Shown piece by piece: positions 1 through 64,000 of a DNA stretch of 64,000 nt. A program made the position numbers and the translations under genes. The stretch's first letter is position 1, and the number at the start of each line of letters is the position of its first letter. The notes beneath the pieces are model-generated. The model searched no databases. It worked only from the letters and a program-made list of their open reading frames with translations, and was not told the DNA's origin. Where the stretch lies: positions 199,789-263,788 of the forward strand of contig PHBC01000003.1 in assembly GCA_002840505.1 (NCBI GenBank), in the 5' to 3' direction. The DNA comes from Deltaproteobacteria bacterium HGW-Deltaproteobacteria-2 (GTDB taxonomy: Bacteria > Desulfobacterota > Syntrophia > Syntrophales > Smithellaceae).

Positions 1-3
1 AAC

Positions 4-79
4 TGGAGCCCACGACCAGGATTGAACTGGTGACCTCATCCTTACCAAGGATGTGCTCTACCAACTGAGCTACGTGGGC
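4..79 (-). tRNA. tRNA-Thr (GGT)
   Basis: The complement folds as a standard cloverleaf. The acceptor stem GCCCACG pairs with CGTGGGC, the anticodon stem CATCC/GGATG encloses loop TTGGTAA with anticodon GGT, and the T-loop is TTCAATC. The 3' CCA is encoded. It is the last of four tandem tRNA genes read leftward. Thr-Tyr-Gly-Thr clusters commonly precede tuf in proteobacteria, so tuf may lie just left of the window (inference). Confidence 0.96.
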
Positions 80-111
80 AAAATTTATTATTATTTTTGC
101 CCCTTTTTTAT

Positions 112-187
112 TGGAGCGGGAAACGGGATTCGAACCCGCGACCCTCAGCTTGGAAGGCTGACGCTCTAGCCACTGAGCTACTCCCGC
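112..187 (-). tRNA. tRNA-Gly (TCC)
   Basis: On the complement the acceptor stem GCGGGAG pairs with CTCCCGC-type partners, allowing one mismatch or wobble. Anticodon stem TCAGC/GCTGA holds loop CTTCCAA with anticodon TCC. The T-arm is GCGGGTTCGAATCCCGT and CCA is encoded. It is third in the leftward tRNA operon, 32 bases from the terminal tRNA-Thr. Confidence 0.95.
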
Positions 188-210
188 CTGTTTCAACCTC
201 AAATAATCCC

Positions 211-295
<85 letters not shown>

Positions 296-314
296 AGCTT
301 ATGTATAATCAAAC

Positions 315-390
315 TGGAGCTGGTGATGGGACTTGAACCCGCAACCTGCTGATTACAAATCAGCTGCTCTACCGATTGAGCTACACCAGC
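315..390 (-). tRNA. tRNA-Thr (TGT)
   Basis: On the complement the acceptor GCTGGTG pairs with CACCAGC, and the anticodon stem GCTGA/TCAGC holds loop TTTGTAA with anticodon TGT. The T-arm is GCGGGTTCAAGTCCC and CCA is encoded. It is the first tRNA of the operon, about 80 nt downstream of a good promoter. Confidence 0.95.
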
Positions 391-476
391 AAACCTTGTC
401 GCAATTGCCTTTGATATCAAGTGCTTATGCTACGTAAGCACAAAAAAACACAACTACGCCCCTAAGCGAATCGCTG

Positions 477-505
477 AATTTAATTTTTATAGATGTTTTT
501 GTCAA
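477..505 (-). promoter_or_regulatory. promoter of the tRNA operon
   Basis: Reading leftward, TTGACA (500-505) is followed after 17 bases by TAAATT (477-482). A GC-rich stretch follows, as expected for stringently controlled stable-RNA promoters. The rest of the 391-732 gap has no gene. It contains an inverted repeat around 420-440 (GTGCTTA/TAAGCAC) and a short palindrome around 650-667 (ATTCTG/CAGAAT), the latter possibly a weak terminator for the leftward gene beside it. Confidence 0.6.
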
Positions 506-732
506 GTAAATTTTTTAAAAATATTACAGATAAACATTGATTCTTAACTGACTGCACTGATGAAAATTTTTTTCCATTCTTTAATCTTCAATTATAAAAA
601 ACTTTTTCCCCCAATATTACTAACCAATACAACGTTGTTTTTACAATAACAATTCTGCTGCGCAGAATCAACGGGTAAATACTTTGTTAATACATTTAAG
701 AATATAGTAATAGAATTATATCTCCTCTTCCG

Positions 733-2118
733 TTAATTACCCCCTATATTAATATCAGCAAGATAGATACTTTTATCCCTGACGGCAAGGTAATGGAATC
801 TGTCAGATGAGTCAAAAACAATCCTGCCCATCGTAAGAATCATAATATTATCATAGACTTTATCTGCTTTTTCACCCACGACAACAAACTGTTTATTATC
901 TGATTGAGCCACATAAGCCAAATATTTACTATCCGGACTGAAAACAAGAGACCTATTTCCTATATCATCAAATTGCTTTTCTTCTTTTCCATCTTTGACT
1001 ACAAAACGTTTATTTTCAGATTGAGCACCATACGCAATATGATTACTGTCCGGGCTGAAAATTATAGATCCATTACCAATGGCATCAAATTTTTTTCCTT
1101 CTTTCCCATCAAAGACTACAAAGTACTCTTTTCCCGTTTGAGCTACATAAGCCAAACGTTTGCTGTTCGGACTGAAAACAAGGGTTGAGCCGATACCATC
1201 ACGATATTCCCCCTCTTTCCCGTCAATAACAACGAAACGTTTTTTTTCTGATTCGGCGGCAAACATTATTCGTTTACTGTCCGGACTAAAAACAACCGTA
1301 TTCCCAATAGCGTCATAATATTTTCCTTCCTGTCCATCGACGACCAGAAAACGCTTGCTCCCTTTTTGAGCAATAAAAGCTATCCTTTTACTGTCCGGGC
1401 TGAAAACAATAACAGTCCCGATAGCGTCGTAATTTTTCCCCTCTTTTCCGTCAACGACCAGAAAACGCTTGTTCCCTAATTGCGCCCAATATGCCACATG
1501 CTTGCTATCCGGACTGAAAACAAGAGTGGATCCTATAGAATCATACTTTTTCCCTTCTTCCCCGTCCACAACGATAAAATAATTATTCTCGGACTTAACG
1601 CCATAAGCCGTACGTTTACCGTCCGGACTAAAAACTAGAGATGTCCCGATTCCATCATACTTTTTACCTTCTGTTCCATCAATTACTGTAAAACCCTTAC
1701 CACCAGTCCTAGCGCTGTAAAACAAACGTTGGCTGTCCGGACTGAAAACTAGAGTGGGTCCAATAGAGTCGTACTTTTTCCCATCTATACCATCTGCAAC
1801 GACAAAAAATTTATTGTCCTTTTGTGCTCCATAAGCAACACGTTTGCTGTCCGGACTGAAAACAAGAGCATTCGCGATAGCATCATATTCTTTTCCTTTT
1901 TTCCCATCAACTACTACAAATCGCTTTCCTTCTTTCTCCGCTATATACGCAATGCGCTTACTGTCTGGACTTGCCAAAAAAAGCAACGGAGAGAACTCAA
2001 TGTCAGCAATAATCTTTTCAGAATTCTTCCTGTCAGGATTTCTTTCTTTCGCAAAAGATACCCCTCCGGTAAAAATAAAGGAAACCGCTATAAATGAGCA
2101 TATAATTTTTTTAAACAT
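733..2118 (-). CDS. secreted beta-propeller protein with ten 38-residue repeats
   Basis: The 461-residue product begins with a signal peptide (about residues 1-23, hydrophobic core then SFA). It then has about ten tandem units of 38-39 residues. Each contains FSPDSKR followed by a FVVVDG-type strand, a GKxYD turn and an I/G-rich strand. FSPDSKR-type units resemble the WD40-like/TolB (PD40) propeller repeat family. Ten units is unusual for one propeller, so it may form one large ring or a split arrangement. A likely ribosome site (GGGGAGG) lies about 12 bases before the ATG. It stands alone between the tRNA operon and the leu operon. Export to the periplasm or outside is inferred, and the ligand is unknown. 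The repeats are so alike that recent internal duplication is likely. Confidence 0.8.
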   Translation of the reverse strand: MFKKIICSFIAVSFIFTGGVSFAKERNPDRKNSEKIIADIEFSPLLFLASPDSKRIAYIAEKEGKRFVVVDGKKGKEYDAIANALVFSPDSKRVAYGAQKDNKFFVVADGIDGKKYDSIGPTLVFSPDSQRLFYSARTGGKGFTVIDGTEGKKYDGIGTSLVFSPDGKRTAYGVKSENNYFIVVDGEEGKKYDSIGSTLVFSPDSKHVAYWAQLGNKRFLVVDGKEGKNYDAIGTVIVFSPDSKRIAFIAQKGSKRFLVVDGQEGKYYDAIGNTVVFSPDSKRIMFAAESEKKRFVVIDGKEGEYRDGIGSTLVFSPNSKRLAYVAQTGKEYFVVFDGKEGKKFDAIGNGSIIFSPDSNHIAYGAQSENKRFVVKDGKEEKQFDDIGNRSLVFSPDSKYLAYVAQSDNKQFVVVGEKADKVYDNIMILTMGRIVFDSSDRFHYLAVRDKSIYLADINIGGN

Positions 2119-2391
2119 CTAATAAAATTTCCTCCCCAATTTACGGAAAACAATATTTAATTTATAAGTTAAATATAAAATCTCCTTTGGCAAATTTTTA
2201 ATTGCAAACATAGCTTAGTAAGCTTCCATATTCAAGCCAATAAATACGAATTTCTGACAAACAAATAATTGCATTAAAAAATACTTGCTGGAACAAATAT
2301 TACCTACCACTACTGCTCTTTACTTTCGACGGTAAATTGTAATTATACCAGACATAACTGCTCTTTTATGTTTTCTACTCGAAAAAATATT
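2119..2391. other. intergenic region, no gene seen
   Basis: This is AT-rich sequence between the divergently transcribed propeller gene and the leu leader. It holds the upstream region of the former, including its ribosome site near 2130. No RNA gene or conserved ORF could be supported. Confidence 0.5.
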
Positions 2392-2420
2392 TTGACAATA
2401 ATTATTTTTTGCACTAAAGT
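2392..2420 (+). promoter_or_regulatory. leu operon promoter
   Basis: A perfect -35 TTGACA (2392-2397) is separated by 17 bases from TAAAGT (2415-2420, four of six consensus bases). Transcription would start near 2427, about 27 bases before the leader peptide ATG. Position and spacing fit the attenuator downstream. Confidence 0.65.
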
Positions 2421-2453
2421 AATTAATATTTTTTATTGAAGGCTATAAGAACG

Positions 2454-2573
2454 ATGTTGGACAATGCAAGAAATCAGGATTTAGCTATCAGCATTCTGCC
2501 TCTGCTTCTGAGGCTCGCCCTGTTGCGCCTTTTACTTAAGGCCGCCTGCCCATCGTTTTTAGGTCATCACTAG
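2454..2573 (+). CDS. leuL: leu operon leader peptide
   Basis: This is a 39-codon ORF with 13 leucines. Residues 15-28 (LPLLLRLALLRLLL) contain 10 leucines in 14 positions, using CTG, CTT, CTC, TTG and TTA codons. It ends in TAG 23 bases before the terminator hairpin and 92 bases before leuA. Its sole job would be to stall ribosomes when charged tRNA-Leu is scarce. The RNA around it supports this. AACGATG at the start (2450-2456) can pair with CATCGTT (2550-2556). TGCCCA near the end (2547-2552) can pair with TGGGCA (2605-2610), which forms the left side of the terminator, giving an antiterminator. The ribosome site is weak (GAAGG, about 10 bases upstream). Confidence 0.85.
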   Translation: MLDNARNQDLAISILPLLLRLALLRLLLKAACPSFLGHH

Positions 2574-2595
2574 TATTATAAAAAACTGATTACCT

Positions 2596-2631
2596 AAAAG
2601 GCCGTGGGCAAAAATACCCACGGCCTTTTTT
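2596..2631 (+). terminator. leu attenuator terminator
   Basis: GGCCGTGGG (2600-2608) pairs perfectly with CCCACGGCC (2617-2625) around an 8-base loop. Four flanking A-T pairs and a run of six T follow. It sits between the leucine-rich leader ORF and leuA. Its left arm overlaps TGGGCA, which can instead pair with TGCCCA inside the leader, as in classical amino-acid attenuators. Confidence 0.85.
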
Positions 2632-2665
2632 ATTACAAATAATTACCTAAATTGGAGAGTTTTCT

Positions 2666-4213
2666 ATGAAAAAGGATAAAAATCGCGTTTATATTTTCGA
2701 TACAACATTAAGAGATGGCGAGCAATCACCCGGATGCAGCATGAACACTGAAGAAAAATTGATTCTCGCCCGGCATCTCGAAAGGCTGGGTGTGGACATA
2801 ATCGAAGCTGGATTTCCTATTGCTTCCGAGGGAGATTTTGACGCGGTAAAACAGATAGCTAAGGAGATAAAAAAATCCCAAGTAGCCGGACTTGCGCGCG
2901 CCAACAAGATTGATATTGATCGCGCCTGGCAGGCAATAAAAGGCGCAGCTTATCCGCGTATTCATACTTTTATTTCATCTTCCGATATCCATTTAAAATA
3001 TCAATTAAAAAAGAGCCGTGAACAGGTGCTTAAAGAAGCTGTAGCCGCTGTCAAACTTGCACGCTCCTATACTGAAAATGTAGAATTCTCGCCAATGGAT
3101 GCTACTCGCTCGGATAAGGATTATCTCGTCGAAATGGTTTCCGCTGTCATTGACGCCGGGGCAGGCACTGTAAATATCCCTGATACTGTAGGTTACGCTA
3201 TTCCGGAAGAATTCGGTAATCTTATCGCCTATCTGTTTGCTAACGTTAAAAATATGGGCGATACGATCATCGCCACTCATTGTCATAACGATTTAGGTCT
3301 GGCTGTAGCAAATTCACTGGCGGGAATCAGACAGGGAGCGCGTCAGGTGGAATGCACAATCAATGGCATTGGCGAACGGGCGGGTAACACGGCCATGGAA
3401 GAAGTTGTCATGGCTCTGCAAACGCGCAAAGATCTTTATGGACTTTTCACAAAAATCAATACCGACCAGATTTATAAGACATCACGCCTGCTGACTCAGA
3501 TTACCGGCATATCGGTACAGCCCAATAAAGCCATAGTAGGAGCAAACGCCTTCGCGCATGAATCAGGCATCCATCAGGACGGATTGATCAAGGAAAAGAT
3601 CACTTATGAGATTATGACACCGCAGTCCGTCGGCATCAGCGAGACACATATCGTTTTGGGCAAACATTCCGGGCGCAATGCCATCTCACACCATTTAAAA
3701 AAAATGGGTTACGTACTGAATGATGAGCAACTTAATAAAGTCGCGGCAAGAGTAAAAGACCTGGCTGATGTCAAGAAAGATATTTATGATGAAGATCTGG
3801 AAGCTATCCTTTCCGAAGAAATTTACCGTGGAGAAGATAAATACAATCTGGTTTATCTCAATGTGGTCAGCGGCAATGTGGCCATTCCTACGGCGACCAT
3901 GGAAATGCAGGTAGGCAATGACGTTGTAAGGGAAGCGGGATTCGGCAATGGTCCGGTGGACGCGACATTCGCGGCAATACGCAACATCACTAAAACTAAT
4001 TATCCACTGATGAAATATATTGTCAACGCGATAACCGGCGGATCGGACGCGCAGGGCGAGGTTACCGTTCAGCTCAAATACAATGATCATTCCGTTGTTG
4101 GACGAGGCGCGCATCCAGATGTTATCGTCGCTTCCGCCAAGGCCTATATCAACGCTCTGAACCGTCTGGATTTTTTAAAGAGCAGCAGTAAAAAGGTTAA
4201 AGTTGTTGAATAA
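2666..4213 (+). CDS. leuA: 2-isopropylmalate synthase
   Basis: LeuA condenses acetyl-CoA with 2-oxoisovalerate, the committed step of leucine synthesis in the cytoplasm. The 515-residue protein has the full-length family layout: an HMGL-like TIM barrel from about residue 8 to 275, a linker, and the C-terminal LeuA allosteric domain (about 380-510) that senses leucine. Signatures seen are DTTLRDGEQSPG near residues 10-21, the metal-binding THCHNDLG, and GIGERAGNTAMEEV. The start is ATG with GGAGAG upstream. It is first in leuACDB and is controlled by the attenuator immediately upstream, so feedback acts at both transcription and enzyme level. Confidence 0.96.
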   Translation: MKKDKNRVYIFDTTLRDGEQSPGCSMNTEEKLILARHLERLGVDIIEAGFPIASEGDFDAVKQIAKEIKKSQVAGLARANKIDIDRAWQAIKGAAYPRIHTFISSSDIHLKYQLKKSREQVLKEAVAAVKLARSYTENVEFSPMDATRSDKDYLVEMVSAVIDAGAGTVNIPDTVGYAIPEEFGNLIAYLFANVKNMGDTIIATHCHNDLGLAVANSLAGIRQGARQVECTINGIGERAGNTAMEEVVMALQTRKDLYGLFTKINTDQIYKTSRLLTQITGISVQPNKAIVGANAFAHESGIHQDGLIKEKITYEIMTPQSVGISETHIVLGKHSGRNAISHHLKKMGYVLNDEQLNKVAARVKDLADVKKDIYDEDLEAILSEEIYRGEDKYNLVYLNVVSGNVAIPTATMEMQVGNDVVREAGFGNGPVDATFAAIRNITKTNYPLMKYIVNAITGGSDAQGEVTVQLKYNDHSVVGRGAHPDVIVASAKAYINALNRLDFLKSSSKKVKVVE

Positions 4214-4264
4214 ACTATTGAAATAAGCTAAAGATCTTTTCACTTTTCACAAGGAGAACAAATT

Positions 4265-5524
4265 GTGGGCAACACTATTACTGAAAAAATATTAATGGCT
4301 CATACAAATCTGAAAAAAATATCAGCTGGCCAGTTGATTAATGCCAAAGTGGACATTGCTTTGGGCAACGATGTTACCGCTCCGATAGCAATAAATGAGT
4401 TTAAAAAATCGGGTGGCAAAAAAGTATTTAATAAAAACAAAATAGCTTTAGTGCTGGATCACTTCACACCGAACAAAGACATTAATTCCGCCCAGCAGTG
4501 CAAGGCGGTACGTGAATTTGCCCTCAAACAGAAGATAACTCATTTCTACGAAGGCGGAAATGTCGGAATTGAACACGCTTTATTGCCGGAACAGGGTATC
4601 GTTGGGCCGGGAGATTTGGTTGTCGGCGCGGACAGCCATACCTGCACCTATGGCGCTCTTGGAGCTTTTGCCACCGGAGTTGGCAGCACCGATCTGGCGG
4701 CGGCAATGCTTACCGGCGAATTGTGGTTTAAAGTGCCACAATCTATCAAATTCGTCATTTACGGAAAACTGCAAAAATGGGTCTCCGGCAAGGATTTGAT
4801 TTTGCATATCATAGGTAGAATCGGCGTTGACGGAGCTTTGTATAAAGCAATGGAATTTACCGGGGAAACTATCGGCAAATTGCCGATGGCCGACAGATTT
4901 TCCATGGCTAACATGGCTATTGAAGCCGGCGCGAAAAACGGAATTTTTGCTCCCGATAAAATCACCTCGGGATATGTAAAGAAAAGAACAAAGCGTGATT
5001 ATAAATTTTATTATTCCGATAACGATGCGGTTTATTCCGATACAATTGAAATAAACGCGGCAAAAATTGAGCCGCAGGTGGCTTTCCCTCATTTGCCTTC
5101 CAACGTAAAAGGGATAAGCAAAGCAGGCAGGGTGAAAATTGACCAATCGCTCATCGGCTCCTGCACCAACGGAAGGATAGAAGATTTGAGAATTGCCGCT
5201 AAGATTTTGAAAAACAGAAGAGCGTCATCGAACGTAAGATTGATTGTCGTTCCGGCAACTCCGGAAATTTACAGGCAGGCAATCAAGGAAGGTTTGATTG
5301 AAACCTTCATGAAAGCCAATGCCATAATCAGCCCTCCTTCCTGCGGAGCCTGTCTTGGTGGTCATCTGGGAATTTTGGCAGAAGGAGAGCGAGCTGTCGC
5401 TACTACAAACCGTAATTTTGTCGGCCGTATGGGTCATACAAAAAGCGAAGTTTATCTGGCCAGTCCCGCGGTCGCGGCGGCATCTGCCGTTTTAGGGAGA
5501 ATTGCCTCCCCTGAAGAATTATAA
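4265..5524 (+). CDS. leuC: 3-isopropylmalate dehydratase large subunit
   Basis: With LeuD, this aconitase-family [4Fe-4S] enzyme isomerises 2- to 3-isopropylmalate. The 419-residue length matches the shorter LeuC2/HacA-like class rather than the ~466-residue enterobacterial form. Cluster ligands appear as Cys in SCTNGR and in [32 protein letters not shown] is the substrate-binding signature region. The start is GTG with AAGGAGAAC eight bases upstream. It follows leuA by 51 bases and is separated from leuD by a repeat element. Confidence 0.95.
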
Positions 5525-5537
5525 AAAATGTACAAAC

Positions 5538-5614
5538 CCCACTTAGCTTCGCTCGTGGGATAATTCGTCCGACAAATTTCAGTGCGCTACGCTTCTGAAA
5601 TTTGGGACTCATTA
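5538..5614 (+). repeat. double-hairpin dispersed repeat, copy 1
   Basis: Between leuC and leuD lie two hairpins: CCCAC/GTGGG enclosing a TTAGCTTCGCTC-type loop, and AAATTTCAG (5574-5582)/CTGAAATTT (5595-5603). The linker GGATAATTCG and trailing ACTCATTA also occur in the same order around 35,398-35,478, with different stem sequences that stay paired. The conserved skeleton with compensated stems marks a REP/MITE-like family that folds as RNA or ssDNA. Confidence 0.7.
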
Positions 5615-5627
5615 GAGGATTCTTAAT

Positions 5628-6134
5628 ATGATATTCAAAGGAAGAGTTTGGAAATTCGGAGATAATATCGATACAGATGCTATTATTCCGGCACGTTATT
5701 TAACGACATCGGATCCTAAAGAACTTGCGGCTCACTGTATGGAAGATGCCGATCCCAATTTTGTCACCAAGATGAAAACAGGCGATATTATTCTGGGCGG
5801 AGAAAATTTTGGCTGCGGCTCTTCACGCGAACACGCGCCTATTTCGATAAAAGAGGCCGGCATTTCCTGCGTTGTCGCTAAAAGTTTCGCCCGCATTTTT
5901 TACCGCAACTCCTTTAATATGGGACTACCCATTTTCGAATCAAGTGAACTTGTGGAAGCGATTAACGAAGGAGAAGAAATAATTGTGGACAGTGCCAGAG
6001 GGACAATAACAGTCACAAGTTCAAACAAAATTTTTTCGATCAATTCCATTCCGCCTTTTATGGAAGAACTCATTGCCGATGGCGGCTTGATGAAACATAT
6101 CGTCAAGAAAAGAGCCCAAAATGAAAAGAGATAA
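5628..6134 (+). CDS. leuD: 3-isopropylmalate dehydratase small subunit
   Basis: This is the 168-residue swivelling small subunit partnering LeuC. Family hallmarks are [15 protein letters not shown] at the N-terminus and [14 protein letters not shown] in the middle, the latter shaping substrate specificity. Length is normal for the LeuD2 class that pairs with short LeuC. AGAGGA precedes the ATG. The last 14 bases overlap the start of leuB, implying translational coupling. Confidence 0.95.
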
Positions 6135-7215
6135 TTATAAAATCGCCGTATTTTCCGGTGACGGCATAGGACCGGAAATAATGAAAGAGGCGTTAAAGAT
6201 TCTAAAGATTATCTTCGATAAGAAAAAAATTGAACTGCAACTAGAGGAAGGACTTGTCGGCGGATGCGCCTATGATCATTTTGGAGTTCCCCTGCCGGAA
6301 GAGAGTCTTGCGCTTGCCCGGAAAAGTGACGCGGTTTTACTGGGAGCGGTGGGCGGCCCCCAATGGGAATCGCTTGATTACAGCGTGAGGCCGGAAAGAG
6401 CGCTTATGGGTTTGCGCAGGGAATTGGATATTTTTGCTAATCTACGACCGGTTGTTGTTTTTGACGAACTTCTGGACGCTTCACCACTCAAGAAAAATAT
6501 CGTGCGGGGCATTGATATCATGATTATCCGCGAGTTAACCGGTGACGTTTATTTCGGCAAGCCGCGCGGGGTGAAAAAAGGAAAAGATGGAAAGCGCAGA
6601 GGCGTCAACACGATGGCTTACTCTGAAGATGAAATCCGCAGAATTGCGGTGCGCGCCTTTGAAATTGCCCGAACGCGCAAGAAGAATCTCCTTTCTGTAG
6701 ATAAGGCTAATATTCTCGAGAGTACCGAGCTCTGGCGTGATGTGGTTACTGAAGTCGGTCAAAGTTATTCCGATATTACTTTGAAACATATGTATGTTGA
6801 TAATTGCGCCTTGCAGCTTATCCGTAATCCTGCTCAGTTTGATGTCATTGTTACGACCAACTTATTTGGAGACATATTAAGCGATGAAGCCGCCATGCTG
6901 ACCGGTTCCATAGGCATGCTGCCTTCAGCCAGTCTGGGTGATAAAACCGCTTTGTATGAACCAATTCATGGTTCAGCGCCTGATATAGCCGGAAAAAATA
7001 TAGCCAATCCGCTGGCCACAATTCTGTCGGTGGCATTGATGCTGCGCTATTCCCTGTCTTTGCCGCGGGAAGCCGATTTGATCGAAGAAGCAGTTGGAAA
7101 AACATTAAAAGCAGGGTTCCGGACTCGGGATATTTATCAGAAGAACAAAAAATTAGTCGGCACTGAAGAAATGGGCGATGTTATAGCGAATAAATTGTGC
7201 AAACTTATAAATTAA
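6121..7215 (+). CDS. leuB: 3-isopropylmalate dehydrogenase
   Basis: LeuB oxidatively decarboxylates 3-isopropylmalate with NAD+, the third step to leucine. The 364-residue sequence is typical: GDGIGPEIM near the N-terminus, the substrate arginines around [13 protein letters not shown], the metal aspartates in [18 protein letters not shown], and the NAD-site segment [18 protein letters not shown]. The ATG lies inside the end of leuD. It is last in the leuACDB operon; a 45-base gap separates the next co-directional gene. Confidence 0.96.
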
Positions 7216-7260
7216 TAATCACCTTCTGAAACACCTATATTGTAAATATCTTCCCTGGGG

Positions 7261-7890
7261 ATGAAAAATATGGAATCCGTTATTTTTTTTGAAAAAATAT
7301 CAATTGATCCTCCCCGCGAAAAAATATATCAACGCCTGGGCTACAAAAAGAAAACCACCCAGATTTCGACAACCCGGCAGAAAGAAACCGACTATTTTAT
7401 CAATGAAGCTTCCTCCCTTATTTCACTTAAGGGATCGTTACTGCGTCTGACCATTAATCATAACAACGGAAGGGGAATAAATTTGGCCGGAGATTTGGTC
7501 TTTACCAGTCAAAAGTTGTCTGCTTTTCTGCGTAATTGCCGGGAAGCCGTTCTCATGGGCACGACGGCAGGAAGCACCATCATGGAAGCAATCAAAGAAA
7601 AAACTCGTCAGGACGATTTAGGCGCCGCAGTCGTTTATGACGCCACAGCCAGTGAAATGACGGACTGCGCACTGGACTGGATTATGGAGTATATCAATAG
7701 GATTCTTCGCCGTGAAGGAAGAGGTCTTTTGCCGCGACGCTTTTCCGCAGGCTACGCTGATTTTGATCTGAAAAATCAAAAAACAATTTATGAAATACTG
7801 CAAATGGGGAAAATCGGAGTAACAATTACTCCCAATTTCATCCTTATTCCGGAAAAATCAGTCACCGCTATCAGCGGTATTTTCGGATAA
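7261..7890 (+). CDS. stand-alone MetH reactivation-domain protein
   Basis: The 209-residue protein matches the C-terminal activation (AdoMet-binding) domain of cobalamin-dependent methionine synthase as a separate protein. The signature RFSAGYADF (Arg160-Tyr165) corresponds to the R-x-x-x-G-Y AdoMet motif, and the C-terminal IGVTITPNFILIPEKSVTAISG block is typical. In E. coli this domain is fused to MetH and drives reductive remethylation of oxidised cobalamin. The MetH in this window (14,510) lacks it, so supplying it in trans is the likely role (inference). It follows leuB co-directionally and has no other obvious partner next door. A second, divergent paralogue lies at 10,782. Start is ATG just after GGGG; the alternative Met4 would change little. 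Confidence 0.85.
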   Translation: MKNMESVIFFEKISIDPPREKIYQRLGYKKKTTQISTTRQKETDYFINEASSLISLKGSLLRLTINHNNGRGINLAGDLVFTSQKLSAFLRNCREAVLMGTTAGSTIMEAIKEKTRQDDLGAAVVYDATASEMTDCALDWIMEYINRILRREGRGLLPRRFSAGYADFDLKNQKTIYEILQMGKIGVTITPNFILIPEKSVTAISGIFG

Positions 7891-8090
7891 AATAAAAATA
7901 AGGGTTACCGCTTCTTTTAAACCTACATTTCTTTAAAATCCGAGACCAAAATCTTTATAATTAAAGTATTAATAAGCAATGTCTTATCAAAAAAGAGAGT
8001 TATAAACGTTGATATTTTTATAATATTCCGATTAAGAGTTTCACATTTTTTCGAATATCATTTAACCAACTTGGCTGAATTGTTTTTTTC
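7891..8090. other. intergenic region, no gene seen
   Basis: This is AT-rich spacer between the reactivation protein and the promoter of the TetR-led cluster. No hairpin with a T-run and no conserved ORF was found. Confidence 0.5.
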
Positions 8091-8133
8091 TTGACAATAT
8101 GAACGATCTATTTTAATAGAACGAACATTCGTT
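8091..8133 (+). promoter_or_regulatory. promoter with TetR-type operator
   Basis: TTGACA (8091-8096) is followed at 16-17 bases by a TTAATA/TAATAG -10. Immediately after it is AACGAA-CA-TTCGTT (8120-8133), an inverted repeat with perfect six-base arms. An extra half-site GAACGA sits within the spacer (8101-8106). The position over the transcription start suggests autorepression by the TetR protein encoded 78 bases downstream. Confidence 0.65.
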
Positions 8134-8210
8134 TTAAATAAAAAAGTGGAGCATCGATCACATCAACAAAATGTTGCACAACAAAAATAATTATCCGGAG
8201 ATGGTAAAAT

Positions 8211-8801
8211 ATGCCGAAAATAGTTGATCATGACAAATGCAGAGAAAAATTGCTGACAAAGTGCTTTGAGCTTTTTAGCCGAAAGGGATACGACAATGTC
8301 ACGATAAAAGAAATCATTAAAGAATTAAATATTTCCACAGGCATGCTCTATCATTACTTCCCCTCAAAGAAAATTCTGTTTGAATCTCTGTTCAAGTATA
8401 AACGCGTAAACGACATAGAAGAATTGTCACAAGAAATTGGTAACGCGGACCAAAATAAAATTATCGAAATGTACATGAATCGCTGGGTTCAAAATAAAAA
8501 AACTTATCAGGACCTCGAGATGCTTGCCATAGATTTCTTCAGGAGCAACAAGTGCGAACCCAACCAGGACGTTTTCATCCAGTTTTCCAACTTCTATAGT
8601 AGTACCATCAGTTCCAACTTTGGGATTCCTCCCCAAATAGGACAGTTTATTCTAATTTATCTCTTGGGACTTTATTATCACACTTCACTGGCACCTGCTC
8701 CGGTGAATTTCGAAGAGCAACTGGCACTTCTTAAAAAATTCGTCATTGATTGTAGCACTAAGCCGCAAAAAAAAACTCGAAAAAAACGAAGCACTGTTTA
8801 A
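8211..8801 (+). CDS. TetR/AcrR family transcriptional regulator
   Basis: This is a 196-residue TetR-type regulator. The N-terminal 50 residues carry the family helix-turn-helix (FSRKGYDNVTIKEIIKELNI then STGMLYHYFPSKKILFESLF). The C-terminal ligand domain is divergent and gives no clue to the inducer. It ends in a Lys/Arg-rich tail. An inverted repeat over its own promoter is the probable operator. It leads a row of four co-directional genes with a UroD-type methyltransferase, a corrinoid protein and a reactivation protein, so it probably controls that methyl-transfer pathway (inference from context). The start is ATG with GGAGATGG upstream. Confidence 0.88.
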   Translation: MPKIVDHDKCREKLLTKCFELFSRKGYDNVTIKEIIKELNISTGMLYHYFPSKKILFESLFKYKRVNDIEELSQEIGNADQNKIIEMYMNRWVQNKKTYQDLEMLAIDFFRSNKCEPNQDVFIQFSNFYSSTISSNFGIPPQIGQFILIYLLGLYYHTSLAPAPVNFEEQLALLKKFVIDCSTKPQKKTRKKRSTV

Positions 8802-8857
8802 CATTATTTTAAATAATATTTATGTTTCAAAATTTATAATGGAAAGGAGATATCAAA

Positions 8858-10018
8858 TTGAACATTTCCAAAATAATTAAACCGCTGACAAAAGGATACC
8901 TGCCACCACTGGGCGAATTCCCCGAACCTCTTTTGGATTTTGCTGCCAATGTTTCTAAATTCCGTGGACATTTTCAAAAACTGACGTCCATAGAACGTGT
9001 ATTAACGGCAATGCGCCACAAAGAACCTGACCGGGTTCCTGTCGCCACACTGGTATGCGCCGGTGGTAGACAAGTATCTGGTATCTCCTTTCCGGAATAT
9101 GCTTTAATTGCCGAAAAAGCAGCGCAATCATTTTTGGATGGCCTTGATTTCGCAGGGGGGGATGTGGTGGTTCTTTTACTGGATCTTTCGGTGGAAGCAT
9201 CGGATCTCGGACAGAAGCTGGAATATCCGGAAAATTCAACACCACGACCGGATTTCAATAATCACATTATTAAAGATGTATCTGATTATGAACGTATTAA
9301 AACCGTAAAAATAAAAGATGCTCCTCGCATGAGTGAATACGTTAGCTTGTGTCAGAAGGTAGTGGAAAGAGTCGGTTTTCGAAGCATTGTCTCGGGTTTT
9401 ATTTACGGACCGTTGGGTGTTTTGGCCATGATGCGCGGAGCCGAAAATATGTTTAAAGATTGTGTACTGTATCCAAATCAGGTCAAAAAAGCCTGTGAGA
9501 CCATTACAGAAGTACTAATTGATTTTGCAGATGCTCAGTGCAAAACTGGTGTGTCGGCAGTCGCCATTGATACGCTCTTTGCTTCAAGAAATGGATTGTC
9601 GAAAAAATTATGGGAAGAAATTGAAGGTCCATTTAGTCGTGAAATCTCCCGAAAAGTCAAAGAGCACGGATTGCTTGTCGGGATTCACAACTGTGGTCAC
9701 GACATTTATTTTGACGCTCAAATTAAATTTATGGAACCGGAATTTATTAGTTTTGCTCATCTTCCGGATGATTGCCGTACTCAAAAGGAAATGAAACATC
9801 GCTATGGCGGTCAGATAACCCTTGTAGGATATGTACCTACCCCGCTTCTTGTGCATGGTACGCCAAAACAAGTAATGGAGGAATGCTGGCGTCAGATTGA
9901 TGACCTGGCACCTGGCGGAGGATATATCCTTGCACCTGGGTGCGAGTACCCTCCAAACATCCCCTTGACCAATGCAATTGCGCTGGTAAATGCGGCTGAA
10001 AAATATGGCAAAAAGTAA
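8858..10018 (+). CDS. UroD-family corrinoid methyltransferase (MtaA/CmuA-like)
   Basis: This 386-residue protein of the uroporphyrinogen decarboxylase superfamily is of the branch that moves methyl groups to or from corrinoid proteins. The zinc-site pattern of MtaA-type enzymes is present: His277-Asn-Cys279 (GIHNCGHD) and Cys362 (APGCEYPP), 83 residues apart. ERVLTAMRHKEPDRVPV near residues 46-62 is the conserved start of the fold. True haem-pathway HemE lacks this His-x-Cys...Cys set. It precedes a corrinoid protein gene by 36 bases, the natural partner. The substrate is unknown: no MttB, MtaB or MtvB-type methyltransferase is adjacent, so this protein may itself be the substrate- or acceptor-side enzyme. 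The start is TTG with AAAGGAGAT six bases upstream. Confidence 0.85.
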   Translation: MNISKIIKPLTKGYLPPLGEFPEPLLDFAANVSKFRGHFQKLTSIERVLTAMRHKEPDRVPVATLVCAGGRQVSGISFPEYALIAEKAAQSFLDGLDFAGGDVVVLLLDLSVEASDLGQKLEYPENSTPRPDFNNHIIKDVSDYERIKTVKIKDAPRMSEYVSLCQKVVERVGFRSIVSGFIYGPLGVLAMMRGAENMFKDCVLYPNQVKKACETITEVLIDFADAQCKTGVSAVAIDTLFASRNGLSKKLWEEIEGPFSREISRKVKEHGLLVGIHNCGHDIYFDAQIKFMEPEFISFAHLPDDCRTQKEMKHRYGGQITLVGYVPTPLLVHGTPKQVMEECWRQIDDLAPGGGYILAPGCEYPPNIPLTNAIALVNAAEKYGKK

Positions 10019-10054
10019 ATAATACTAATAAATGCAATAATATGGGAGGATAGC

Positions 10055-10732
10055 ATGATTAGCGAAAACAATATTTTACAAAAACTAGAGGAAAGCGTTT
10101 CCTCAAAGGATATAGAAAGTGTCAGCAAAGCAGTCAGTCTGATTGATATGCAAAGCTGTTCACCGACTGATATTGTAAATGCTCTTTCGAGAGGAATTGA
10201 AAAATCTCGCGAGTATTTTAAAAATGGAATCTTTTCGATTCCTGATTTGCTCGTTGCCATTGATGCTTATCGTCAGGGCATCAGCTATCTAAAAGAAATT
10301 TCGCCCAAATTCATGAGCCAGAAAACAGAAGATGAGAAACCCCGGGTTGTTATCGGTGTAGTAGAAGGTGACGTCCATGATATGGGGAAAAATATTGTTG
10401 CCGCAGTTTTAGAAGCCTGTGGTTATCAAGTATATGATTTAGGCCGTAACGTTCCTAATGCTGCCTTTCTGGAAGCAATAAGAACAACAAACGCTGATAT
10501 TTTAGCATTATCAGCTATGATGTCAACACCACTTGCCAATATGAGGGTGCTCATTGAAATGGCAAGAACAATGTTTCCTCGCACGGCAATTATTGTAGGT
10601 GGGGCTCCGTTTGATGCCGATCTTGCCCGTAGGATGGGAGCTGATGGTTATGCGGAAAACGCGATCACTGTGCCTGATGAAACTAAGAAACTTTTAATTA
10701 CTTTTTCTTCAGATAAAAAGTTGATTAAATAA
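10055..10732 (+). CDS. methyltransferase corrinoid protein
   Basis: This is a 225-residue two-domain corrinoid carrier. Residues about 5-90 form the helical cap (MtbC/MttC-like), and about 95-220 the B12-binding Rossmann domain. The cobalt ligand motif D106-V-H108-D-M-G111 is intact, followed by a SAMMST segment and VGGAPF, as in methanol- and methylamine-specific corrinoid proteins. It carries the methyl group between the upstream UroD-type enzyme and an unidentified partner. GGGAGGAT precedes the ATG. It is third of four genes under the TetR-type promoter. Confidence 0.9.
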   Translation: MISENNILQKLEESVSSKDIESVSKAVSLIDMQSCSPTDIVNALSRGIEKSREYFKNGIFSIPDLLVAIDAYRQGISYLKEISPKFMSQKTEDEKPRVVIGVVEGDVHDMGKNIVAAVLEACGYQVYDLGRNVPNAAFLEAIRTTNADILALSAMMSTPLANMRVLIEMARTMFPRTAIIVGGAPFDADLARRMGADGYAENAITVPDETKKLLITFSSDKKLIK

Positions 10733-10781
10733 TATCAACTGAGTTTTTCTGTCATGAAAATACATAGGCAATAGTGTCTTT

Positions 10782-11480
10782 ATGGAATATGAAAACATCA
10801 AAGTTGTTAATCTGGAAATTAAAAGTAACCCGGAAATTTTATTGCCGCAGATACTTAATCGAATCGGGTATTCGCCAGAAACGATGTCCGAATCGATACG
10901 CAAAAGAATTAACAAATTAATCGCAACGGGATGGGGAATAATCCATGTTGATTTTGTTGAACGAATAGCCAAAATTACCAATGGGGGAACAGGTGGCATA
11001 ACCGGAAAAGGAATTCGAATTGACAGCAGCAAATGGTCAGCGCTCCTCAATCACATGAACTCGCCAGAACTATTATGTTGCTTTGTCCTTACCTTGGGTG
11101 AATCGTTAGATAGACTTATTGAAGAAAAGAAAAAAGATTCATTATTTGATGCATACGTGCTGGATGCTTTAGGTTCCCTGATAGCCGAGCAGGCAGCTGA
11201 TCAGATGGAAATATCTATCTCCAAACATTTAAGTGTAAAAAATTATGAGTGTTCGCATCGGTTTAGTCCGGGATACTGCGACTGGGAACTTGCTGCCGGT
11301 CAAATCGCTATTTTTCAATTCCTGCAACCAGAAACGATAGGTGTAAAAAGCATGCCTTCGGGAGTGATAATTCCCGAAAAATCGATATCTGCCGTAATGA
11401 TTGGAGCAAAGAGAGTAACAACGAAATCCCCCTGCTTGTTTTGTAAAGATCAGCATTGCAAATACAGGCGAACAGATTAA
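10782..11480 (+). CDS. MetH-activation-like protein with C-terminal Cys cluster
   Basis: The 232-residue protein has a MetH activation-type fold signature RFSPGYCDWE (Arg160-Tyr165) and the IGVKSMPSGVIIPEKSISAV block. It resembles the 7,261 gene but with low identity. The C-terminus adds C218-x2-C221-x4-C226 followed by KYRR, a short possible metal or Fe-S site. Such proteins occur in corrinoid methyltransferase operons, where they probably help restore Co(I); that role is inferred, and the electron donor is unknown. It is fourth and last in the TetR-controlled cluster, 49 bases after the corrinoid gene. Confidence 0.8.
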   Translation: MEYENIKVVNLEIKSNPEILLPQILNRIGYSPETMSESIRKRINKLIATGWGIIHVDFVERIAKITNGGTGGITGKGIRIDSSKWSALLNHMNSPELLCCFVLTLGESLDRLIEEKKKDSLFDAYVLDALGSLIAEQAADQMEISISKHLSVKNYECSHRFSPGYCDWELAAGQIAIFQFLQPETIGVKSMPSGVIIPEKSISAVMIGAKRVTTKSPCLFCKDQHCKYRRTD

Positions 11481-11759
11481 TTCTTTTTAAAAACGTGCCG
11501 TACTGAGTAAATATACAGAATTCTCAGGAACAAATAAATCTTTTGCCATTATTTTGACACACGAATAGTTATATATTTTACTTATAAAAAAGCTCTCAAA
11601 GGTTAATATTTCTTTTGACATCCAGAGCCGAAATATTTATATTTAAATCATAAGTAAATCACCCCTTATCAAAACAGTACAGTCAGAAAGATAAAAAAAT
11701 AAATGGCAGAAATTTGATATTTCAAATATTTCTTCCAGGTTTTTTCAAAGGCCAAACTT

Positions 11760-14363
11760 ATGGGGGAAAAATCTTCACTAAAAATCGGCAATCCTCAATC
11801 ACTCAGGGCGTTAATGGTTGATGATTCGGAAAATGATGTATTGCTTATAATTAGTGAGCTCAAGAAAGGCGGATACAATCCTTTTTATGAAAGGGTGGAA
11901 ACCGTCACTGCAATGAAAAACTCCCTCCAAGAGAAGCAATGGGACATCATCCTTTGTGATTATAAAATGCCTAAATTCGATGCTCCGTCAGCCATTGCCC
12001 TTTTAAAGAAAACAAATATAGACATTCCTCTTATCATTATATCCGGAACTATCGGCGAAGAAACAGCTGTAGAGTGCATGCGATTAGGTGCACAGGATTA
12101 TATAATGAAGGGGGACCTATCCCGTCTTTGCCCAGCCATAGCCAGAGAATTAGAAGAAGTAAAAGTTAGAAACAAGCAAAAACGGGCGGAGGAAAAGTTA
12201 AAGGAGAGCGAAAAAAAATACAGGCTTATTACTGAAAAAATGACTGACATTGTGTGGATTTTGGACATGAATTTGCGGACAATCTACGTCACGCCCTCCG
12301 TACAAAAAGTGCTTGGCTTTACACAAGAAGAACGAATGAGTCAAACCGTTGAGCAACAACTTACGCCGGATTCACTGTCTATTGCATTGGAAACCATGGC
12401 TAAAGAACTAGCCCTTGAAGAACGTGGACAACGAGACGATGAAGGAATTGTAACTCTTGAATTAGAATATTATCATAAGGACGGATCGACTCGCTGGATT
12501 GAAACAATCATGAACGGACTTCGCAATGACCAAGGCGTTTTAGACAAAATTCATGGTGTATCCAGAGATGTAACCAAACGCAAGAAGGTCGAGATCCAAA
12601 GAGAAGCCGCTCTTGAGGCACTGCGGAAAAGTGAAGAATTATATACAAAATTGGTAAATGCCATCCCCGATATTATTGTTCAAACCGATCTGAAAGGCAA
12701 TATTGTCTTTATAAACGATTACGCCCTCCAGATCAGCGGTTACAGTAGAGAAGAATTAGAAGGCCATAATTTGTTTTTATTCATTGCTCCGGAAGACCAT
12801 GAGTATGTAATGAAAAATCTATTATTCTTGTTTGATGGCAGACAGGGATTCAGGGAATATCATCTGATAGCAAAAGACGGAAGGAAATTGCCCTTCGAAG
12901 TCAATGGAGATATCTTGCGCAATAAAGACGGGACACCTTTTGGAATCGTGAATTTGTGCAGAGATATCACTGAACGCAAGCTGACGGAAAAAAAACTGTT
13001 GGAGAATGAAGAACGTTTGCGAGCCATAACCGGAAATCTGCCGGGAATAATTTTTCAATTTTATGCAAAAGACAATGGCGAGTATGGAATGAACTACGTC
13101 AGTGAACGGCAGACAGCGTTTCTTGATACAATGGAAAACATAGACGATTTATTTCCTTATTTCATTTCCCAAATCCACGAAGATGACAAAGAAAGATTTC
13201 TTGATTCCATTAAAAATGCAGTAGAGAAAGCCGCCCCCTGGAATTTCGAAGGCCGGGTTACCATACGAACGGGTGAAACGATCTGGTTTCAGGGACTGGC
13301 CACTCCGACGCGTCACGAAGATCAACTGGTTTTTAACGGAATTATATTAAACATTAAGGAACGCAAACTGGCAGAAGAAAAATCACGCCTCTCTGAAGAA
13401 AAATTTTATAAAATATTTATGACAGCTCCGGACTGCATAACCATCTCCCGTCTGAAAGATGGTCTTATTATTGACGTAAACAAGGGATTTGAAGACATAT
13501 TGGGATGGAAACGTGAAAGCGTAATCGGATTAAAGGCCACAGACCCGCCTCATAATCTCTGGGTTGATGCATCGGAGCGGGAGTTTATGGTGGCAGAAAT
13601 TAAAGGCGGAAGAAATATTCTGCATCGTGAATTTGAATTCAGGCGAAGAGATGGTTCTGCAGGAACAGGTATATATTCAGCCCGTCCTATAAACATTGCC
13701 GGCGAGGAATGTCTTATTTTCATTCTGCAGGATATAACCGAACACAAACACATGGATGCGGAACTGCGGCGCACCCTTGATAGTCTCAGAAAAGCTTTTG
13801 GTGTCACGATGAAGGTTATGGTGTCCGCAGTAGAGATGAGAGATCCATATACGGCCGGTCATCAGTTAAAGACAGCAGATATTGCCAGGGCTATTGCAAC
13901 AGAAATGGGATTATCTCAGGAGCAAATTGATGGAATTCGAATAGTCGGCACTATCCATGACATCGGGAAATTATCCATACCGGCAGAGATATTGTCCAAG
14001 CCGACCAAACTGACAGAATTAGAGTTTTCCTTGATTAAAGAACACTCTCATAGTGGCTATGAAATGTTGAAGGACGTGGAATCTCCTTGGCCGCTAGCGG
14101 AAATAGTCTACCAACATCACGAGCGAATGGATGGCACCGGTTACCCCAGAAATCTGAAAGGTGATGAAATTCTCATAGAAGCCCGCATTCTGGCTGTTGC
14201 GGATGTTGTGGAAGCCATGGCATCACACCGTCCATATCGCGCATCATTGGGAATTGAAGCTGCTCTTAAAGAAATTGAGAAAAATAAAGGAACCCTCTAT
14301 GATATTGATGTAGCCGATGCCTGTCTGAGGCTCTTTAGTGAAAATAAATACCGGTTTTCATGA
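11760..14363 (+). CDS. receiver-PAS-PAS-PAS-PAS-HD-GYP signalling protein
   Basis: An 867-residue cytoplasmic signalling protein with no transmembrane segment seen. A receiver domain (about 14-130, phosphoacceptor Asp67 in LCDYKMP) is followed by about four PAS/PAC modules (roughly 150-660, several ending in DITERK-type linkers). A C-terminal HD-GYP phosphodiesterase domain has metal residues His733-Asp734 and the GYP at 794-796. The HD-GYP family hydrolyses cyclic-di-GMP. The gene is monocistronic, and the phosphodonor kinase is not in the window. No clear ribosome site stands before the ATG, so the start could lie nearby. Confidence 0.9.
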   Translation: MGEKSSLKIGNPQSLRALMVDDSENDVLLIISELKKGGYNPFYERVETVTAMKNSLQEKQWDIILCDYKMPKFDAPSAIALLKKTNIDIPLIIISGTIGEETAVECMRLGAQDYIMKGDLSRLCPAIARELEEVKVRNKQKRAEEKLKESEKKYRLITEKMTDIVWILDMNLRTIYVTPSVQKVLGFTQEERMSQTVEQQLTPDSLSIALETMAKELALEERGQRDDEGIVTLELEYYHKDGSTRWIETIMNGLRNDQGVLDKIHGVSRDVTKRKKVEIQREAALEALRKSEELYTKLVNAIPDIIVQTDLKGNIVFINDYALQISGYSREELEGHNLFLFIAPEDHEYVMKNLLFLFDGRQGFREYHLIAKDGRKLPFEVNGDILRNKDGTPFGIVNLCRDITERKLTEKKLLENEERLRAITGNLPGIIFQFYAKDNGEYGMNYVSERQTAFLDTMENIDDLFPYFISQIHEDDKERFLDSIKNAVEKAAPWNFEGRVTIRTGETIWFQGLATPTRHEDQLVFNGIILNIKERKLAEEKSRLSEEKFYKIFMTAPDCITISRLKDGLIIDVNKGFEDILGWKRESVIGLKATDPPHNLWVDASEREFMVAEIKGGRNILHREFEFRRRDGSAGTGIYSARPINIAGEECLIFILQDITEHKHMDAELRRTLDSLRKAFGVTMKVMVSAVEMRDPYTAGHQLKTADIARAIATEMGLSQEQIDGIRIVGTIHDIGKLSIPAEILSKPTKLTELEFSLIKEHSHSGYEMLKDVESPWPLAEIVYQHHERMDGTGYPRNLKGDEILIEARILAVADVVEAMASHRPYRASLGIEAALKEIEKNKGTLYDIDVADACLRLFSENKYRFS

Positions 14364-14509
14364 ACTAAAAAGACTTAGTAAATAGAAAATACACAAAATC
14401 GTATAAATCTTTATTCTGGCTGTTTATTCCAAAAAAAATCACACTTATTGCCACAAAAATGATATAAGAGCGCGGTGTTCTAATAATTATAGATTTCAGG
14501 GAGAATCTT

Positions 14510-16912
14510 GTGGCTGAAGCTGTCAAAATTAAAAATCTTTTAACAAAAAAGACTGTCATTCTGGATGGTGCCATGGGCACCGAGCTGCAAAAAAAAGGAA
14601 TGCCCGGTGGTGTTTGTCCGGAATACTGGTGCCTGAAAAATCCTCAAATTATGGGGGATTTATACCTCGCTTATCAAAAGGCGGGCTCGCAAGTAGTCTA
14701 TACCTGCACTTTCGGCGCCAATCGTTTCAAGCTGAAACAATACGGCATTAAAGAAAACTCTTACCAGATAAACTATGAACTGGCGCGATTGGCAAAACAG
14801 GCCTGCGATAAGAAAACTCTGGTTGCCGGCGACATCGGTCCTACAGGTTTATTTATAGAACCTTTCGGTCCGCTTGCTTTTGAAGAAGCAGTAGATACCT
14901 TTAAAGAGCAGGCAAGGGGTCTGATCGATGGCGGTTGCGATTTAATTGTCATTGAAACCATGATCGATATTCAGGAAGCGCGCGCTGCATTACTTGCCGT
15001 CAAAGAAATTAAAAATATTTTTACAATAGTTTCCATGACCTATGAAAAAGACGGTCATACACTGGGCGGTACCGATCCCGTAACAGCACTTATCACCTTA
15101 CAGAGCCTTGGTGCTGATGCCGTGGGCTGCAATTGCTCCACCGGCCCTGAAAAAATGGTGGAATTTATTGCAGCTATGAAACCATACGCTACCGTGCCGC
15201 TTTTAGCAAAACCAAATGCCGGAATGCCGCGCCTCGAAAGCGGAAAAACTATTTTTGAAATGGATGCGAAAACGTTCGCGTCTTTCGGGCGCGATCTTGC
15301 CAAAGCGGGAGCCAATATGCTGGGCGGCTGCTGCGGTACGACACCGGAACATATCCGGGAACTGGCCAAAGCAACCGCGAAAATCAAGCCATGCCGACCA
15401 CGAAGAAAATCAATCAGCGCTTTGAGTTCAGCACGTGGTTTTGTACATTTGGCTGAAAATCAGCCTCTCTTTATAGCAGGTGAAAGAATAAATCCCACCG
15501 GCAAGAAAGCCCTTCAGCAGGAACTTATCGAAGGGAAAATGTCCATTATCCGCCAGATGGCGTTGGATCAGGAAAATCAGGGCGCAAATTTGCTGGATGT
15601 TAATGTCGGCCAGCCCGGTATTGATGAAGTAAAAACAATCAAAGAAGTAATTTCTCTTTTGTCCACAACCACCAGACTGCCGCTGGTTATTGATTCTTCC
15701 AATGTAAAAACAATTGAAGCAGCGTTGCGGATTTATCCGGGTCGAATACTGATTAATTCCATTTCCGGCGAAAAAGAAAAAATAACCAAGCTTCTGCCTT
15801 TAGCGGCTAAATACGGAGCTATGTTCATTTTGTTGCCACTGACCGGCGGCGAAGTACCGCAAACGGCGCAAAAACGGCAGACAATTATAAAAAATATTTT
15901 TCAAAAGGCGAAAAATTTCGGCTTTACCAAAGATGATTTCATTGTTGATTGTCTGGTCATGGCTGTTGCCTCCAATCCTGATGCCGCGAACGAAACACTC
16001 AAAACTCTGCATTGGTGTACACATACTTTTAAAAGTAAAACCAATTTAGGTCTTTCCAATGTTTCCTTCGGTATGCCTGGACGCCCGTGGCTAAACGCCA
16101 CTTTTCTGGCAATGGCACAATTTAACGGCTTAACTATGGCTATTGCCAATCCAGCCAGTTCTGAAATTATGAATGTTAAAAAAGCAGGAGATGTTCTCCT
16201 CGCCAGAGATAAAGACGCTTTACGTTTTATTGAACATTTTTCCGCACAAGCCAATGTTAGTGCCGCAACTGCCGCGGGAAAAGTTCTTACGCCGCAGGAA
16301 AAGATCGCTAACGCGATAATTAACGGCGACAGAGATAATATTCTGTCTTTAATAGAGACAGCGCTTTCCGCCGGCAGTTTGGCTCAGGACCTAGTGGATA
16401 ATATTATGATTCCTTCCATTGTTCAGGTGGGCGATTTATACGAAAGAAAACTTTTCTTTTTGCCACAGTTGATGGCCGCTGCAGAAACAATGAAAAAGGC
16501 GCTTGGTTATCTCGAGCCACAATTGAAGAAAGATTCCACCGAACACAAAGGAAAAATATTACTGGCAACCGTTAAGGGCGATATTCATGATATAGGTAAA
16601 AATATAGTCGCTCTTCTTTTGAGAAATTATGGCTACTATGTTATTGATTTGGGTAAAGACGTTTCCGTGGAAGATATTATAGAAACTACCCAAAAAGAAA
16701 AACCTGATATTATCGGCCTCTCCGCGTTAATGACCACAACAATGGTAAATATGAAAGACGTGATAACGCTGGCGCGAGCGCAGGGGATCCAGAAGCCTTT
16801 TATGGTGGGCGGAGCTGTGCTTACCGAAAGTTATGCGAAATCAATTGGAGCCCATTTCGCTAAAGACGGTGTGGAAGCCGTTAAAGTAGCGGGTAAATTG
16901 ATTAAAAAATAA
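14510..16912 (+). CDS. metH: cobalamin-dependent methionine synthase, lacking activation domain
   Basis: MetH methylates homocysteine from methyl-tetrahydrofolate via cobalamin. The 800 residues contain three of the usual units. The homocysteine/zinc domain is about 1-290 (GCNCSTGPEKM and GGCCGTTPEH supply the zinc cysteines). The pterin-binding TIM barrel is about 315-570 (GERINPTGKK, DVNVGQPGID). The cap plus B12 domain is about 590-800 (KGDIHDIGKNI with the cobalt-ligand His). The roughly 330-residue C-terminal activation domain of E. coli MetH is missing, so reactivation must come from a separate protein such as the ones at 7,261 or 10,782. The start is GTG with CAGGGAG upstream. No cobalamin or SAM riboswitch was recognised in the 146-base leader. 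Confidence 0.93.
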   Translation: MAEAVKIKNLLTKKTVILDGAMGTELQKKGMPGGVCPEYWCLKNPQIMGDLYLAYQKAGSQVVYTCTFGANRFKLKQYGIKENSYQINYELARLAKQACDKKTLVAGDIGPTGLFIEPFGPLAFEEAVDTFKEQARGLIDGGCDLIVIETMIDIQEARAALLAVKEIKNIFTIVSMTYEKDGHTLGGTDPVTALITLQSLGADAVGCNCSTGPEKMVEFIAAMKPYATVPLLAKPNAGMPRLESGKTIFEMDAKTFASFGRDLAKAGANMLGGCCGTTPEHIRELAKATAKIKPCRPRRKSISALSSARGFVHLAENQPLFIAGERINPTGKKALQQELIEGKMSIIRQMALDQENQGANLLDVNVGQPGIDEVKTIKEVISLLSTTTRLPLVIDSSNVKTIEAALRIYPGRILINSISGEKEKITKLLPLAAKYGAMFILLPLTGGEVPQTAQKRQTIIKNIFQKAKNFGFTKDDFIVDCLVMAVASNPDAANETLKTLHWCTHTFKSKTNLGLSNVSFGMPGRPWLNATFLAMAQFNGLTMAIANPASSEIMNVKKAGDVLLARDKDALRFIEHFSAQANVSAATAAGKVLTPQEKIANAIINGDRDNILSLIETALSAGSLAQDLVDNIMIPSIVQVGDLYERKLFFLPQLMAAAETMKKALGYLEPQLKKDSTEHKGKILLATVKGDIHDIGKNIVALLLRNYGYYVIDLGKDVSVEDIIETTQKEKPDIIGLSALMTTTMVNMKDVITLARAQGIQKPFMVGGAVLTESYAKSIGAHFAKDGVEAVKVAGKLIKK

Positions 16913-16925
16913 ATTTTTTTATCAG

Positions 16926-17657
16926 ATGAAAATTATTAAACAGACAAATAAAATATATAAAATCTCACCTGCTCTGTGTTTCTCTCTGCTGATTCATTTT
17001 GCCGCCGCAGCTTTTCTGTTTCTCGGTTTATCAAACAACGTGCCTGTGCAAAAATTAAAAGGATTAAATCTGGTCTGGGTTTCTCTGGATAATGCAAACA
17101 AACTCAACAGATTTGAGCTTCAAAGTGATCGTGCCGTACAATCATCTACTGCCACAGAAAAAATAGCTGAAGAAGAGATAAACAATGAAACACTTCTCAC
17201 CAAAACAAAAACAACTCAAATAACCACAACAACGCCAGCGAGAGAACGGGCGAATATTACGGCGTTGGCAAAACCGGGCACGTTCACTGCAACCAGAGAA
17301 CAGACCAATGATAAAGACGATTATAGCGTGAATAAAACCGTAGTAAAAAAATCTAATTTAGACACGACGATAGCCTATCCTTTATATAAAGAAAACTCAC
17401 CGCCTGTTTATCCGGCCATAGCGCGCGTTCGCGGTTATGAGGGCGTTGTTCTGGTATCCGCGGAAGTTTTGCCGGACGGCCGTGTAGGGAGTATGAAAAT
17501 CAGGAAATCGTCCGGATACGCCATTCTGGATCAATCAGCAATCGAAGCGGTAAGACCATGGAAATTCGAACCGGCAAAAAAATATGGCAGTCCCCTTACA
17601 GTTTGGGTTGATCTGCCCATAAAATTCATTCTGCATAGTGAAAATTCCCAATCATAA
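16926..17657 (+). CDS. TonB-family energy transducer
   Basis: A 243-residue inner-membrane protein. A single N-terminal transmembrane helix (about 17-37) is followed by a long Thr/Lys-rich periplasmic spacer and a C-terminal TonB domain (about 155-240). In the latter, PPVYPAIARVRGYEGVV and LDQSAIEAVRPWKFEPA are the family signatures. It transmits proton-motive force from ExbBD to outer-membrane receptors; no exbB, exbD or receptor is in the window. The spacer lacks the classical Pro-Glu/Pro-Lys repeats. It sits 13 bases after metH and 21 bases before pyrE. Confidence 0.85.
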   Translation: MKIIKQTNKIYKISPALCFSLLIHFAAAAFLFLGLSNNVPVQKLKGLNLVWVSLDNANKLNRFELQSDRAVQSSTATEKIAEEEINNETLLTKTKTTQITTTTPARERANITALAKPGTFTATREQTNDKDDYSVNKTVVKKSNLDTTIAYPLYKENSPPVYPAIARVRGYEGVVLVSAEVLPDGRVGSMKIRKSSGYAILDQSAIEAVRPWKFEPAKKYGSPLTVWVDLPIKFILHSENSQS

Positions 17658-17678
17658 ATTTGGTTCAAGGGGAGGAAA

Positions 17679-18272
17679 ATGACCATTGACAAGATGAAAG
17701 AAAGACTGGGCGAAATAATTATCGAGCGGTCTTTTAAATACAGCGAAGATCCGCCTTTCACACTCGCGTCCGGGAAGAAAAGCAATTATTACTTCAATTG
17801 TAAACCGACCACACTTGATCCAGAAGGCATGAATCTTATCGGCGCTATTGTTTTTGATATGCTCAAAGATACCGATATTACCGCTGCAGGCGGACTGACT
17901 CTGGGCGCCGACCCGATAGCCAACGCGCTTTCTGTCATATCGTATCAAAAAGGAAAACCGATAAAATCCTTTATTGTCCGCAAAGACATTAAAGATCATG
18001 GAACTAAAAGCGCCATTGAAGGTAACGTATGTTCAGGAGAAAAAGTCGCCATAATAGATGATGTAATTACAACTGGCGCCTCCACCATTACCGCTATAGA
18101 ACAGGCGCGTAAAGAAGGCCTGAAAGTCGAAATGGTCATTACGCTTATTGACCGACAAGAAGGAGGCAAAGAAAATATCCTTCAACACGTTGATAATATA
18201 AAATCCGTCCTGAGTAGAACCGAAGTAATGAACCTCCGCGCGAAGCATATCAACGTCAAGGATATTAAATGA
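17679..18272 (+). CDS. pyrE: orotate phosphoribosyltransferase
   Basis: Converts orotate plus PRPP to OMP in pyrimidine synthesis. The 197 residues show LASGKKSNYYFNCKPTTLD near the start, the lysine-rich VRKDIKDHG loop, and the PRPP-binding VAIIDDVITTGAST motif. The length is normal. AGGGGAGGAAA precedes the ATG. The stop codon overlaps the start of the next gene (ATGA), so the envelope protein downstream is translationally coupled to it. Confidence 0.95.
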   Translation: MTIDKMKERLGEIIIERSFKYSEDPPFTLASGKKSNYYFNCKPTTLDPEGMNLIGAIVFDMLKDTDITAAGGLTLGADPIANALSVISYQKGKPIKSFIVRKDIKDHGTKSAIEGNVCSGEKVAIIDDVITTGASTITAIEQARKEGLKVEMVITLIDRQEGGKENILQHVDNIKSVLSRTEVMNLRAKHINVKDIK

Positions 18273-19429
18273 AAAAAGTTTTTATTTTTTTTCTGTGCAT
18301 AGGCCTGTCTTTTTTTTCGGCCTGGGATTCCGGAGCCAATCTTTTAATTATTCCCGTAACTAATTTTAATTCGTCGGATATATCCAGCGTATTACCTGCG
18401 GGATGGAGTTTGGATAAAAAAACAGGCAAACCTCTTATGAGAATAAAAAAAGAGGATAACGCGTTTTACCTTAATATGATTTCTTCCGGCGATTCATCTT
18501 TCGGTGTGCGCAAAGAATTCAAGGTGGATGTTAAAAAATTCCCAATATTGTGTTGGCGCTGGAAAGTACACAAATTGCCCCGGAGTGGAGACGTCCGCAA
18601 GGCATCCACTGATGATCAGGCCGTGCAAGTTTTAGTCGCATTTAAAGCAACCGGATTCCCGGCAATGACCCATACGCCGGTAATCGGCTATATCTGGGAT
18701 TGCGAAGCTCCCAAAGGATGGAGCGGTCGCAGCCCGCAGTTTGGCGGTGATAAATTAAGGTATATTGTTTTAAGAAACAGAACTGATCAAACCGGTCAGT
18801 GGTACACGGAACGGCGCAATTTATATAAGGATTATAAAAAGCTCTTCGGTGATATTAAAGGAGGCGAGCCACAGGGATTAACAACCGGACTGCAGATTCA
18901 TATTAACTCCCAGCACACAAAAAGTCCGGCCGAAAGCGAAATCGGCGAAATATATTTCAGCGACGCCCCCTCTGATATCGCCTTGGCTGAATCCGTAAGA
19001 GAAGTAAAGCAGACGCAGGATGCGAAGATTTCCGCCGTAAAGCCACCTCCTCCTCCCAGAATTTCCGCTGTTAAAAAACAGCCTTCAGCCGATTGTCTCA
19101 GTATAAGCATCGAATTTAATTCCGACTCGGCTGATGTTGGTGATAGTTATAATGATGAAATGCAGGATATCGTTGAATATCTAATTAAGAATCCAAAGGC
19201 CATACTTACAATAATTGGTCATACGGACAACACCGGCACAACTCAGCAAAATCTTATTCTATCAAAAAAGCGCGCCGAAAGCGTAAAGGATTATCTTGTG
19301 GATAATTTTAACATTGACCAACAACGTCTAAAAACACAGGGAGTCGGTTCCGCCAAACCTGTGGCAGATAATGATACTGAAGAAGGCCGTAAAAATAACA
19401 GACGTGTTACGATTAATGACTGCCCTTGA
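18269..19429 (+). CDS. DUF3047 domain fused to OmpA-like peptidoglycan-binding domain
   Basis: The 386-residue exported protein has a signal peptide (about 1-23). A DUF3047-type domain covers about 30-235, with features including FPILCWRWKVHKLP and VLVAFKA. A Pro-rich linker around 250-270 is followed by an OmpA C-terminal domain (about 275-386; IIGHTDNTGTTQQNLILSKKRA and GVGSAKPVADNDTEEGRKNNRR). The OmpA unit predicts anchoring to peptidoglycan. DUF3047 function is unknown, and I know it mostly as a stand-alone periplasmic protein, so the fusion is noteworthy. Its start overlaps pyrE by four bases. Confidence 0.8.
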   Translation: MKKVFIFFLCIGLSFFSAWDSGANLLIIPVTNFNSSDISSVLPAGWSLDKKTGKPLMRIKKEDNAFYLNMISSGDSSFGVRKEFKVDVKKFPILCWRWKVHKLPRSGDVRKASTDDQAVQVLVAFKATGFPAMTHTPVIGYIWDCEAPKGWSGRSPQFGGDKLRYIVLRNRTDQTGQWYTERRNLYKDYKKLFGDIKGGEPQGLTTGLQIHINSQHTKSPAESEIGEIYFSDAPSDIALAESVREVKQTQDAKISAVKPPPPPRISAVKKQPSADCLSISIEFNSDSADVGDSYNDEMQDIVEYLIKNPKAILTIIGHTDNTGTTQQNLILSKKRAESVKDYLVDNFNIDQQRLKTQGVGSAKPVADNDTEEGRKNNRRVTINDCP

Positions 19430-19514
19430 CCGATCATTGACAGATTGTCTTTATTGTTTTATATTTCAACATAATTAATGGTTCTTCTTTTGTAAATATG
19501 CATTGGATAAACAT

Positions 19515-19913
19515 ATGAAAAATAAAATACATTATTTAATCTTTTTAATCTTATTTCTTTTGGCCGGATGTAATGCCGCTATAAACATGAACGGCAAGAT
19601 TGTCGGTGTTAATTCCGGAAGATTCCTATACCAGAACGGCAATCTTATCAGCAATTACCACGCTAATATTGATTTAGTGTGGAAGGCCTGTGAAAAATCA
19701 GTAACTGAATTAAAGGCTGTGAATATTCAAAAAGAACGTAAAATTTCCACTGGTATGATTAAAGCTAAAATCCAAGATGAAAAAATAACCATAAAAGTAG
19801 AATATCTGGAAAGAAACTTGACCTCTGTCTCCGTATTTGTGGGAATGGTCGGCAATAACATGGCTTCCCGCCTTATCCATGACAAGATAATCGGCAACAT
19901 AGCGGAACACTAA
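19515..19913 (+). CDS. DUF3568-like lipoprotein
   Basis: The 132-residue product has a lipoprotein signal ending in LLAGC (Cys about 18) and a small alpha/beta domain. This resembles DUF3568 proteins (NIDLVWKACEKSV, then a GMIKAKIQDEKITIKV-like strand). I chose the ATG at 19,515 because it gives a standard signal peptide; a TTG four codons upstream (19,503) is possible. Function is unknown. It is followed 11 bases later by a transporter. Confidence 0.7.
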   Translation: MKNKIHYLIFLILFLLAGCNAAINMNGKIVGVNSGRFLYQNGNLISNYHANIDLVWKACEKSVTELKAVNIQKERKISTGMIKAKIQDEKITIKVEYLERNLTSVSVFVGMVGNNMASRLIHDKIIGNIAEH

Positions 19914-19924
19914 TCTATAAATTC

Positions 19925-21094
19925 ATGACAGAAAACCCCAGAGACGAAAGCAAAGGATCTATTCGCGTATTTGCGTGGGCTTCTTTTTTAAATGATTTGG
20001 GCTCGGATATGATTTATCCTGTTTGGCCTTTGTTTGTAACTTCTGTTATGGGCGCAAACATGGCCATGCTGGGATTAATTGACGGTTTGGGCGAAGCTTT
20101 TGTTTCCATCTCCAAAGCTATATCCGGATATATTTCCGACAGAATCAGAAAAAGAAAATTTTTTATCTGGTCCGGTTATATTTTGGGCTCAGTATCGAGG
20201 TTTGGTTACGCGCTCGCTCCCGTGTGGCAATGGCTGATTCCCCTGAAAATATTAGATCGTTCCGGGAAAATACGTTCCGCTCCTCGTGACGCGCTAGTTG
20301 CAGATATTTCCAATGATCAAAACCGCGGCGGCAATTTCGGCTTAATGAAAGCCATGGATAATTTAGGAGCGGTTTGCGGTATTGTTGTCTGCCTTCTGCT
20401 TTTTGAACATATCGGTTTTACCAATCTCTTTCTCATTGCAGCCCTGCCCTCTCTTATCAGCGCGTTTCTTATCTACAAATACATAAAAGAAGTCAAAACT
20501 TCAGATAAAAAACTATTTGCAGCCTTTACTCTGAAAGATTTGGATTTCAACTTTAAACTATTTCTTGTTCTGAACTCCATTTTTACATTGGGAGCATTTA
20601 GCTACTCTTTTCTGCTTATTTTTGCCGGTAAAAGTGGCTTTAAAGCAACTTATCTGCCCGTCTTCTATCTTATAATTACCGTAACGGCGGCGATTTTTTC
20701 TCTGCCTATGGGGAAACTATCGGACAAAATAGGAAGAAAAAAACTGATGTATTTAGCTTTTATTTTGTGGGCGGCAATTTGCAGTGGTTTTATTTTATCG
20801 ACCAACGCTATCGTTGTTGTCGCCGTTTTTGTGCTTTACGGTTTGCATAAGGCGGCGCTGGAAACCGTGCAAAAAACTTATACCTCGGAACTTTGTCCCG
20901 ATTGTTTCCGGGCAACCGGTTTGGGAGTATTTCAAATGGCGATTGGCATTTGCGCTCTGCCGGCGTCATTGATTGCCGGTTTTCTCTGGGAGAAGATTAA
21001 TATGCAGGCACCTTTTTACTTATCTCTTACTTTGGCTCTCGCGGCCTGTTTTATGCTTTTCTTTGTAAAAGAAAGTAATTGTAAAGAAATATAA
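19925..21094 (+). CDS. MFS transporter
   Basis: A 389-residue major facilitator with about 12 hydrophobic segments. The loop 2-3 signature appears as GYISDRIRKRKFF, and the equivalent second-half loop as GKLSDKIGRKKLMY. DRSGKIRSAPRDALVADIS after the fourth helix is characteristic of one bacterial MFS subgroup of unknown substrate. Direction of transport and cargo cannot be told. It converges on the leftward methyltransferase gene with only 13 bases between stop codons. Confidence 0.85.
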   Translation: MTENPRDESKGSIRVFAWASFLNDLGSDMIYPVWPLFVTSVMGANMAMLGLIDGLGEAFVSISKAISGYISDRIRKRKFFIWSGYILGSVSRFGYALAPVWQWLIPLKILDRSGKIRSAPRDALVADISNDQNRGGNFGLMKAMDNLGAVCGIVVCLLLFEHIGFTNLFLIAALPSLISAFLIYKYIKEVKTSDKKLFAAFTLKDLDFNFKLFLVLNSIFTLGAFSYSFLLIFAGKSGFKATYLPVFYLIITVTAAIFSLPMGKLSDKIGRKKLMYLAFILWAAICSGFILSTNAIVVVAVFVLYGLHKAALETVQKTYTSELCPDCFRATGLGVFQMAIGICALPASLIAGFLWEKINMQAPFYLSLTLALAACFMLFFVKESNCKEI

Positions 21095-21107
21095 AATAAG
21101 CGCTTAA

Positions 21108-22298
21108 TTATTTTTTAACCAGCAGCAAACCTTTAAGATAGCGGCCTTCCGGATGTCCCAACAAAACCGGGTGATCCGGTCCCGCTTCCAATCTGGCCAA
21201 TAGTTGCAGATCCGTTCCGGCATCCCGCGCCGCTCCCAGAACAATCTTATAAAAAAGATCTTCTTCAATAAAATTGGAGCAAGAAAAAGTAGCTAAAATA
21301 CCGCCCGTTGTAAGATGCTTGATCGCCTGCATGTTAATTTCTTTATAGCCTCGCGTGGCTTTAGCTACATCTCTTTTATTTTTGGCAAATGCCGGAGGAT
21401 CAAGAATAATCATATTGAAGTTTTCCTGCGTATTGCGCAAATAAATAAAAACATCAGCCTCTATTACCGGATGGTTTTCAGGGGAAAACCAGTTGAGATG
21501 TAAATTCTTTCTGGCGGCGATACAGGCCGGTTTGGATATATCAAGAGAAACGACCCGTTTTGCTCCGCCTTCAGCGCAATAAACAGAAAAAGCCGCCGTG
21601 TAACAAAAACAATTCAACACATTCATTTCGAGACTCAAAGCTCCCAACTTTTCTCTGTTGACTCGCTGGTCAAGGAAAAATCCTGTTTTTTGGCCGGAAA
21701 CAACATCAACTTCAAACTTCAGGCCGTTTTCCATTATCTCCACAGAATCGTTTTTATTTTCTCCGAATATAACACCATTCCTGCTTTCCAGCCCTTCCAA
21801 CACGCGGGACCGGCTGTCGCTTTGTTCATAAATCCGTATTGGTTTTAACTGGGAAAGAAGAGCGTTCAAAACGTGATTTTTCTGTTTTTCCATTCCGGCT
21901 GTAGCGATAGAAAGAACCAATGTTGAATTATAAACATCGACAATTAGTCCGGGGAATCCATCACCTTCGGCATTAATCAGACGATAAGCGTTTGTATGCT
22001 CGCCAATAATTTTTTGCCTTAATTTGTATGCGGCATGGAGACGTGACTGCCAGAAATATTGAGAAATATTTTCTTCACATTTATTGGTTAATAAACGAAA
22101 GGCAATATCGGTCAATGGATTATAAAATCCCAGCGCCAGATGGTTACCCGCTGAATCTTTAGCCAAGACAATATCGCCCGCGGCCGGGTTTCCATTAATC
22201 GCGGCAATCGCGCCGGAAAATATCCAGGGATGACCGCGCAGCAAAGACACTTCCCGCCCCTTTTTCAGAATTATTTCCGGATACATTATCGTTGACAT
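21108..22298 (-). CDS. class I rRNA (cytosine-C5) methyltransferase, RlmI-like
   Basis: The 396-residue protein has an N-terminal PUA-type RNA-binding domain (LLRGHPWIFSGAI, about 15-90). A linker strand region and a SAM-dependent Rossmann domain follow (VLNCFCYTAAFSVYCAEGGA, then LDISKPACIAARKN). The catalytic region is DPPAFAKNKRDVAKATRGYKEIN, with a later FSCSN. RlmI methylates C1962 of E. coli 23S rRNA. I chose the ATG at 22,298 rather than upstream starts, because longer forms would run into the divergent manC gene. Residue Met5 (22,286) is an alternative. Confidence 0.88.
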   Translation of the reverse strand: MSTIMYPEIILKKGREVSLLRGHPWIFSGAIAAINGNPAAGDIVLAKDSAGNHLALGFYNPLTDIAFRLLTNKCEENISQYFWQSRLHAAYKLRQKIIGEHTNAYRLINAEGDGFPGLIVDVYNSTLVLSIATAGMEKQKNHVLNALLSQLKPIRIYEQSDSRSRVLEGLESRNGVIFGENKNDSVEIMENGLKFEVDVVSGQKTGFFLDQRVNREKLGALSLEMNVLNCFCYTAAFSVYCAEGGAKRVVSLDISKPACIAARKNLHLNWFSPENHPVIEADVFIYLRNTQENFNMIILDPPAFAKNKRDVAKATRGYKEINMQAIKHLTTGGILATFSCSNFIEEDLFYKIVLGAARDAGTDLQLLARLEAGPDHPVLLGHPEGRYLKGLLLVKK

Positions 22299-22400
22299 GG
22301 TGTCTAAATATCTTTTCCCGCTTGAAATTGCAAGACACTTTATATTATAAAACACTCGCCGTGAGCATTCGAATACCAAAAAGTTAAAGGAGTGTAAAAA

Positions 22401-23477
22401 ATGTACGCAGTAATAATGGCCGGTGGACGGGGTACAAGATTCTGGCCCCGCAGCAGAGAGAAAAAGCCTAAACATTTATTGGATATAATAAGCGAAAAAA
22501 CTATTATTCAGGAAACCATGGACCGGATCAAACCGCTAATCACTCCTGACAATATTTTGGTAGTAACTGGAAAAAAACACGCCCGCGCTCTGATTAAACA
22601 GCTTCCAGAAATCCCCCTTAAAAATATAATAATCGAACCGGAAGGGAAAAACACAGCCGCCTGTATTGGACTCGCTGCCTTGCATATTCAAAAAAGAATA
22701 CCCGATGAAATTATGGTAGTCCTGCCTTCCGATCACGCCATCGCCGATGAGCAGGAATTTAACGCCGTCATCGGCGCAGCAGCAAAAGTTGCCGCGCGGG
22801 AAGAAGGACTGGTAACAATAGGCATCAAACCTTCCAGCGTTCAAACAGGATTCGGCTATATTGAACAAGCGGATTCATTTCAGACGATAGATGGTAAAGA
22901 AGTTTTTCGTGTGAAATCCATTCGCGAAAAACCTGATTTCCAGCAGGCGCAAACATATATTCAAAACGGGAATTTTTACTGGAACAGCGGTATGTTTATC
23001 TGGAAGGCTTCGACCATATTAAAAGAAATCAGACGCTGGCTACCCGATTTATACGCAGGACTGATGAAGATTGATGAAGCGCTCGGCTTGCCTGACGAAG
23101 CGTTAATCGTGCCTCGTGTTTACAAGAAGCTTAAATCCATTTCGATTGACTACGGTGTCATGGAAAAAGCCGATAACGTTTTCGTGCTGCGAGGAGATTT
23201 CGGCTGGAGTGATGTAGGAAGCTGGGACGCACTTTGGGAAATATCGGTAAAAGACCCTAAAGGAAATGTTTTGGCCGGCAAAGGCAATGTTATCTATGAA
23301 GATACTGAAGGCTCTCTTGTTTACAGTCCGCAAAAGCTTGTCGCCCTCGTTGGAATAAAAGATTTAATAATAGTTGAAACAAAAGACGCTTTACTTATTT
23401 GTAAAAAAGGTTGCTCGCAAAATGTGAAAAAAGTAGTCGACGCACTGGAAGAAAAAAAGTTAAAAAAATACTTATAA
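22401..23477 (+). CDS. manC: mannose-1-phosphate guanylyltransferase
   Basis: Makes GDP-mannose from Man-1-P and GTP, feeding surface polysaccharide synthesis. The 358 residues contain only the nucleotidyltransferase part: MAGGRGTRFWPRSREKKPKH at residues 6-25, VLPSDHAI, FGYIEQ and FGWSDVGSWDALWE. The phosphomannose isomerase domain of ~470-residue bifunctional ManC is absent. AAAGGAGTG precedes the ATG. It is divergent from the RlmI-like gene. A palindromic repeat starts at the base after its stop codon. Confidence 0.92.
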   Translation: MYAVIMAGGRGTRFWPRSREKKPKHLLDIISEKTIIQETMDRIKPLITPDNILVVTGKKHARALIKQLPEIPLKNIIIEPEGKNTAACIGLAALHIQKRIPDEIMVVLPSDHAIADEQEFNAVIGAAAKVAAREEGLVTIGIKPSSVQTGFGYIEQADSFQTIDGKEVFRVKSIREKPDFQQAQTYIQNGNFYWNSGMFIWKASTILKEIRRWLPDLYAGLMKIDEALGLPDEALIVPRVYKKLKSISIDYGVMEKADNVFVLRGDFGWSDVGSWDALWEISVKDPKGNVLAGKGNVIYEDTEGSLVYSPQKLVALVGIKDLIIVETKDALLICKKGCSQNVKKVVDALEEKKLKKYL

Positions 23478-23616
23478 TACCAATTGATACCATTTCGATT
23501 TCAAAGGATAACGCGGCGGCAAGGAGGAGGATCCGCAGGCGTATTACTAATACGCTGAGGCAGCTGATCCCGATAAATCGGGACCAACAAAGTTAGCCAA
23601 AGAAAGCGAATTGGTA
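23478..23616. repeat. 139-bp palindromic repeat unit
   Basis: The unit begins immediately after the manC stop. It is framed by TACCAATT (23478-23485) and AATTGGTA (23609-23616). Inside are GCGTATTA-C-TAATACGC (23539-23555) and TCCCGAT-AA-ATCGGGA (23568-23583), plus the GC-rich GGAGGAGGATCCGCAGGCG stretch. It lies between two convergent genes and ends six bases before the stop of the leftward selenoprotein gene. It has no coding capacity and looks like a dispersed MITE/REP-like element. No second copy was found in the window. Confidence 0.65.
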
Positions 23617-23621
23617 TGGTA

Positions 23622-23918
23622 TCATTTCAAGTATACCGGCCCCCCCGTGACAAAAAATTTTCCTTTTTTGAGCTCATCGATAATCATGTTCAGGGTAGTT
23701 TTTTCATCATCAAAGGTAATGATCAATAGATCATTTTCCTTGTTTTCGTGTTTTTTCACGCCATCAATTTGTTTCAGGATGGAACTCATCCTGGCTTTGG
23801 TGTTTCAAGCGGAGCACCCGGGTATGTTTAATTGCACAACTCTTTCCTTAGCCAGAGCAACACTACCAAAACACACTAATAAAATGCATGTTAAAAATAC
23901 ACCTAATATTCTTTTCAT
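23622..23918 (-). CDS. MerP/HMA-like selenoprotein with in-frame UGA
   Basis: Reading leftward from ATG at 23,918 gives 98 codons with one in-frame TGA at codon 38 (23,805-23,807), ending at TGA 23,622. Residues 1-23 form a signal peptide ending in ALA. Residues 26-92 match the heavy-metal-associated beta-alpha-beta-beta-alpha-beta fold: RVVQLNIPGC, then Ser-Ala-UGA, a helix SSILKQIDGVKK, a LLIITFDDEKTT strand and a second helix. The family metal motif is CxxC; here it reads Cys35-Ser-Ala-Sec38. A perfect 7-bp hairpin follows the UGA, and coding character continues for 60 residues after it. The tRNA-Sec gene is in the same window. GGGGTGA precedes the ATG. It would be a periplasmic metal- or redox-active protein; the exact role is unknown. 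The alternative is a recent nonsense mutation. Confidence 0.8.
23775..23793 (-). promoter_or_regulatory. bSECIS-like hairpin
   Basis: In the mRNA, CAGGAUG pairs perfectly with CAUCCUG around the loop AGUUC, starting 11 bases after the UGA, so the apical loop begins 18 bases from it. Known bacterial SECIS elements have a short apical loop carrying an early G about 16-37 bases downstream of UGA, on a stem of several base pairs. All these are met. It lies within the reading frame, as bacterial elements do. Confidence 0.75.
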
Positions 23919-23948
23919 TTTTCACCCCATGCTTGTTTCTATTTTTTT

Positions 23949-23978
23949 ATAATAACTCCAAACAACTCCCATAATCAA
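23949..23978 (-). promoter_or_regulatory. promoter of the selenoprotein gene
   Basis: Reading leftward, TTGATT (23973-23978) and TATTAT (23949-23954) are separated by 18 bases, about 30 bases before the ATG. A divergent TTGACA at 23,992-23,997 may serve maf, though its -10 is poor. Confidence 0.5.
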
Positions 23979-24056
23979 ATAGAATTTACATTTGACAGAC
24001 AAAAATAAATTTGTGATAGAAAGAAAAAATTATTTCAAAGTAAACAGTAAATAACT

Positions 24057-24650
24057 ATGCCCATTATTTCAAGCGCACCTCTTATTCTAGCTTCGGCTTC
24101 GCCGCGACGTAAGGAACTACTGCAGTCTATGGGATTGAAGTTTAAAATAATCCATCCCCGGATCAACGAAAATTACCTTGCAGGAGAAAGTCCGCGACAG
24201 CATGTAAAAAGACTCTCTAGTGATAAAGCTACTGTTATCGCTAATAAATATCCCGAGACATGGGTGCTGGGAGCCGATACAATTGTGGTTATTGACGGCC
24301 TTATTTTAGGAAAACCAAAGAACAAAAAACAGGCGCTAGGAATGCTCAGAAAACTAAGCGGACGCGAACATAAAGTTTTTACAGGTTTCACTATTGCTCA
24401 CGCAGCCTCCAGAATTTACCAAACAAAAGTTATTCAATCCACCGTGCTATTTAAGAAAATCAGCCCCAAAGAGATGAAATGGTATGTTTCTTGTGATGAA
24501 CCATACGACAAGGCCGGCGGATATGCAGTACAGGGAAAAGGCGCCTACTTCATACAATCAATTCGCGGTTCTTACACAAACGTGATCGGGCTGCCGCTTT
24601 GCGAAGTTTTGGAAGCATTTAAAAATCTCAAAGCACTCAATTTCCGTTAA
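24057..24650 (+). CDS. maf: Maf-like nucleoside triphosphate pyrophosphatase
   Basis: A 197-residue Maf/HAM1-fold enzyme that hydrolyses non-canonical or specific NTPs (dTTP/UTP in the YhdE class). Signatures are LILASASPRRKELLQSMG at residues 7-24, VLGADTIVVIDG, GREHKVFTGF and DEPYDKAGGYAVQGKGAYFI. The length is normal. It precedes yggS, with a long perfect hairpin between them, as part of a small housekeeping pair. Confidence 0.93.
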   Translation: MPIISSAPLILASASPRRKELLQSMGLKFKIIHPRINENYLAGESPRQHVKRLSSDKATVIANKYPETWVLGADTIVVIDGLILGKPKNKKQALGMLRKLSGREHKVFTGFTIAHAASRIYQTKVIQSTVLFKKISPKEMKWYVSCDEPYDKAGGYAVQGKGAYFIQSIRGSYTNVIGLPLCEVLEAFKNLKALNFR

Positions 24651-24654
24651 ACCC

Positions 24655-24681
24655 CTTTAGAAGGTCTTTGACCTTCTAAAG
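24655..24681 (+). other. 12-bp perfect inverted repeat between maf and yggS
   Basis: CTTTAGAAGGTC and GACCTTCTAAAG form a perfect stem around a TTT loop. No T-run follows, so it is not a standard terminator. It could stabilise mRNA ends, attenuate, or bind protein. Bases up to 24,719 carry nothing else recognisable. Confidence 0.5.
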
Positions 24682-24719
24682 GCAGGACTCAAAGGGAGCT
24701 TTCTAGCGAGATAAATTTT

Positions 24720-25412
24720 ATGGAAATGGACATTGCCGCCAATATAAGCACGATCAGGCAAAGGATAGCTGCCGCTGCAGCAAGATCTCAACGCGCGCCT
24801 GATTCCATTAAACTTTTAGCAGTAACTAAAACTGTTTCTCCCCTATACATCGGTAAAGCGATTGACGCGGGCATTTCTATGTTCGGAGAAAATTACGTCC
24901 AGGAAGCAAAAGAAAAAATCGCCGCTATAGAAAAGGGTGTTCAGTGGCACATGATTGGACATCTCCAAACCAACAAAGCGAAATATGCCGTCAAACTCTT
25001 CGACTATATTCATTCCGTTGACCGCATTGATCTGGCCCGGGAACTGGATAAAAAAGCCGGCTTGATCGGCCGTAAGATAAATATTCTGATTGAAGTCAAT
25101 GTAAGTGGTGAAAAAACAAAAGATGGCATTCCGGCCGATGAAGCTATTAACTTGATTAAGAATATCTCCCCGTCAGAGAATCTTTCTGTGCGGGGACTAA
25201 TGACAATGGCGCCCTTTTTAGCCAATCCGGAGGATGCCCGTCCATATTTTAGTGCTCTGAGAAATCTTCGCGACAATATAATTCGTGAAGGAATTACGGG
25301 TATTCATATGGAAGAACTTTCCATGGGTATGACTGATGACTTTGAAGTAGCTATTGAAGAAGGTGCAACAATTGTCCGCATCGGCAGGGCAATTTTCGGG
25401 AAACGAGGATAA
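24720..25412 (+). CDS. yggS: YggS family pyridoxal-phosphate homeostasis protein
   Basis: A 230-residue single-domain PLP-binding TIM barrel like YggS/PROSC, which buffers PLP and has no known catalytic activity. The PLP lysine is in [10 protein letters not shown] (about residue 36). Further signatures are [38 protein letters not shown] and [29 protein letters not shown]. Two ATG codons close together (24,720 and 24,726) are both possible starts. Confidence 0.93.
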
Positions 25413-25436
25413 CTAATGATCGCTATTTTTCAGCAG

Positions 25437-26600
25437 TTAATGGTAACTTGCTTGATTAAGTCTATCTTTAAAATATTTTTTATGAACTTTTAAATAGGCA
25501 TCCACGACTGCTGCATCATATGCCACTCCTTTAAATCTGACGATTTCTGCAATAGCGGCATCAACACCCAGCGCCGGCCGGTAAGGACGATAGGAAGCCA
25601 TAGCATCAATAACATCCGCAACTCCTATAATGCGTGCTTCAAGTACAATCGCATCTCCCACTAAACCCCTTGGGTAACCTGAGCCGTCTATCCTTTCGTG
25701 GTGTTGAAAAATAATTTCTCCCACCGGATAAGGAAACTCAATATTTACAAGGATATCTCTGGCAACTTTACAATGCGTCTTGATAATTTCTCTTTCCAGA
25801 TCACTTAAAAGTCCGGGTTTTGTTAATATTTCTGTAGGCACTGATATTTTGCCGATATCATGGAGAGTGGCGGCAATATTGATAGCTGTAATTTGTTCTT
25901 CAGGCAATTGCATTTCTTTTGCAATCTCACAGGCAATTTTAGCGACTTGATCCTCATGTCCCGAAGTATATGGATCTCTTGTTTCAACTATTTTAGATAA
26001 TGTTTTAACTATGCCTTCTAAAATTATCTGCGATTTCTTGTAACTGTCCTTAAGCTTTTCAGCTTGAGCAAACAAATCAGATGTTTTCCTTCTGGCTCTA
26101 TCTTCAAGAGTTTTGTTTAACTCCAGCAATTCGGTATTTTTATGTTTGATCAATTCGATCAGACGTCTATTCTCGGCCAATATTTCCACTTTGGAAATCG
26201 ACTGTCTGATATGAAACAACAATTCTTCTTCATGCCATGGTTTTGTAAAATAAAGACTAACCTCTCCTTTATTAATGGCATCAATCACAGTGCCGGTATC
26301 GGCATAACCGGTCAAGAGTATACGAACGGCGTCCGGAAAAATATTTTTGGCCTGGGCAAAAAACTGCACACCGCTCATCAGCGGCATTCTTTGATCGGAT
26401 ATAATAAGGGAATAAGGGTTTTGAGCTGTTCGCAATTTATTCAGCGCTTCTGATCCGTTGCTCGCTGTATGAACTTCATAATCTTCATCGGCTAAAATAC
26501 GATGGAAAGCATTAAGGATAGCATCTTCATCGTCGACTACTAATATTGGATGTTTATGTTTCAAAGTTTTTGGCAGTTCTGAATCCTTTCTATCACACAA
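25437..26600 (-). CDS. response regulator with HD-GYP domain (RpfG-like)
   Basis: The 387-residue protein has a receiver domain (about 17-135, phosphoacceptor Asp69 in ISDQRMP), a coiled-coil linker (about 140-190) and an HD-GYP domain (about 195-375; TLHDIGKI, QHHERIDGSGYPRGL). The family hydrolyses cyclic-di-GMP. It is monocistronic; the cognate kinase is not adjacent. The first in-frame start is TTG at 26,600 with AGGA very close, so the exact start is uncertain. Its HD-GYP is clearly related to that at 13,800-14,350. Confidence 0.9.
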   Translation of the reverse strand: MCDRKDSELPKTLKHKHPILVVDDEDAILNAFHRILADEDYEVHTASNGSEALNKLRTAQNPYSLIISDQRMPLMSGVQFFAQAKNIFPDAVRILLTGYADTGTVIDAINKGEVSLYFTKPWHEEELLFHIRQSISKVEILAENRRLIELIKHKNTELLELNKTLEDRARRKTSDLFAQAEKLKDSYKKSQIILEGIVKTLSKIVETRDPYTSGHEDQVAKIACEIAKEMQLPEEQITAINIAATLHDIGKISVPTEILTKPGLLSDLEREIIKTHCKVARDILVNIEFPYPVGEIIFQHHERIDGSGYPRGLVGDAIVLEARIIGVADVIDAMASYRPYRPALGVDAAIAEIVRFKGVAYDAAVVDAYLKVHKKYFKDRLNQASYH

Positions 26601-26790
26601 TCCTGTACAATATTTTTAGAATATTATTTTTACCATATTCATTATTCATTAACAACTATAGCTGTGATTAATATGAATTTAATATCATTTTTATGATTAT
26701 GTCAAGACCTTATTCATTGAGGGATCATAGATTTATAGTTCAGGTAATATTCACTTGTAGATGTAGAATGAAGAAATATACAAAATTTTA

Positions 26791-29604
26791 TCAGGCAGAA
26801 ATAATTTTTTGCAAAAATTGACCTGTTGCAGATTTTCCTTCCTGTGCCACTTTTTCGACTGTACCAGAGGCGATAATTCTACCGCCACCGGAACCACCTT
26901 CCGGTCCGAGATCAATAACGTAATCTGCACACTTAATTATATCTAAATTATGTTCAATTACGACCATCGTATTGCCCATATCCACAAGGCGGATTAAAAC
27001 ATCCAGCAACTTCTGAATATCCGCAAAATGCAATCCAATGGTAGGTTCATCCAGAATATAAAGAGTATTACTGTTGACTTTCTTGCCCAATTCCCTTGCC
27101 AGTTTTATTCTCTGCGCTTCTCCGCCGGAAAGAGTGGTCGCCGACTGTCCCAAGTGAACATAGCCTAAACCAACCTCATAGAGCATTTGCAGATGTGATT
27201 TAATCGACGGGATATTGGAAAAAAACTGCAACGCCTGATTGACCGTCATATCCAAAATATCGGCAATATTTTTATCTTTGTATTTAATATCCAGCGTATC
27301 GGAATTGAATCGTTTACCGCGGCAAACGTCGCAAGTTACATAAACGTCCGGTAGAAAATGCATTTCTATCTTGATCATGCCGTTACCTTCACAGGCTTCG
27401 CAGCGGCCGCCTTTCACGTTAAAACTGAATCGACCAGGTTTATAGCCGCGCATCCGAGCTTCGGGAAGATTGGCAAAAAGATCGCGGATAAAAGAAAAGA
27501 TTCCCGTATAAGTTACCGGATTAGATCGAGGAGTGCGTCCGATGGGCTGTTGATTAATCATGATGACCCGTTCAATATCACCTAAGTCGACAACTTTTTT
27601 AATTTTCCCCATTGATCCATTATGTTGATTCAAACGACGCGCCATCACCTTATAAAGAGTTTCAATGATCATTGTGCTTTTGCCGGAACCTGATACCCCT
27701 GTTACCGCTGTAAATAGTCCTACAGGTATTTTAATATCAATATTCTTGAGGTTGTTTTCAGTTGCTCCTTCTAAAATTATATATCTTCCGGTAAGTGGAC
27801 GTCTTGTTGGCGGCAGCGCGATGGATTCTTTACCCGATAAATATCTACCGGTGAGCGATTCATTGCTTAGCAAAATTTCCCCGGGAGTTCCTTGAAAAAC
27901 AATTTCTCCTCCCTGTGTTCCGGCACCAGGGCCCATATCCACAATGTGATCGCAGGAAAGGATCATATCGGCGTCATGTTCCACAACCAGTACGGTATTG
28001 CCCATATCGCGCAGTTTTTTCAAAGTATCAATCAGGCGCAAATTATCTCTCTGGTGCAGTCCGACGGTTGGCTCATCAAGCACATACAAAACTCCCATCA
28101 AGCCGGAACCGATTTGTGTAGCCAGCCGGATGCGTTGACTTTCCCCTCCCGATAAAGACAAAGTCGATCTCTCCAGGCTTAAATAATCCATGCCGACATT
28201 GAGCAAAAACTGAAGTCGATTTTTAATTTCTTTTATTATTCTTTCGGTAATATTCCTTTCCTGAGGAGACAGTACCAGCTGTTCGAAAAAATTGAAACAC
28301 TCGCGGATGGACATTTGGCAAAGCTCATAAATATTTTTCCCACCAACTGTAACGGCAAGTACTTCTTTTTTTAAACGCGCACCATGACAGGCATCGCATG
28401 CGCTCGAATCAATGTAGCGAATCAAATCATTGCGCACCGCGGTCGAAGCCGTTTCTTTCCAGCGTCGTTCCAATTGATTAATCGCTCCCTCAAAAGGCCG
28501 GTGAGAAAAGTATCTTTTATTCGGACGATCATGATAAAATTTAATATTTTCTTTACCCGATCCGTAAAGAAGAATGTTCTGAATTTTTTCCGGCAATTTA
28601 TTAAAAGGCGTATCAACATCAAAACCGTAGTGAGCGCTCAACGCATCCAAAATACTATAATAGTAGAGAGAACTTCGGCCGGCCCAGGGCGCAATTGCTC
28701 CTTCCCTCAAAGACAATCCGGTATCAGGCACAACCAGATACACCGAAAAGTGCATACGGGAGCCAAGGCCATTGCAATCAGGACATGCACCATAAGGACT
28801 ATTGAAAGAAAACATGCGGGGAGTAAGCGCAGGCATGCTTATTCCGCAATCGGGACAAGCATATTTTTCGCTGAAAAGTGTTTCTTGTCCACCGGAGGTA
28901 ACTATACGCACAAGGCCATCCGCTCGGCTGGCTGCAATCTCAAGAGAATCACGCAATCTTTTCCTCAGGCCTTCTTTCAAAACCAGTCGGTCAACAATGA
29001 GATCGATATCGTGACGCTTATTCTTTTCCAGAACAATTTCTTCCGCCAGATCCCGAACCTCTCCATCGATGCGGACGCGCGCGAATCCTTCTTTCTGGAG
29101 CTTTTTTAGTTCTTTCTGGAACTCGCCTTTTTTCCCGCGGACAAGCGGCGCCATAATGCTGAAGTTTGTATTAACCGGAAGTGAAAGAACACTCTCCAGA
29201 ATACTGTCAATTGTCTGTGATTTAATCTCTCGTCCGCACCGGTAACAATGACAAACACCTATGCCGGCGTAAAGTAAACGGAAATAATCATAGATTTCGG
29301 TGACGGTGCCTACCGTCGAACGCGGATTATGGCTGGCTGTGCGCTGCTCGATAGCTATAGCTGGCGATAAACCCTCAATGGATTCGACATCCGGCTTATC
29401 CATTTGCCCGATAAACTGACGCGCGTAAGTGGAAAGCGATTCCACATATCGCCTTTGACCTTCGGCATAGATTGTGTCGAAAGCAAGCGATGATTTACCC
29501 GAACCGCTTACACCGGTAATAATGACAAACTCATCGCGAGGAATGTCTAAACTTATATTTTTTAAATTATGCTGGGAAGCACCTTTGATTCTTATTGCAC
29601 CCAT
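26791..29604 (-). CDS. uvrA: excinuclease ABC subunit A
   Basis: UvrA is the damage-recognition ATPase of nucleotide excision repair. The 937-residue length is normal. Two ABC modules are seen: Walker A GVSGSGKSSLAF near residue 31 and GVSGSGKSTMI near 640. The signatures LSGGESQRIRLA and LSGGEAQRIKLA and zinc fingers CPDCGISMP...CPDCNG and CEACEGNG...CDVCRG are present. It lies downstream of two peptidyl-prolyl isomerase genes and mfd, all leftward, with short gaps, so the mfd-PPIase-PPIase-uvrA row may be one transcript. Confidence 0.96.
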   Translation of the reverse strand: MGAIRIKGASQHNLKNISLDIPRDEFVIITGVSGSGKSSLAFDTIYAEGQRRYVESLSTYARQFIGQMDKPDVESIEGLSPAIAIEQRTASHNPRSTVGTVTEIYDYFRLLYAGIGVCHCYRCGREIKSQTIDSILESVLSLPVNTNFSIMAPLVRGKKGEFQKELKKLQKEGFARVRIDGEVRDLAEEIVLEKNKRHDIDLIVDRLVLKEGLRKRLRDSLEIAASRADGLVRIVTSGGQETLFSEKYACPDCGISMPALTPRMFSFNSPYGACPDCNGLGSRMHFSVYLVVPDTGLSLREGAIAPWAGRSSLYYYSILDALSAHYGFDVDTPFNKLPEKIQNILLYGSGKENIKFYHDRPNKRYFSHRPFEGAINQLERRWKETASTAVRNDLIRYIDSSACDACHGARLKKEVLAVTVGGKNIYELCQMSIRECFNFFEQLVLSPQERNITERIIKEIKNRLQFLLNVGMDYLSLERSTLSLSGGESQRIRLATQIGSGLMGVLYVLDEPTVGLHQRDNLRLIDTLKKLRDMGNTVLVVEHDADMILSCDHIVDMGPGAGTQGGEIVFQGTPGEILLSNESLTGRYLSGKESIALPPTRRPLTGRYIILEGATENNLKNIDIKIPVGLFTAVTGVSGSGKSTMIIETLYKVMARRLNQHNGSMGKIKKVVDLGDIERVIMINQQPIGRTPRSNPVTYTGIFSFIRDLFANLPEARMRGYKPGRFSFNVKGGRCEACEGNGMIKIEMHFLPDVYVTCDVCRGKRFNSDTLDIKYKDKNIADILDMTVNQALQFFSNIPSIKSHLQMLYEVGLGYVHLGQSATTLSGGEAQRIKLARELGKKVNSNTLYILDEPTIGLHFADIQKLLDVLIRLVDMGNTMVVIEHNLDIIKCADYVIDLGPEGGSGGGRIIASGTVEKVAQEGKSATGQFLQKIISA

Positions 29605-29624
29605 ATTATTACTTTGTCATTCTT

Positions 29625-30599
29625 TTATAATTTTACTTCAATGTGCGATTTTGCCCGGATGGAGGCAATCCATTCCTCAAATTTTTTATCTAATTTCTCA
29701 TCTTCAATTTTAGTCTTTATTTCTTCCCGTACCGCAGTGATTGGTTTCAACCCGGCCCCTTTTTTATCCACCACCTGAATTATGTGAAATCCTACGCTGG
29801 ATTCGATTACTTCGCTTATTTGCCCCACGGGAAGGCTAAACGCCACCTTCTCTACTTCCGGAATAATCGTACCTCTTCCGATAAAACCAACATCGCCGCC
29901 CTGTGCCGCCGCCGGTCCCTGTGAATATTTTACAATTAACAAATCAAAAGATTCTCCAGCTATAACACGCTTATGCAACTGCATAGCCCCGGTTCTCACT
30001 TGTGTTATCGCATTGCTATCCGCTTTAGGAGGTTTCAATAATAAAAGCTGTTTAATTCTAACAGTTTCCTCACCTTCATAGTCCTGGCGGTTTTTGTTGT
30101 AATACTCGCCTATTTCCTCATCAGTGACAATAACTTTGGATTTGATTTCCCGCCGCAACAGACGAGCGCGCATCATCTGCGTCCTTATCTCTTTTTTAAC
30201 AGAGTCAAGTGAATTACCTTCTTTTGCAAGATTTTTCAGAAAATCCTGCATGCTCATTTTTTGTTTGGACATTATATCCCGAATCACGTCCATAACTTCT
30301 TCGTCTTTAACGATAATACCTGTACCTGATTTTTTCCCTTCTTGTTCAATCAGAATATTATCAATGAGCCGCTGCAAGAAAGCAGATCTTGTCTGTTTAA
30401 TAACTGTTTCTTTATTATTGCCTTTATAAGTATTATCGATGTTTTTCAAATAAGGCTCAAAAGCGGCATTAAATTCGTAAAGTGTTATTATATCATCATT
30501 TACTACGGCAATAATTCTATCTACAACCTCGGCACCAACCGGCACGCACAAAAGTATTACACCCCATAAAATCAAGAATAATTTTTTATAAAACTTCAC
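29625..30599 (-). CDS. SurA-like periplasmic peptidyl-prolyl isomerase
   Basis: The 324-residue protein has a signal peptide (about 1-23), a SurA N-terminal chaperone region (VDRIIAVVNDDIITLYEF) and one parvulin domain (about 175-275; VRIKQLLLLKPP, GGDVGFIGRGTIIPEVEKVAFSLPVGQISEV). E. coli SurA has two parvulin domains, so this is a shorter relative, likely aiding outer-membrane protein folding. It lies 20 bases upstream of uvrA and 27 bases downstream of a second PPIase. Confidence 0.88.
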   Translation of the reverse strand: MKFYKKLFLILWGVILLCVPVGAEVVDRIIAVVNDDIITLYEFNAAFEPYLKNIDNTYKGNNKETVIKQTRSAFLQRLIDNILIEQEGKKSGTGIIVKDEEVMDVIRDIMSKQKMSMQDFLKNLAKEGNSLDSVKKEIRTQMMRARLLRREIKSKVIVTDEEIGEYYNKNRQDYEGEETVRIKQLLLLKPPKADSNAITQVRTGAMQLHKRVIAGESFDLLIVKYSQGPAAAQGGDVGFIGRGTIIPEVEKVAFSLPVGQISEVIESSVGFHIIQVVDKKGAGLKPITAVREEIKTKIEDEKLDKKFEEWIASIRAKSHIEVKL

Positions 30600-30626
30600 A
30601 GTATTTCCTCCATTTCTTTATATTAC

Positions 30627-31622
30627 TTATTCTTTACCCAAGATATTTTTTTCTTTTTTAATCACCGCTTTCATTTTCAATGCCTCAAGCCAGTTTATAA
30701 AAGCTGCATCTTCTTTTTGCGACCGAATATCGGTGATCACTTCTTCCTTGATATCCTTAAATTTTCCAATTCTTGCCGATTGAACTTCCAGCACTTTAAA
30801 AATATGAAATCCATAAGAACTTTGAACAACCGGACTTATCTTTTTGACCGGCAGACTGAAAATAGTTTTATCCAAAGGTTCCGGCATGGTTTGTCTGGTG
30901 ATAAATCCCAGATCTCCGCCCCGGTTAGCTTCCGGACCGACAGATACCTCAGCAGCAACAGAAGCAAAATCTTCACCGGCTTTTAATCTTGCTGACACCT
31001 TTTTAGCCAAAGCTAAATCTCGAACAACTATCTGCGCAACTCTCACCCGAGATTCCGTTTTGTAATTGTTGCGGTGTTCATTAAAATATTTTTCGGCTTC
31101 ATTATCCGTTATTTTAATGTTTGCATTGACATCTATTGCAACAAGTTTCTGCAAAAGCATCTCTTTTTTAAAATCTTCTTTCCACTGTTCATATTTTACA
31201 TTTTCCTGTGTCAGCAAATTGGAAAAATCTTTTCCAAAATCCTGCTTAAATTCTTTAATTTTCCCCTCCAGTTCGGCGTCGGTTATAGAAATATTGAGTT
31301 GCTGCGCACGCAGGAACATTATTTTTTCCGTAATCATAGCATCCAGAACTTCTTCTTCAAACCGTTTCCTGTAATCGGGTTGATCTAAAAAATCTCTGGG
31401 CACAATGTGCATTTCGCGGTCAAGTTGCGATTTATAATCTTCCAGATATATTTTGGAACCATTAACCATGGCGACATAAGGTTTAAAAAAGGTATTAATC
31501 TTATCGCACGCAATAGTAGCACTGAATAGCATTAAGCAAAAGACGACACAACAAAGCGATAAAATCGCTTTGAATTTATTAATGGAGAAAGAAACATCGG
31601 AATACGGTTTTGAGTTAACCAT
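30627..31622 (-). CDS. parvulin-type peptidyl-prolyl isomerase, membrane-anchored
   Basis: The 331-residue protein has an N-terminal hydrophobic segment (about 18-40) ending near SATIAC. This could be a non-canonical lipobox or a signal anchor. A SurA-N-like helical region (FEEEVLDAMITEKIMFLRAQ) and one parvulin domain (about 190-290; GGDLGFITRQTMPEPLDKTIFSLPV) follow. It is a likely periplasmic foldase paralogous to its neighbour. It sits 26 bases downstream of mfd. Confidence 0.85.
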   Translation of the reverse strand: MVNSKPYSDVSFSINKFKAILSLCCVVFCLMLFSATIACDKINTFFKPYVAMVNGSKIYLEDYKSQLDREMHIVPRDFLDQPDYRKRFEEEVLDAMITEKIMFLRAQQLNISITDAELEGKIKEFKQDFGKDFSNLLTQENVKYEQWKEDFKKEMLLQKLVAIDVNANIKITDNEAEKYFNEHRNNYKTESRVRVAQIVVRDLALAKKVSARLKAGEDFASVAAEVSVGPEANRGGDLGFITRQTMPEPLDKTIFSLPVKKISPVVQSSYGFHIFKVLEVQSARIGKFKDIKEEVITDIRSQKEDAAFINWLEALKMKAVIKKEKNILGKE

Positions 31623-31648
31623 AATATTTCTTTATATCTTGATTGACG

Positions 31649-34600
31649 CTATTGGGCAAGCATCTTTAACAATAAATCAGCCTGTTCTAATATCTGGGTT
31701 TCAGTGAGTCTTGGGGCCGGCACAAACAATTTACAATCCGGCGTAAAGCGTAAGTCTTTAATTTTCTTACGGTAAAGAGAAATAATTTTTGCCGGATCGA
31801 CCGGAGAAGTATCTAGGAAGAAAATATACAGATATTTGCCGTCATAGCCCATTTTCTTCCCCTTCAGCGGTTTAAGATAATTTCTTATGTTGATTACCTG
31901 AAGCAAATTGTCCACTGATTGCGGTGGCTTACCGTAGCAATCCTGTAATTCGCTCCTGATCTGATCAATGTCTTCTTCGTTTTCGGCTAAAGATATTCTT
32001 TTATATAAAACCAGCCGATGGTGAACATCCTGTACATACTCTTCCGGAATAAATGCGGAGATTCCCAATTGAATCTCCGGCATCAATTCTTCTTCAGTAC
32101 TCTTTTCTCCCTTGATTTCCCGAACAGTTTTTTCCATCAACTCGGTATAAAGTTCATAACCAACAGCGGAAATATGGCCGGATTGGGAAATGCCCAGCAG
32201 GTTTCCTCCGCCGCGAATTTCCAGATCATTATAAGCTATTCTGAATCCTGATCCCGGCTCGGAAAATTCCTTGATTACCTGCAGTCTTTTCATCGCTTCA
32301 CGGGAAAGCATTGCTCCGCGAGGCAATAAAAGATAAGCAAATGCTTCCTGATTGGATCGTCCTACTCTGCCGCGAATTTGATAGAGCTGCGCCAATCCGA
32401 ATTTTTCGGCACGGTTGATAATTATAGTATTAGCCGTGGGGATATCCAGACCGGAACCGATAATAGTAGTGCAAACAAGAACATCACATTCCTGTCGGAC
32501 AAATTTAGCCATTGCCTTTTCAATTTCTGCTGGCTTCATCTGGCCATGAACAACCTCGATTCTCGCCTGCGGCACCAGACTTTGAATAAGACGAGCGATA
32601 GAATAAATTGAGCGCACCCGGTCATGGACAAAAAATACCTGCCCCTGCCGCGACAATTCTTTCTCTATCGCTGTCTTGATCGCATCCTCATCGAATTCCA
32701 GAACATATGTTTTTATGGAGACACGATCTTCCGGTGGCGTGTTGATAATGGACAAATCCCTGATGCCGATCAGTGATAAATGAAGCGTGCGCGGAATCGG
32801 CGTCGCCGAGAGCGTCAGCACATCGACCAGTGTGCGCATCTTCTTTAATTTTTCCTTATGCGACACACCAAAGCGTTGTTCCTCATCGATTATCACCAAT
32901 CCTAAATCTTTAAACTCAACGTCCTTTTGAAGCAGGCGATGTGTCCCCACGACAATATCCACCTTCTGACTTTTTAACTCTTGTATAATCTTTTTTTGTT
33001 CGGTGACGCTTTTAAAACGATTCAATACCTCCACATGAACGGGAAAATCATTGAAACGGCGGGAAAAAGTCTGATAATGCTGCTCCGCTAAAATGGTCGT
33101 GGGCACTAAAACGGCAACCTGCTTGCCGTCCATGACAGCACGAAAAGCCGAACGAATCGCCACTTCCGTTTTACCAAAGCCTGCATCACCGCAAATAAGA
33201 CGGTCCATGGGTTTACCGTCATCCATATCGAGATGAATATCTTCAATTGCTTTGACTTGATCCGGAGTTTCTTCAAATTCAAAGGTAGAGCAGAATTCCT
33301 CGTAAATCCTGTCCGGCGGAGTAAATGATTTTCTCTCCAACGCCTCGCGGGCGGCATAAATGGAGACCAGCTCCTCGGCATATTCCCGCACTGATTTTTT
33401 TACCTTTTCTTTGACCGCTTCCCAGGAAGAGCCACCCATCCGGTCTATCTTCGGTACATACCCCTCCGGGCCAAGATAGCGTTGAATCCTGTCCAGAGAA
33501 TTAACAGGAATGTATAGTTTATCGCTGTCCGCATATTCAATAACCAGAAAATCGTTTTCGATTTTTCTCACCGTAATTTTTTTCAATCCGCGATAAACAC
33601 CAATGCCGAAATCAGTATGAACGACAAAGTCGCCCTCTTTCAAATCCCCGAAGGATTTTAAAAAATAACCTTCACGTGTCGGACGCGTGCGTCGGCGGGG
33701 TGCTTTTTTGACAAATATTTCTTCCTCGCTCAAACAAGCCAGCTTCATCACCGGGATAATAAAACTTGTGGAAATCTCGCCTTCCAATAAAAGCAACTGA
33801 GATTTTCCTTCCCATTGAGAAATAATTTCCAGAGTTGGTTTGTTTTCAGATAACGTCTGAACCGGCAAATCATAGGATAAAAGCAGATGTTTCATCCGAT
33901 GCAGAGCTTCCTGATCCGGACAGAAGAACAAAATCATCATCCCATCGGCCAGCCATGAATTAATCTTTTCCACCGTCTTGCGCAAAAAAGCATCTTCCTT
34001 GATTTCACCGGCAAGCAAATCACCCGCACACACGTATTGGCAGGTTTCAAAAGCAACCGCAGCAGCAGATTCCGTTCCCTGATCCAGATTAAGCCCTTCC
34101 AGAGAAATCTGCCCGAATCTGTCAATGTTGGTTAAGATACTGGCCGGATCAATATAAGCGTTTTCTTTTTCAAGATAAAATTTGCCACTATTCTTAGTTT
34201 TGAATAATAACTTATCTATGCTTAGTTCCGCGTTCTGCATCGACTGATTTATGGCCAGCGGATTATCTAAAACCATCAGAGTATTCGTCGGTAAATAATT
34301 AAAAAGACTGGACAGTTTATTATACGAGAACCCGGTATCGTCGTATGTTTCGTAAAACAGCGGCAGAAATATAGGGTTGATGGAAGTAGACAATCCATTC
34401 CCCAGAGAATCTACAAGGCTATCGCGAGTTTCGCGGGACAGAGCGAGATCAGCGGCACGCCGTCGAATATTACGGACAGCCAACTCGAGTGATTGCGGAT
34501 TGATCATAACCTCGCTTGACGGCGGCACAACAAAGGCGGACGCCTGCCCTATCGACCGTTGAGAAGAAGCGTCGAAAGTTCTGATAGACTCGATTTCGTC

Positions 34601-35200
34601 GCCAACCATTTCCAAGCGCAGAGGATTATTTTCAGCCGGAGGAAATATGTCAATAAGGTTTCCCCGAATACTGAATTCACCTTTTTCTTCCACCAAGCCG
34701 ACTCTTTTGTAACCTCCGGACATCAGACGCGAGCAGAAATCATCTCTATTTATTGTATCGCCCGTAGAAATTATTTGTAGATATTGATTAAACTGGGCAA
34801 CGGGCATAACTTTTTGCATCAAAGCAATCACGGACGTAACAACAATGATTCCCGTGTTTACTTGCAGGCTGGTCAGCGCTTCCAGACGGGCTAATTCTTC
34901 CTCTCTCTGGAGAGCAAACATGTCAATTGTCAGAAAATCAAGCGACGGATAATAAAATACAACCCCTTCTCCCAGAAACAATGCTAAATTACGCGCGACT
35001 ACCGCCGCTTCTTTTTCTTCCGGACAGATAACAAGCAAAGGTTTTTCCAAACGCTCAAAAAGAAGAGATATCAAAAAGGACCGAGCGGCACCTTTTAGTC
35101 CGCTTACATTAACCTGTTTTATCCCCTCTTCAATCTGTCTGGTCAGATTATATAACGGTTTGATATCTTCTTTATTTTTCTTTGTAATAATTTTCCGCAC
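31649..35200 (-). CDS. mfd: transcription-repair coupling factor
   Basis: Mfd displaces stalled RNA polymerase and recruits UvrA. The 1,183 residues show the full layout: UvrB-homology N-terminus, RNA-polymerase interacting domain ([17 protein letters not shown] onward), then SF2 helicase motors ([16 protein letters not shown] Walker [38 protein letters not shown]) and the C-terminal regulatory TRCF domain. The start is GTG at 35,200. Its position in the same row as uvrA, three genes downstream, places the two partner proteins of coupled repair together. Confidence 0.96.
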
Positions 35201-35397
35201 TGATTAGAGCCCAACTTCGTTTAAATTATGATCAAGCAACACCAAAACCCATTCTGAATCAAAATACATCTTCAATCCAGAATGGGTAAGTTCAAGTATT
35301 TTTCTAATCTTCTTTCCCGGATAATTCAATTAAAAATTTCTTTTTTCTGGAATTGCAAATAAAAACCGCGCCGTAAGCAGTGGGACAATGCACACAA

Positions 35398-35478
35398 TCC
35401 CGATATGCTTCGCTATCGGGATAATTCGACTTGCAGTTTTCAGTTCGCCAGTGGGCTTCCAAAAACTGAGTCTCATTA
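35398..35478 (+). repeat. double-hairpin dispersed repeat, copy 2
   Basis: TCCCGATA/TATCGGGA around TGCTTCGC is followed by ATAATTCG, then CAGTTTT (35434-35440)/AAAACTG (35462-35468) and TCTCATTA. The same skeleton is seen at 5,538. The rest of the 35,201-35,560 gap is AT-rich. A leftward ORF of up to 95 codons (35,304-35,591) crosses the repeat but shows no recognised domain and is probably not a gene. Confidence 0.7.
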
Positions 35479-35560
35479 AAATCAATGCTCTCCCCAATAT
35501 CTGTTGACAACCGTCCTGTCTTTGATAAACTGTCGCCCATTAATTCAATGGAGACTAGAC

Positions 35561-36799
35561 ATGATTTCGGTAGAAGAGGCCCTAAAGACAATTCTTATTA
35601 ACTTCCGGCCGCTGGGTCTGGAAAAAATAAATATTCTGGATGGGCGCGGACGGGTGATCGGCGAAGACATTCTTGCCCCGCGCAACATTCCCTCTGCCAA
35701 CAATTCGGCTATGGACGGCTATGCCGTGCGCCACATCGACACTAAAGGCGCAACCAAAGACAAACCTCTGAAACTGAAAATTATAGAAGATATACCGGCA
35801 GGAAAAGTCGCCCTAAAAAAAATAAATAAGGGTGAGGCGGCCCGCATCATGACCGGCGCGGTAATCCCCGAAGGCGCGGACGCGATTGTCCGTCAGGAAG
35901 ATACCCTCAAAAACGGCAAAACCGTCATCATTTACACTTCAGCTAAGAAAGCAGACAATATTCGTTTTGCCGGTGAAGATGTGCGCAAAAGTGAACTGGT
36001 TATGAAAAAAGGAAGCGCTCTCCGGCCGGCGGATATCGGAATGCTCGCCGCTTTAGGTAAAGCTTTTGTCAGCGTTTATCAGAAACCGCGCGTAGCGATT
36101 ATGTCCACCGGCGATGAACTTGTCGATATCGAAATTGATCCGCCGCCTGGTAAAATCGTCAACAGCAACAGCTATTCACTGGCAGCGCAGGTGTTGGAAT
36201 GCGGCGCGATACCTATCATGTTGGGCATTTCCAAAGATAAAAAATCGGACTTGGAGGAAACATTTAAAACCGCTATGCACGCCGATTTGATTATTTCCTC
36301 CGGCGGAGTTTCCGTCGGCGATTTTGATTTTGTGAAAAACGTCATGGGAGAACTAGGCAACGCCATGCATTTTTGGCAGGTAGCCATGAGGCCGGGAAAA
36401 CCGTTGGCTTTCGGCGCTATCGAAGGCGTTCCCCTGTTTGGCCTGCCAGGTAATCCTGTATCCGCGATGGTTTCCTTCGAACAGTTCGTGCGCCCTTCCC
36501 TTTTAAAGATGCAGGGACACAAAAATATTTTCCGCCAGACTATAAAAGCAGTCTGCGCAGAGGACTTTCAGAAACAGGCGGGCTTCAAACATTTTATCCG
36601 CGCTATAGTTAAAAGGGGAAAAAATAAATATGTTGTCATTACAACTGGAGGTCAAGGCTCCGGTATTCTAAAATCAATGGTCACAGCCAACGGCCTGATT
36701 GTTATTGGAGAAAGCGAAACCAGGATTAAAAAGGGTACCGAAGTGACTGTTCAGTTACTGGATAATTCTTTATTTCAGTCCGATTCTCTCCAATTTTAA
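35561..36799 (+). CDS. moeA: molybdopterin molybdenumtransferase
   Basis: MoeA inserts molybdate (or tungstate) into the pterin cofactor. The 412-residue protein shows IPSANNSAMDGYAVR, MTGAVIPEGADAIVRQED, MSTGDELVDIE, SSGGVSVGDFDFVKNVM and FGLPGNPVSAMVSFEQFV. These cover domains I, II, III, and the C-terminal domain IV. I chose the ATG at 35,561 with TGGAGACTAG upstream over an in-frame start 19 codons earlier. Its neighbour is selC: molybdenum or tungsten formate dehydrogenases are the commonest Sec enzymes in anaerobes, a suggestive pairing (inference). Confidence 0.94.
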   Translation: MISVEEALKTILINFRPLGLEKINILDGRGRVIGEDILAPRNIPSANNSAMDGYAVRHIDTKGATKDKPLKLKIIEDIPAGKVALKKINKGEAARIMTGAVIPEGADAIVRQEDTLKNGKTVIIYTSAKKADNIRFAGEDVRKSELVMKKGSALRPADIGMLAALGKAFVSVYQKPRVAIMSTGDELVDIEIDPPPGKIVNSNSYSLAAQVLECGAIPIMLGISKDKKSDLEETFKTAMHADLIISSGGVSVGDFDFVKNVMGELGNAMHFWQVAMRPGKPLAFGAIEGVPLFGLPGNPVSAMVSFEQFVRPSLLKMQGHKNIFRQTIKAVCAEDFQKQAGFKHFIRAIVKRGKNKYVVITTGGQGSGILKSMVTANGLIVIGESETRIKKGTEVTVQLLDNSLFQSDSLQF

Positions 36800-36881
36800 C
36801 TTATTTCGTTCAAGGTATAAAAATATCACTGATATTTTTTGCATGTTGACACTTTGTTATTTTACAGATAAATTCTCAAAT

Positions 36882-36979
36882 GGAAGTGCCAAGGTCACTG
36901 GTGGGCCTCTCGGACTTCAAATCCGGTGTGGGGCGCTAAAACCGTCCCGGGTGGGTTCGATTCCCATGCACTTCCGCCA
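36882..36979 (+). tRNA. selC: tRNA-Sec (TCA)
   Basis: A 98-nt tRNA with 8-bp acceptor GGAAGTGC/GCACTTCC, discriminator G and encoded CCA. The anticodon arm CGGACTTCAAATCCG carries TCA (36917-36919). A very long variable arm (GGGGCGCTAAAACCGTCCC region) and T-arm GGGTTCGATTCCC follow. GGACTTCAAATCC matches E. coli selC exactly. It decodes UGA as selenocysteine with SelB. Its 3' 24 bases are the crossover region of the element integrated at its end, which rebuilds a complete gene. Confidence 0.97.
36956..36979 (+). repeat. attachment core attL (3' end of selC)
   Basis: The 24 bases from TTCGATTCCC to the encoded CCA recur exactly at 54,762-54,785 and 59,806-59,829. tRNA 3' ends with T-loop sequence are classic targets of tyrosine integrases, and selC is a known hotspot in other bacteria. 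Confidence 0.92.
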
Positions 36980-37016
36980 TGAAATCCAATAATATCAAGT
37001 TATTTACTTTTTAAAA

Positions 37017-37041
37017 GCGTGCCGACAGCGTGCCGATAAAC
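37017..37041 (+). repeat. left arm-type repeat pair
   Basis: GCGTGCCGACA and GCGTGCCGATA stand in tandem 38 bases inside the selC end. The same doublet occurs at 54,691-54,715, 47 bases inside the right end and in the same orientation. Paired repeats at both ends at this distance are expected of integrase arm-binding sites. Confidence 0.65.
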
Positions 37042-37150
37042 TACATTTCTTAAGATTGACAGAATAATTATTTAAGGTTATAGAATACAAAACTTTGACA
37101 AACTTTCTTAGTATATATTGCTGGTAAATTCTGAAACCAAAATCGTCAAA

Positions 37151-37864
37151 ATGACTGATAATAAAAAAATCCTAAATTTAATAAAATACATAACCTGCCA
37201 TGCTTCATATAATGATATTAAGTTGACAACTGTTCAGCTTGTTAAATATATCTATCTAGCTGATCTTTATTATGCCCGTTATCATAATGGTGAAACTATC
37301 ACCCATTATCCTTGGAGATTTATTTATTATGGTCCATATTGCTCCGAGGTTATGCAAAGTATTGATACGGCTGTATCGACTGGTTTAATATCTCGTATGA
37401 CATATGAAAGCAAATTCAGTGACAAAGATTATAATATCTTTAGTTGCAAAGACGATAAATACGAAGAGCTCAGGAAATTTTTTCCTTTGGAAGTAATTAG
37501 CGAATTAAAAGAAAAAATAAAAAAATTCGCTTACGATACGCCTCAATTATTGGATTATGTATATTTTGAAACTGAACCAATGAAAAATGTTGATAAAGGT
37601 GACCTGCTTGATTTTTCTAAAGCTCAAAAACCGCGTTTGGATGTAACTATAAAAACGCCAAAATTGTCAAACGATGACATAAAAAAAATTAAATATCACG
37701 TTGGAAGATTAAGCAATAAGTTTAATACAGCGAAAAAAGAAAGCGCTTTAAAGGAAAGATCGTTTGATAAATATAAAGACGATAAGTATTTTAAGGCGTT
37801 AGATTATTTTGAAGAAGAACCATTGCCAACAGAAATAAAAGGTATAATAAAAATTGAGGCATAA
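37151..37864 (+). CDS. Panacea (DUF4065/SocA-like) domain protein, putative antitoxin
   Basis: The 237-residue protein has an N-terminal Panacea-type domain (about 1-140): a helical region with VQLVKYIYLADLYYARYHN and the WRFIYYGPYCSEVMQSID motif typical of the family. A charged C-terminal tail follows. Panacea proteins act as hyper-variable antitoxins, or as proteolysis adaptors in the SocA case. The stop overlaps the next start (TAATG), the coupling expected of a toxin-antitoxin pair. I chose ATG 37,151; a TTG eleven codons earlier is possible. No strong ribosome site is visible. Confidence 0.72.
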   Translation: MTDNKKILNLIKYITCHASYNDIKLTTVQLVKYIYLADLYYARYHNGETITHYPWRFIYYGPYCSEVMQSIDTAVSTGLISRMTYESKFSDKDYNIFSCKDDKYEELRKFFPLEVISELKEKIKKFAYDTPQLLDYVYFETEPMKNVDKGDLLDFSKAQKPRLDVTIKTPKLSNDDIKKIKYHVGRLSNKFNTAKKESALKERSFDKYKDDKYFKALDYFEEEPLPTEIKGIIKIEA

Positions 37865-38577
37865 TGGGAATTCTGCAAGTATACCCAAAAGAAGAATTTT
37901 ATAAAACAATCGATCCTAAGGCATATGCGCCTGGACAAATATGCTATACAGTAGTTCCTCATCTAACAAAAATTCCACAAATTTTAGACGTAGAAAGAAG
38001 AAATCCTGAAGAACATGACAATATAAAGTTCGTACTCAGAAACGCAAGACCAACTGGTGATTTTGTTGCTGCCGATAGAACTCTTCCTTTAAGTAAAATT
38101 AATTTAAGGACAAATGAAGAATTACTTGTACATAGAGCAAAAAAGCGGCCTGGCATAATAATGCCATCAATTATTAATTTGTATCCAGAAATAGCAACTC
38201 TTTTACATGGAGGCAAAGAACATCTCCAAGATGATGCTTTGTTTGTTATTCCCTGTTATGGAATAGAAACACGTGATGACCCATCAGGTTTTCCACCTGA
38301 AATGGCGGAGAGAATAAGGTGCCTAATTTATAGCCAATTCTTTCCGATTCCGGCATACAAGATTATTACAAAAGATTCTGTTGCACGATTTGATAGAATT
38401 CAGGTTATAAGGGATAAAAAAGAAAGAGCTGCCATAGAAACAACTGACTTATGTTTATCCGATGAAGTTTTTAATATGTTTCTCGCTATTTTTCTGTATT
38501 GCTGCGCTGGAATTGCCGATGACGATCTTGCAGCACTTAGACAACTGACGACTGCAAAATACTTAGAGATAACATAG
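37864..38577 (+). CDS. unknown protein coupled to Panacea gene, candidate toxin
   Basis: The 237-residue protein overlaps the preceding antitoxin-like gene by one base. Its first 110 residues (APGQICYTVVPHL, then AKKRPGIIMPSI) have a beta-rich look reminiscent of PemK/SH3-barrel proteins, including the RPGIIM turn. The C-terminal half is unlike classical PemK, and the length is about twice that of such toxins. I do not recognise a defined family. Context suggests it is the toxin or target partner of the Panacea protein (inference). Confidence 0.55.
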   Translation: MGILQVYPKEEFYKTIDPKAYAPGQICYTVVPHLTKIPQILDVERRNPEEHDNIKFVLRNARPTGDFVAADRTLPLSKINLRTNEELLVHRAKKRPGIIMPSIINLYPEIATLLHGGKEHLQDDALFVIPCYGIETRDDPSGFPPEMAERIRCLIYSQFFPIPAYKIITKDSVARFDRIQVIRDKKERAAIETTDLCLSDEVFNMFLAIFLYCCAGIADDDLAALRQLTTAKYLEIT

Positions 38578-38608
38578 AAATATTATACTATCCGTTCGAA
38601 CATGCCTT

Positions 38609-39367
38609 ATGGATTCTTTTAACAACATGTATTTAATCTATGATAATTTAGACTGCATTCAGCTCTTTTTCTCTGCCACAAGACAAAATGATTCGATCAT
38701 AGACAAACTATTAAACATATTATTTTCTTCAACAGTAATAGAACAAGTTATTGCTGGACTTATAGCCGGTCTTTCCGCGGCTGCGTTAATAAAAATATTA
38801 ACTTGGATTACCAAGCCACGGTTAAAAATGTATTTCAAAAAGTCAGAGACTTACACAAAATTACCTAATGAAAATGGCATTGATTATCTTTTCATGCATC
38901 TTGTTATTAGGAATGTTAAAAAAACAATGGCAATTGGTTGTAGAGTATTTCTCTTAAAGCTTGAAGAAAAGAAAAATAACAAATTCGTAGAGATACCTAT
39001 CAAAGTCCATTTGCTTCTAAAATGGTCAAATGAAAACCAAGAAAAGGGATTTAATGGCTTAGAAATTCCTGGAAATTATAGACGCAGAATTGATTTAGTT
39101 TGTTCTGAATATAATGATAATTCAAAGTTTTCTTTCTATACCGAAGGTGGTGCACGCGGAATAGTTTTCTATTATCCACCTGGCGAATACAGACTTACCA
39201 TTCAAGCAACTGGAGAAAATTCTAATTCAATTACAAAAAGGTTTATTTTTAAATGGCATGGAAATTTTATAGAAAAAAATATTAATATTGAAGAAGAGAA
39301 ATTCTTATATAAAATACTCTTTAAAATAAGAACCGCTTTATCGTTTAGACTTCTTTTCCAGCTTTAG
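38609..39367 (+). CDS. membrane-anchored protein of unknown function
   Basis: The 252-residue product has one predicted transmembrane helix (about 44-67, VIEQVIAGLIAGLSAAALIK) near the N-terminus. A mostly beta cytoplasmic or periplasmic domain follows, with no family I can name. It lies 31 bases after the Panacea pair and is co-directional, so it could be a third member of that module. Its base composition is AT-rich like the neighbours. Confidence 0.55.
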   Translation: MDSFNNMYLIYDNLDCIQLFFSATRQNDSIIDKLLNILFSSTVIEQVIAGLIAGLSAAALIKILTWITKPRLKMYFKKSETYTKLPNENGIDYLFMHLVIRNVKKTMAIGCRVFLLKLEEKKNNKFVEIPIKVHLLLKWSNENQEKGFNGLEIPGNYRRRIDLVCSEYNDNSKFSFYTEGGARGIVFYYPPGEYRLTIQATGENSNSITKRFIFKWHGNFIEKNINIEEEKFLYKILFKIRTALSFRLLFQL

Positions 39368-39406
39368 TTGATCTGCCCATTTATTTTCTACTGCTTCCAC
39401 TACTAA

Positions 39407-39694
39407 CTAATTCTGTACATCAATAACTTTATCTGCCTTTCTGGTTTCGCATCTATAAGTATTAACCAGAATACCTAGATTACCGCGGCTTGTGTCCTTT
39501 AAAACAGCGTCTTTCCCATATTTATCGCATGCAGCCTGTGCGGCACCGAGCATTTCGGGCAGATTTATAACAGCTGGATCATATTCAATTACAACTGAAC
39601 GGCTGTTTGATAAGGCAATATTATATGAATTACCCCACAAAGCAACGCAACCGAAGGTAAGAAAACATAGACAGAATAAAAATAATCTTCTCAT
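39407..39694 (-). CDS. small secreted protein
   Basis: The 95-residue product has an N-terminal signal (MRRLFLFCLCFLTFGC) with a Cys at about 16 that is not a perfect lipobox. A short domain with two further cysteines follows. Unknown function. It is oriented opposite to the Panacea module and the same as the DUF2971 operon upstream, 125 bases away. Confidence 0.5.
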   Translation of the reverse strand: MRRLFLFCLCFLTFGCVALWGNSYNIALSNSRSVVIEYDPAVINLPEMLGAAQAACDKYGKDAVLKDTSRGNLGILVNTYRCETRKADKVIDVQN

Positions 39695-39819
39695 AGGTAT
39701 TCTCCATTATTTTTTATCTCGTGGCTTTAAAATATGACTCAGTTTTGTAATTTTATTTCGTATTTTATTAAAACTTGTAAGAAGAAAAGCTTAATAGCGT
39801 CGGAACGTTTATTTAATTT

Positions 39820-40680
39820 CTACCAGGTTCTATATGGCACTTTGGAACGTTTTATTTTTACTCTTTTTAGTTTATTTTTAAGCATAACTTGACTAATTGC
39901 ATTGGCTGCTATTTCTACATTTGGAGTAGGTCCTATAACAATTTCTCTTATTGGCAAATCAACTCCCAGTAAAAAATGAATGTACGGAATAATCGAAGAT
40001 TTTCCTGGTCTGAAAAACGTTAATACTTCATCTATACCAAATGTTTTGGAAATCAAACGCCATTCCATTTCTTCTTTGAAAGAAATGTGTTTGATAGTAG
40101 GCGCCATAGACCATAATGACTTCAAGGCTTCAATACGTTGTGTTTCTTTTTCAATACCTTCCGGTAATGTATCCGTTTTAATTAATTCTTCTACGACCGT
40201 TTCCATTTCCTTTAAATGTTTTTGCTTATTATATATGCATGGTTTTAAATCTATATTTTGCTCAGTAGCAAGTTTATTAAGTTTTTCATAATCGAACCCG
40301 ATACTATAACCGCTTTCATTATTACAGTAACCACGCCATTGTCCAAGTTGATCTCCTGCTTCAGAAAAAGAACATATGTAAATTGGTATGTCTTTTCGAG
40401 TTATAAGAAGCCTCATACATTTCTCTAAATTCATTACTTCAGAAAATTCTTTTTCCGAAAGACTACGTGATATAACATTTTTGTCATATTTTTTTTGTAT
40501 ATTTTCAGTTCGATCTTCTATAATTTTCTCTGCCAAATAAATTGGATAAACAAACTCAGATTGATCATTTAAATAATGAAGATCAGTAAGCCACAATACT
40601 TTACTTTCTAAAATTCCAAGAAGTCCTTTTTGGGTTGTATAATGATAGAGAATTTCTGGATTTGAACTAGTAAAAGTCAT
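39820..40680 (-). CDS. DUF2971 family protein
   Basis: The 286-residue protein starts with LYHYTTQKGLLGILESKVLWLTD, has the YLNDQSEF segment, and later CSFSEAGDQLGQWRGYC and SIGFDY. These are typical of DUF2971. That family is often found in accessory and defence regions and has an H-Y-T...E-like arrangement reminiscent of ADP-ribosyltransferase folds, but no activity is established to my knowledge. It is last in a leftward three-gene row after an RHH gene and an unknown gene. Confidence 0.72.
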   Translation of the reverse strand: MTFTSSNPEILYHYTTQKGLLGILESKVLWLTDLHYLNDQSEFVYPIYLAEKIIEDRTENIQKKYDKNVISRSLSEKEFSEVMNLEKCMRLLITRKDIPIYICSFSEAGDQLGQWRGYCNNESGYSIGFDYEKLNKLATEQNIDLKPCIYNKQKHLKEMETVVEELIKTDTLPEGIEKETQRIEALKSLWSMAPTIKHISFKEEMEWRLISKTFGIDEVLTFFRPGKSSIIPYIHFLLGVDLPIREIVIGPTPNVEIAANAISQVMLKNKLKRVKIKRSKVPYRTW

Positions 40681-40690
40681 TTTACCTCTG

Positions 40691-41530
40691 CTAGGGAAGG
40701 TTTATTTCAAAAGGAATCAATGTAGTTTTAAGCATATCATAAAGATGTTTCAGACTTGCTACAGTCCGGATTGTTTCACCTGTTGTTGTCATATAACTCT
40801 TAAACTTAGATGTATTTGGTTTTTGTTTCTGTATTTCTTTTTGGCTATCGCTTAGTATCTCAATGATTTCTTCTCTTTGTGTTTGCGTCAAGAGACTTTG
40901 TGTTATTATTTTATTTTTTATTTCTTCCAGTACTTTTACAATCTCTCTATTTTCTGGGTTTATATTTTGTATGACGTTTGCTAATGAATTTTCGCCAGTT
41001 TGAATTGCACCTACAGGGGAATAATTTGTTATATTTACTTGCTTGATTCCAGACATAGTATCTTGTTCTTTCGCTTTTAGCGATTGCACAAATAAATCTA
41101 TTTCATTGCATATGATAGATAAAGAATTAAGGCGCTGTGAATGCAACTGAACTTCAGATTTTCGATGAATCTCGCTTAGCGTTGGTGTTAATCCTAATCT
41201 TTGCCTTGATTCTTTAATATCTTCTAAGTCTTCTGGTATACATTCTTTTATTATTTCTTTTAACTTATTTGCAAGGTTCTCAGAATAACTAACTCCTGTA
41301 TTTGTAATAAATCTATGTAATATTGTCCATGCTAAAGTCACTCTTTCTTTTATTTCATCTGCTCGAACCTTAGCAAGCGCATTAATTGCAATACTTGAAT
41401 GTAATATTCCACGTGCATTCATACTTTCTAATGTTCTGCTAATTTCTTTTTGAAACGCATCTCTACGATTAGATATTTCCAATTTAATTCGCTGACGCGC
41501 CAATCCTAATGTTTGGGAATCGAGTTCCAT
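40691..41530 (-). CDS. helical protein of unknown function
   Basis: The 279-residue protein is mostly helical. It has a central NITNYSPVGAIQTGENSLAN segment (about 185-204) of a kind seen in various unannotated proteins of accessory regions. It is flanked by helical regions. It begins seven bases after the RHH gene stop and ends ten bases before the DUF2971 start, so the three are one operon. Function unknown. Confidence 0.6.
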   Translation of the reverse strand: MELDSQTLGLARQRIKLEISNRRDAFQKEISRTLESMNARGILHSSIAINALAKVRADEIKERVTLAWTILHRFITNTGVSYSENLANKLKEIIKECIPEDLEDIKESRQRLGLTPTLSEIHRKSEVQLHSQRLNSLSIICNEIDLFVQSLKAKEQDTMSGIKQVNITNYSPVGAIQTGENSLANVIQNINPENREIVKVLEEIKNKIITQSLLTQTQREEIIEILSDSQKEIQKQKPNTSKFKSYMTTTGETIRTVASLKHLYDMLKTTLIPFEINLP

Positions 41531-41537
41531 AAATATT

Positions 41538-41708
41538 CTATTTCTTCTTTGTTTTTAGTTTTGATGGTTCTGCTGTTAGACCGGTTTCAATCAAGCGCCG
41601 AATAGCTTCAGAGCGCGAATTAATTCGATTCTCGAAACGATGATCATCAATCCGCCGCAACAGATCAGCATCAAAGGTTATTAATATTTTGGGCTTTTCG
41701 GTTGGCAT
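41538..41708 (-). CDS. ribbon-helix-helix (CopG-like) regulator
   Basis: The 56-residue protein has a beta strand (KILITFDADLLRRID), a first helix and NSRSEAIRRLIETGL, the classic RHH dimer layout. It is likely the repressor or antitoxin of the operon it leads. No ribosome site is present, and a TTGAAA-17-TATATA promoter would place the transcript start at or next to the ATG, so the mRNA may be leaderless. It faces a divergent promoter with a palindromic operator about 50 bases away. Confidence 0.72.
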   Translation of the reverse strand: MPTEKPKILITFDADLLRRIDDHRFENRINSRSEAIRRLIETGLTAEPSKLKTKKK

Positions 41709-41754
41709 GTCGGATATATACAGCTCATTTTATTTATTTTCAACAAAAAATATA

Positions 41755-41783
41755 TTGACAATCCCTTATATAGGGGATATATA
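41755..41783 (+). promoter_or_regulatory. rightward promoter with palindromic operator
   Basis: TTGACA (41755-41760) and TATATA (41778-41783) are 17 bases apart. The spacer and adjoining base hold ATCCCTTATATAGGGGAT (41761-41778), an 18-bp palindrome with a single mismatched pair. A repressor bound there would block RNA polymerase. The RHH protein encoded divergently is the obvious candidate (inference). This promoter would drive the recombinase and replication genes. Confidence 0.7.
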
Positions 41784-41816
41784 TTATATAAATTAAATCT
41801 CTCAAAACATAGGGCA

Positions 41817-41909
41817 ATGAAAGAACAAATAAACATAATCAATAACCCCTTGAAGATTCCTGCAGCGGTGACGTTGTGGGCGGTCCCTATGGCCGTGAGA
41901 AGTCTTTGA
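41817..41909 (+). CDS. 30-codon ORF inside a structured leader
   Basis: Just after the promoter, ATG with AGGG upstream opens a 30-codon frame ending at TGA 41,909. Its sequence shows no family. It lies within a large hairpin: AACCCCTTGAAGA (41844-41856) pairs with TCTTTGAGGGGTT (41903-41915), 13 pairs with two G-U, followed by TTTTT. So the frame overlaps an intrinsic terminator, a possible attenuation or leader device. It may not be translated. Confidence 0.4.
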   Translation: MKEQINIINNPLKIPAAVTLWAVPMAVRSL

Positions 41910-41918
41910 GGGGTTTTT
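41844..41918 (+). terminator. long-stem intrinsic terminator in leader
   Basis: The 13-bp outer stem closes a roughly 46-base internal region, itself with GC-rich pairing potential, and ends in a run of five T. It sits between the palindromic-operator promoter and the first gene of the rightward operon. It would either terminate a short RNA or regulate entry into the operon. Confidence 0.55.
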
Positions 41919-41939
41919 GTTTCATTTGGAGGATTGAAA

Positions 41940-42164
41940 ATGAGAAGAAACGGAATATCAGTGAAATTGGAAGACAGAATGAATAATAATATTCTTTCCG
42001 TTAAAGGCGTTCTTGAACTTATATTTGCTGGCATTACTGGAGATTTTGAATCGATTGATGCTGAAAGCGTTCAAGTATTGATTAATGATGCTCAAAAGAA
42101 GTTGGACGAAATTAGAGAAGTATTTATTTTTAAAAATTCTTCAGCACAGGAGGGCACGGCATAA
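41940..42164 (+). CDS. small protein of unknown function
   Basis: The 74-residue product is amphipathic and helical with acidic stretches. ATG at 41,940 follows TTTGGAGGATTG, a strong ribosome site. No family recognised. It is the first full gene after the structured leader and precedes the serine recombinase by 40 bases. Confidence 0.55.
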   Translation: MRRNGISVKLEDRMNNNILSVKGVLELIFAGITGDFESIDAESVQVLINDAQKKLDEIREVFIFKNSSAQEGTA

Positions 42165-42204
42165 CAAAAACATGGGAATAAAAACAAAATCAGGAGGCGG
42201 GATC

Positions 42205-42891
42205 ATGAAAGCAATCGGTTATATCAGGGTCAGCACCGAGGATCAGGCACGGGAGGGCATTTCTTTAGACAATCAGGAAAGTAAGATCAAGGCTTATGCA
42301 GACCTTAACGGCTTTGAACTTGTGGATGTGATAAAAGATGAGGGCGTTTCCGGTAAGACGATGGACAGACCGGGCATGAATCGAATTAACGCTATGATTG
42401 AGACCGGAGAAATTGACGCTGTAATCGTTTATAAACTGGACAGGCTGTCACGTAAGACCATTGATATATTGAGTACCCTGGACGCATGGGAAAAGAAAAA
42501 CATAGCCTTTCATAGCATAACCGACAAAATAGACACAAAGACAGCAGCCGGGAAATTCCTTTTAACAATACTTTCCGCACTTGCACAAATGGAGAGGGAT
42601 TTGATTTCAGAAAGGACGATTGATGCGCTGGCGCATAAAAAGAAAGCCGGTGAATGGTGCGGACGTGTACCCTTTGGATATAGGATAGAAGGTAATCGAT
42701 TGATAGAAGATGAAACAGCTATGAAGGCCATAAAAAAAGCAAAACGCTTGCGCTCTACCGGTAAACCTTATAGAGATATTTCAAAGAGTACAGGGCTTTC
42801 TCTTGGGTATGTTCATAAGGCGATCAATACAAACCTTAGAACTATTAAGGCCAGCTATAACAAGCATTTACTTTGCGCGGCTGTTCATTAA
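42205..42891 (+). CDS. small serine recombinase (resolvase/invertase type)
   Basis: The 228-residue protein has the N-terminal catalytic domain with nucleophile Ser10 in YIRVSTEDQ, KLDRLSRKTIDIL, and AQMERDLISERT on the E-helix. A C-terminal helix-turn-helix (YRDISKSTGLSLGYVHKAI) follows. It lacks the large C-terminal domain of serine integrases, so resolution or inversion is more likely than integration. I chose ATG 42,205 with AGGAGGCGG upstream. Other in-frame starts further upstream would overlap the preceding small gene. Confidence 0.9.
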   Translation: MKAIGYIRVSTEDQAREGISLDNQESKIKAYADLNGFELVDVIKDEGVSGKTMDRPGMNRINAMIETGEIDAVIVYKLDRLSRKTIDILSTLDAWEKKNIAFHSITDKIDTKTAAGKFLLTILSALAQMERDLISERTIDALAHKKKAGEWCGRVPFGYRIEGNRLIEDETAMKAIKKAKRLRSTGKPYRDISKSTGLSLGYVHKAINTNLRTIKASYNKHLLCAAVH

Positions 42892-42960
42892 ACGGTCGTA
42901 TTATGAACAAATATCTGATAAGGAATACACATCACAACGCACCAATAAAATAAATATATA

Positions 42961-43233
42961 ATGGATGAATTAGAAAAAATACCGATAGACGGTTTCTTAA
43001 GATTAAATCAGATTGTTGGTAGGAAAGAAAGAAAAGAAACCCCGCGAGAAGGAAAGCCGCCGCTGCCGGAGCGCACGGAGATTCCGCCGATCATCCCCGT
43101 ATCAAAATCGTCCTGGTGGGACGGAGTGAAAACCGGGAAATATCCAAAATCGGTAAAGCTTGGCCCAAACACAACGGTATGGAATGTACAGGATATAAGG
43201 GAATTAATACAGAGGATTTCTGAAAATAAGTAA
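42961..43233 (+). CDS. AlpA-like DNA-binding regulator
   Basis: The 90-residue protein has a C-terminal AlpA/excisionase-type winged helix: IPVSKSSWWDGVKTGKYPKSVKLGPNTTVW then VQDIRELIQRI. AlpA homologues promote excision of P4-like satellites and other integrated elements. The N-terminal 30 residues are Pro/Lys-rich linker. Position near the regulatory end of the element agrees with a switch role. Confidence 0.75.
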   Translation: MDELEKIPIDGFLRLNQIVGRKERKETPREGKPPLPERTEIPPIIPVSKSSWWDGVKTGKYPKSVKLGPNTTVWNVQDIRELIQRISENK

Positions 43234-43344
43234 TTACGTATTTTGAGATTATCAGCCGGGAATAGGCAGGCCAGCCGATAAGCAGAGAGAACCCCTTTTC
43301 TGTTTTCCCGGTTTAATTATAGGGGGCGCTGTGAGAGGGAAGCA

Positions 43345-44031
43345 ATGCCTAGGATTCCGACAAAGGAAGAAGCGGAGAAAAGAAAAAAAGAATATTTATC
43401 TGAAAATGCAAAAAAATGGAAAATTGTAAAAAGAATATTAAAAGAAGAAGCTGAAAAAAACAAAAAGTCATTTCAAATAATCGGACAAATACCGCTTAAA
43501 ATAACACTTCAGTCCCACCTATGGGCTTTATACACAAATAAAGATTTAACCAAACCGCTGCCACCATTAAGCATATTGCCAGAAGATTTGCGCAAGAGGG
43601 TTATCAATGAGTTTAGAGAATTAGGATTTATAAATGATAGTGCTATTTTGGAAACGCGCGAGGAAAAAGAACTTAGGGAACATTACTCTTCATTACTCAA
43701 AAAAAAGGAGCCTGTCTATGCTGAAGGGGAAAAGCGATTAAATCAGCTACATGCATCTAAAGATAAAAGAAATAAATACATTTTAAAACACTGCCGCAAA
43801 TTAAAGAAAGATAGGAAACTGCCATACACGTCAGCATTTCAATTATTAGACAGTTTCCCCGATAGAAAAGATGCGGCCGAAATTGACGGGGCTAAGGTAT
43901 ATAAAGAAATAACAGAGAATGGCGACTTAAAGGCGTTTTGCATTATGCCGAACGGGAAAATTAAACCAGTGGGTTTGCGAAAATTTCAAAATTATTTTGA
44001 TGAAAAATATAAGAATAATAAGAAAAGTTGA
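43345..44031 (+). CDS. charged protein of unknown function
   Basis: The 228-residue protein is rich in Lys and Glu, with no transmembrane segment and no motif I recognise. A GAGAGGGAAG ribosome site precedes the ATG. The stop codon TGA is the first part of a 23-bp perfect palindrome. It sits between the AlpA-like regulator and the replication operon. Confidence 0.5.
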   Translation: MPRIPTKEEAEKRKKEYLSENAKKWKIVKRILKEEAEKNKKSFQIIGQIPLKITLQSHLWALYTNKDLTKPLPPLSILPEDLRKRVINEFRELGFINDSAILETREEKELREHYSSLLKKKEPVYAEGEKRLNQLHASKDKRNKYILKHCRKLKKDRKLPYTSAFQLLDSFPDRKDAAEIDGAKVYKEITENGDLKAFCIMPNGKIKPVGLRKFQNYFDEKYKNNKKS

Positions 44032-44051
44032 CCTTTAACTGTTAAAGGTCA
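44029..44051 (+). repeat. perfect 23-bp palindrome
   Basis: TGACCTTTAAC-T-GTTAAAGGTCA begins at the stop codon of the gene before it. With no T-run it is more like a protein-binding operator than a terminator. Confidence 0.5.
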
Positions 44052-44082
44052 GTTACATATACATTCCTATTTATTAAAATAG

Positions 44083-44120
44083 CCTCCAAAAGGAAATAAA
44101 ATCTTTTTGGAGGTTTTTTT
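44083..44120 (+). terminator. terminator hairpin overlapping the next gene's ribosome site
   Basis: CCTCCAAAA (44083-44091) pairs with TTTTGGAGG (44105-44113), followed by seven T and directly by an ATG at 44,121. The GGAGG arm is also the only ribosome site of that gene. So the same hairpin can end transcription and hide the ribosome site. Confidence 0.7.
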
Positions 44121-44345
44121 ATGGGCACAATCTTTTTAGAACTCGCGGAAAAATGGCCAGCGCCATTTGTTGCACGTACAGAAGTTGAGAAATTTAGCAA
44201 CGGACTGATCAAAGAAAAATATATTGCTAACCTAGATAGCGCGGGGAAGGGCCCGGAAGGTCGCTTTCGTGTCGGTCGGAAGGTTTGTTACCCTGTTAAA
44301 AATTTAGTGGCCTGGTTGCAATCAAGATCACAAGAGGCCGCGTAA
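44121..44345 (+). CDS. excisionase-like small DNA-binding protein
   Basis: The 74-residue protein has a winged-helix look like HTH_17/excisionase proteins: VARTEVEKFSNGLIKEKYIANLD then FRVGRKVCYPVKNLVAWL. The ribosome site is inside a hairpin. Its stop overlaps the next start (TAATG). It is first in a tightly coupled row of eight genes through 48,062. Confidence 0.65.
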   Translation: MGTIFLELAEKWPAPFVARTEVEKFSNGLIKEKYIANLDSAGKGPEGRFRVGRKVCYPVKNLVAWLQSRSQEAA

Positions 44346-44518
44346 TGAACGAATCCAAATTAAGCGCACAGTTTGAATTTACGGAAACCGGATACTTGAA
44401 AGCAATCCTTTTAAATGCCGAACGTGAAAAAGATCAAGCTACGCTGGAACGCGCTTTAGATAGGTTGTTTAAGCCCGATCATTGCCGCTGGATCAAGCGT
44501 CTTTTCAAAAAGGGATGA
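44345..44518 (+). CDS. small protein of unknown function
   Basis: The 57-residue product is rich in charged residues with a KDQATLERALDRLFKP helix. It starts in the stop of the gene before and ends six bases before the next ATG. The coupled position is the main evidence that it is real. Confidence 0.55.
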   Translation: MNESKLSAQFEFTETGYLKAILLNAEREKDQATLERALDRLFKPDHCRWIKRLFKKG

Positions 44519-44524
44519 AAGTAT

Positions 44525-44725
44525 ATGTTCAAACCGAACCGAAAATTTAAGCGCAATTATGACCGACTTTACCGTAAGGACCCGGCAGCGGCAAACGTTT
44601 TTCTTATGCTTGCAGAGCTGGCCGATGAAAACGGGGAAGTCAAACTTGTAACACCTTTTCCCGAAGAGGAAATTCAACGCTTAATGGTTACAAGGTTTGA
44701 TGATCCCCGGAGGTACAGCTTATGA
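44525..44725 (+). CDS. small phage-type protein of unknown function
   Basis: The 66-residue protein starts FKPNRKFKRNYDRLYRKDP and has an NVFLMLAELADENGEVKL segment, which I associate with small proteins found beside replication genes in phage-derived elements. No function is known. It overlaps the replication gene by four bases (ATGA). Confidence 0.55.
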   Translation: MFKPNRKFKRNYDRLYRKDPAAANVFLMLAELADENGEVKLVTPFPEEEIQRLMVTRFDDPRRYSL

Positions 44726-45543
44726 ACCGGGGATACGTAAAGCTTTGGCGTAAAATTGAGGATTCAGCAGTATTCCAAAATGAAGGGCTTTTGAAAGTTT
44801 TTGTTTGGTGCCTTATACGTGCGAACCACAAAGAACAATTTGTTCAAGTTAAAACAGGGCGGGGATTTTCTGAAGTCAAACTATTACCAGGGACTTTCAT
44901 TTTTGGCCGTGAATCAGCAGCAAAAAAACTCGATATGTCCCCTTCAACAGTATGGAAGCGAATATTGAAATTAGAAAAACTCGATTTTTTGAACATCAGA
45001 AGTAACAGCCATTATTCAATAATTCATATAGTAAATTGGATAATTTACCAAGCTACGACAGCAAATAGTGACAGCGAAAGTGACAGGCAAGTGACAGGCA
45101 AGGAACACAGACAAGAATGTAAGAATGATAAGAATAAAAGAATCTTCTTGTCTGATTCTATCGAAATCAGACTTGCAGAGCTTTTGCTTAAGAACATTCT
45201 TTCCCGTCTTCCGGGGTATAAAAAACCAAATATTCAAAGCTGGGCTAGGCACATTGATTTCATGATTCGCATTGATAAAAGAGACCCTTCAGATATCAGC
45301 AAAGTTATTGAATGGAGCCAGCAGGATAAATTTTGGCAAAGTAACATTCTTTCCACGGGCAAGCTTCGGAAACAATACGATCAGCTTAAAGCCAAAATGC
45401 AAAGCACCGGCGCAATAAATCAAGACGGAAAACCAGAGACAACAGAATCCTTCAAGTGTACGCGGTGCGGCGCTCAGGTACCACCGCAGGACAGGACAGT
45501 AGCTGGGTGCATCTTTTGTGAAAGTAAAGAGGCGCGAGCATGA
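44722..45543 (+). CDS. phage replication initiator-like protein
   Basis: The 273-residue protein has an N-terminal winged-helix replisome-organiser type domain (YVKLWRKIEDSAVFQNEGLLKVFVWCLIRANHK and KLDMSPSTVWKRILKLEKLDF). A helical middle and a C-terminal zinc ribbon (CTRCGAQVPPQD then GCIFC) follow. It is probably the origin-binding or helicase-loading protein. It is translationally coupled to dnaB downstream (ATGA overlap). Confidence 0.75.
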   Translation: MNRGYVKLWRKIEDSAVFQNEGLLKVFVWCLIRANHKEQFVQVKTGRGFSEVKLLPGTFIFGRESAAKKLDMSPSTVWKRILKLEKLDFLNIRSNSHYSIIHIVNWIIYQATTANSDSESDRQVTGKEHRQECKNDKNKRIFLSDSIEIRLAELLLKNILSRLPGYKKPNIQSWARHIDFMIRIDKRDPSDISKVIEWSQQDKFWQSNILSTGKLRKQYDQLKAKMQSTGAINQDGKPETTESFKCTRCGAQVPPQDRTVAGCIFCESKEARA

Positions 45544-46907
45544 AAGAGATTGTAAACAAAGTACCTCCGAATAATGCAGAAGCTGAAGAGGCTGTCCTAG
45601 GTGCGGTACTTTTTGAGAACAAATCTTTAAACAATTGTCTTTCGATAATAGGCCCAGATGATTTCTATAGTGAACGAAACAAAATCATCTTTAGCGCATT
45701 GTGTGAATTATCTAATTCGGGAAAACCTGTAGACGCAATTATCTTGTCAGATTTTCTGAGAATGCGTGGCAAATTAGATAAGATTGGCGGCCAGCTCTAT
45801 ATCGCGGAACTATTAGACAGCACAGCAACAAGTGTGCACATTGCGCATTATGCCCGTATTGTCAAAAACAAGGCCGTTTTACGGGCTATTATCGCAGCAG
45901 CCGATGAGATGACTATTAATGCCTATTCGGAAAATGGTGAAGGACCGGCATCTGTTCTTGATGAAGCGCAACGGGCATTAATGGGAATTACCGTTGACAG
46001 TAAGCGCAATGATGTCCGGGATTCAAAGACGCTATGCCAAGCAACCTTTAAGGCAATCGAAGAAAACCACAAAAATAAAAACATCATATCCGGTTTATCC
46101 ACCGGCTTTAATGATCTGAATAACTGGACATCTGGTTTTCATAACTCAGAGCTTATCATTATCGCCGGAAGGCCGGGCATGGGAAAAACAGCACTTGGCG
46201 TAAATATTATTGAGAATGTTGTTTTGTCCGGCGTCCCGGCAGTTATCTTTTCCCTTGAAATGTCCGGCGAATCACTTATGACGCGCATTTTTTCATCAAA
46301 GACGGGGATTGATTCAAGGAGGCTAAGGTGCGGCGTTGTCTTTGATAAAGACTGGCCGCGTCTTGTAGAGGCTGTCAACCATATAGGCGCGGCGCCCCTA
46401 TTTATAGACGATTCGTCAACATTAACCCCGATGCAATTAAAAGCAAAAGCCCGCCGTTTGAAAATTGAAAAGGGCATTGGCCTGATCGTGATTGATTATT
46501 TGCAGTTGATGACAGGCACCGGCAAAGCCGAATCAAGAGAAAGAGAAATTGCCGAAATCAGCCGTTCATTAAAGGCACTGGCCAAAGAGTTACAGATTCC
46601 CGTTGTCGCCCTGTCACAGTTAAATAGAGCCGTTGAGAACCGCACAGAAAAGCGGCCCAGCCTTGCAGATTTAAGAGAATCCGGCGCGATCGAGCAAGAT
46701 GCTGATGTTATAGCCTTTCTCTATCGTGATGAGGTTTATAACAAATCAAAAGACAATCCAGAACGTGGATTTGCTGAAATCATCATTGCCAAACAACGTA
46801 ACGGACCCACAGGCGCCTTTAAAATGAAATTCAATGCAGAACTTACACGCTTTTATAATTTAGTAGGGGAATCGGTTCAAAACAGTTCAAAAGGGTTCAT
46901 TAAATGA
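45540..46907 (+). CDS. replicative DNA helicase, DnaB family
   Basis: The 455-residue protein has the complete DnaB layout. The N-terminal primase-interaction domain (about 8-105) is followed by a linker and RecA-type helicase core with Walker A GRPGMGKTALG (Lys216), the IFSLEMSG segment, LIVIDYLQLM Walker B, VVALSQLNRAVENR and LRESGAIEQDADVI. It is a mobile-element copy, since it sits between element replication genes. It would allow self-directed replication. Confidence 0.93.
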   Translation: MKEIVNKVPPNNAEAEEAVLGAVLFENKSLNNCLSIIGPDDFYSERNKIIFSALCELSNSGKPVDAIILSDFLRMRGKLDKIGGQLYIAELLDSTATSVHIAHYARIVKNKAVLRAIIAAADEMTINAYSENGEGPASVLDEAQRALMGITVDSKRNDVRDSKTLCQATFKAIEENHKNKNIISGLSTGFNDLNNWTSGFHNSELIIIAGRPGMGKTALGVNIIENVVLSGVPAVIFSLEMSGESLMTRIFSSKTGIDSRRLRCGVVFDKDWPRLVEAVNHIGAAPLFIDDSSTLTPMQLKAKARRLKIEKGIGLIVIDYLQLMTGTGKAESREREIAEISRSLKALAKELQIPVVALSQLNRAVENRTEKRPSLADLRESGAIEQDADVIAFLYRDEVYNKSKDNPERGFAEIIIAKQRNGPTGAFKMKFNAELTRFYNLVGESVQNSSKGFIK

Positions 46908-47125
46908 AAAGTCTTTTTGATCAAAGTACTCTTAAAGGATGGAGGGCAATTGCCCAGTATCTCGGAGTTTCTGTAAGCACGGTAAAGCGATGGGAAAAGC
47001 ATCATTCATTAGTTGTTAGACGGTGGACGAGTGGAAGGCCTTTTGCCTTTATATTTGAACTGGACAAATATTTCCTTATATTTGAGGAACATAGACAAAA
47101 ACAAAAGAGAAAGGAGAAAACATGA
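46904..47125 (+). CDS. small helix-turn-helix protein
   Basis: The 73-residue protein contains a MerR/excisionase-type helix-turn-helix (GWRAIAQYLGVSVSTVKRWEK) and a Lys/Arg-rich tail. It overlaps dnaB by four bases and the acetyltransferase-like gene by four bases. It may package or regulate. Confidence 0.7.
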   Translation: MKSLFDQSTLKGWRAIAQYLGVSVSTVKRWEKHHSLVVRRWTSGRPFAFIFELDKYFLIFEEHRQKQKRKEKT

Positions 47126-47604
47126 AAAAAGACCAAGGCAAAAAAAAGCGAGAAAAATTTATTGAACCTTTTGTACCTTTGAAGGCGGCAGATATTGAAA
47201 AAGCTACAAAGCTTATTTGCGAATTTGCCCTGGAAACAAACGAACCATACGACAAAAAACACATAAGAAATCTTTTAACGAAGTACGCAGATGGAAAGCT
47301 GCCGATACTGCTAGCCAAGAACAAAGCTGGTGATGTGCTGGGCATCTCCGGCTTTATATGCGTACCTCACTTATATAACCCTAATGTCATGCAAGCAGCA
47401 GAGTTTATTTGGTATGCCAGCGATAAACTAAGTAGATTTGACCGGGCAAGCTTAATGAAACGCCTTTTGGATATTATGATTGCCACATGTCAAAAACAGA
47501 AAATATCTCTTTATGTCAATACTCCAACATATTCTTATTTGAATGACATGCTTGTTTTTGAAGGATTTAGACCTAAAACAATCAGCTATGTAAAGGAGTT
47601 TTAA
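47122..47604 (+). CDS. GNAT-like acetyltransferase
   Basis: The 160-residue protein looks like a GNAT fold (ILLAKNKAGDVLGISGFI strands and turn, AAEFIWYASD, then LMKRLLDIMIATCQKQKISLYV). A clear acetyl-CoA loop is hard to pick out. Such genes regularly sit next to internal virion protein genes in podovirus-type phages, which is exactly the arrangement here. Confidence 0.6.
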   Translation: MKKDQGKKKREKFIEPFVPLKAADIEKATKLICEFALETNEPYDKKHIRNLLTKYADGKLPILLAKNKAGDVLGISGFICVPHLYNPNVMQAAEFIWYASDKLSRFDRASLMKRLLDIMIATCQKQKISLYVNTPTYSYLNDMLVFEGFRPKTISYVKEF

Positions 47605-47606
47605 AA

Positions 47607-48062
47607 ATGGGACTCGAAACAGGCTTGGCAGTAGCCGGTATTGTGGCCTCGGTTGCCGGGACTCTTATCACTGCCTCGCAGCAAAGCGATATGTCAAATT
47701 ACAATGCTGCGGTTGCGAATCAAAACGCTGAAGCGATTGAAGACAAGGCCGCTTATGATGCCAAAATGCACAATCAGGAAGTCAGAAAGATGCTGGCAAC
47801 GCAACGGTCTCTATACGGCAAATCAGGTGTTTCTTCTGAAGAAGGTTCTCCGCTTCTGGTGATGAACGATACCGTAAAACAAGGCGCTATGGACGCTCTG
47901 GCTATTCGCTACGGCGGAGATGTTGAGGCTGCAAAACAAAGAAGTGCGGCAAATCTTTATAAAATGGAAGGGAAAAATATAAAGACTGCCGGAGCGATAG
48001 GCGCCGGAACTACACTTTTGGCCGGTGCCGGGAATCTTTATAAATATTACGTGAAGAAATGA
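47607..48062 (+). CDS. small internal virion/ejection-like protein
   Basis: The 151-residue protein has a hydrophobic N-terminal segment (about 5-25), an Asn/Gln/Ala-rich helical middle and a Gly/Ala-rich hydrophobic stretch near 127-143. The composition and gene order fit small podophage ejection proteins. GGAGTT precedes its ATG. Confidence 0.6.
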   Translation: MGLETGLAVAGIVASVAGTLITASQQSDMSNYNAAVANQNAEAIEDKAAYDAKMHNQEVRKMLATQRSLYGKSGVSSEEGSPLLVMNDTVKQGAMDALAIRYGGDVEAAKQRSAANLYKMEGKNIKTAGAIGAGTTLLAGAGNLYKYYVKK

Positions 48063-48072
48063 GGGCCATGTA

Positions 48073-51000
48073 ATGTACGATCCGTTAGGAATAAATCAAG
48101 AAAAACCGCAATACGACCCGCTGGGCATCAATCAATCTCTTGCGCCTCAAAGCAATATGCCTTCTTTCGATATTAAATTATCTCCTGAAGAAATGGCGCA
48201 AATCCAAAACAAGATTGATGATAAAACCTACACCACAAAAGAAGGCATGTTCTTCTCTGACGGAAGTTCTTTTCTCCTGAAGGACAGAAAACAGCCCGAT
48301 AATGAGACGGTTATTAAAACTGCTGACAGCAGCAAATCATTTTTTGATGATGTAAAAAGTTTTCTCTTTGAAGAATCTCCTTATGTTTCCAATGCTCAGG
48401 CAATGAACGCTTATCAAGTGGCGCGTGATTTAAAAATCCCCATTAATAAAGTTGATAAAAATGTCATGCGCCAATACGCAGAAAAACAAGGCGTATATAC
48501 TCAACCGGAAAATAAAGACTTCTTTACAAAACTTGCCCTTGCTCCGGTGACTGTCGGATTAATGACCTCACCATTATCTACTTTGTTTGGCCTCGGTACT
48601 TTTGCCGGATTATCAGAAATAGAAAACTTTGCCGTGTCTAAAGCAAAAGGCGAATCTTACGAATTTGGAGCGGGCAAGGGAATGCCTGATCTTGTGCCGG
48701 AAAATACAAGTGAGGGCGTCAAAGATATTCTTTGGCTCTCTGATATGGCCTGGCAAGCTGTCGGTGCTGGTGTTTTAACTGCAGGAGCTAAAGATTTATC
48801 CGGTAAATTCGTCAACAAGTTCATGCGGGACGTAACGGAAGCTTACAATCTGCCCAGCAAGGTTTATATTTCCCCGGAGAAAATAAGGGAGTTTCACGGA
48901 TTGGGGCGGGAAGACGTTATTTCCCCGGAAGTATCTGACCTTCTGAAAGATACCAATTTGACGCGCGAGGATTATGTTGAGGCTCTTAAAAACGGCATTG
49001 ACATTGAGATACCTACCGAAAAGATTGTCACTCATAGAGATAAGCCTTGGGTGCAAAAATTAAAGTCTTATTTTAAAATTTCTCCATTTGAGGAAACGGT
49101 AAAAACTCCTGCCGAAAAACCACAAGCGAAAAAACCCGTTGCCGGATTGATTGAAGGTCAAGAAAGAAGCATAAATGATATTGTGAGGGATATTGATTTT
49201 TTTGCAAGGCAGACATTAGATGAATCTGGGGAGGTATCCAGAAGGCTTCTTGAAGGTGAAATATTAGAGGTTCATAATCGTCTAGCAAAAGACTTTGAAG
49301 TTTTTAAACAAAGAGCCAAGGAATCAGGGAAGGATGTCTTTAAATATATGGTTGACAATGGAATAAGCGAAAAAGCCGCTAATTCCATGTTGAGATTAGT
49401 TAGAACATATGACCTTGATAAACGTGAAAACAAAGAAACGTGGTTGCTGACGGGCTGGAAAAACGAACCCCCTGTTGAATCCGGAGAGGTTAACGGCTCT
49501 TCCGAATCTACGCTCACCGAGCCTATGCGTACTCGTCCCGATGAGGGTGCAGGGGTTAAGAATAATATAGCACTGGAAAATGAATTTGTCAAGAATGAAG
49601 AAGCGGACAATATAAACGCTCTTTTGAATATGGCGGCGGTTCAGGACAAAGCCGCCGGTGATTTAACGGAAAATCCCTCTTATGATGCTATCCGTCAAAA
49701 AGCCGCACAGCTAGCCTTTGAAATAATCTCAAAGAAAATAGATTTTCAGAAGCGAAAAGCACAAGCCGCTTTAAAACGTCAAGGTGAGGAAGCCGCAAGA
49801 CTTACGCCTGTTGGTCAAGCATTGGATTACATTCTAGAAAAGGGCGGGATCAGCAAAAAAGCAATTTCCAATTATTACGATAAAGACACGGTAAAAGAAT
49901 TAATGCGTAAACGTCCCGGCCTTATTGCCAATGAAGGCACGTTGGAAATGGACGTTGTAGCGGATCAGTTTGGATTTGAAACCGATGATGACCTTGTAAA
50001 CTCTATTCTCGATTGGGAGGGCATAAAAGCCGAAGGCGTAAAGCAGGCTGAATCTTTCGATAAGTATTACAGTGATTTGATTTCTAAAGCCGAATTGGAA
50101 GATTTTCATATCAAGTTATTGGAAGAAGAAGAAAAAATACTTTCCCGATTGCTGAAAGGCAATGCTCCGAAACCAGCAAAGGGATTGAAGAAATTTATCC
50201 GTCAGGAAACCGGTCAGGTCCGCGTAGATGAATTAATGATTTCCGAATATGACGCGCTTACTGCAGCCATGAAAAAAGCTGAACGGGCATCACGCAAGGC
50301 CTTCAGAGAAGGGAATATTGAAGGCGCTCTTGAAGAAAAAATCAGGCAAAAGGAAATTGCGGAAAGGAAGAAAGCGCGGCTTCAGGCAAAGCAGGAGGCC
50401 AAAGATATTCACGATGACATATTATCAATAATGAAAGATGATAATCTTCCTGTTGACTACAAAGAACGCATTGAAGACTTTCTTTCTGATTACGACCTTT
50501 ATCCCCGGAGCGATAGAACACGCAAGCGAATCGAATCCACAAGAGAGTTTATGGATAGAATGGAGGAGGAGGGCGAGGATGTAAGCATTCCCAAGTCTCT
50601 GTTGAGCAAGATTGAGCGTTACGGCCGCATGCACTGGAAAGAGTTAAATCTTGATCAACTAAAAGACATTTACGATCAGGTCAAGATGATGGCTCATTTG
50701 GGCAAACTTAAAAATGAGTTAATCGCGGCTCAAAAAGGCAGAGACTACAATAACACCGTTTCGACAATTCTTGATTCCATACAAAAGAACTGGCCCAGCG
50801 TCAATATTTCTCCTGAGCAAACAGAAACAATGCTTTTGGAAAAATCAACGTGGCAAGAATTCAAGGAAAAGAAAAATGCTTATTTCAATGAACTGGTGAA
50901 GCCAGAATATATTTTCAGGCGTTTGGATAAATGGGAAGAATTAGGTCCGGTCTGGACTTCACTATACAAGCCACTGCAGGACGCTTACAATAAAGAGGCT

Positions 51001-52737
51001 ATTGGATTAACAGATATAACAAATAAGCTTCAAGTTATCTTCGAACCATTCACAAAGAAGGGCGGGGGAAAGTGGGCACGCGAGAAATATAAAATAGAGG
51101 GCGTTCCCCAAATACTGACCAAAGAAAAGATGATACTTGTTGCCCTGAATACAGGCAATGAAGGAAATTTGAACGCTTTGCGTGAAGGTTTACAGTGGAA
51201 TGATGACCAGATAAAAGCAGTAATCAGTAAATTGACAGAGGAAGAATGGAAATTAGTTAAAGACGTATGGAATCTTTACGACGAAATGTTTCCTTCTCTG
51301 TCCGATGTTTACCTGAAAATGACCGGCGCCAAGCTGCAGAAGGTTGAAGGCCGTTATCATCCTTTGGTTTTTGATCGCACTCTTTCATGGATAGCCGATA
51401 AAAACGCGGCTGAGGCTGATAATAGAGACTTTTTCCAGACAATTTATACAAAACCAAAGCCTGAAAGTGGATTCACTGTTGAACGTAAAGGCGGAAGGCT
51501 CGCGCCTAAACTTGCATTCGATGCTATTTTTAAACACCTTGCGGACGTAAATCATTATGTCAGTCATGTAGAGGCCGTTCGGGACATTCAAAAATTAATC
51601 AGTGATCCGCGCATCAGGGCGGCAATCGAAAGTGCACCGGAGGGCATAGGCGGGGCGGACGCATACAAACAGTTAATGCCATGGCTGCAGGAAATCGCAA
51701 AGCCTAAGACCGACCCGCTATCACTGACCGAATCAGCGTTAAAGACTATTCGCAAAAATACAACCTCGGTTGCCCTGGCGCTGAAATTCTCCGTTGCCGC
51801 GTTTCAATGGCTCGGTACAACGCAATCCATTGAAGCCGTGGGGCATAATCAGTTTGTCAAAGGTTTTGTTGATTTTTATACTCACCGTCAGGACATGGTT
51901 GAAACAATCAAATCAAAATCTCCGGAATTGGCTAACCGTTCTCAGTCCTGGGATCGTGAATTACGGGACGCTTACGGGAAGCTCGGCCTTGAGAAGTTTA
52001 AAGGATCTCAATTACTCAAGGACGCTTATTTCTCGTTAATCACGCTCATGGATATGGCGGTTGCTTATCCGACATGGCAAGCCGCTTATACTCAGGGAAT
52101 TGAAAAATTCAAAGGTGATGAGACGCAAGCAATTAACTATGCCGATATGAAGGTACGGGAGAGTCAAGGCAATGCGCTGCCTAAAGACATGGCGGCAATC
52201 CAGAGAGGCGGAGAACTCAAGAAAATGGTTACAATGTTCTATACCTTCTTCTCGTCAATGCACAATCAGGTTTCAGAAGCTCAGACAAGATTTAAGTACG
52301 GGGATAAAAACATAATCCAGCTATTGAAAAGTTGGTGGTGGATCGTGGTCGCTCCGGCCATTCTTCAGTACATGATGACAGAGCGCAAAGCGCCCACACC
52401 AATTAAGATTGCAAAGGAATCATTTCAATACCGGATGGGCGGCTATCCCGTAATCAGAGACATAACATCATCGGTTTTTGGTGAGTACGATTATCAGTTT
52501 TCACCCGCGGCGCGTTTTGGCAAAGTAGCCGGAAAAGCCATAGGCGAAACAGTCAAACTACCTACTGATGATGGGGAGTTTGATAAATGGCTGAGGTATT
52601 CGTTTGAAAGCGCCGGGTATTTAACAGGATTACCCACAGGACAGGCATTAATCACAATGAAAGGATTTAACGACTTAGCCAATGGCGAAACAAGCGATTT
52701 GACCCGTTTATTAATGAGAAAACCAAGAGAGGATTAA
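48073..52737 (+). CDS. 1,554-residue phage internal virion/polyvalent-type protein
   Basis: This is the largest gene in the window. The N-terminus has two DPLGINQ units (about 3-20), followed by hydrophobic Gly/Ala segments around 155-180 and 230-250. Long charged helical regions span about 380-960. The C-terminal 300 residues are aromatic-rich and membrane-active in appearance (MVTMFYTFFSSMHNQ, SWWWIVVAPAILQYM) and end in SAGYLTGLPTGQ-like sequence. I recognise this from the C-termini of large phage internal virion or polyvalent (LPD-type) proteins. The likely role is to form or assist the DNA ejection conduit. No lysozyme motif could be assigned. Confidence 0.65.
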   Translation: MYDPLGINQEKPQYDPLGINQSLAPQSNMPSFDIKLSPEEMAQIQNKIDDKTYTTKEGMFFSDGSSFLLKDRKQPDNETVIKTADSSKSFFDDVKSFLFEESPYVSNAQAMNAYQVARDLKIPINKVDKNVMRQYAEKQGVYTQPENKDFFTKLALAPVTVGLMTSPLSTLFGLGTFAGLSEIENFAVSKAKGESYEFGAGKGMPDLVPENTSEGVKDILWLSDMAWQAVGAGVLTAGAKDLSGKFVNKFMRDVTEAYNLPSKVYISPEKIREFHGLGREDVISPEVSDLLKDTNLTREDYVEALKNGIDIEIPTEKIVTHRDKPWVQKLKSYFKISPFEETVKTPAEKPQAKKPVAGLIEGQERSINDIVRDIDFFARQTLDESGEVSRRLLEGEILEVHNRLAKDFEVFKQRAKESGKDVFKYMVDNGISEKAANSMLRLVRTYDLDKRENKETWLLTGWKNEPPVESGEVNGSSESTLTEPMRTRPDEGAGVKNNIALENEFVKNEEADNINALLNMAAVQDKAAGDLTENPSYDAIRQKAAQLAFEIISKKIDFQKRKAQAALKRQGEEAARLTPVGQALDYILEKGGISKKAISNYYDKDTVKELMRKRPGLIANEGTLEMDVVADQFGFETDDDLVNSILDWEGIKAEGVKQAESFDKYYSDLISKAELEDFHIKLLEEEEKILSRLLKGNAPKPAKGLKKFIRQETGQVRVDELMISEYDALTAAMKKAERASRKAFREGNIEGALEEKIRQKEIAERKKARLQAKQEAKDIHDDILSIMKDDNLPVDYKERIEDFLSDYDLYPRSDRTRKRIESTREFMDRMEEEGEDVSIPKSLLSKIERYGRMHWKELNLDQLKDIYDQVKMMAHLGKLKNELIAAQKGRDYNNTVSTILDSIQKNWPSVNISPEQTETMLLEKSTWQEFKEKKNAYFNELVKPEYIFRRLDKWEELGPVWTSLYKPLQDAYNKEAIGLTDITNKLQVIFEPFTKKGGGKWAREKYKIEGVPQILTKEKMILVALNTGNEGNLNALREGLQWNDDQIKAVISKLTEEEWKLVKDVWNLYDEMFPSLSDVYLKMTGAKLQKVEGRYHPLVFDRTLSWIADKNAAEADNRDFFQTIYTKPKPESGFTVERKGGRLAPKLAFDAIFKHLADVNHYVSHVEAVRDIQKLISDPRIRAAIESAPEGIGGADAYKQLMPWLQEIAKPKTDPLSLTESALKTIRKNTTSVALALKFSVAAFQWLGTTQSIEAVGHNQFVKGFVDFYTHRQDMVETIKSKSPELANRSQSWDRELRDAYGKLGLEKFKGSQLLKDAYFSLITLMDMAVAYPTWQAAYTQGIEKFKGDETQAINYADMKVRESQGNALPKDMAAIQRGGELKKMVTMFYTFFSSMHNQVSEAQTRFKYGDKNIIQLLKSWWWIVVAPAILQYMMTERKAPTPIKIAKESFQYRMGGYPVIRDITSSVFGEYDYQFSPAARFGKVAGKAIGETVKLPTDDGEFDKWLRYSFESAGYLTGLPTGQALITMKGFNDLANGETSDLTRLLMRKPRED

Positions 52738-52783
52738 GTCATAACTGTATCCAGCGAAGAAGCGTTGAAAAAGGATTGATCCA

Positions 52784-53998
52784 TTGACAGTTAGCTCATC
52801 ATATAGTAATCAAAGCCAATCTCAAAAAGGTCTTGGAAGTGAGATCATGGCTGAACTTATTGCGCGGGGATCAATTAGCTGTCAGCGTTGCGGAACGACA
52901 AGGCGGGAAAGAGTTTGCCCGAAATGTGGTTATGATGCCTGTGTTATTCGCATATCGGTTAAAGGAAAACGCCTTAGAATCTACCATGATAAAAACGGGA
53001 TTGCCCTTTCCTTCTCAATGGCTTTTCAGGCATTAACTCAAATCAACAAAGAAATAAAAGACCGTTCTTTTAATATCAATGATTGGCTTCAACCTGCTAT
53101 CATTGAAAATAAATTCAAGAATAAATATGATGTCTGGATAAAGCAGAAAACCATCGAAGCCGAAGCTGGCCGTTTTTCATTTGAGACCCTGAAGCTGTAT
53201 CAATCCTATAAGAAAAATCACTATGGTCCGCTTTATGAGCTTGATGTGCGTGAAGTTGAGCTTTCCCATTTGCAGGAGCTTGTAAACGGCTTTACGGGAT
53301 TATCTGAGAAGTACGTCAAAAACCTTGTCGACTGTCTGAAAACGTTTTTTAAATGGTTGAATAAATGGGAACGGGTAAGGTTGCCTATTTTCCCGGATAT
53401 TGAAATCACGACCGGCGAGACACAAAAAGCAATTTCCTACGAAGAGCAAATTGCAACTATTGAACGCTTTCCGGCGGAGCATCAAGATATTATGTTCTTT
53501 ATTCGTGAAACAGGATTGAGAGTTTCTGAGGGGTGCGCTCTTCAGGTCCGCGACATTGATTTGCCTGGTGCCCGAGCATTGATTCAAAGAACCTATTCCG
53601 GCTATCGCCTTGTTGAAAAAACGAAAGGCAAACACAAGAAATGGATTCCTTTGTCAAGACGTGCTTTTGAAATAGCACAAAGACATGTTACCGGGCGCTT
53701 CGGTGCAGATTTCCTCTTTATTAATCTATCTACAGGCAAGGGATATAAACCATCCTACCTAAGGGATTTGTGGGCCTCGTATGGCATAAAAGGACTTAAG
53801 TTATACGAAGCAACGCGGCATAGCACTATTACTGATTGGTCAAAGAATGCTTCAGCATTTCAGGTTAAGGACTTAGCACGGCATGGAGATATAAGAACAT
53901 CTGAAAAATATGTTCATAATGCTATGACTGACTTACGGGAAGTTGTGAACCGGGATAATGTAGTGCCACTTCAATCTAATATAATTAACAAGACATAA
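52784..53998 (+). CDS. int: tyrosine integrase with N-terminal zinc ribbon
   Basis: The 404-residue protein starts with a CQRCG...CPKCG zinc ribbon (Cys33, 36, 45, 48), unusual for integrases. A SAM-like core-binding domain (about 105-205) and a tyrosine recombinase catalytic domain (about 225-390) follow. Catalytic residues are the Arg in RETGLRVSEGCAL, Lys in KTKGKHKKW, Arg-His in ATRHSTITDW, His in LARHGDIRTS and Tyr in SEKYVHNA. Location near the right end and selC target sites fit it as the element's integrase. The start may be TTG 52,784 or ATG 52,847 (GGAAGTGAG upstream, ribbon kept). Confidence 0.92.
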   Translation: MTVSSSYSNQSQSQKGLGSEIMAELIARGSISCQRCGTTRRERVCPKCGYDACVIRISVKGKRLRIYHDKNGIALSFSMAFQALTQINKEIKDRSFNINDWLQPAIIENKFKNKYDVWIKQKTIEAEAGRFSFETLKLYQSYKKNHYGPLYELDVREVELSHLQELVNGFTGLSEKYVKNLVDCLKTFFKWLNKWERVRLPIFPDIEITTGETQKAISYEEQIATIERFPAEHQDIMFFIRETGLRVSEGCALQVRDIDLPGARALIQRTYSGYRLVEKTKGKHKKWIPLSRRAFEIAQRHVTGRFGADFLFINLSTGKGYKPSYLRDLWASYGIKGLKLYEATRHSTITDWSKNASAFQVKDLARHGDIRTSEKYVHNAMTDLREVVNRDNVVPLQSNIINKT

Positions 53999-54040
53999 AT
54001 ATTTAGTCGTTTAAAATAATGTTGTGTAAGGATATTTAGG

Positions 54041-54727
54041 ATGTCATCACTTATCTTCTATACTGATAAATCACAAATTATGGTTGCCACAGACACGCTT
54101 GCCACTTCACCTGATGGTGAACCTTTCATGTTTACTACCAAAGCTTTTTTTGTGCCGCATCTTAGGCTAATCATCGCTGGCACTGGTGTAGCTGGATTTC
54201 TCGGAAAATGGTTCATTAAAATAAACGACAGGATGATTGTAAGAGGAATTGATCACTTAAATTATCACACACCCAGTAACCTTTCGCTCATTTGGCAAGA
54301 GCACAAAGAAGAATTTTCAATCCCTGATACAGTTACATCTACGATTTACCATTTAGGATTCTCCGAGGAAACTAAAGAAGTACATGTATATGCTTATCGA
54401 TCAACAAATGACTTTGAATCAGAAACCCTCTCTTCTCTTGCACTCATCGTAAAACCTGAATGCAACATTCCAAAACCTTACGAACTGCCCAAGGATTTTA
54501 AAACAATGATGAATGATCAAAGAAGAAGCCAATCTCTCAAGCCTAAAGAAGAACGGATCTATATTGGAGGTGAAATTCAAGTACATCATCTCACAACTGA
54601 TAGTTACGTTGCCCACATTCTGGAAAAGTTCGACGATTTCGATGAAAACGAAAATGCTATTTATGAAAACTTTAAAAATAATAATTCATTCCGTGCCGAT
54701 AGCGTGCCGATAGACAAAAAGGCATAA
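54041..54727 (+). CDS. Ntn-hydrolase/proteasome-fold-like protein
   Basis: The 228-residue protein begins with a beta-hairpin pattern (SSLIFYTDKSQIMVATDTLAT, FFVPHLRLIIAGTGVAGFLGKWF) that resembles the core of HslV/proteasome-like Ntn folds. The presumed nucleophile is not at the mature N-terminus, so it may be inactive or not processed. It sits between the integrase and the right end, and its last codons contain the arm-type repeats, so gene and site evolved together. Cargo or integration accessory are both possible. Confidence 0.5.
   Translation: MSSLIFYTDKSQIMVATDTLATSPDGEPFMFTTKAFFVPHLRLIIAGTGVAGFLGKWFIKINDRMIVRGIDHLNYHTPSNLSLIWQEHKEEFSIPDTVTSTIYHLGFSEETKEVHVYAYRSTNDFESETLSSLALIVKPECNIPKPYELPKDFKTMMNDQRRSQSLKPKEERIYIGGEIQVHHLTTDSYVAHILEKFDDFDENENAIYENFKNNNSFRADSVPIDKKA
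54691..54715 (+). repeat. right arm-type repeat pair
   Basis: CGTGCCGATA and GCGTGCCGATA stand in tandem 47 bases inside attR, matching the pair at 37,017-37,041. They lie in the end of the Ntn-like gene and encode part of its DSVPIDKKA tail. Confidence 0.65.
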
Positions 54728-54761
54728 TGTTAATTCAAATACTTAGAGCGGATTGCAAGTT

Positions 54762-54785
54762 TTCGATTCCCATGCACTTCCGCCA
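54762..54785 (+). repeat. attachment core copy 2
   Basis: Exact 24-bp copy of the selC 3' end (36,956-36,979). It is the right boundary of the first element and the left boundary of the second segment. Confidence 0.92.
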
Positions 54786-54993
54786 ATATATTTGCAAATT
54801 CCTGTTTTTATCGAATAACTTACTTTAACCTTCCGACTTTAAGCACCCCATACTGGATTTGAACTAAAGTTATTTCTTTCTTCCTGAAATCTTGTTTTTG
54901 ATATTTTCTCAATTCATACAACCTTTCAATCCGTAACAAACACAATTTGCACCAAATGATAATCATTGTCACTACACCCAATTATCAATAATC

Positions 54994-55022
54994 TTGACAG
55001 TTTTAATCATCTCGGCTATTTT
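54994..55022 (+). promoter_or_regulatory. promoter of the LysM gene
   Basis: TTGACA (54994-54999), 17-base spacer, TATTTT (55017-55022), about 36 bases before the ATG. Confidence 0.6.
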
Positions 55023-55057
55023 AGAATTATGGTAAAAAATAATGAAGGAGAACAATC

Positions 55058-55618
55058 ATGCAGAAAACCAAAATAATAATATATGCACTCATAGTATTTC
55101 TGCTTTTACCTTCGATCATTTTTGCAGAGACACAGGAAATGAAGGGACATAAAGTTGTCAAGGGGGACACCCTTTGGGATATCACCCAGACTGAATTGAA
55201 TGATCCATTCCTATGGCCCAAGGTCTGGAAAGAAAACCCCTGGATAAAGAATCCTCACTGGATCTACCCCGACCAGATAATCAAAATTCCTCTTTATCTT
55301 ATTCAAAAGGGAAAAAGCGAAGAGGAAGCCACGACCAAACCCACAGCGGCATCTCAAGAACCTGCCATTGTCGCGGACCAACGCTATAAAGGAATAGAGG
55401 AGAAAACCACTCCGAAACCCACAGCGGCATCTCAAGAACCTGCCATTGTCGCAGACCAGCAATATAAAGGAATAAAGGGAATTGTTTTGTATGACGGGAC
55501 TGCTATTGAAGGACAAATACTCTTTATGAGTGCTGACATCGTAAAGATTCGCACAAAAGATGGAAATACATCATCATATTCTTTTATTAAGGAAGTCCAA
55601 TTTTTTATCAAAGAATGA
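55058..55618 (+). CDS. secreted LysM-domain protein
   Basis: The 186-residue protein has a signal peptide (about 1-22, ending IFA) and a LysM domain (about 30-85; HKVVKGDTLWDITQTELNDP, NPHWIYPDQIIKIP). A linker has two nearly identical 26-residue units around TAASQEPAIVADQ, and a C-terminal domain (about 138-186) resembles Sm-like beta sheet (VLYDGTAIEGQILFM). LysM predicts peptidoglycan binding. AAGGAGAAC precedes the ATG. The DNA repeat has a 78-base period (55337-55396 and 55415-55474), a recent tandem duplication. Confidence 0.82.
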   Translation: MQKTKIIIYALIVFLLLPSIIFAETQEMKGHKVVKGDTLWDITQTELNDPFLWPKVWKENPWIKNPHWIYPDQIIKIPLYLIQKGKSEEEATTKPTAASQEPAIVADQRYKGIEEKTTPKPTAASQEPAIVADQQYKGIKGIVLYDGTAIEGQILFMSADIVKIRTKDGNTSSYSFIKEVQFFIKE

Positions 55619-56274
55619 GAAATACGATTGTTGTAAATTGAACTCTAAAACTGATTACAAATGGTAATTCTCAATTCTGACAACTGCCAACTACTGAACA
55701 GTAGTAGATAAGAAATAATTCTTACGATTCGGAAATCTGATTTTTATTGCTTACTTCCTGAAAGAAATAAATCGTCAATCTTAATGAATATACAACATTG
55801 CAATCCGTTATAAACAGAATTCACGCCAGATGACAAACATCCGGCTGAACTAACCACATCCCCTCAACGTATCCCTCAAAATATTGAGGCTCCACCAAAT
55901 ACTGAGGCAAAGCGAATCATTCCAAACCATGTTGACGCTGTTTACTTTTAATTTAACATCACGTTATTAATGGATTAATACAATATTCTGACTCTACCTC
56001 GGCTATTGGCAAACTTCTTGCTATCACATAGGCATGTTTATTTTTTTTGATAAAAAAAGTGGTCATTGTCATCATAATAAGGAAGATCCTTCCTGGCAAG
56101 CGCAATGAATTTTTACATACATTTCTGTTCCATAAGAACGGATAAGCAATGTAATCGCTGCGGCGATTGCCAGAGTAAAGCCTAGTAATCAACCATGTCA
56201 CTAATAAAGTTGGAATTTAAATTCTAATTATAGAGATCGTTATAAAAATAATATTATGAGGAGGAAAAGAAACT
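55619..56274. other. intergenic region, no gene seen
   Basis: AT-rich. It includes a diverged copy (55791-55832) of a 43-base sequence also at 54,917-54,959 on the other side of the LysM gene, and a small CCTCAA/TTGAGG hairpin near 55,870. A leftward 80-codon frame at 55,959-56,201 shows no coding character. Confidence 0.45.
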
Positions 56275-56547
56275 ATGGACGGAAAAATCAGGGTGACGTG
56301 CCGGATTATGGCAGCCTGCGCACTAGGTTTATTTCTAGTTCAGGGCGCGATGGCGGCGCCGGCCGAGAGGGCCAGTAAGGCAGCAGACAGAACGTTGCGG
56401 ACAGAACTAAAAGCCTTGCATCAACAGGAGAAGATAGCGAAATCACCCGAGGAACGTAGTGCAATTCGGGCGCAGATGATGGAGAAGAGACATCAGGCTC
56501 TTATGGAGAGGAAAGCTCAGCGCTCAGTAAAACGGGGGGTGAAATAA
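56275..56547 (+). CDS. small secreted helical protein
   Basis: The 90-residue protein has a signal peptide (about 1-28, ending AMAAP). A Lys/Arg/Gln-rich helix follows (LKALHQQEKIAKSPEERSAIRAQMMEKRHQ). GAGGAGGAAAAG precedes the ATG. It is placed one base before the glycine-repeat lipoprotein, so the two are co-transcribed. Function unknown. Confidence 0.65.
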   Translation: MDGKIRVTCRIMAACALGLFLVQGAMAAPAERASKAADRTLRTELKALHQQEKIAKSPEERSAIRAQMMEKRHQALMERKAQRSVKRGVK

Positions 56548-56548
56548 T

Positions 56549-58405
56549 ATGAAGACAATAAAACTTATCATTATCACGATCTGTATTGCAATGCTTTGCG
56601 CTTGCAGCAGCAGCGATGACAACGGCGGCGGAACTAACTTGGGAGTTACCGCAATTGGCGGCACTGGTTCAAACGGCAGTGGCGGTACTGGCGGCTCTTT
56701 CTACGTTGAATCCGATGGCGCAATCAAGGTTTTGAAATCCGGCTCCGCCGACGCCAGTTTCACCATGCCAGCGGAGAGCAGTTACAATTTCGGTGACTAC
56801 GGATATACGGTCTCGGGAGCAGAGGAGATCCTTCTTGCTACCGATGTGCCGGCAAATTACGCGGGCCTCTATATGATTTCCGGCGACTGGAGCCTCTACA
56901 AGGCCGACGGCACAGGAAGTGCAGGTAATCCAACTGCGGCTTACACCGTTTCAGGTCTCAGTGTGCCGTTGGGAGCAACGCTGACGATCAATGCGGATAA
57001 TAATTATTATGGCGGGAGTGACCTCGGCGCATACCTTGAATTTGACAATGATATAGTTATTGATGGCACGCTCAAGACAGGCGCGGGTTACAATTACATC
57101 TATTTATATAATGCTAACTCATATTCGAACAATATCGTCGTGACGGGTACCGTCACCACATCCGGTGAAAATTATGGCTGGGTAGAGTTCGACGCAGGCA
57201 GACATTTCTACAACAGCGGGACTATTGATGCCAGTGGAGGCGACAACGCGACAGGTAGCGGCTACCAGAGCTACGGTATCTATATCTATGCCTACACGGG
57301 CAGCGTTTACTCCAAGGGTACCATAAGGGCCAATAACGGTAATGGCGGCAACGGTGCCGGTGGTGGCCAGGATCAAAATTATGATTATATCTATCTTTAT
57401 GGCGGATATAACGAAAACTCTAGCGTCGATCCCATTAACGGCGGCAGTGTTATTGTCAGCGGCACTATTGAGGCTAAGGGCGGCAATGCCGGCGGCGCGA
57501 CAGGCGGCGACGGCGGCGGTTGGGGTTATTCGTATTTCGTTACTTATGGCGGCGACATGATAGTTAACGCATCCTTAAACTTCAGTGGCGGCAACGCTTC
57601 GGGCTCAGGTTACACCGGTGGAGAACCTTACGGCGCCGATTTTTACTGCTACGGCGAGAGCTATCGCCGCGTGGGCGTCTGCCAGATATCGGGTAGTTTC
57701 AACGTGAACGGCGGCAATGGGGAGGCCGGCGGCAATGCCGGCTATGTGGAAGTTTACTCTTCTTATAGTGGCAGTAGCGATTACAACTACCTGGGCCAGG
57801 CTCCCGACGTGGAACTCCTCGGGTTTAGCGACATCAACCTCAGCGGCGGCAACGGCACGACACAAGGCGGCAACGCATCGGATTGGTCTTACGAGTTATA
57901 CACCTACGCACCTTACAGCGAGTATTATAGCGAATACCTACCTGCTTACCCGATCATCTCCGAGGCTAATGTCACGGCCAAGGGTGGCAACGCATCGGCA
58001 TCAGGCGGTATCGGCGGCACGGGCGGATATGTCGAGCTGGCCACCGATTACGATTATAATTATGGTACGTCGATCACAACGATTACGCAGAGCGGCACGA
58101 TTGACAATAGCGGCGGCAATGCTACGGCATCAGGCGGTACCGGAGGCAACTCTTACGACATCTATCTAGGGAGCGGCAATGGTGGATACTGCTGGAATGT
58201 GACGTCGACAGGCAAGCTGACATCCAAGGGTGGCAACGCATCGGCATCAGGCGGTATCGGCGGCACGGGCGGTTACATCAGTCTGTATTCCGACGAAGTC
58301 GATACGGTTTACACACTGACTAACCTTAGCGTGACGGCTGGCACGGGTACAACAGCCGGCAGCAGCGGCTCGGCATGGGTTGATGGAGCGCAGATGCTTC
58401 CTTAA
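56549..58405 (+). CDS. glycine-rich beta-helix repeat lipoprotein
   Basis: The 618-residue protein has a lipoprotein signal ending in LCAC (Cys about 19). Many short units follow, of the type GTIxAxGGNAxGxGGxGG alternating with Tyr-rich strands, which suggests a right-handed beta-solenoid on the cell surface. An exact 49-bp DNA repeat (57978-58026 and 58224-58272) shows recent internal duplication. GC content is visibly higher than the AT-rich flanks, hinting at transfer. It is followed by a good terminator. Confidence 0.72.
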   Translation: MKTIKLIIITICIAMLCACSSSDDNGGGTNLGVTAIGGTGSNGSGGTGGSFYVESDGAIKVLKSGSADASFTMPAESSYNFGDYGYTVSGAEEILLATDVPANYAGLYMISGDWSLYKADGTGSAGNPTAAYTVSGLSVPLGATLTINADNNYYGGSDLGAYLEFDNDIVIDGTLKTGAGYNYIYLYNANSYSNNIVVTGTVTTSGENYGWVEFDAGRHFYNSGTIDASGGDNATGSGYQSYGIYIYAYTGSVYSKGTIRANNGNGGNGAGGGQDQNYDYIYLYGGYNENSSVDPINGGSVIVSGTIEAKGGNAGGATGGDGGGWGYSYFVTYGGDMIVNASLNFSGGNASGSGYTGGEPYGADFYCYGESYRRVGVCQISGSFNVNGGNGEAGGNAGYVEVYSSYSGSSDYNYLGQAPDVELLGFSDINLSGGNGTTQGGNASDWSYELYTYAPYSEYYSEYLPAYPIISEANVTAKGGNASASGGIGGTGGYVELATDYDYNYGTSITTITQSGTIDNSGGNATASGGTGGNSYDIYLGSGNGGYCWNVTSTGKLTSKGGNASASGGIGGTGGYISLYSDEVDTVYTLTNLSVTAGTGTTAGSSGSAWVDGAQMLP

Positions 58406-58429
58406 TAATTGCATTTATTAAGTAAACAG

Positions 58430-58463
58430 AAAGGCCGCCGGGCAAATGCCTTGCGGCCTTTCT
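58430..58463 (+). terminator. terminator after the glycine-repeat gene
   Basis: AAAGGCCGC pairs with GCGGCCTTT around a CGGGCAAATGCCTT loop that itself has a GGC/GCC pair, followed by a T-rich stretch. Confidence 0.75.
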
Positions 58464-58675
58464 TATATGGTGTGCCAGTTTTATGGATAAAGGTTTGTAG
58501 AATTAATGAAGTAGAATGTAAGTTACATTACTAATGTGTTGATAATCTAATTTATGGATTATTAATTGAGGATTACGAATGGCAATCCTTAATTTAAATG
58601 AATGCCGAATACTGTGGATAAGTAGGTGAAAGAAACACTTTTACTTTTTTTCTTTCCATCGGTGTTAGTTTACCA

Positions 58676-58845
58676 CTACTTCACCGCTTCTTTAAATGCC
58701 CTTGCTGGTTTAAACTTTGGTGTAAATTTAGTTGTTATTTTGACTGCCTCCCCTGTCCTCGGATTCCTTCCTTTTCATGCTTTTCTTTTGATAAAAATAA
58801 AAATGCCAAAGCCAAGGGGGTTGAATTTCAATCATTCCTAGCTTT
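58676..58845 (-). pseudogene. decayed HU/IHF-family DNA-binding gene
   Basis: Leftward translation gives IEIQP-LGFGIF-KRKA-stop-KGRNPRTGEAVKITTKFTP then FKPARAFKEAVK, the C-terminal two thirds of an HU/IHF protein. An in-frame TGA replaces the Arg codon of the conserved ARKGRNP motif, probably by CGA to TGA. A five-C run needs a frameshift upstream, and the N-terminal half is unrecognisable. The surrounding 58,464-58,884 holds nothing else. Confidence 0.75.
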
Positions 58846-58884
58846 AGTGAATACTAACTTCTTTTAGTTTTTGATAAAATACTG

Positions 58885-59448
58885 TCAGTTATTGCTTTCT
58901 ATTTTTGGAGAGCTCGTTATTTCGGCAATAGATTTGTTATCTGTAACAGTCTTGTTATCTGCAACCGGTTTATTATCTTGTTTATCTGCTTTTTTAAAAT
59001 ATTCTTTTGCCTTCTCAGATTCTTTAATTGGTATTTGTAATTCCCACCATTGTGTTTTATCATAGCTATAACGAATAATTTTTTTATCTATATCAATTTC
59101 ATAATTAGGAAATACAGAATAAAGGTTAAGCAACATTAACGGTGTGAAAAATAATATATCCAAAACAAGATATGAAATTTTAAGATCCATAGGAAGTTCC
59201 CCATAGACAGGTTCATATCCCTCTTTTTCGGCTACAAACAAATAATTACCGAAGGTTGTAACTCCAAAACTATCTTCCAGCGGCATAGATGAGTATTTTT
59301 TTTCATCTATCCTTAAAGAAACATTGGACTGAGGAGAACTAATTTTCGTCATTGCAGTGCAACCTGAAATAAAAAAACAAATCAATGTAATAATGGAAAT
59401 TGTCTTTGTATTGAATCTTCTCATTCTGAATGCAAAAGTCTTTTTCAT
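58885..59448 (-). CDS. lipoprotein of unknown function
   Basis: The 187-residue protein has a lipoprotein signal (LICFFISGC), followed by a SSPQSNVSLRIDEKKY strand region. A hydrophobic stretch follows around YLVLDILFFTPLMLLN, and the C-terminus is Asn/Lys/Asp-rich with VADNKTVTDNKS repeats. I chose ATG 59,448 with AAAGGAG five bases upstream; a GTG two codons earlier is possible. Unknown function. Confidence 0.65.
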   Translation of the reverse strand: MKKTFAFRMRRFNTKTISIITLICFFISGCTAMTKISSPQSNVSLRIDEKKYSSMPLEDSFGVTTFGNYLFVAEKEGYEPVYGELPMDLKISYLVLDILFFTPLMLLNLYSVFPNYEIDIDKKIIRYSYDKTQWWELQIPIKESEKAKEYFKKADKQDNKPVADNKTVTDNKSIAEITSSPKIESNN

Positions 59449-59589
59449 ATCCACTCCTTTGTTTTAAAAATTTTTTCTTATCATTGATTAATGAACATAC
59501 CTGCAAATGTTCTGTGTTGAGCAGTTCTAATCCCTTTTTCTTATTGTACTGGTGAAGCTATTATTGTGAGGCATTATTTTGAATGGCGA

Positions 59590-59618
59590 TATATATAAAG
59601 AACATTATTGTATGTCAA
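59590..59618 (-). promoter_or_regulatory. promoter of the lipoprotein gene
   Basis: Leftward TTGACA (59613-59618), 17 bases, TATATA (59590-59595). The leader to the ATG is about 135 bases with no obvious structure. Confidence 0.65.
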
Positions 59619-59805
59619 GAAAATCTTTGCCTTAAAGTGTCGTATGTAAATTTCTTATTAGCGATTGAAAGGTTGAATGTTTTTCTCAGATGAAACCTTC
59701 AAGGTTAAGGGGGAAAATTTTTATCCTTTAACTTTTCTTTAACCTTAACATTCTCACTGTTGTTAATTAATTGATATTACTAAATTAATTATAATAGCGG
59801 ACGAA

Positions 59806-59829
59806 TTCGATTCCCATGCACTTCCGCCA
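59806..59829 (+). repeat. attachment core copy 3
   Basis: Third exact 24-bp copy of the selC 3' end. AGCGGA upstream is shared with copy 2. Confidence 0.9.
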
Positions 59830-60059
59830 AATATATTTGCAAATTCCTGTTTTTATCGAATAAATTTCTTTAACCTTACTACTTTAGCGTTCCATACTGG
59901 ATTTGAAATTTGAGTGGTCCATTTTTTCAAATTGTGTATGAAAAATGGGTATACTTGGAAGAGATTCTATGTGTTCCTAAGTAACAATAAATGTCAAAGG
60001 ATTATAACGTCATGTGGGTAGGATATTATCTTTAATAATAATTAGAAAAGGAGAAAAGC
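59830..60059. repeat. post-attachment flank repeat and spacer
   Basis: The first ~35 bases are nearly identical to those after core 2, from AATATATTTGCAAATTCC onward. A CTTTAACCTT...CCATACTGGATTTGAA stretch ending at 59,907 also occurs at 54,820-54,863 and, diverged, at 62,254-62,297. No gene seen. Confidence 0.6.
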
Positions 60060-60083
60060 ATGGACAATAATCAAGACTTTTAG
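60060..60083 (+). other. 7-codon ORF with strong ribosome site, deletion scar or leader
   Basis: AAAGGAGAAAAGC precedes ATG and six further codons then TAG, overlapping the start of a terminator stem. It may be what is left after an internal deletion fused a start to its terminator. Confidence 0.3.
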
Positions 60084-60121
60084 AGAGAGGGACAGCTTAT
60101 GGCTGTCCCTCTCTCTCGTTC
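60082..60121 (+). terminator. strong 15-bp terminator
   Basis: AGAGAGAGGGACAGC pairs perfectly with GCTGTCCCTCTCTCT around TTATG, followed by CGTTCTTTTT. The T-run favours the rightward strand, but the stem may also block the leftward gene ending at 60,129. Confidence 0.8.
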
Positions 60122-60128
60122 TTTTTAC

Positions 60129-61928
60129 CTATTTGAGAAACTTGTTAAGATCAACATGTACCCATGGTTCGTCATAGTAGCCATGGAGAACCCACATCTG
60201 AAGTGATGTGGTATCCATAACCACATGGTGGCCACCTACTGCCTGTGTTGTTGAGGTTCCATAGAAGGAACCGCTTCTCTCCTGATCGTTTGGGTTAAGA
60301 AAGTCGATAAGGTACATGGCAGTCTGTGCATCGATGTTACCATAATAGTTTAAGATATATGACATCATGGTTCGATAACGCCACTCAGATTCCCTTCCTC
60401 CTCCCTGCTCGGTGTCTATGGTATGGTAGAATATGCCTGCTTGCGTCAAGTTCATCTGCGGTAGGATATAGTGGTTGCTCATGCCCACCAGATCAGGCTT
60501 ATTCTCTATCTGTGGAGGAAAGGCAGAGATGCTGGTAGTTGGTGCGCTCGAAACTAGAGGATCAGTCATTTGGATTACTATTTGGTAGTTATTTAATTCC
60601 TCCGGGTAAACATACGCAGCTGATCTTACTGCAACACCGTATTTCGGGTGAAGGTAAAGATTGCCATATCCTTCAGTAGCAAGGTTAACGGTAGTGCCAG
60701 CAGCATTTATAATGCTGAACTGGATCGGACTTGGTAAAGCAGCATAGGCCGCACCAAATCCAGGAAGAATTGCTGAGAGCGTACTAAAAAGTCCGCTTTG
60801 GTCCGGAATCATACTGTTGGTAACAGTCTCCAACGCGACGGAATTATTTTTGTCTGATATCTGTAAGAGCCAGGAAACACCGCGGGACGTATTGCGAACC
60901 CTGTCAATCGCGGAGCGAGGGTCATATTGATTCTGATTGGTATTCCCCAGATATTGCGCAAACTGGACAACATCCCTGCATAGGAGCAAGACCCCCATAC
61001 CGGTGACTAATGCCCTGTTTTGCCTGTTTGGTACCATATCCATACCCATGCTCACGCCCATTGCATTCATGCCGGTAGGGAAGCCTACAAATCCGGGCAC
61101 AGAAGCCGCCACAAAGGGAAAGCCTTCATTAGGTTTTTGTACTATTAAAAGGGCCTCGTCAGAAAATACACCGCCACCCGTGGTAAACATAAAGTCCCTT
61201 CCATGATAGACTCTGCCATCTAAGGTTCCATTCCCGAACACAGCGAATTCATTACAGGCGAGACTGCCACCTTGATAGATAAGGCTATAGAGTATATCAA
61301 ACCCTACATTGATCATCTCTACTTCATTATAGGTTATTTCTTTATTGATCCCATTTTCTGCGAAATAAGCCATTGCTCCATCAGCGATACCCTGCATCTC
61401 ATCTTTGTACCTCTGGGGAACGGCATAGTCCTGGGATCTCACTGCTATCAATAATACATTTTTAAGTTCATCCACAAGTTCCTGGGGTATCTGGTCGCCA
61501 GGCGCTCCATTATATACACTTATCTGGCCCCTTAGAAAGTTATCCACATAGTCATGTGTCATCCGATAAACCCCGTTAGAACAAAGGTATCCCTCGGCAA
61601 AACCCCTCTGATATGCATCCGTCTTGCCTCTTGTTGCCGGTAATGTGTTTAATTTGGCACCTCCTTGCAGATAGAGAAGCCTTTTCTTGTTTTGATATGA
61701 CCCGCCGTCATTGTACTCTGCCAGGAATGATTTGCCATATCTTGCTATAACGGTATAATCATCCTTTAGTATAGGGACGGAATAACCAGGAGGAACAGGG
61801 GATGCAAGGGTAGGAGGATCCTGAGCAACAGGGCCGCTGTTAGCTCCAACATTTTTTGAAAAACCTGCCAGGACAAGACAAACAATTGCTAAATAAAAAA
61901 TACTTAATACCCAGGCATATCTTTTCAT
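60129..61928 (-). CDS. secreted C45-type acyltransferase/peptidase homologue
   Basis: The 599-residue protein has a signal peptide (about 1-30). An Ntn-type domain has the presumed nucleophile Cys225 in GGSLACNEFAVFG, followed by GRVYHGRDFM, as in the acyl-CoA:6-aminopenicillanate acyltransferase/phospholipase-B-like (C45) family. These enzymes mature by self-cleavage before the Cys and hydrolyse amides. The substrate is unknown. Start is ATG 61,928 with AAAGGAGG, instead of upstream starts without a ribosome site. Confidence 0.8.
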   Translation of the reverse strand: MKRYAWVLSIFYLAIVCLVLAGFSKNVGANSGPVAQDPPTLASPVPPGYSVPILKDDYTVIARYGKSFLAEYNDGGSYQNKKRLLYLQGGAKLNTLPATRGKTDAYQRGFAEGYLCSNGVYRMTHDYVDNFLRGQISVYNGAPGDQIPQELVDELKNVLLIAVRSQDYAVPQRYKDEMQGIADGAMAYFAENGINKEITYNEVEMINVGFDILYSLIYQGGSLACNEFAVFGNGTLDGRVYHGRDFMFTTGGGVFSDEALLIVQKPNEGFPFVAASVPGFVGFPTGMNAMGVSMGMDMVPNRQNRALVTGMGVLLLCRDVVQFAQYLGNTNQNQYDPRSAIDRVRNTSRGVSWLLQISDKNNSVALETVTNSMIPDQSGLFSTLSAILPGFGAAYAALPSPIQFSIINAAGTTVNLATEGYGNLYLHPKYGVAVRSAAYVYPEELNNYQIVIQMTDPLVSSAPTTSISAFPPQIENKPDLVGMSNHYILPQMNLTQAGIFYHTIDTEQGGGRESEWRYRTMMSYILNYYGNIDAQTAMYLIDFLNPNDQERSGSFYGTSTTQAVGGHHVVMDTTSLQMWVLHGYYDEPWVHVDLNKFLK

Positions 61929-62367
61929 AATACCTCCTTTTAATATCTCTCCTAATATATTTTTATGTTGTTCATTAACTGCCACGACACAACAAGGAAA
62001 ACTGTACCTTACGGAAATGTCTGCTAATAAATCAGCAATTTGTCAATCAACTAATGAGTCTGAATTAATGCCGTTTTGAATAATTTTTGAAACTGTATAT
62101 CTTACTGGCTTCTGTGTCAATATGATATTTCTTTCATGTTAAAAGTAAGTAATAATAAGATGTTGTAACATATAAGCTGTTCAGTTTGAAATGTTGTGTG
62201 AATTGGAAAAATTAAAAAAGCGACACTATCAGAAGAAGTTTTTATCCTTTAATTTTCTTTAAACTTCCGACTTGAAGTACCCCATACCGGATTTGAATAT
62301 TGTCCACTCAAGAGTTCTTTCACTGTTTTCCCTCCATCAATCTTCGTTTTTCCCAAGGCTTAAAAAG
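61929..62367. other. intergenic region with repeat remnant
   Basis: AT-rich. It contains the third, diverged copy of the post-attachment motif (62,254-62,297, ending CCATACCGGATTTGAA). No gene could be supported. Confidence 0.5.
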
Positions 62368-62473
62368 CTACGTCACCGTTTCATTAAATGCCATTGCTGG
62401 CTTAAATTTTGCTGTAAATCTGGCTGTTATTTTTATTGTTTCACCAGTCTTTGGATTTTCCTCTTTTAAAAAC
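62368..62473 (-). pseudogene. HU/IHF-family C-terminal fragment, second copy
   Basis: Leftward translation gives ENPKTGETIKITARFTAKF then KPAMAFNETVT and a stop. This is the end of an HU/IHF protein whose N-terminus is gone. It is different in sequence from the 58,676 copy. Confidence 0.65.
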
Positions 62474-62508
62474 AATGAATAGTGTTATTATAATATTAAA
62501 CTAAAGCG

Positions 62509-62574
62509 ATGTTTGGCCAGTATAATACCATTGATGAAGATGACTTTAAGAAAGCTATCAGAATGTTGAAGTAA
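62509..62574 (+). other. 24-codon gene-tail fragment
   Basis: An open stretch ending AMFGQYNTIDEDDFKKAIRMLK before TAA looks like the C-terminus of a longer protein. The parent could not be identified; a lost recombinase is one possibility. Confidence 0.3.
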
Positions 62575-62601
62575 ATAACATTTAAAGAAAGGAATCGCAA
62601 A

Positions 62602-62808
62602 ATGGCTTATAAAGAATTATTAAAGAAGCAGATTGGAAGAGAATGCACATTTAACCCAAACCATACTAAATGTACGATTAATTTTGGAGCGCCGGAACCT
62701 TTTGCAAGTGAGGGAATCATTGATGATGTTACCGATGACTATGTAGTTATAAAAAGTCAAGGCGGAACAATGATTTATCTTCTCGTTAATACCGCAATAT
62801 CTTATTGA
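62602..62808 (+). CDS. small protein of unknown function
   Basis: The 68-residue product, with an AAGGAATCG ribosome site, contains GIIDDVTDDYVVIKSQGG, a short beta-barrel-like pattern similar to Sm/Hfq-like or SH3 folds, but no family is assigned. It lies 28 bases after the fragment above. Confidence 0.55.
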   Translation: MAYKELLKKQIGRECTFNPNHTKCTINFGAPEPFASEGIIDDVTDDYVVIKSQGGTMIYLLVNTAISY

Positions 62809-63289
62809 TAAGATGAAACTTCTAAACTTTTGCGCCTTCGTAGGATTCCGAAGCACATGAAGTTCTTCAACTTATAAATATCAACACAGCACCTCACATT
62901 TTATATTCAATTTTTCATTTCAGCTTTTATTTTTTTTTGTTTGCATTCAGCATAAGCAACATTTGCCAGAGGGTTACCTGAATTGATAAATAAAGAATTG
63001 CTGAAAAGTAAAATAACGTATGTTACAAGTAACCCGGGTCAGGTTAAGATGCTGTGACCATCTATCATTTATCGTATGATATCATTATAGTAGATAACAA
63101 CTCTGATGATAATGCACGATTTGTTTCGAAGAAATCGAGAAGAGCTTCGAATCAATAATAATATATGCAATGGGAAATAGACGCTTCATAAAAGATAGTT
63201 TCAATATTAAATTAATTTTTGTCATATATTGCGATTCGTATAATGGACAGTGAAATGGATATTCATTAAATCATAATTATAGGCGAGTT
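62809..63289. other. intergenic region, no gene seen
   Basis: AT-rich leader region of the radical SAM gene. A TATAAT at 63,239-63,244 may be its -10, but no matching -35 is present. Confidence 0.4.
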
Positions 63290-64000
63290 ATGTTGTCTCT
63301 TTTTCGTAAATATTTTAGAATAATAAGTTTTATTCACTCCAATTATTTTTCAAAAGGGCCTGTCTGTGTTGATATTGAGTTGAGTAACAAATGTAATTTG
63401 AAATGTAAAATGTGCTGGTTTCATGGTGAAAGTGGGATTGGTGATAGATATTTAAATTCAGAGATGACGACAGCAGAAATATTAGGGTTAATAGATCAGT
63501 TAATCGTGTATAGGCCTCATATATATTTCGGAGGAGGTGAACCATTTATCCGGGAAGACTTCTTGGAAATAATTGCTTATGTAAAAAAATTCAATTTACA
63601 AGCATCATTTACAACAAATGGAATTCTTTTGGACAAACAGAAGATTCAGAAAATCGTACAATTGGGTGTTGACCATATTACTTTTTCAATCGATGGGCCC
63701 GAGGCGTTACATGATAAAATGCGCGGACAAGGTAATTACAGAAAAGTAATGTCTAATATGCAGCATTTTTTGAATTGCAAACAAGGGGAAGACATTACAA
63801 AGCCTCTAATAACTGTAAATATAACTATTAGCCCTTCGATTGTTGGTCATTTAAAAAAAACTATTAACTCAATAAAAAAAATGACCGGAGATAAGGTAGA
63901 TTATTTTACAATCCATCATCTTTGGTTTATTACTCCATCTGAGTTGCAGCTTCACAAAGTAACCGTTAATAAAAATATTGACAGAACAGCTCCTGGATCG
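63290..64000 (+). CDS. radical SAM protein (partial, cut by window end)
   Basis: 237 codons are visible and stay open to the last base. The cluster motif CNLKCKMC (C-x3-C-x2-C) is near residue 32, followed by YFGGGEPFIREDF, TTNGILLDKQ and FSIDGPEALHDKMRG, as in SPASM/AslB-like or PqqE-type maturases and many polysaccharide-locus radical SAM proteins. The C-terminal portion that would tell the subgroup is outside the window. The start is ATG after GGCGAG. Confidence 0.85.
   Translation, partial: MLSLFRKYFRIISFIHSNYFSKGPVCVDIELSNKCNLKCKMCWFHGESGIGDRYLNSEMTTAEILGLIDQLIVYRPHIYFGGGEPFIREDFLEIIAYVKKFNLQASFTTNGILLDKQKIQKIVQLGVDHITFSIDGPEALHDKMRGQGNYRKVMSNMQHFLNCKQGEDITKPLITVNITISPSIVGHLKKTINSIKKMTGDKVDYFTIHHLWFITPSELQLHKVTVNKNIDRTAPGS

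Follow-up and report, generated by a model that had tools for sequence, protein, structure and literature searches.

SelW-like (Rdx) selenoproteins are small and carry CxxUG followed by a helix with an Arg. Among the Sec-containing families named in the 2008 GOS survey is 'Mercuric transport protein MerP', an entry that comprises two marine sequences and gives no motif (PMC2398784). A 2026 inventory of 119 families includes NF041115, a metal-binding protein with UxxU, and, with C/SxxU, a 'putative mercuric transport protein' of the MerT type; a free-standing MerP with CxxU is absent from those 119 families (PMC13188914). The gene described here lies in a window of 64,000 nucleotides, by which we mean the whole stretch of DNA that was analysed. 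We propose that its internal UGA is decoded as selenocysteine (Sec) and that the protein is a periplasmic soft-metal binder, a joint reading to which we assign a probability of roughly 0.65. An earlier note on this DNA had considered a secreted metal-binding Sec protein unusual and was unsure whether the family had been catalogued. The first part is weakened by the Sec MerP named in the 2008 survey and by the UxxU and MerT/CopZ selenoproteins already catalogued; as to the second, the window protein does not reach the cut-off of any model in NCBIfam (June 2026).

The gene occupies 23622..23918 on the (-) strand, with an ATG at 23918 and 98 codons followed by a terminal TGA (23622..23624); the stops of its homologues are TAA, TGA or TAG. 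Only one in-frame TGA interrupts the frame, at codon 38 (23805..23807), and it closes the predicted motif Cys-Ser-Ala-Sec (C-S-A-TGA, residues 35-38, 23805..23816), in which C35 is nearly invariant across the family and absent in a few members. Residues 1-23 (23850..23918), ending in SVALA and followed by KE, were picked out by eye from the sequence as a putative signal peptide, and the structural model has a hydrophobic helix at residues 4-17. The N-terminus is therefore a probable signal peptide, and export of the product is predicted. The single-TGA frame of 98 codons had been described in the earlier note at these same coordinates, together with the expectation that ordinary gene callers would split or miss it, and the gene list of the window indeed lacks the 98-codon frame.

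A standard caller would end this gene at codon 37, and the simplest alternative is accordingly that the UGA is an ordinary stop, left by a pseudogene or a sequencing error or closing a 37-residue peptide. Its conservation speaks strongly against this. By protein search, 49 of 60 relatives (Smithella/Syntrophales) have a homologue with one TGA, and the only exceptions to the TGA are second copies in two of those 49 carrier genomes, and extraction yielded two CxxC paralogues alongside 49 Sec-type sequences. When 395 genomes of the phylum were searched with a profile, a few more members came to light outside the order, bringing the Sec-type total to 57, and every one of the Sec-type homologues has UGA at the site. 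Among named records the closest is Smithella sp. SCADC (97% identity); it shares the TGA, as do Syntrophaceae metagenome genomes, and since the SCADC record is independent, the TGA is not a sequencing error. The homologues have no other internal stops, and the protein is conserved on both sides of the UGA; the part 3′ of it evolves under purifying selection, with dN/dS of ~0.07-0.4 in comparisons with ten near relatives. Close relatives keep the UGA rather than an intact Cys codon, and the hairpin described below covaries among them. With an identical UGA in 49 genomes, selection on what follows it and a covarying hairpin, we regard a stop, pseudogene or sequencing error as ruled out and give it next to no credence. 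From sequence comparison, the window gene is almost certainly a real selenoprotein gene whose UGA is decoded as Sec.

Eleven nucleotides 3′ of the UGA lies a bSECIS-like hairpin (23775..23793, (-) strand) with the sequence CAGGAUG-AGUUC-CAUCCUG, in which all seven of the stem pairs form; the perfect 7-bp stem and AGUUC loop reported before were thus found again. Of the window's 2306 TGA triplets, only eight are followed by a 7-bp Watson-Crick hairpin at the same distance, and when the window's own codons were synonymously recoded, an equally stable fold arose in 1.3% of trials. Taken singly, the window hairpin has a weak fold score (z = -1.45), and the case for it rests on the alignment. Across 43 distinct rows, standard pairs fill 97.0% of the hairpin cells, and in five of the seven pairs both partners have changed, as in C-G to G-C or A-U to G-C. 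Cells with such changes number 16 against 2.6 in shuffles, and none of 500 shuffles reached the observed pairing percentage or covariation score. Sliding the register by 1-3 columns lowered pairing to 50% or less at every shift, and the second base of the apical loop is an invariant G.

As the stem is wholly coding, a run of paired bases could be a by-product of conserved amino acids and no SECIS element at all, and synonymous recoding was used as the control. Even after recoding, 62% of cells pair, which is what this explanation can claim in its favor, but the observed value is 97%, and the changes on both sides of the stem pairs go beyond what it offers. Codon choice points the same way. AGG encodes the conserved Arg of the stem in 42 of 45 rows, against 11% of the Arg codons in the vicinity. 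At the first Ile, the 36 rows with that residue all use AUA, against a background of 18%, so that two rare codons are fixed within the stem. In the GC-rich member L102 the hairpin is still paired with a different stem sequence.

Two natural duplicates bear on the same question. Genomes G026 and G018 each retain a Sec copy and have an extra copy (L053 and L054, respectively) with UGU (Cys) in place of UGA, and the hairpin is absent from both extra copies. These group together (100/100) inside a Sec-type clade (97/93). Since the tree, built from 98 columns, leaves many forks open, the argument draws on well-supported branches alone. From the nested position of the Cys copies and their loss of the hairpin, we conclude that Cys replaced Sec after duplication. 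Together, the codon bias, the recoding control, the covariation and the missing hairpin of the Cys paralogues rule out a mere coding by-product, which we rate as very improbable, and favor a recoding signal.

Sec itself has also moved. In one clade (98/93) the UGA lies one codon upstream, giving C-x-U or V-x-U, whereas the hairpin has stayed over the codons of a conserved R-I-G-x-I-L stretch and is consequently about one codon farther from the UGA. Scored in the fixed register, L098, L100 and L101 show a displaced or weaker stem, although L098 still folds a 7-bp stem. Sec is kept without the Cys in several members, which have V (L100-L102), G (L099) or Y (L066) in its place. A second family member in genome G058, L073 (3603-4307, (-) strand), is of the C-x-U type and forms a fusion with a thioredoxin-like domain (PF14595, 25.6 bits).

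The machinery for Sec insertion is in place. The genome encodes selA (628 bits), selB (377 bits) and selD (383 bits), each above its cut-off, all three of which the earlier note had named as genes to look for, and the tRNA-Sec gene (selC, 36882..36979, (+) strand) lies 13 kb from the selenoprotein gene, as had been stated. With these genes present, the UGA and a covarying hairpin kept in close relatives, and the TGA repeated in an independent record, each of the three refuting outcomes set out in the earlier note is answered in favor of its reading. Among the relatives, selA occurs in 57 of 60, including 44 of 44 with at least 90% completeness and at most 5% contamination; the three without it (G001, G007 and G013) all fall outside that set. 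The selD gene of the window genome (L051, G000 C5:258649-259578) has one in-frame TGA, and because of it SelD is probably itself a selenoprotein.

Separately, the 3′ end of the tRNA-Sec gene (~24 bases, TTCGATTCCCATGCACTTCCGCCA) recurs as exact repeats 17.8 and 22.9 kb downstream, so that copies lie at 36959-36979, 54765-54785 and 59809-59829 on the (+) strand (chance expectation 0.00). The arrangement suggests that one mobile element, or two in tandem, integrated at selC. Inside the putative element are a resolvase (42085-42891), a DnaB-like helicase (45540-46907) and a match to the int-alpA RNA (Rfam RF02996, 43255-43325, (+) strand, 37.2 bits with a gathering threshold of 35.8).

The product was described in the earlier note as HMA/MerP-like in fold, and both profile matches and predicted structure agree with this. 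The AlphaFold2 model (mean pLDDT 85.7) has the beta-alpha-beta-beta-alpha-beta order of the HMA fold, and its best matches among solved structures are CopA domains, MerP 1osd and CopZ. All 47 family members scanned match the MerP profile TIGR02052, and 22 of the 47 match Pfam HMA at E <= 0.1; a Pfam HMA search with the window protein itself gave no match. The position of the motif is less straightforward. The conserved G and the G-V that follows helix 1 are as far apart as in HMA domains such as that of L112, a free-standing HMA protein, and CxxU occupies G+1..G+4, compared with G+3..G+6 for the HMA CxxC. The statement that the UGA falls exactly at the second Cys of CxxC thus holds in the hhalign and phmmer alignments, which pair CxxU with CxxC by a compensating two-residue gap, but not in the ungapped HMMER alignment to CopA, where CxxU is displaced by two residues toward strand 1. 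Given this displacement and the lack of the Cys in some members, the usual two-ligand HMA site appears not to be conserved.

The gene stands alone, outside any mer operon, between a divergent gene for a Maf-like nucleotide pyrophosphatase (24057..24650, (+) strand) and a convergent mannose-1-phosphate guanylyltransferase-like gene (22401..23477, (+) strand), both products being named from sequence alone. Each neighbor cluster is kept in 33 of 44 loci, a comparison that includes two duplicates, and we conclude that the gene is old, has mostly been passed down vertically within the order, and does not belong to a mer operon. Among the 44 loci, none of the conserved neighbors is a mer gene or another metal gene, and a promoter scan stayed at chance level.

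We hypothesize that this is a real monocistronic gene in which SelB with Sec-tRNA would read UGA38 as Sec, with insertion directed by the hairpin 11 nt downstream. The signal peptide would then export the product, which would fold as a small MerP-like HMA domain presenting Cys-x-x-Sec in the loop between strand 1 and helix 1. There the selenol, with the Cys where present, would most likely bind a soft metal in the periplasm, such as Hg(II), organomercury, Cu(I) or Ag(I). Computation supports the recoding signal and its conservation, the presence of the machinery, and the fold; export, metal binding and the choice of metal are predictions.

The main rival on function is a redox selenoprotein built on the HMA scaffold, a periplasmic thiol/disulfide or peroxide reductase and no metal carrier, working through a CxxU selenenylsulfide or through the selenol acting alone. 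Selenoproteins commonly use CxxU as a redox motif (PMC13188914), L073 is joined to a thioredoxin-like domain, and metal genes are absent nearby, all of which would fit such an enzyme. On the other hand, L066 and L099-L102 have lost the Cys partner while keeping Sec, which disfavors an obligate selenenylsulfide, and the fold and all profile relatives are those of metal-binding HMA, MerP and CopZ domains. Because of that kinship we favor soft-metal binding and consider the redox reading rather unlikely. The protein is thus probably a periplasmic soft-metal binder, possibly for mercury.

HgcA, the mercury-methylation corrinoid protein, is encoded above cut-off in the window genome (G000 C5:53054-54040) and in 32 of the 49 carriers compared with 2 of the 11 non-carriers (Fisher p = 0.006, confounded by kinship); because every non-carrier falls outside the family, shared descent may account for the co-occurrence. 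We speculate, as a doubtful further step, that the periplasmic selenoproteins of Syntrophales and a few other lineages could form a family of their own, inherited vertically, in which the selenol alone, with or without a neighboring Cys, captures mercury or methylmercury on the surface of syntrophs that methylate mercury.

It is of interest that a gene conserved throughout an order of syntrophic anaerobes is missed by ordinary callers and lacks a family model. The family also supplies natural tests of Sec recoding, since the UGA has shifted by one codon while the hairpin keeps register with the protein, and the hairpin has vanished where a duplicate exchanged Sec for Cys. With its small Sec-containing HMA domain, the family offers a way to ask why a metal site uses selenium, in bacteria that include hgcA carriers.

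Among known systems, SelW-like (Rdx) proteins resemble the window protein in their small size and in CxxUG with an Arg-bearing helix after it but differ in fold. The Pfam Rdx profile matches neither the window protein nor the family members, and nearly all of the best 50 structure matches are HMA domains, with no SelW among them, which rules this group out. NF045683, the MerT/CopZ fusion-like heavy metal transport selenoprotein, likewise pairs selenium with heavy metals and weakly matches 3 of the 47 members; its model has 235 positions and a MerT-like part, whereas the window protein is free-standing. It was rejected as a parent family, as its matches in the phylum fall below the cut-off and have an ordinary GMTCPSC site. 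The UxxU (seleno)protein NF041115 is also an HMA domain with Sec, but it has two Sec at the canonical CxxC position where the window protein has a single Sec in CxxU, displaced in the ungapped alignment, and a score of 19.8 bits against a cut-off of 95 excludes membership. The known UxxU kind does occur in the data set, in L112 (genome G085, C122:1504-1767), whose two in-frame TGAs give EGMIUPAUP and which scores 67 bits against the same cut-off. The entry of the 2008 survey is by name a MerP with Sec, and it may belong to the same family as the window protein (PMC2398784). The window protein is not MerP proper (TIGR02052; PDB 1afi, 1osd), since it scores 39.2 bits against a cut-off of 92.55, has Sec for Cys in a motif that the ungapped alignment places two residues nearer strand 1, and lies outside a mer operon; with MerP it nonetheless shares a putative signal peptide, its size, the HMA fold and the FDD-K-T strand.
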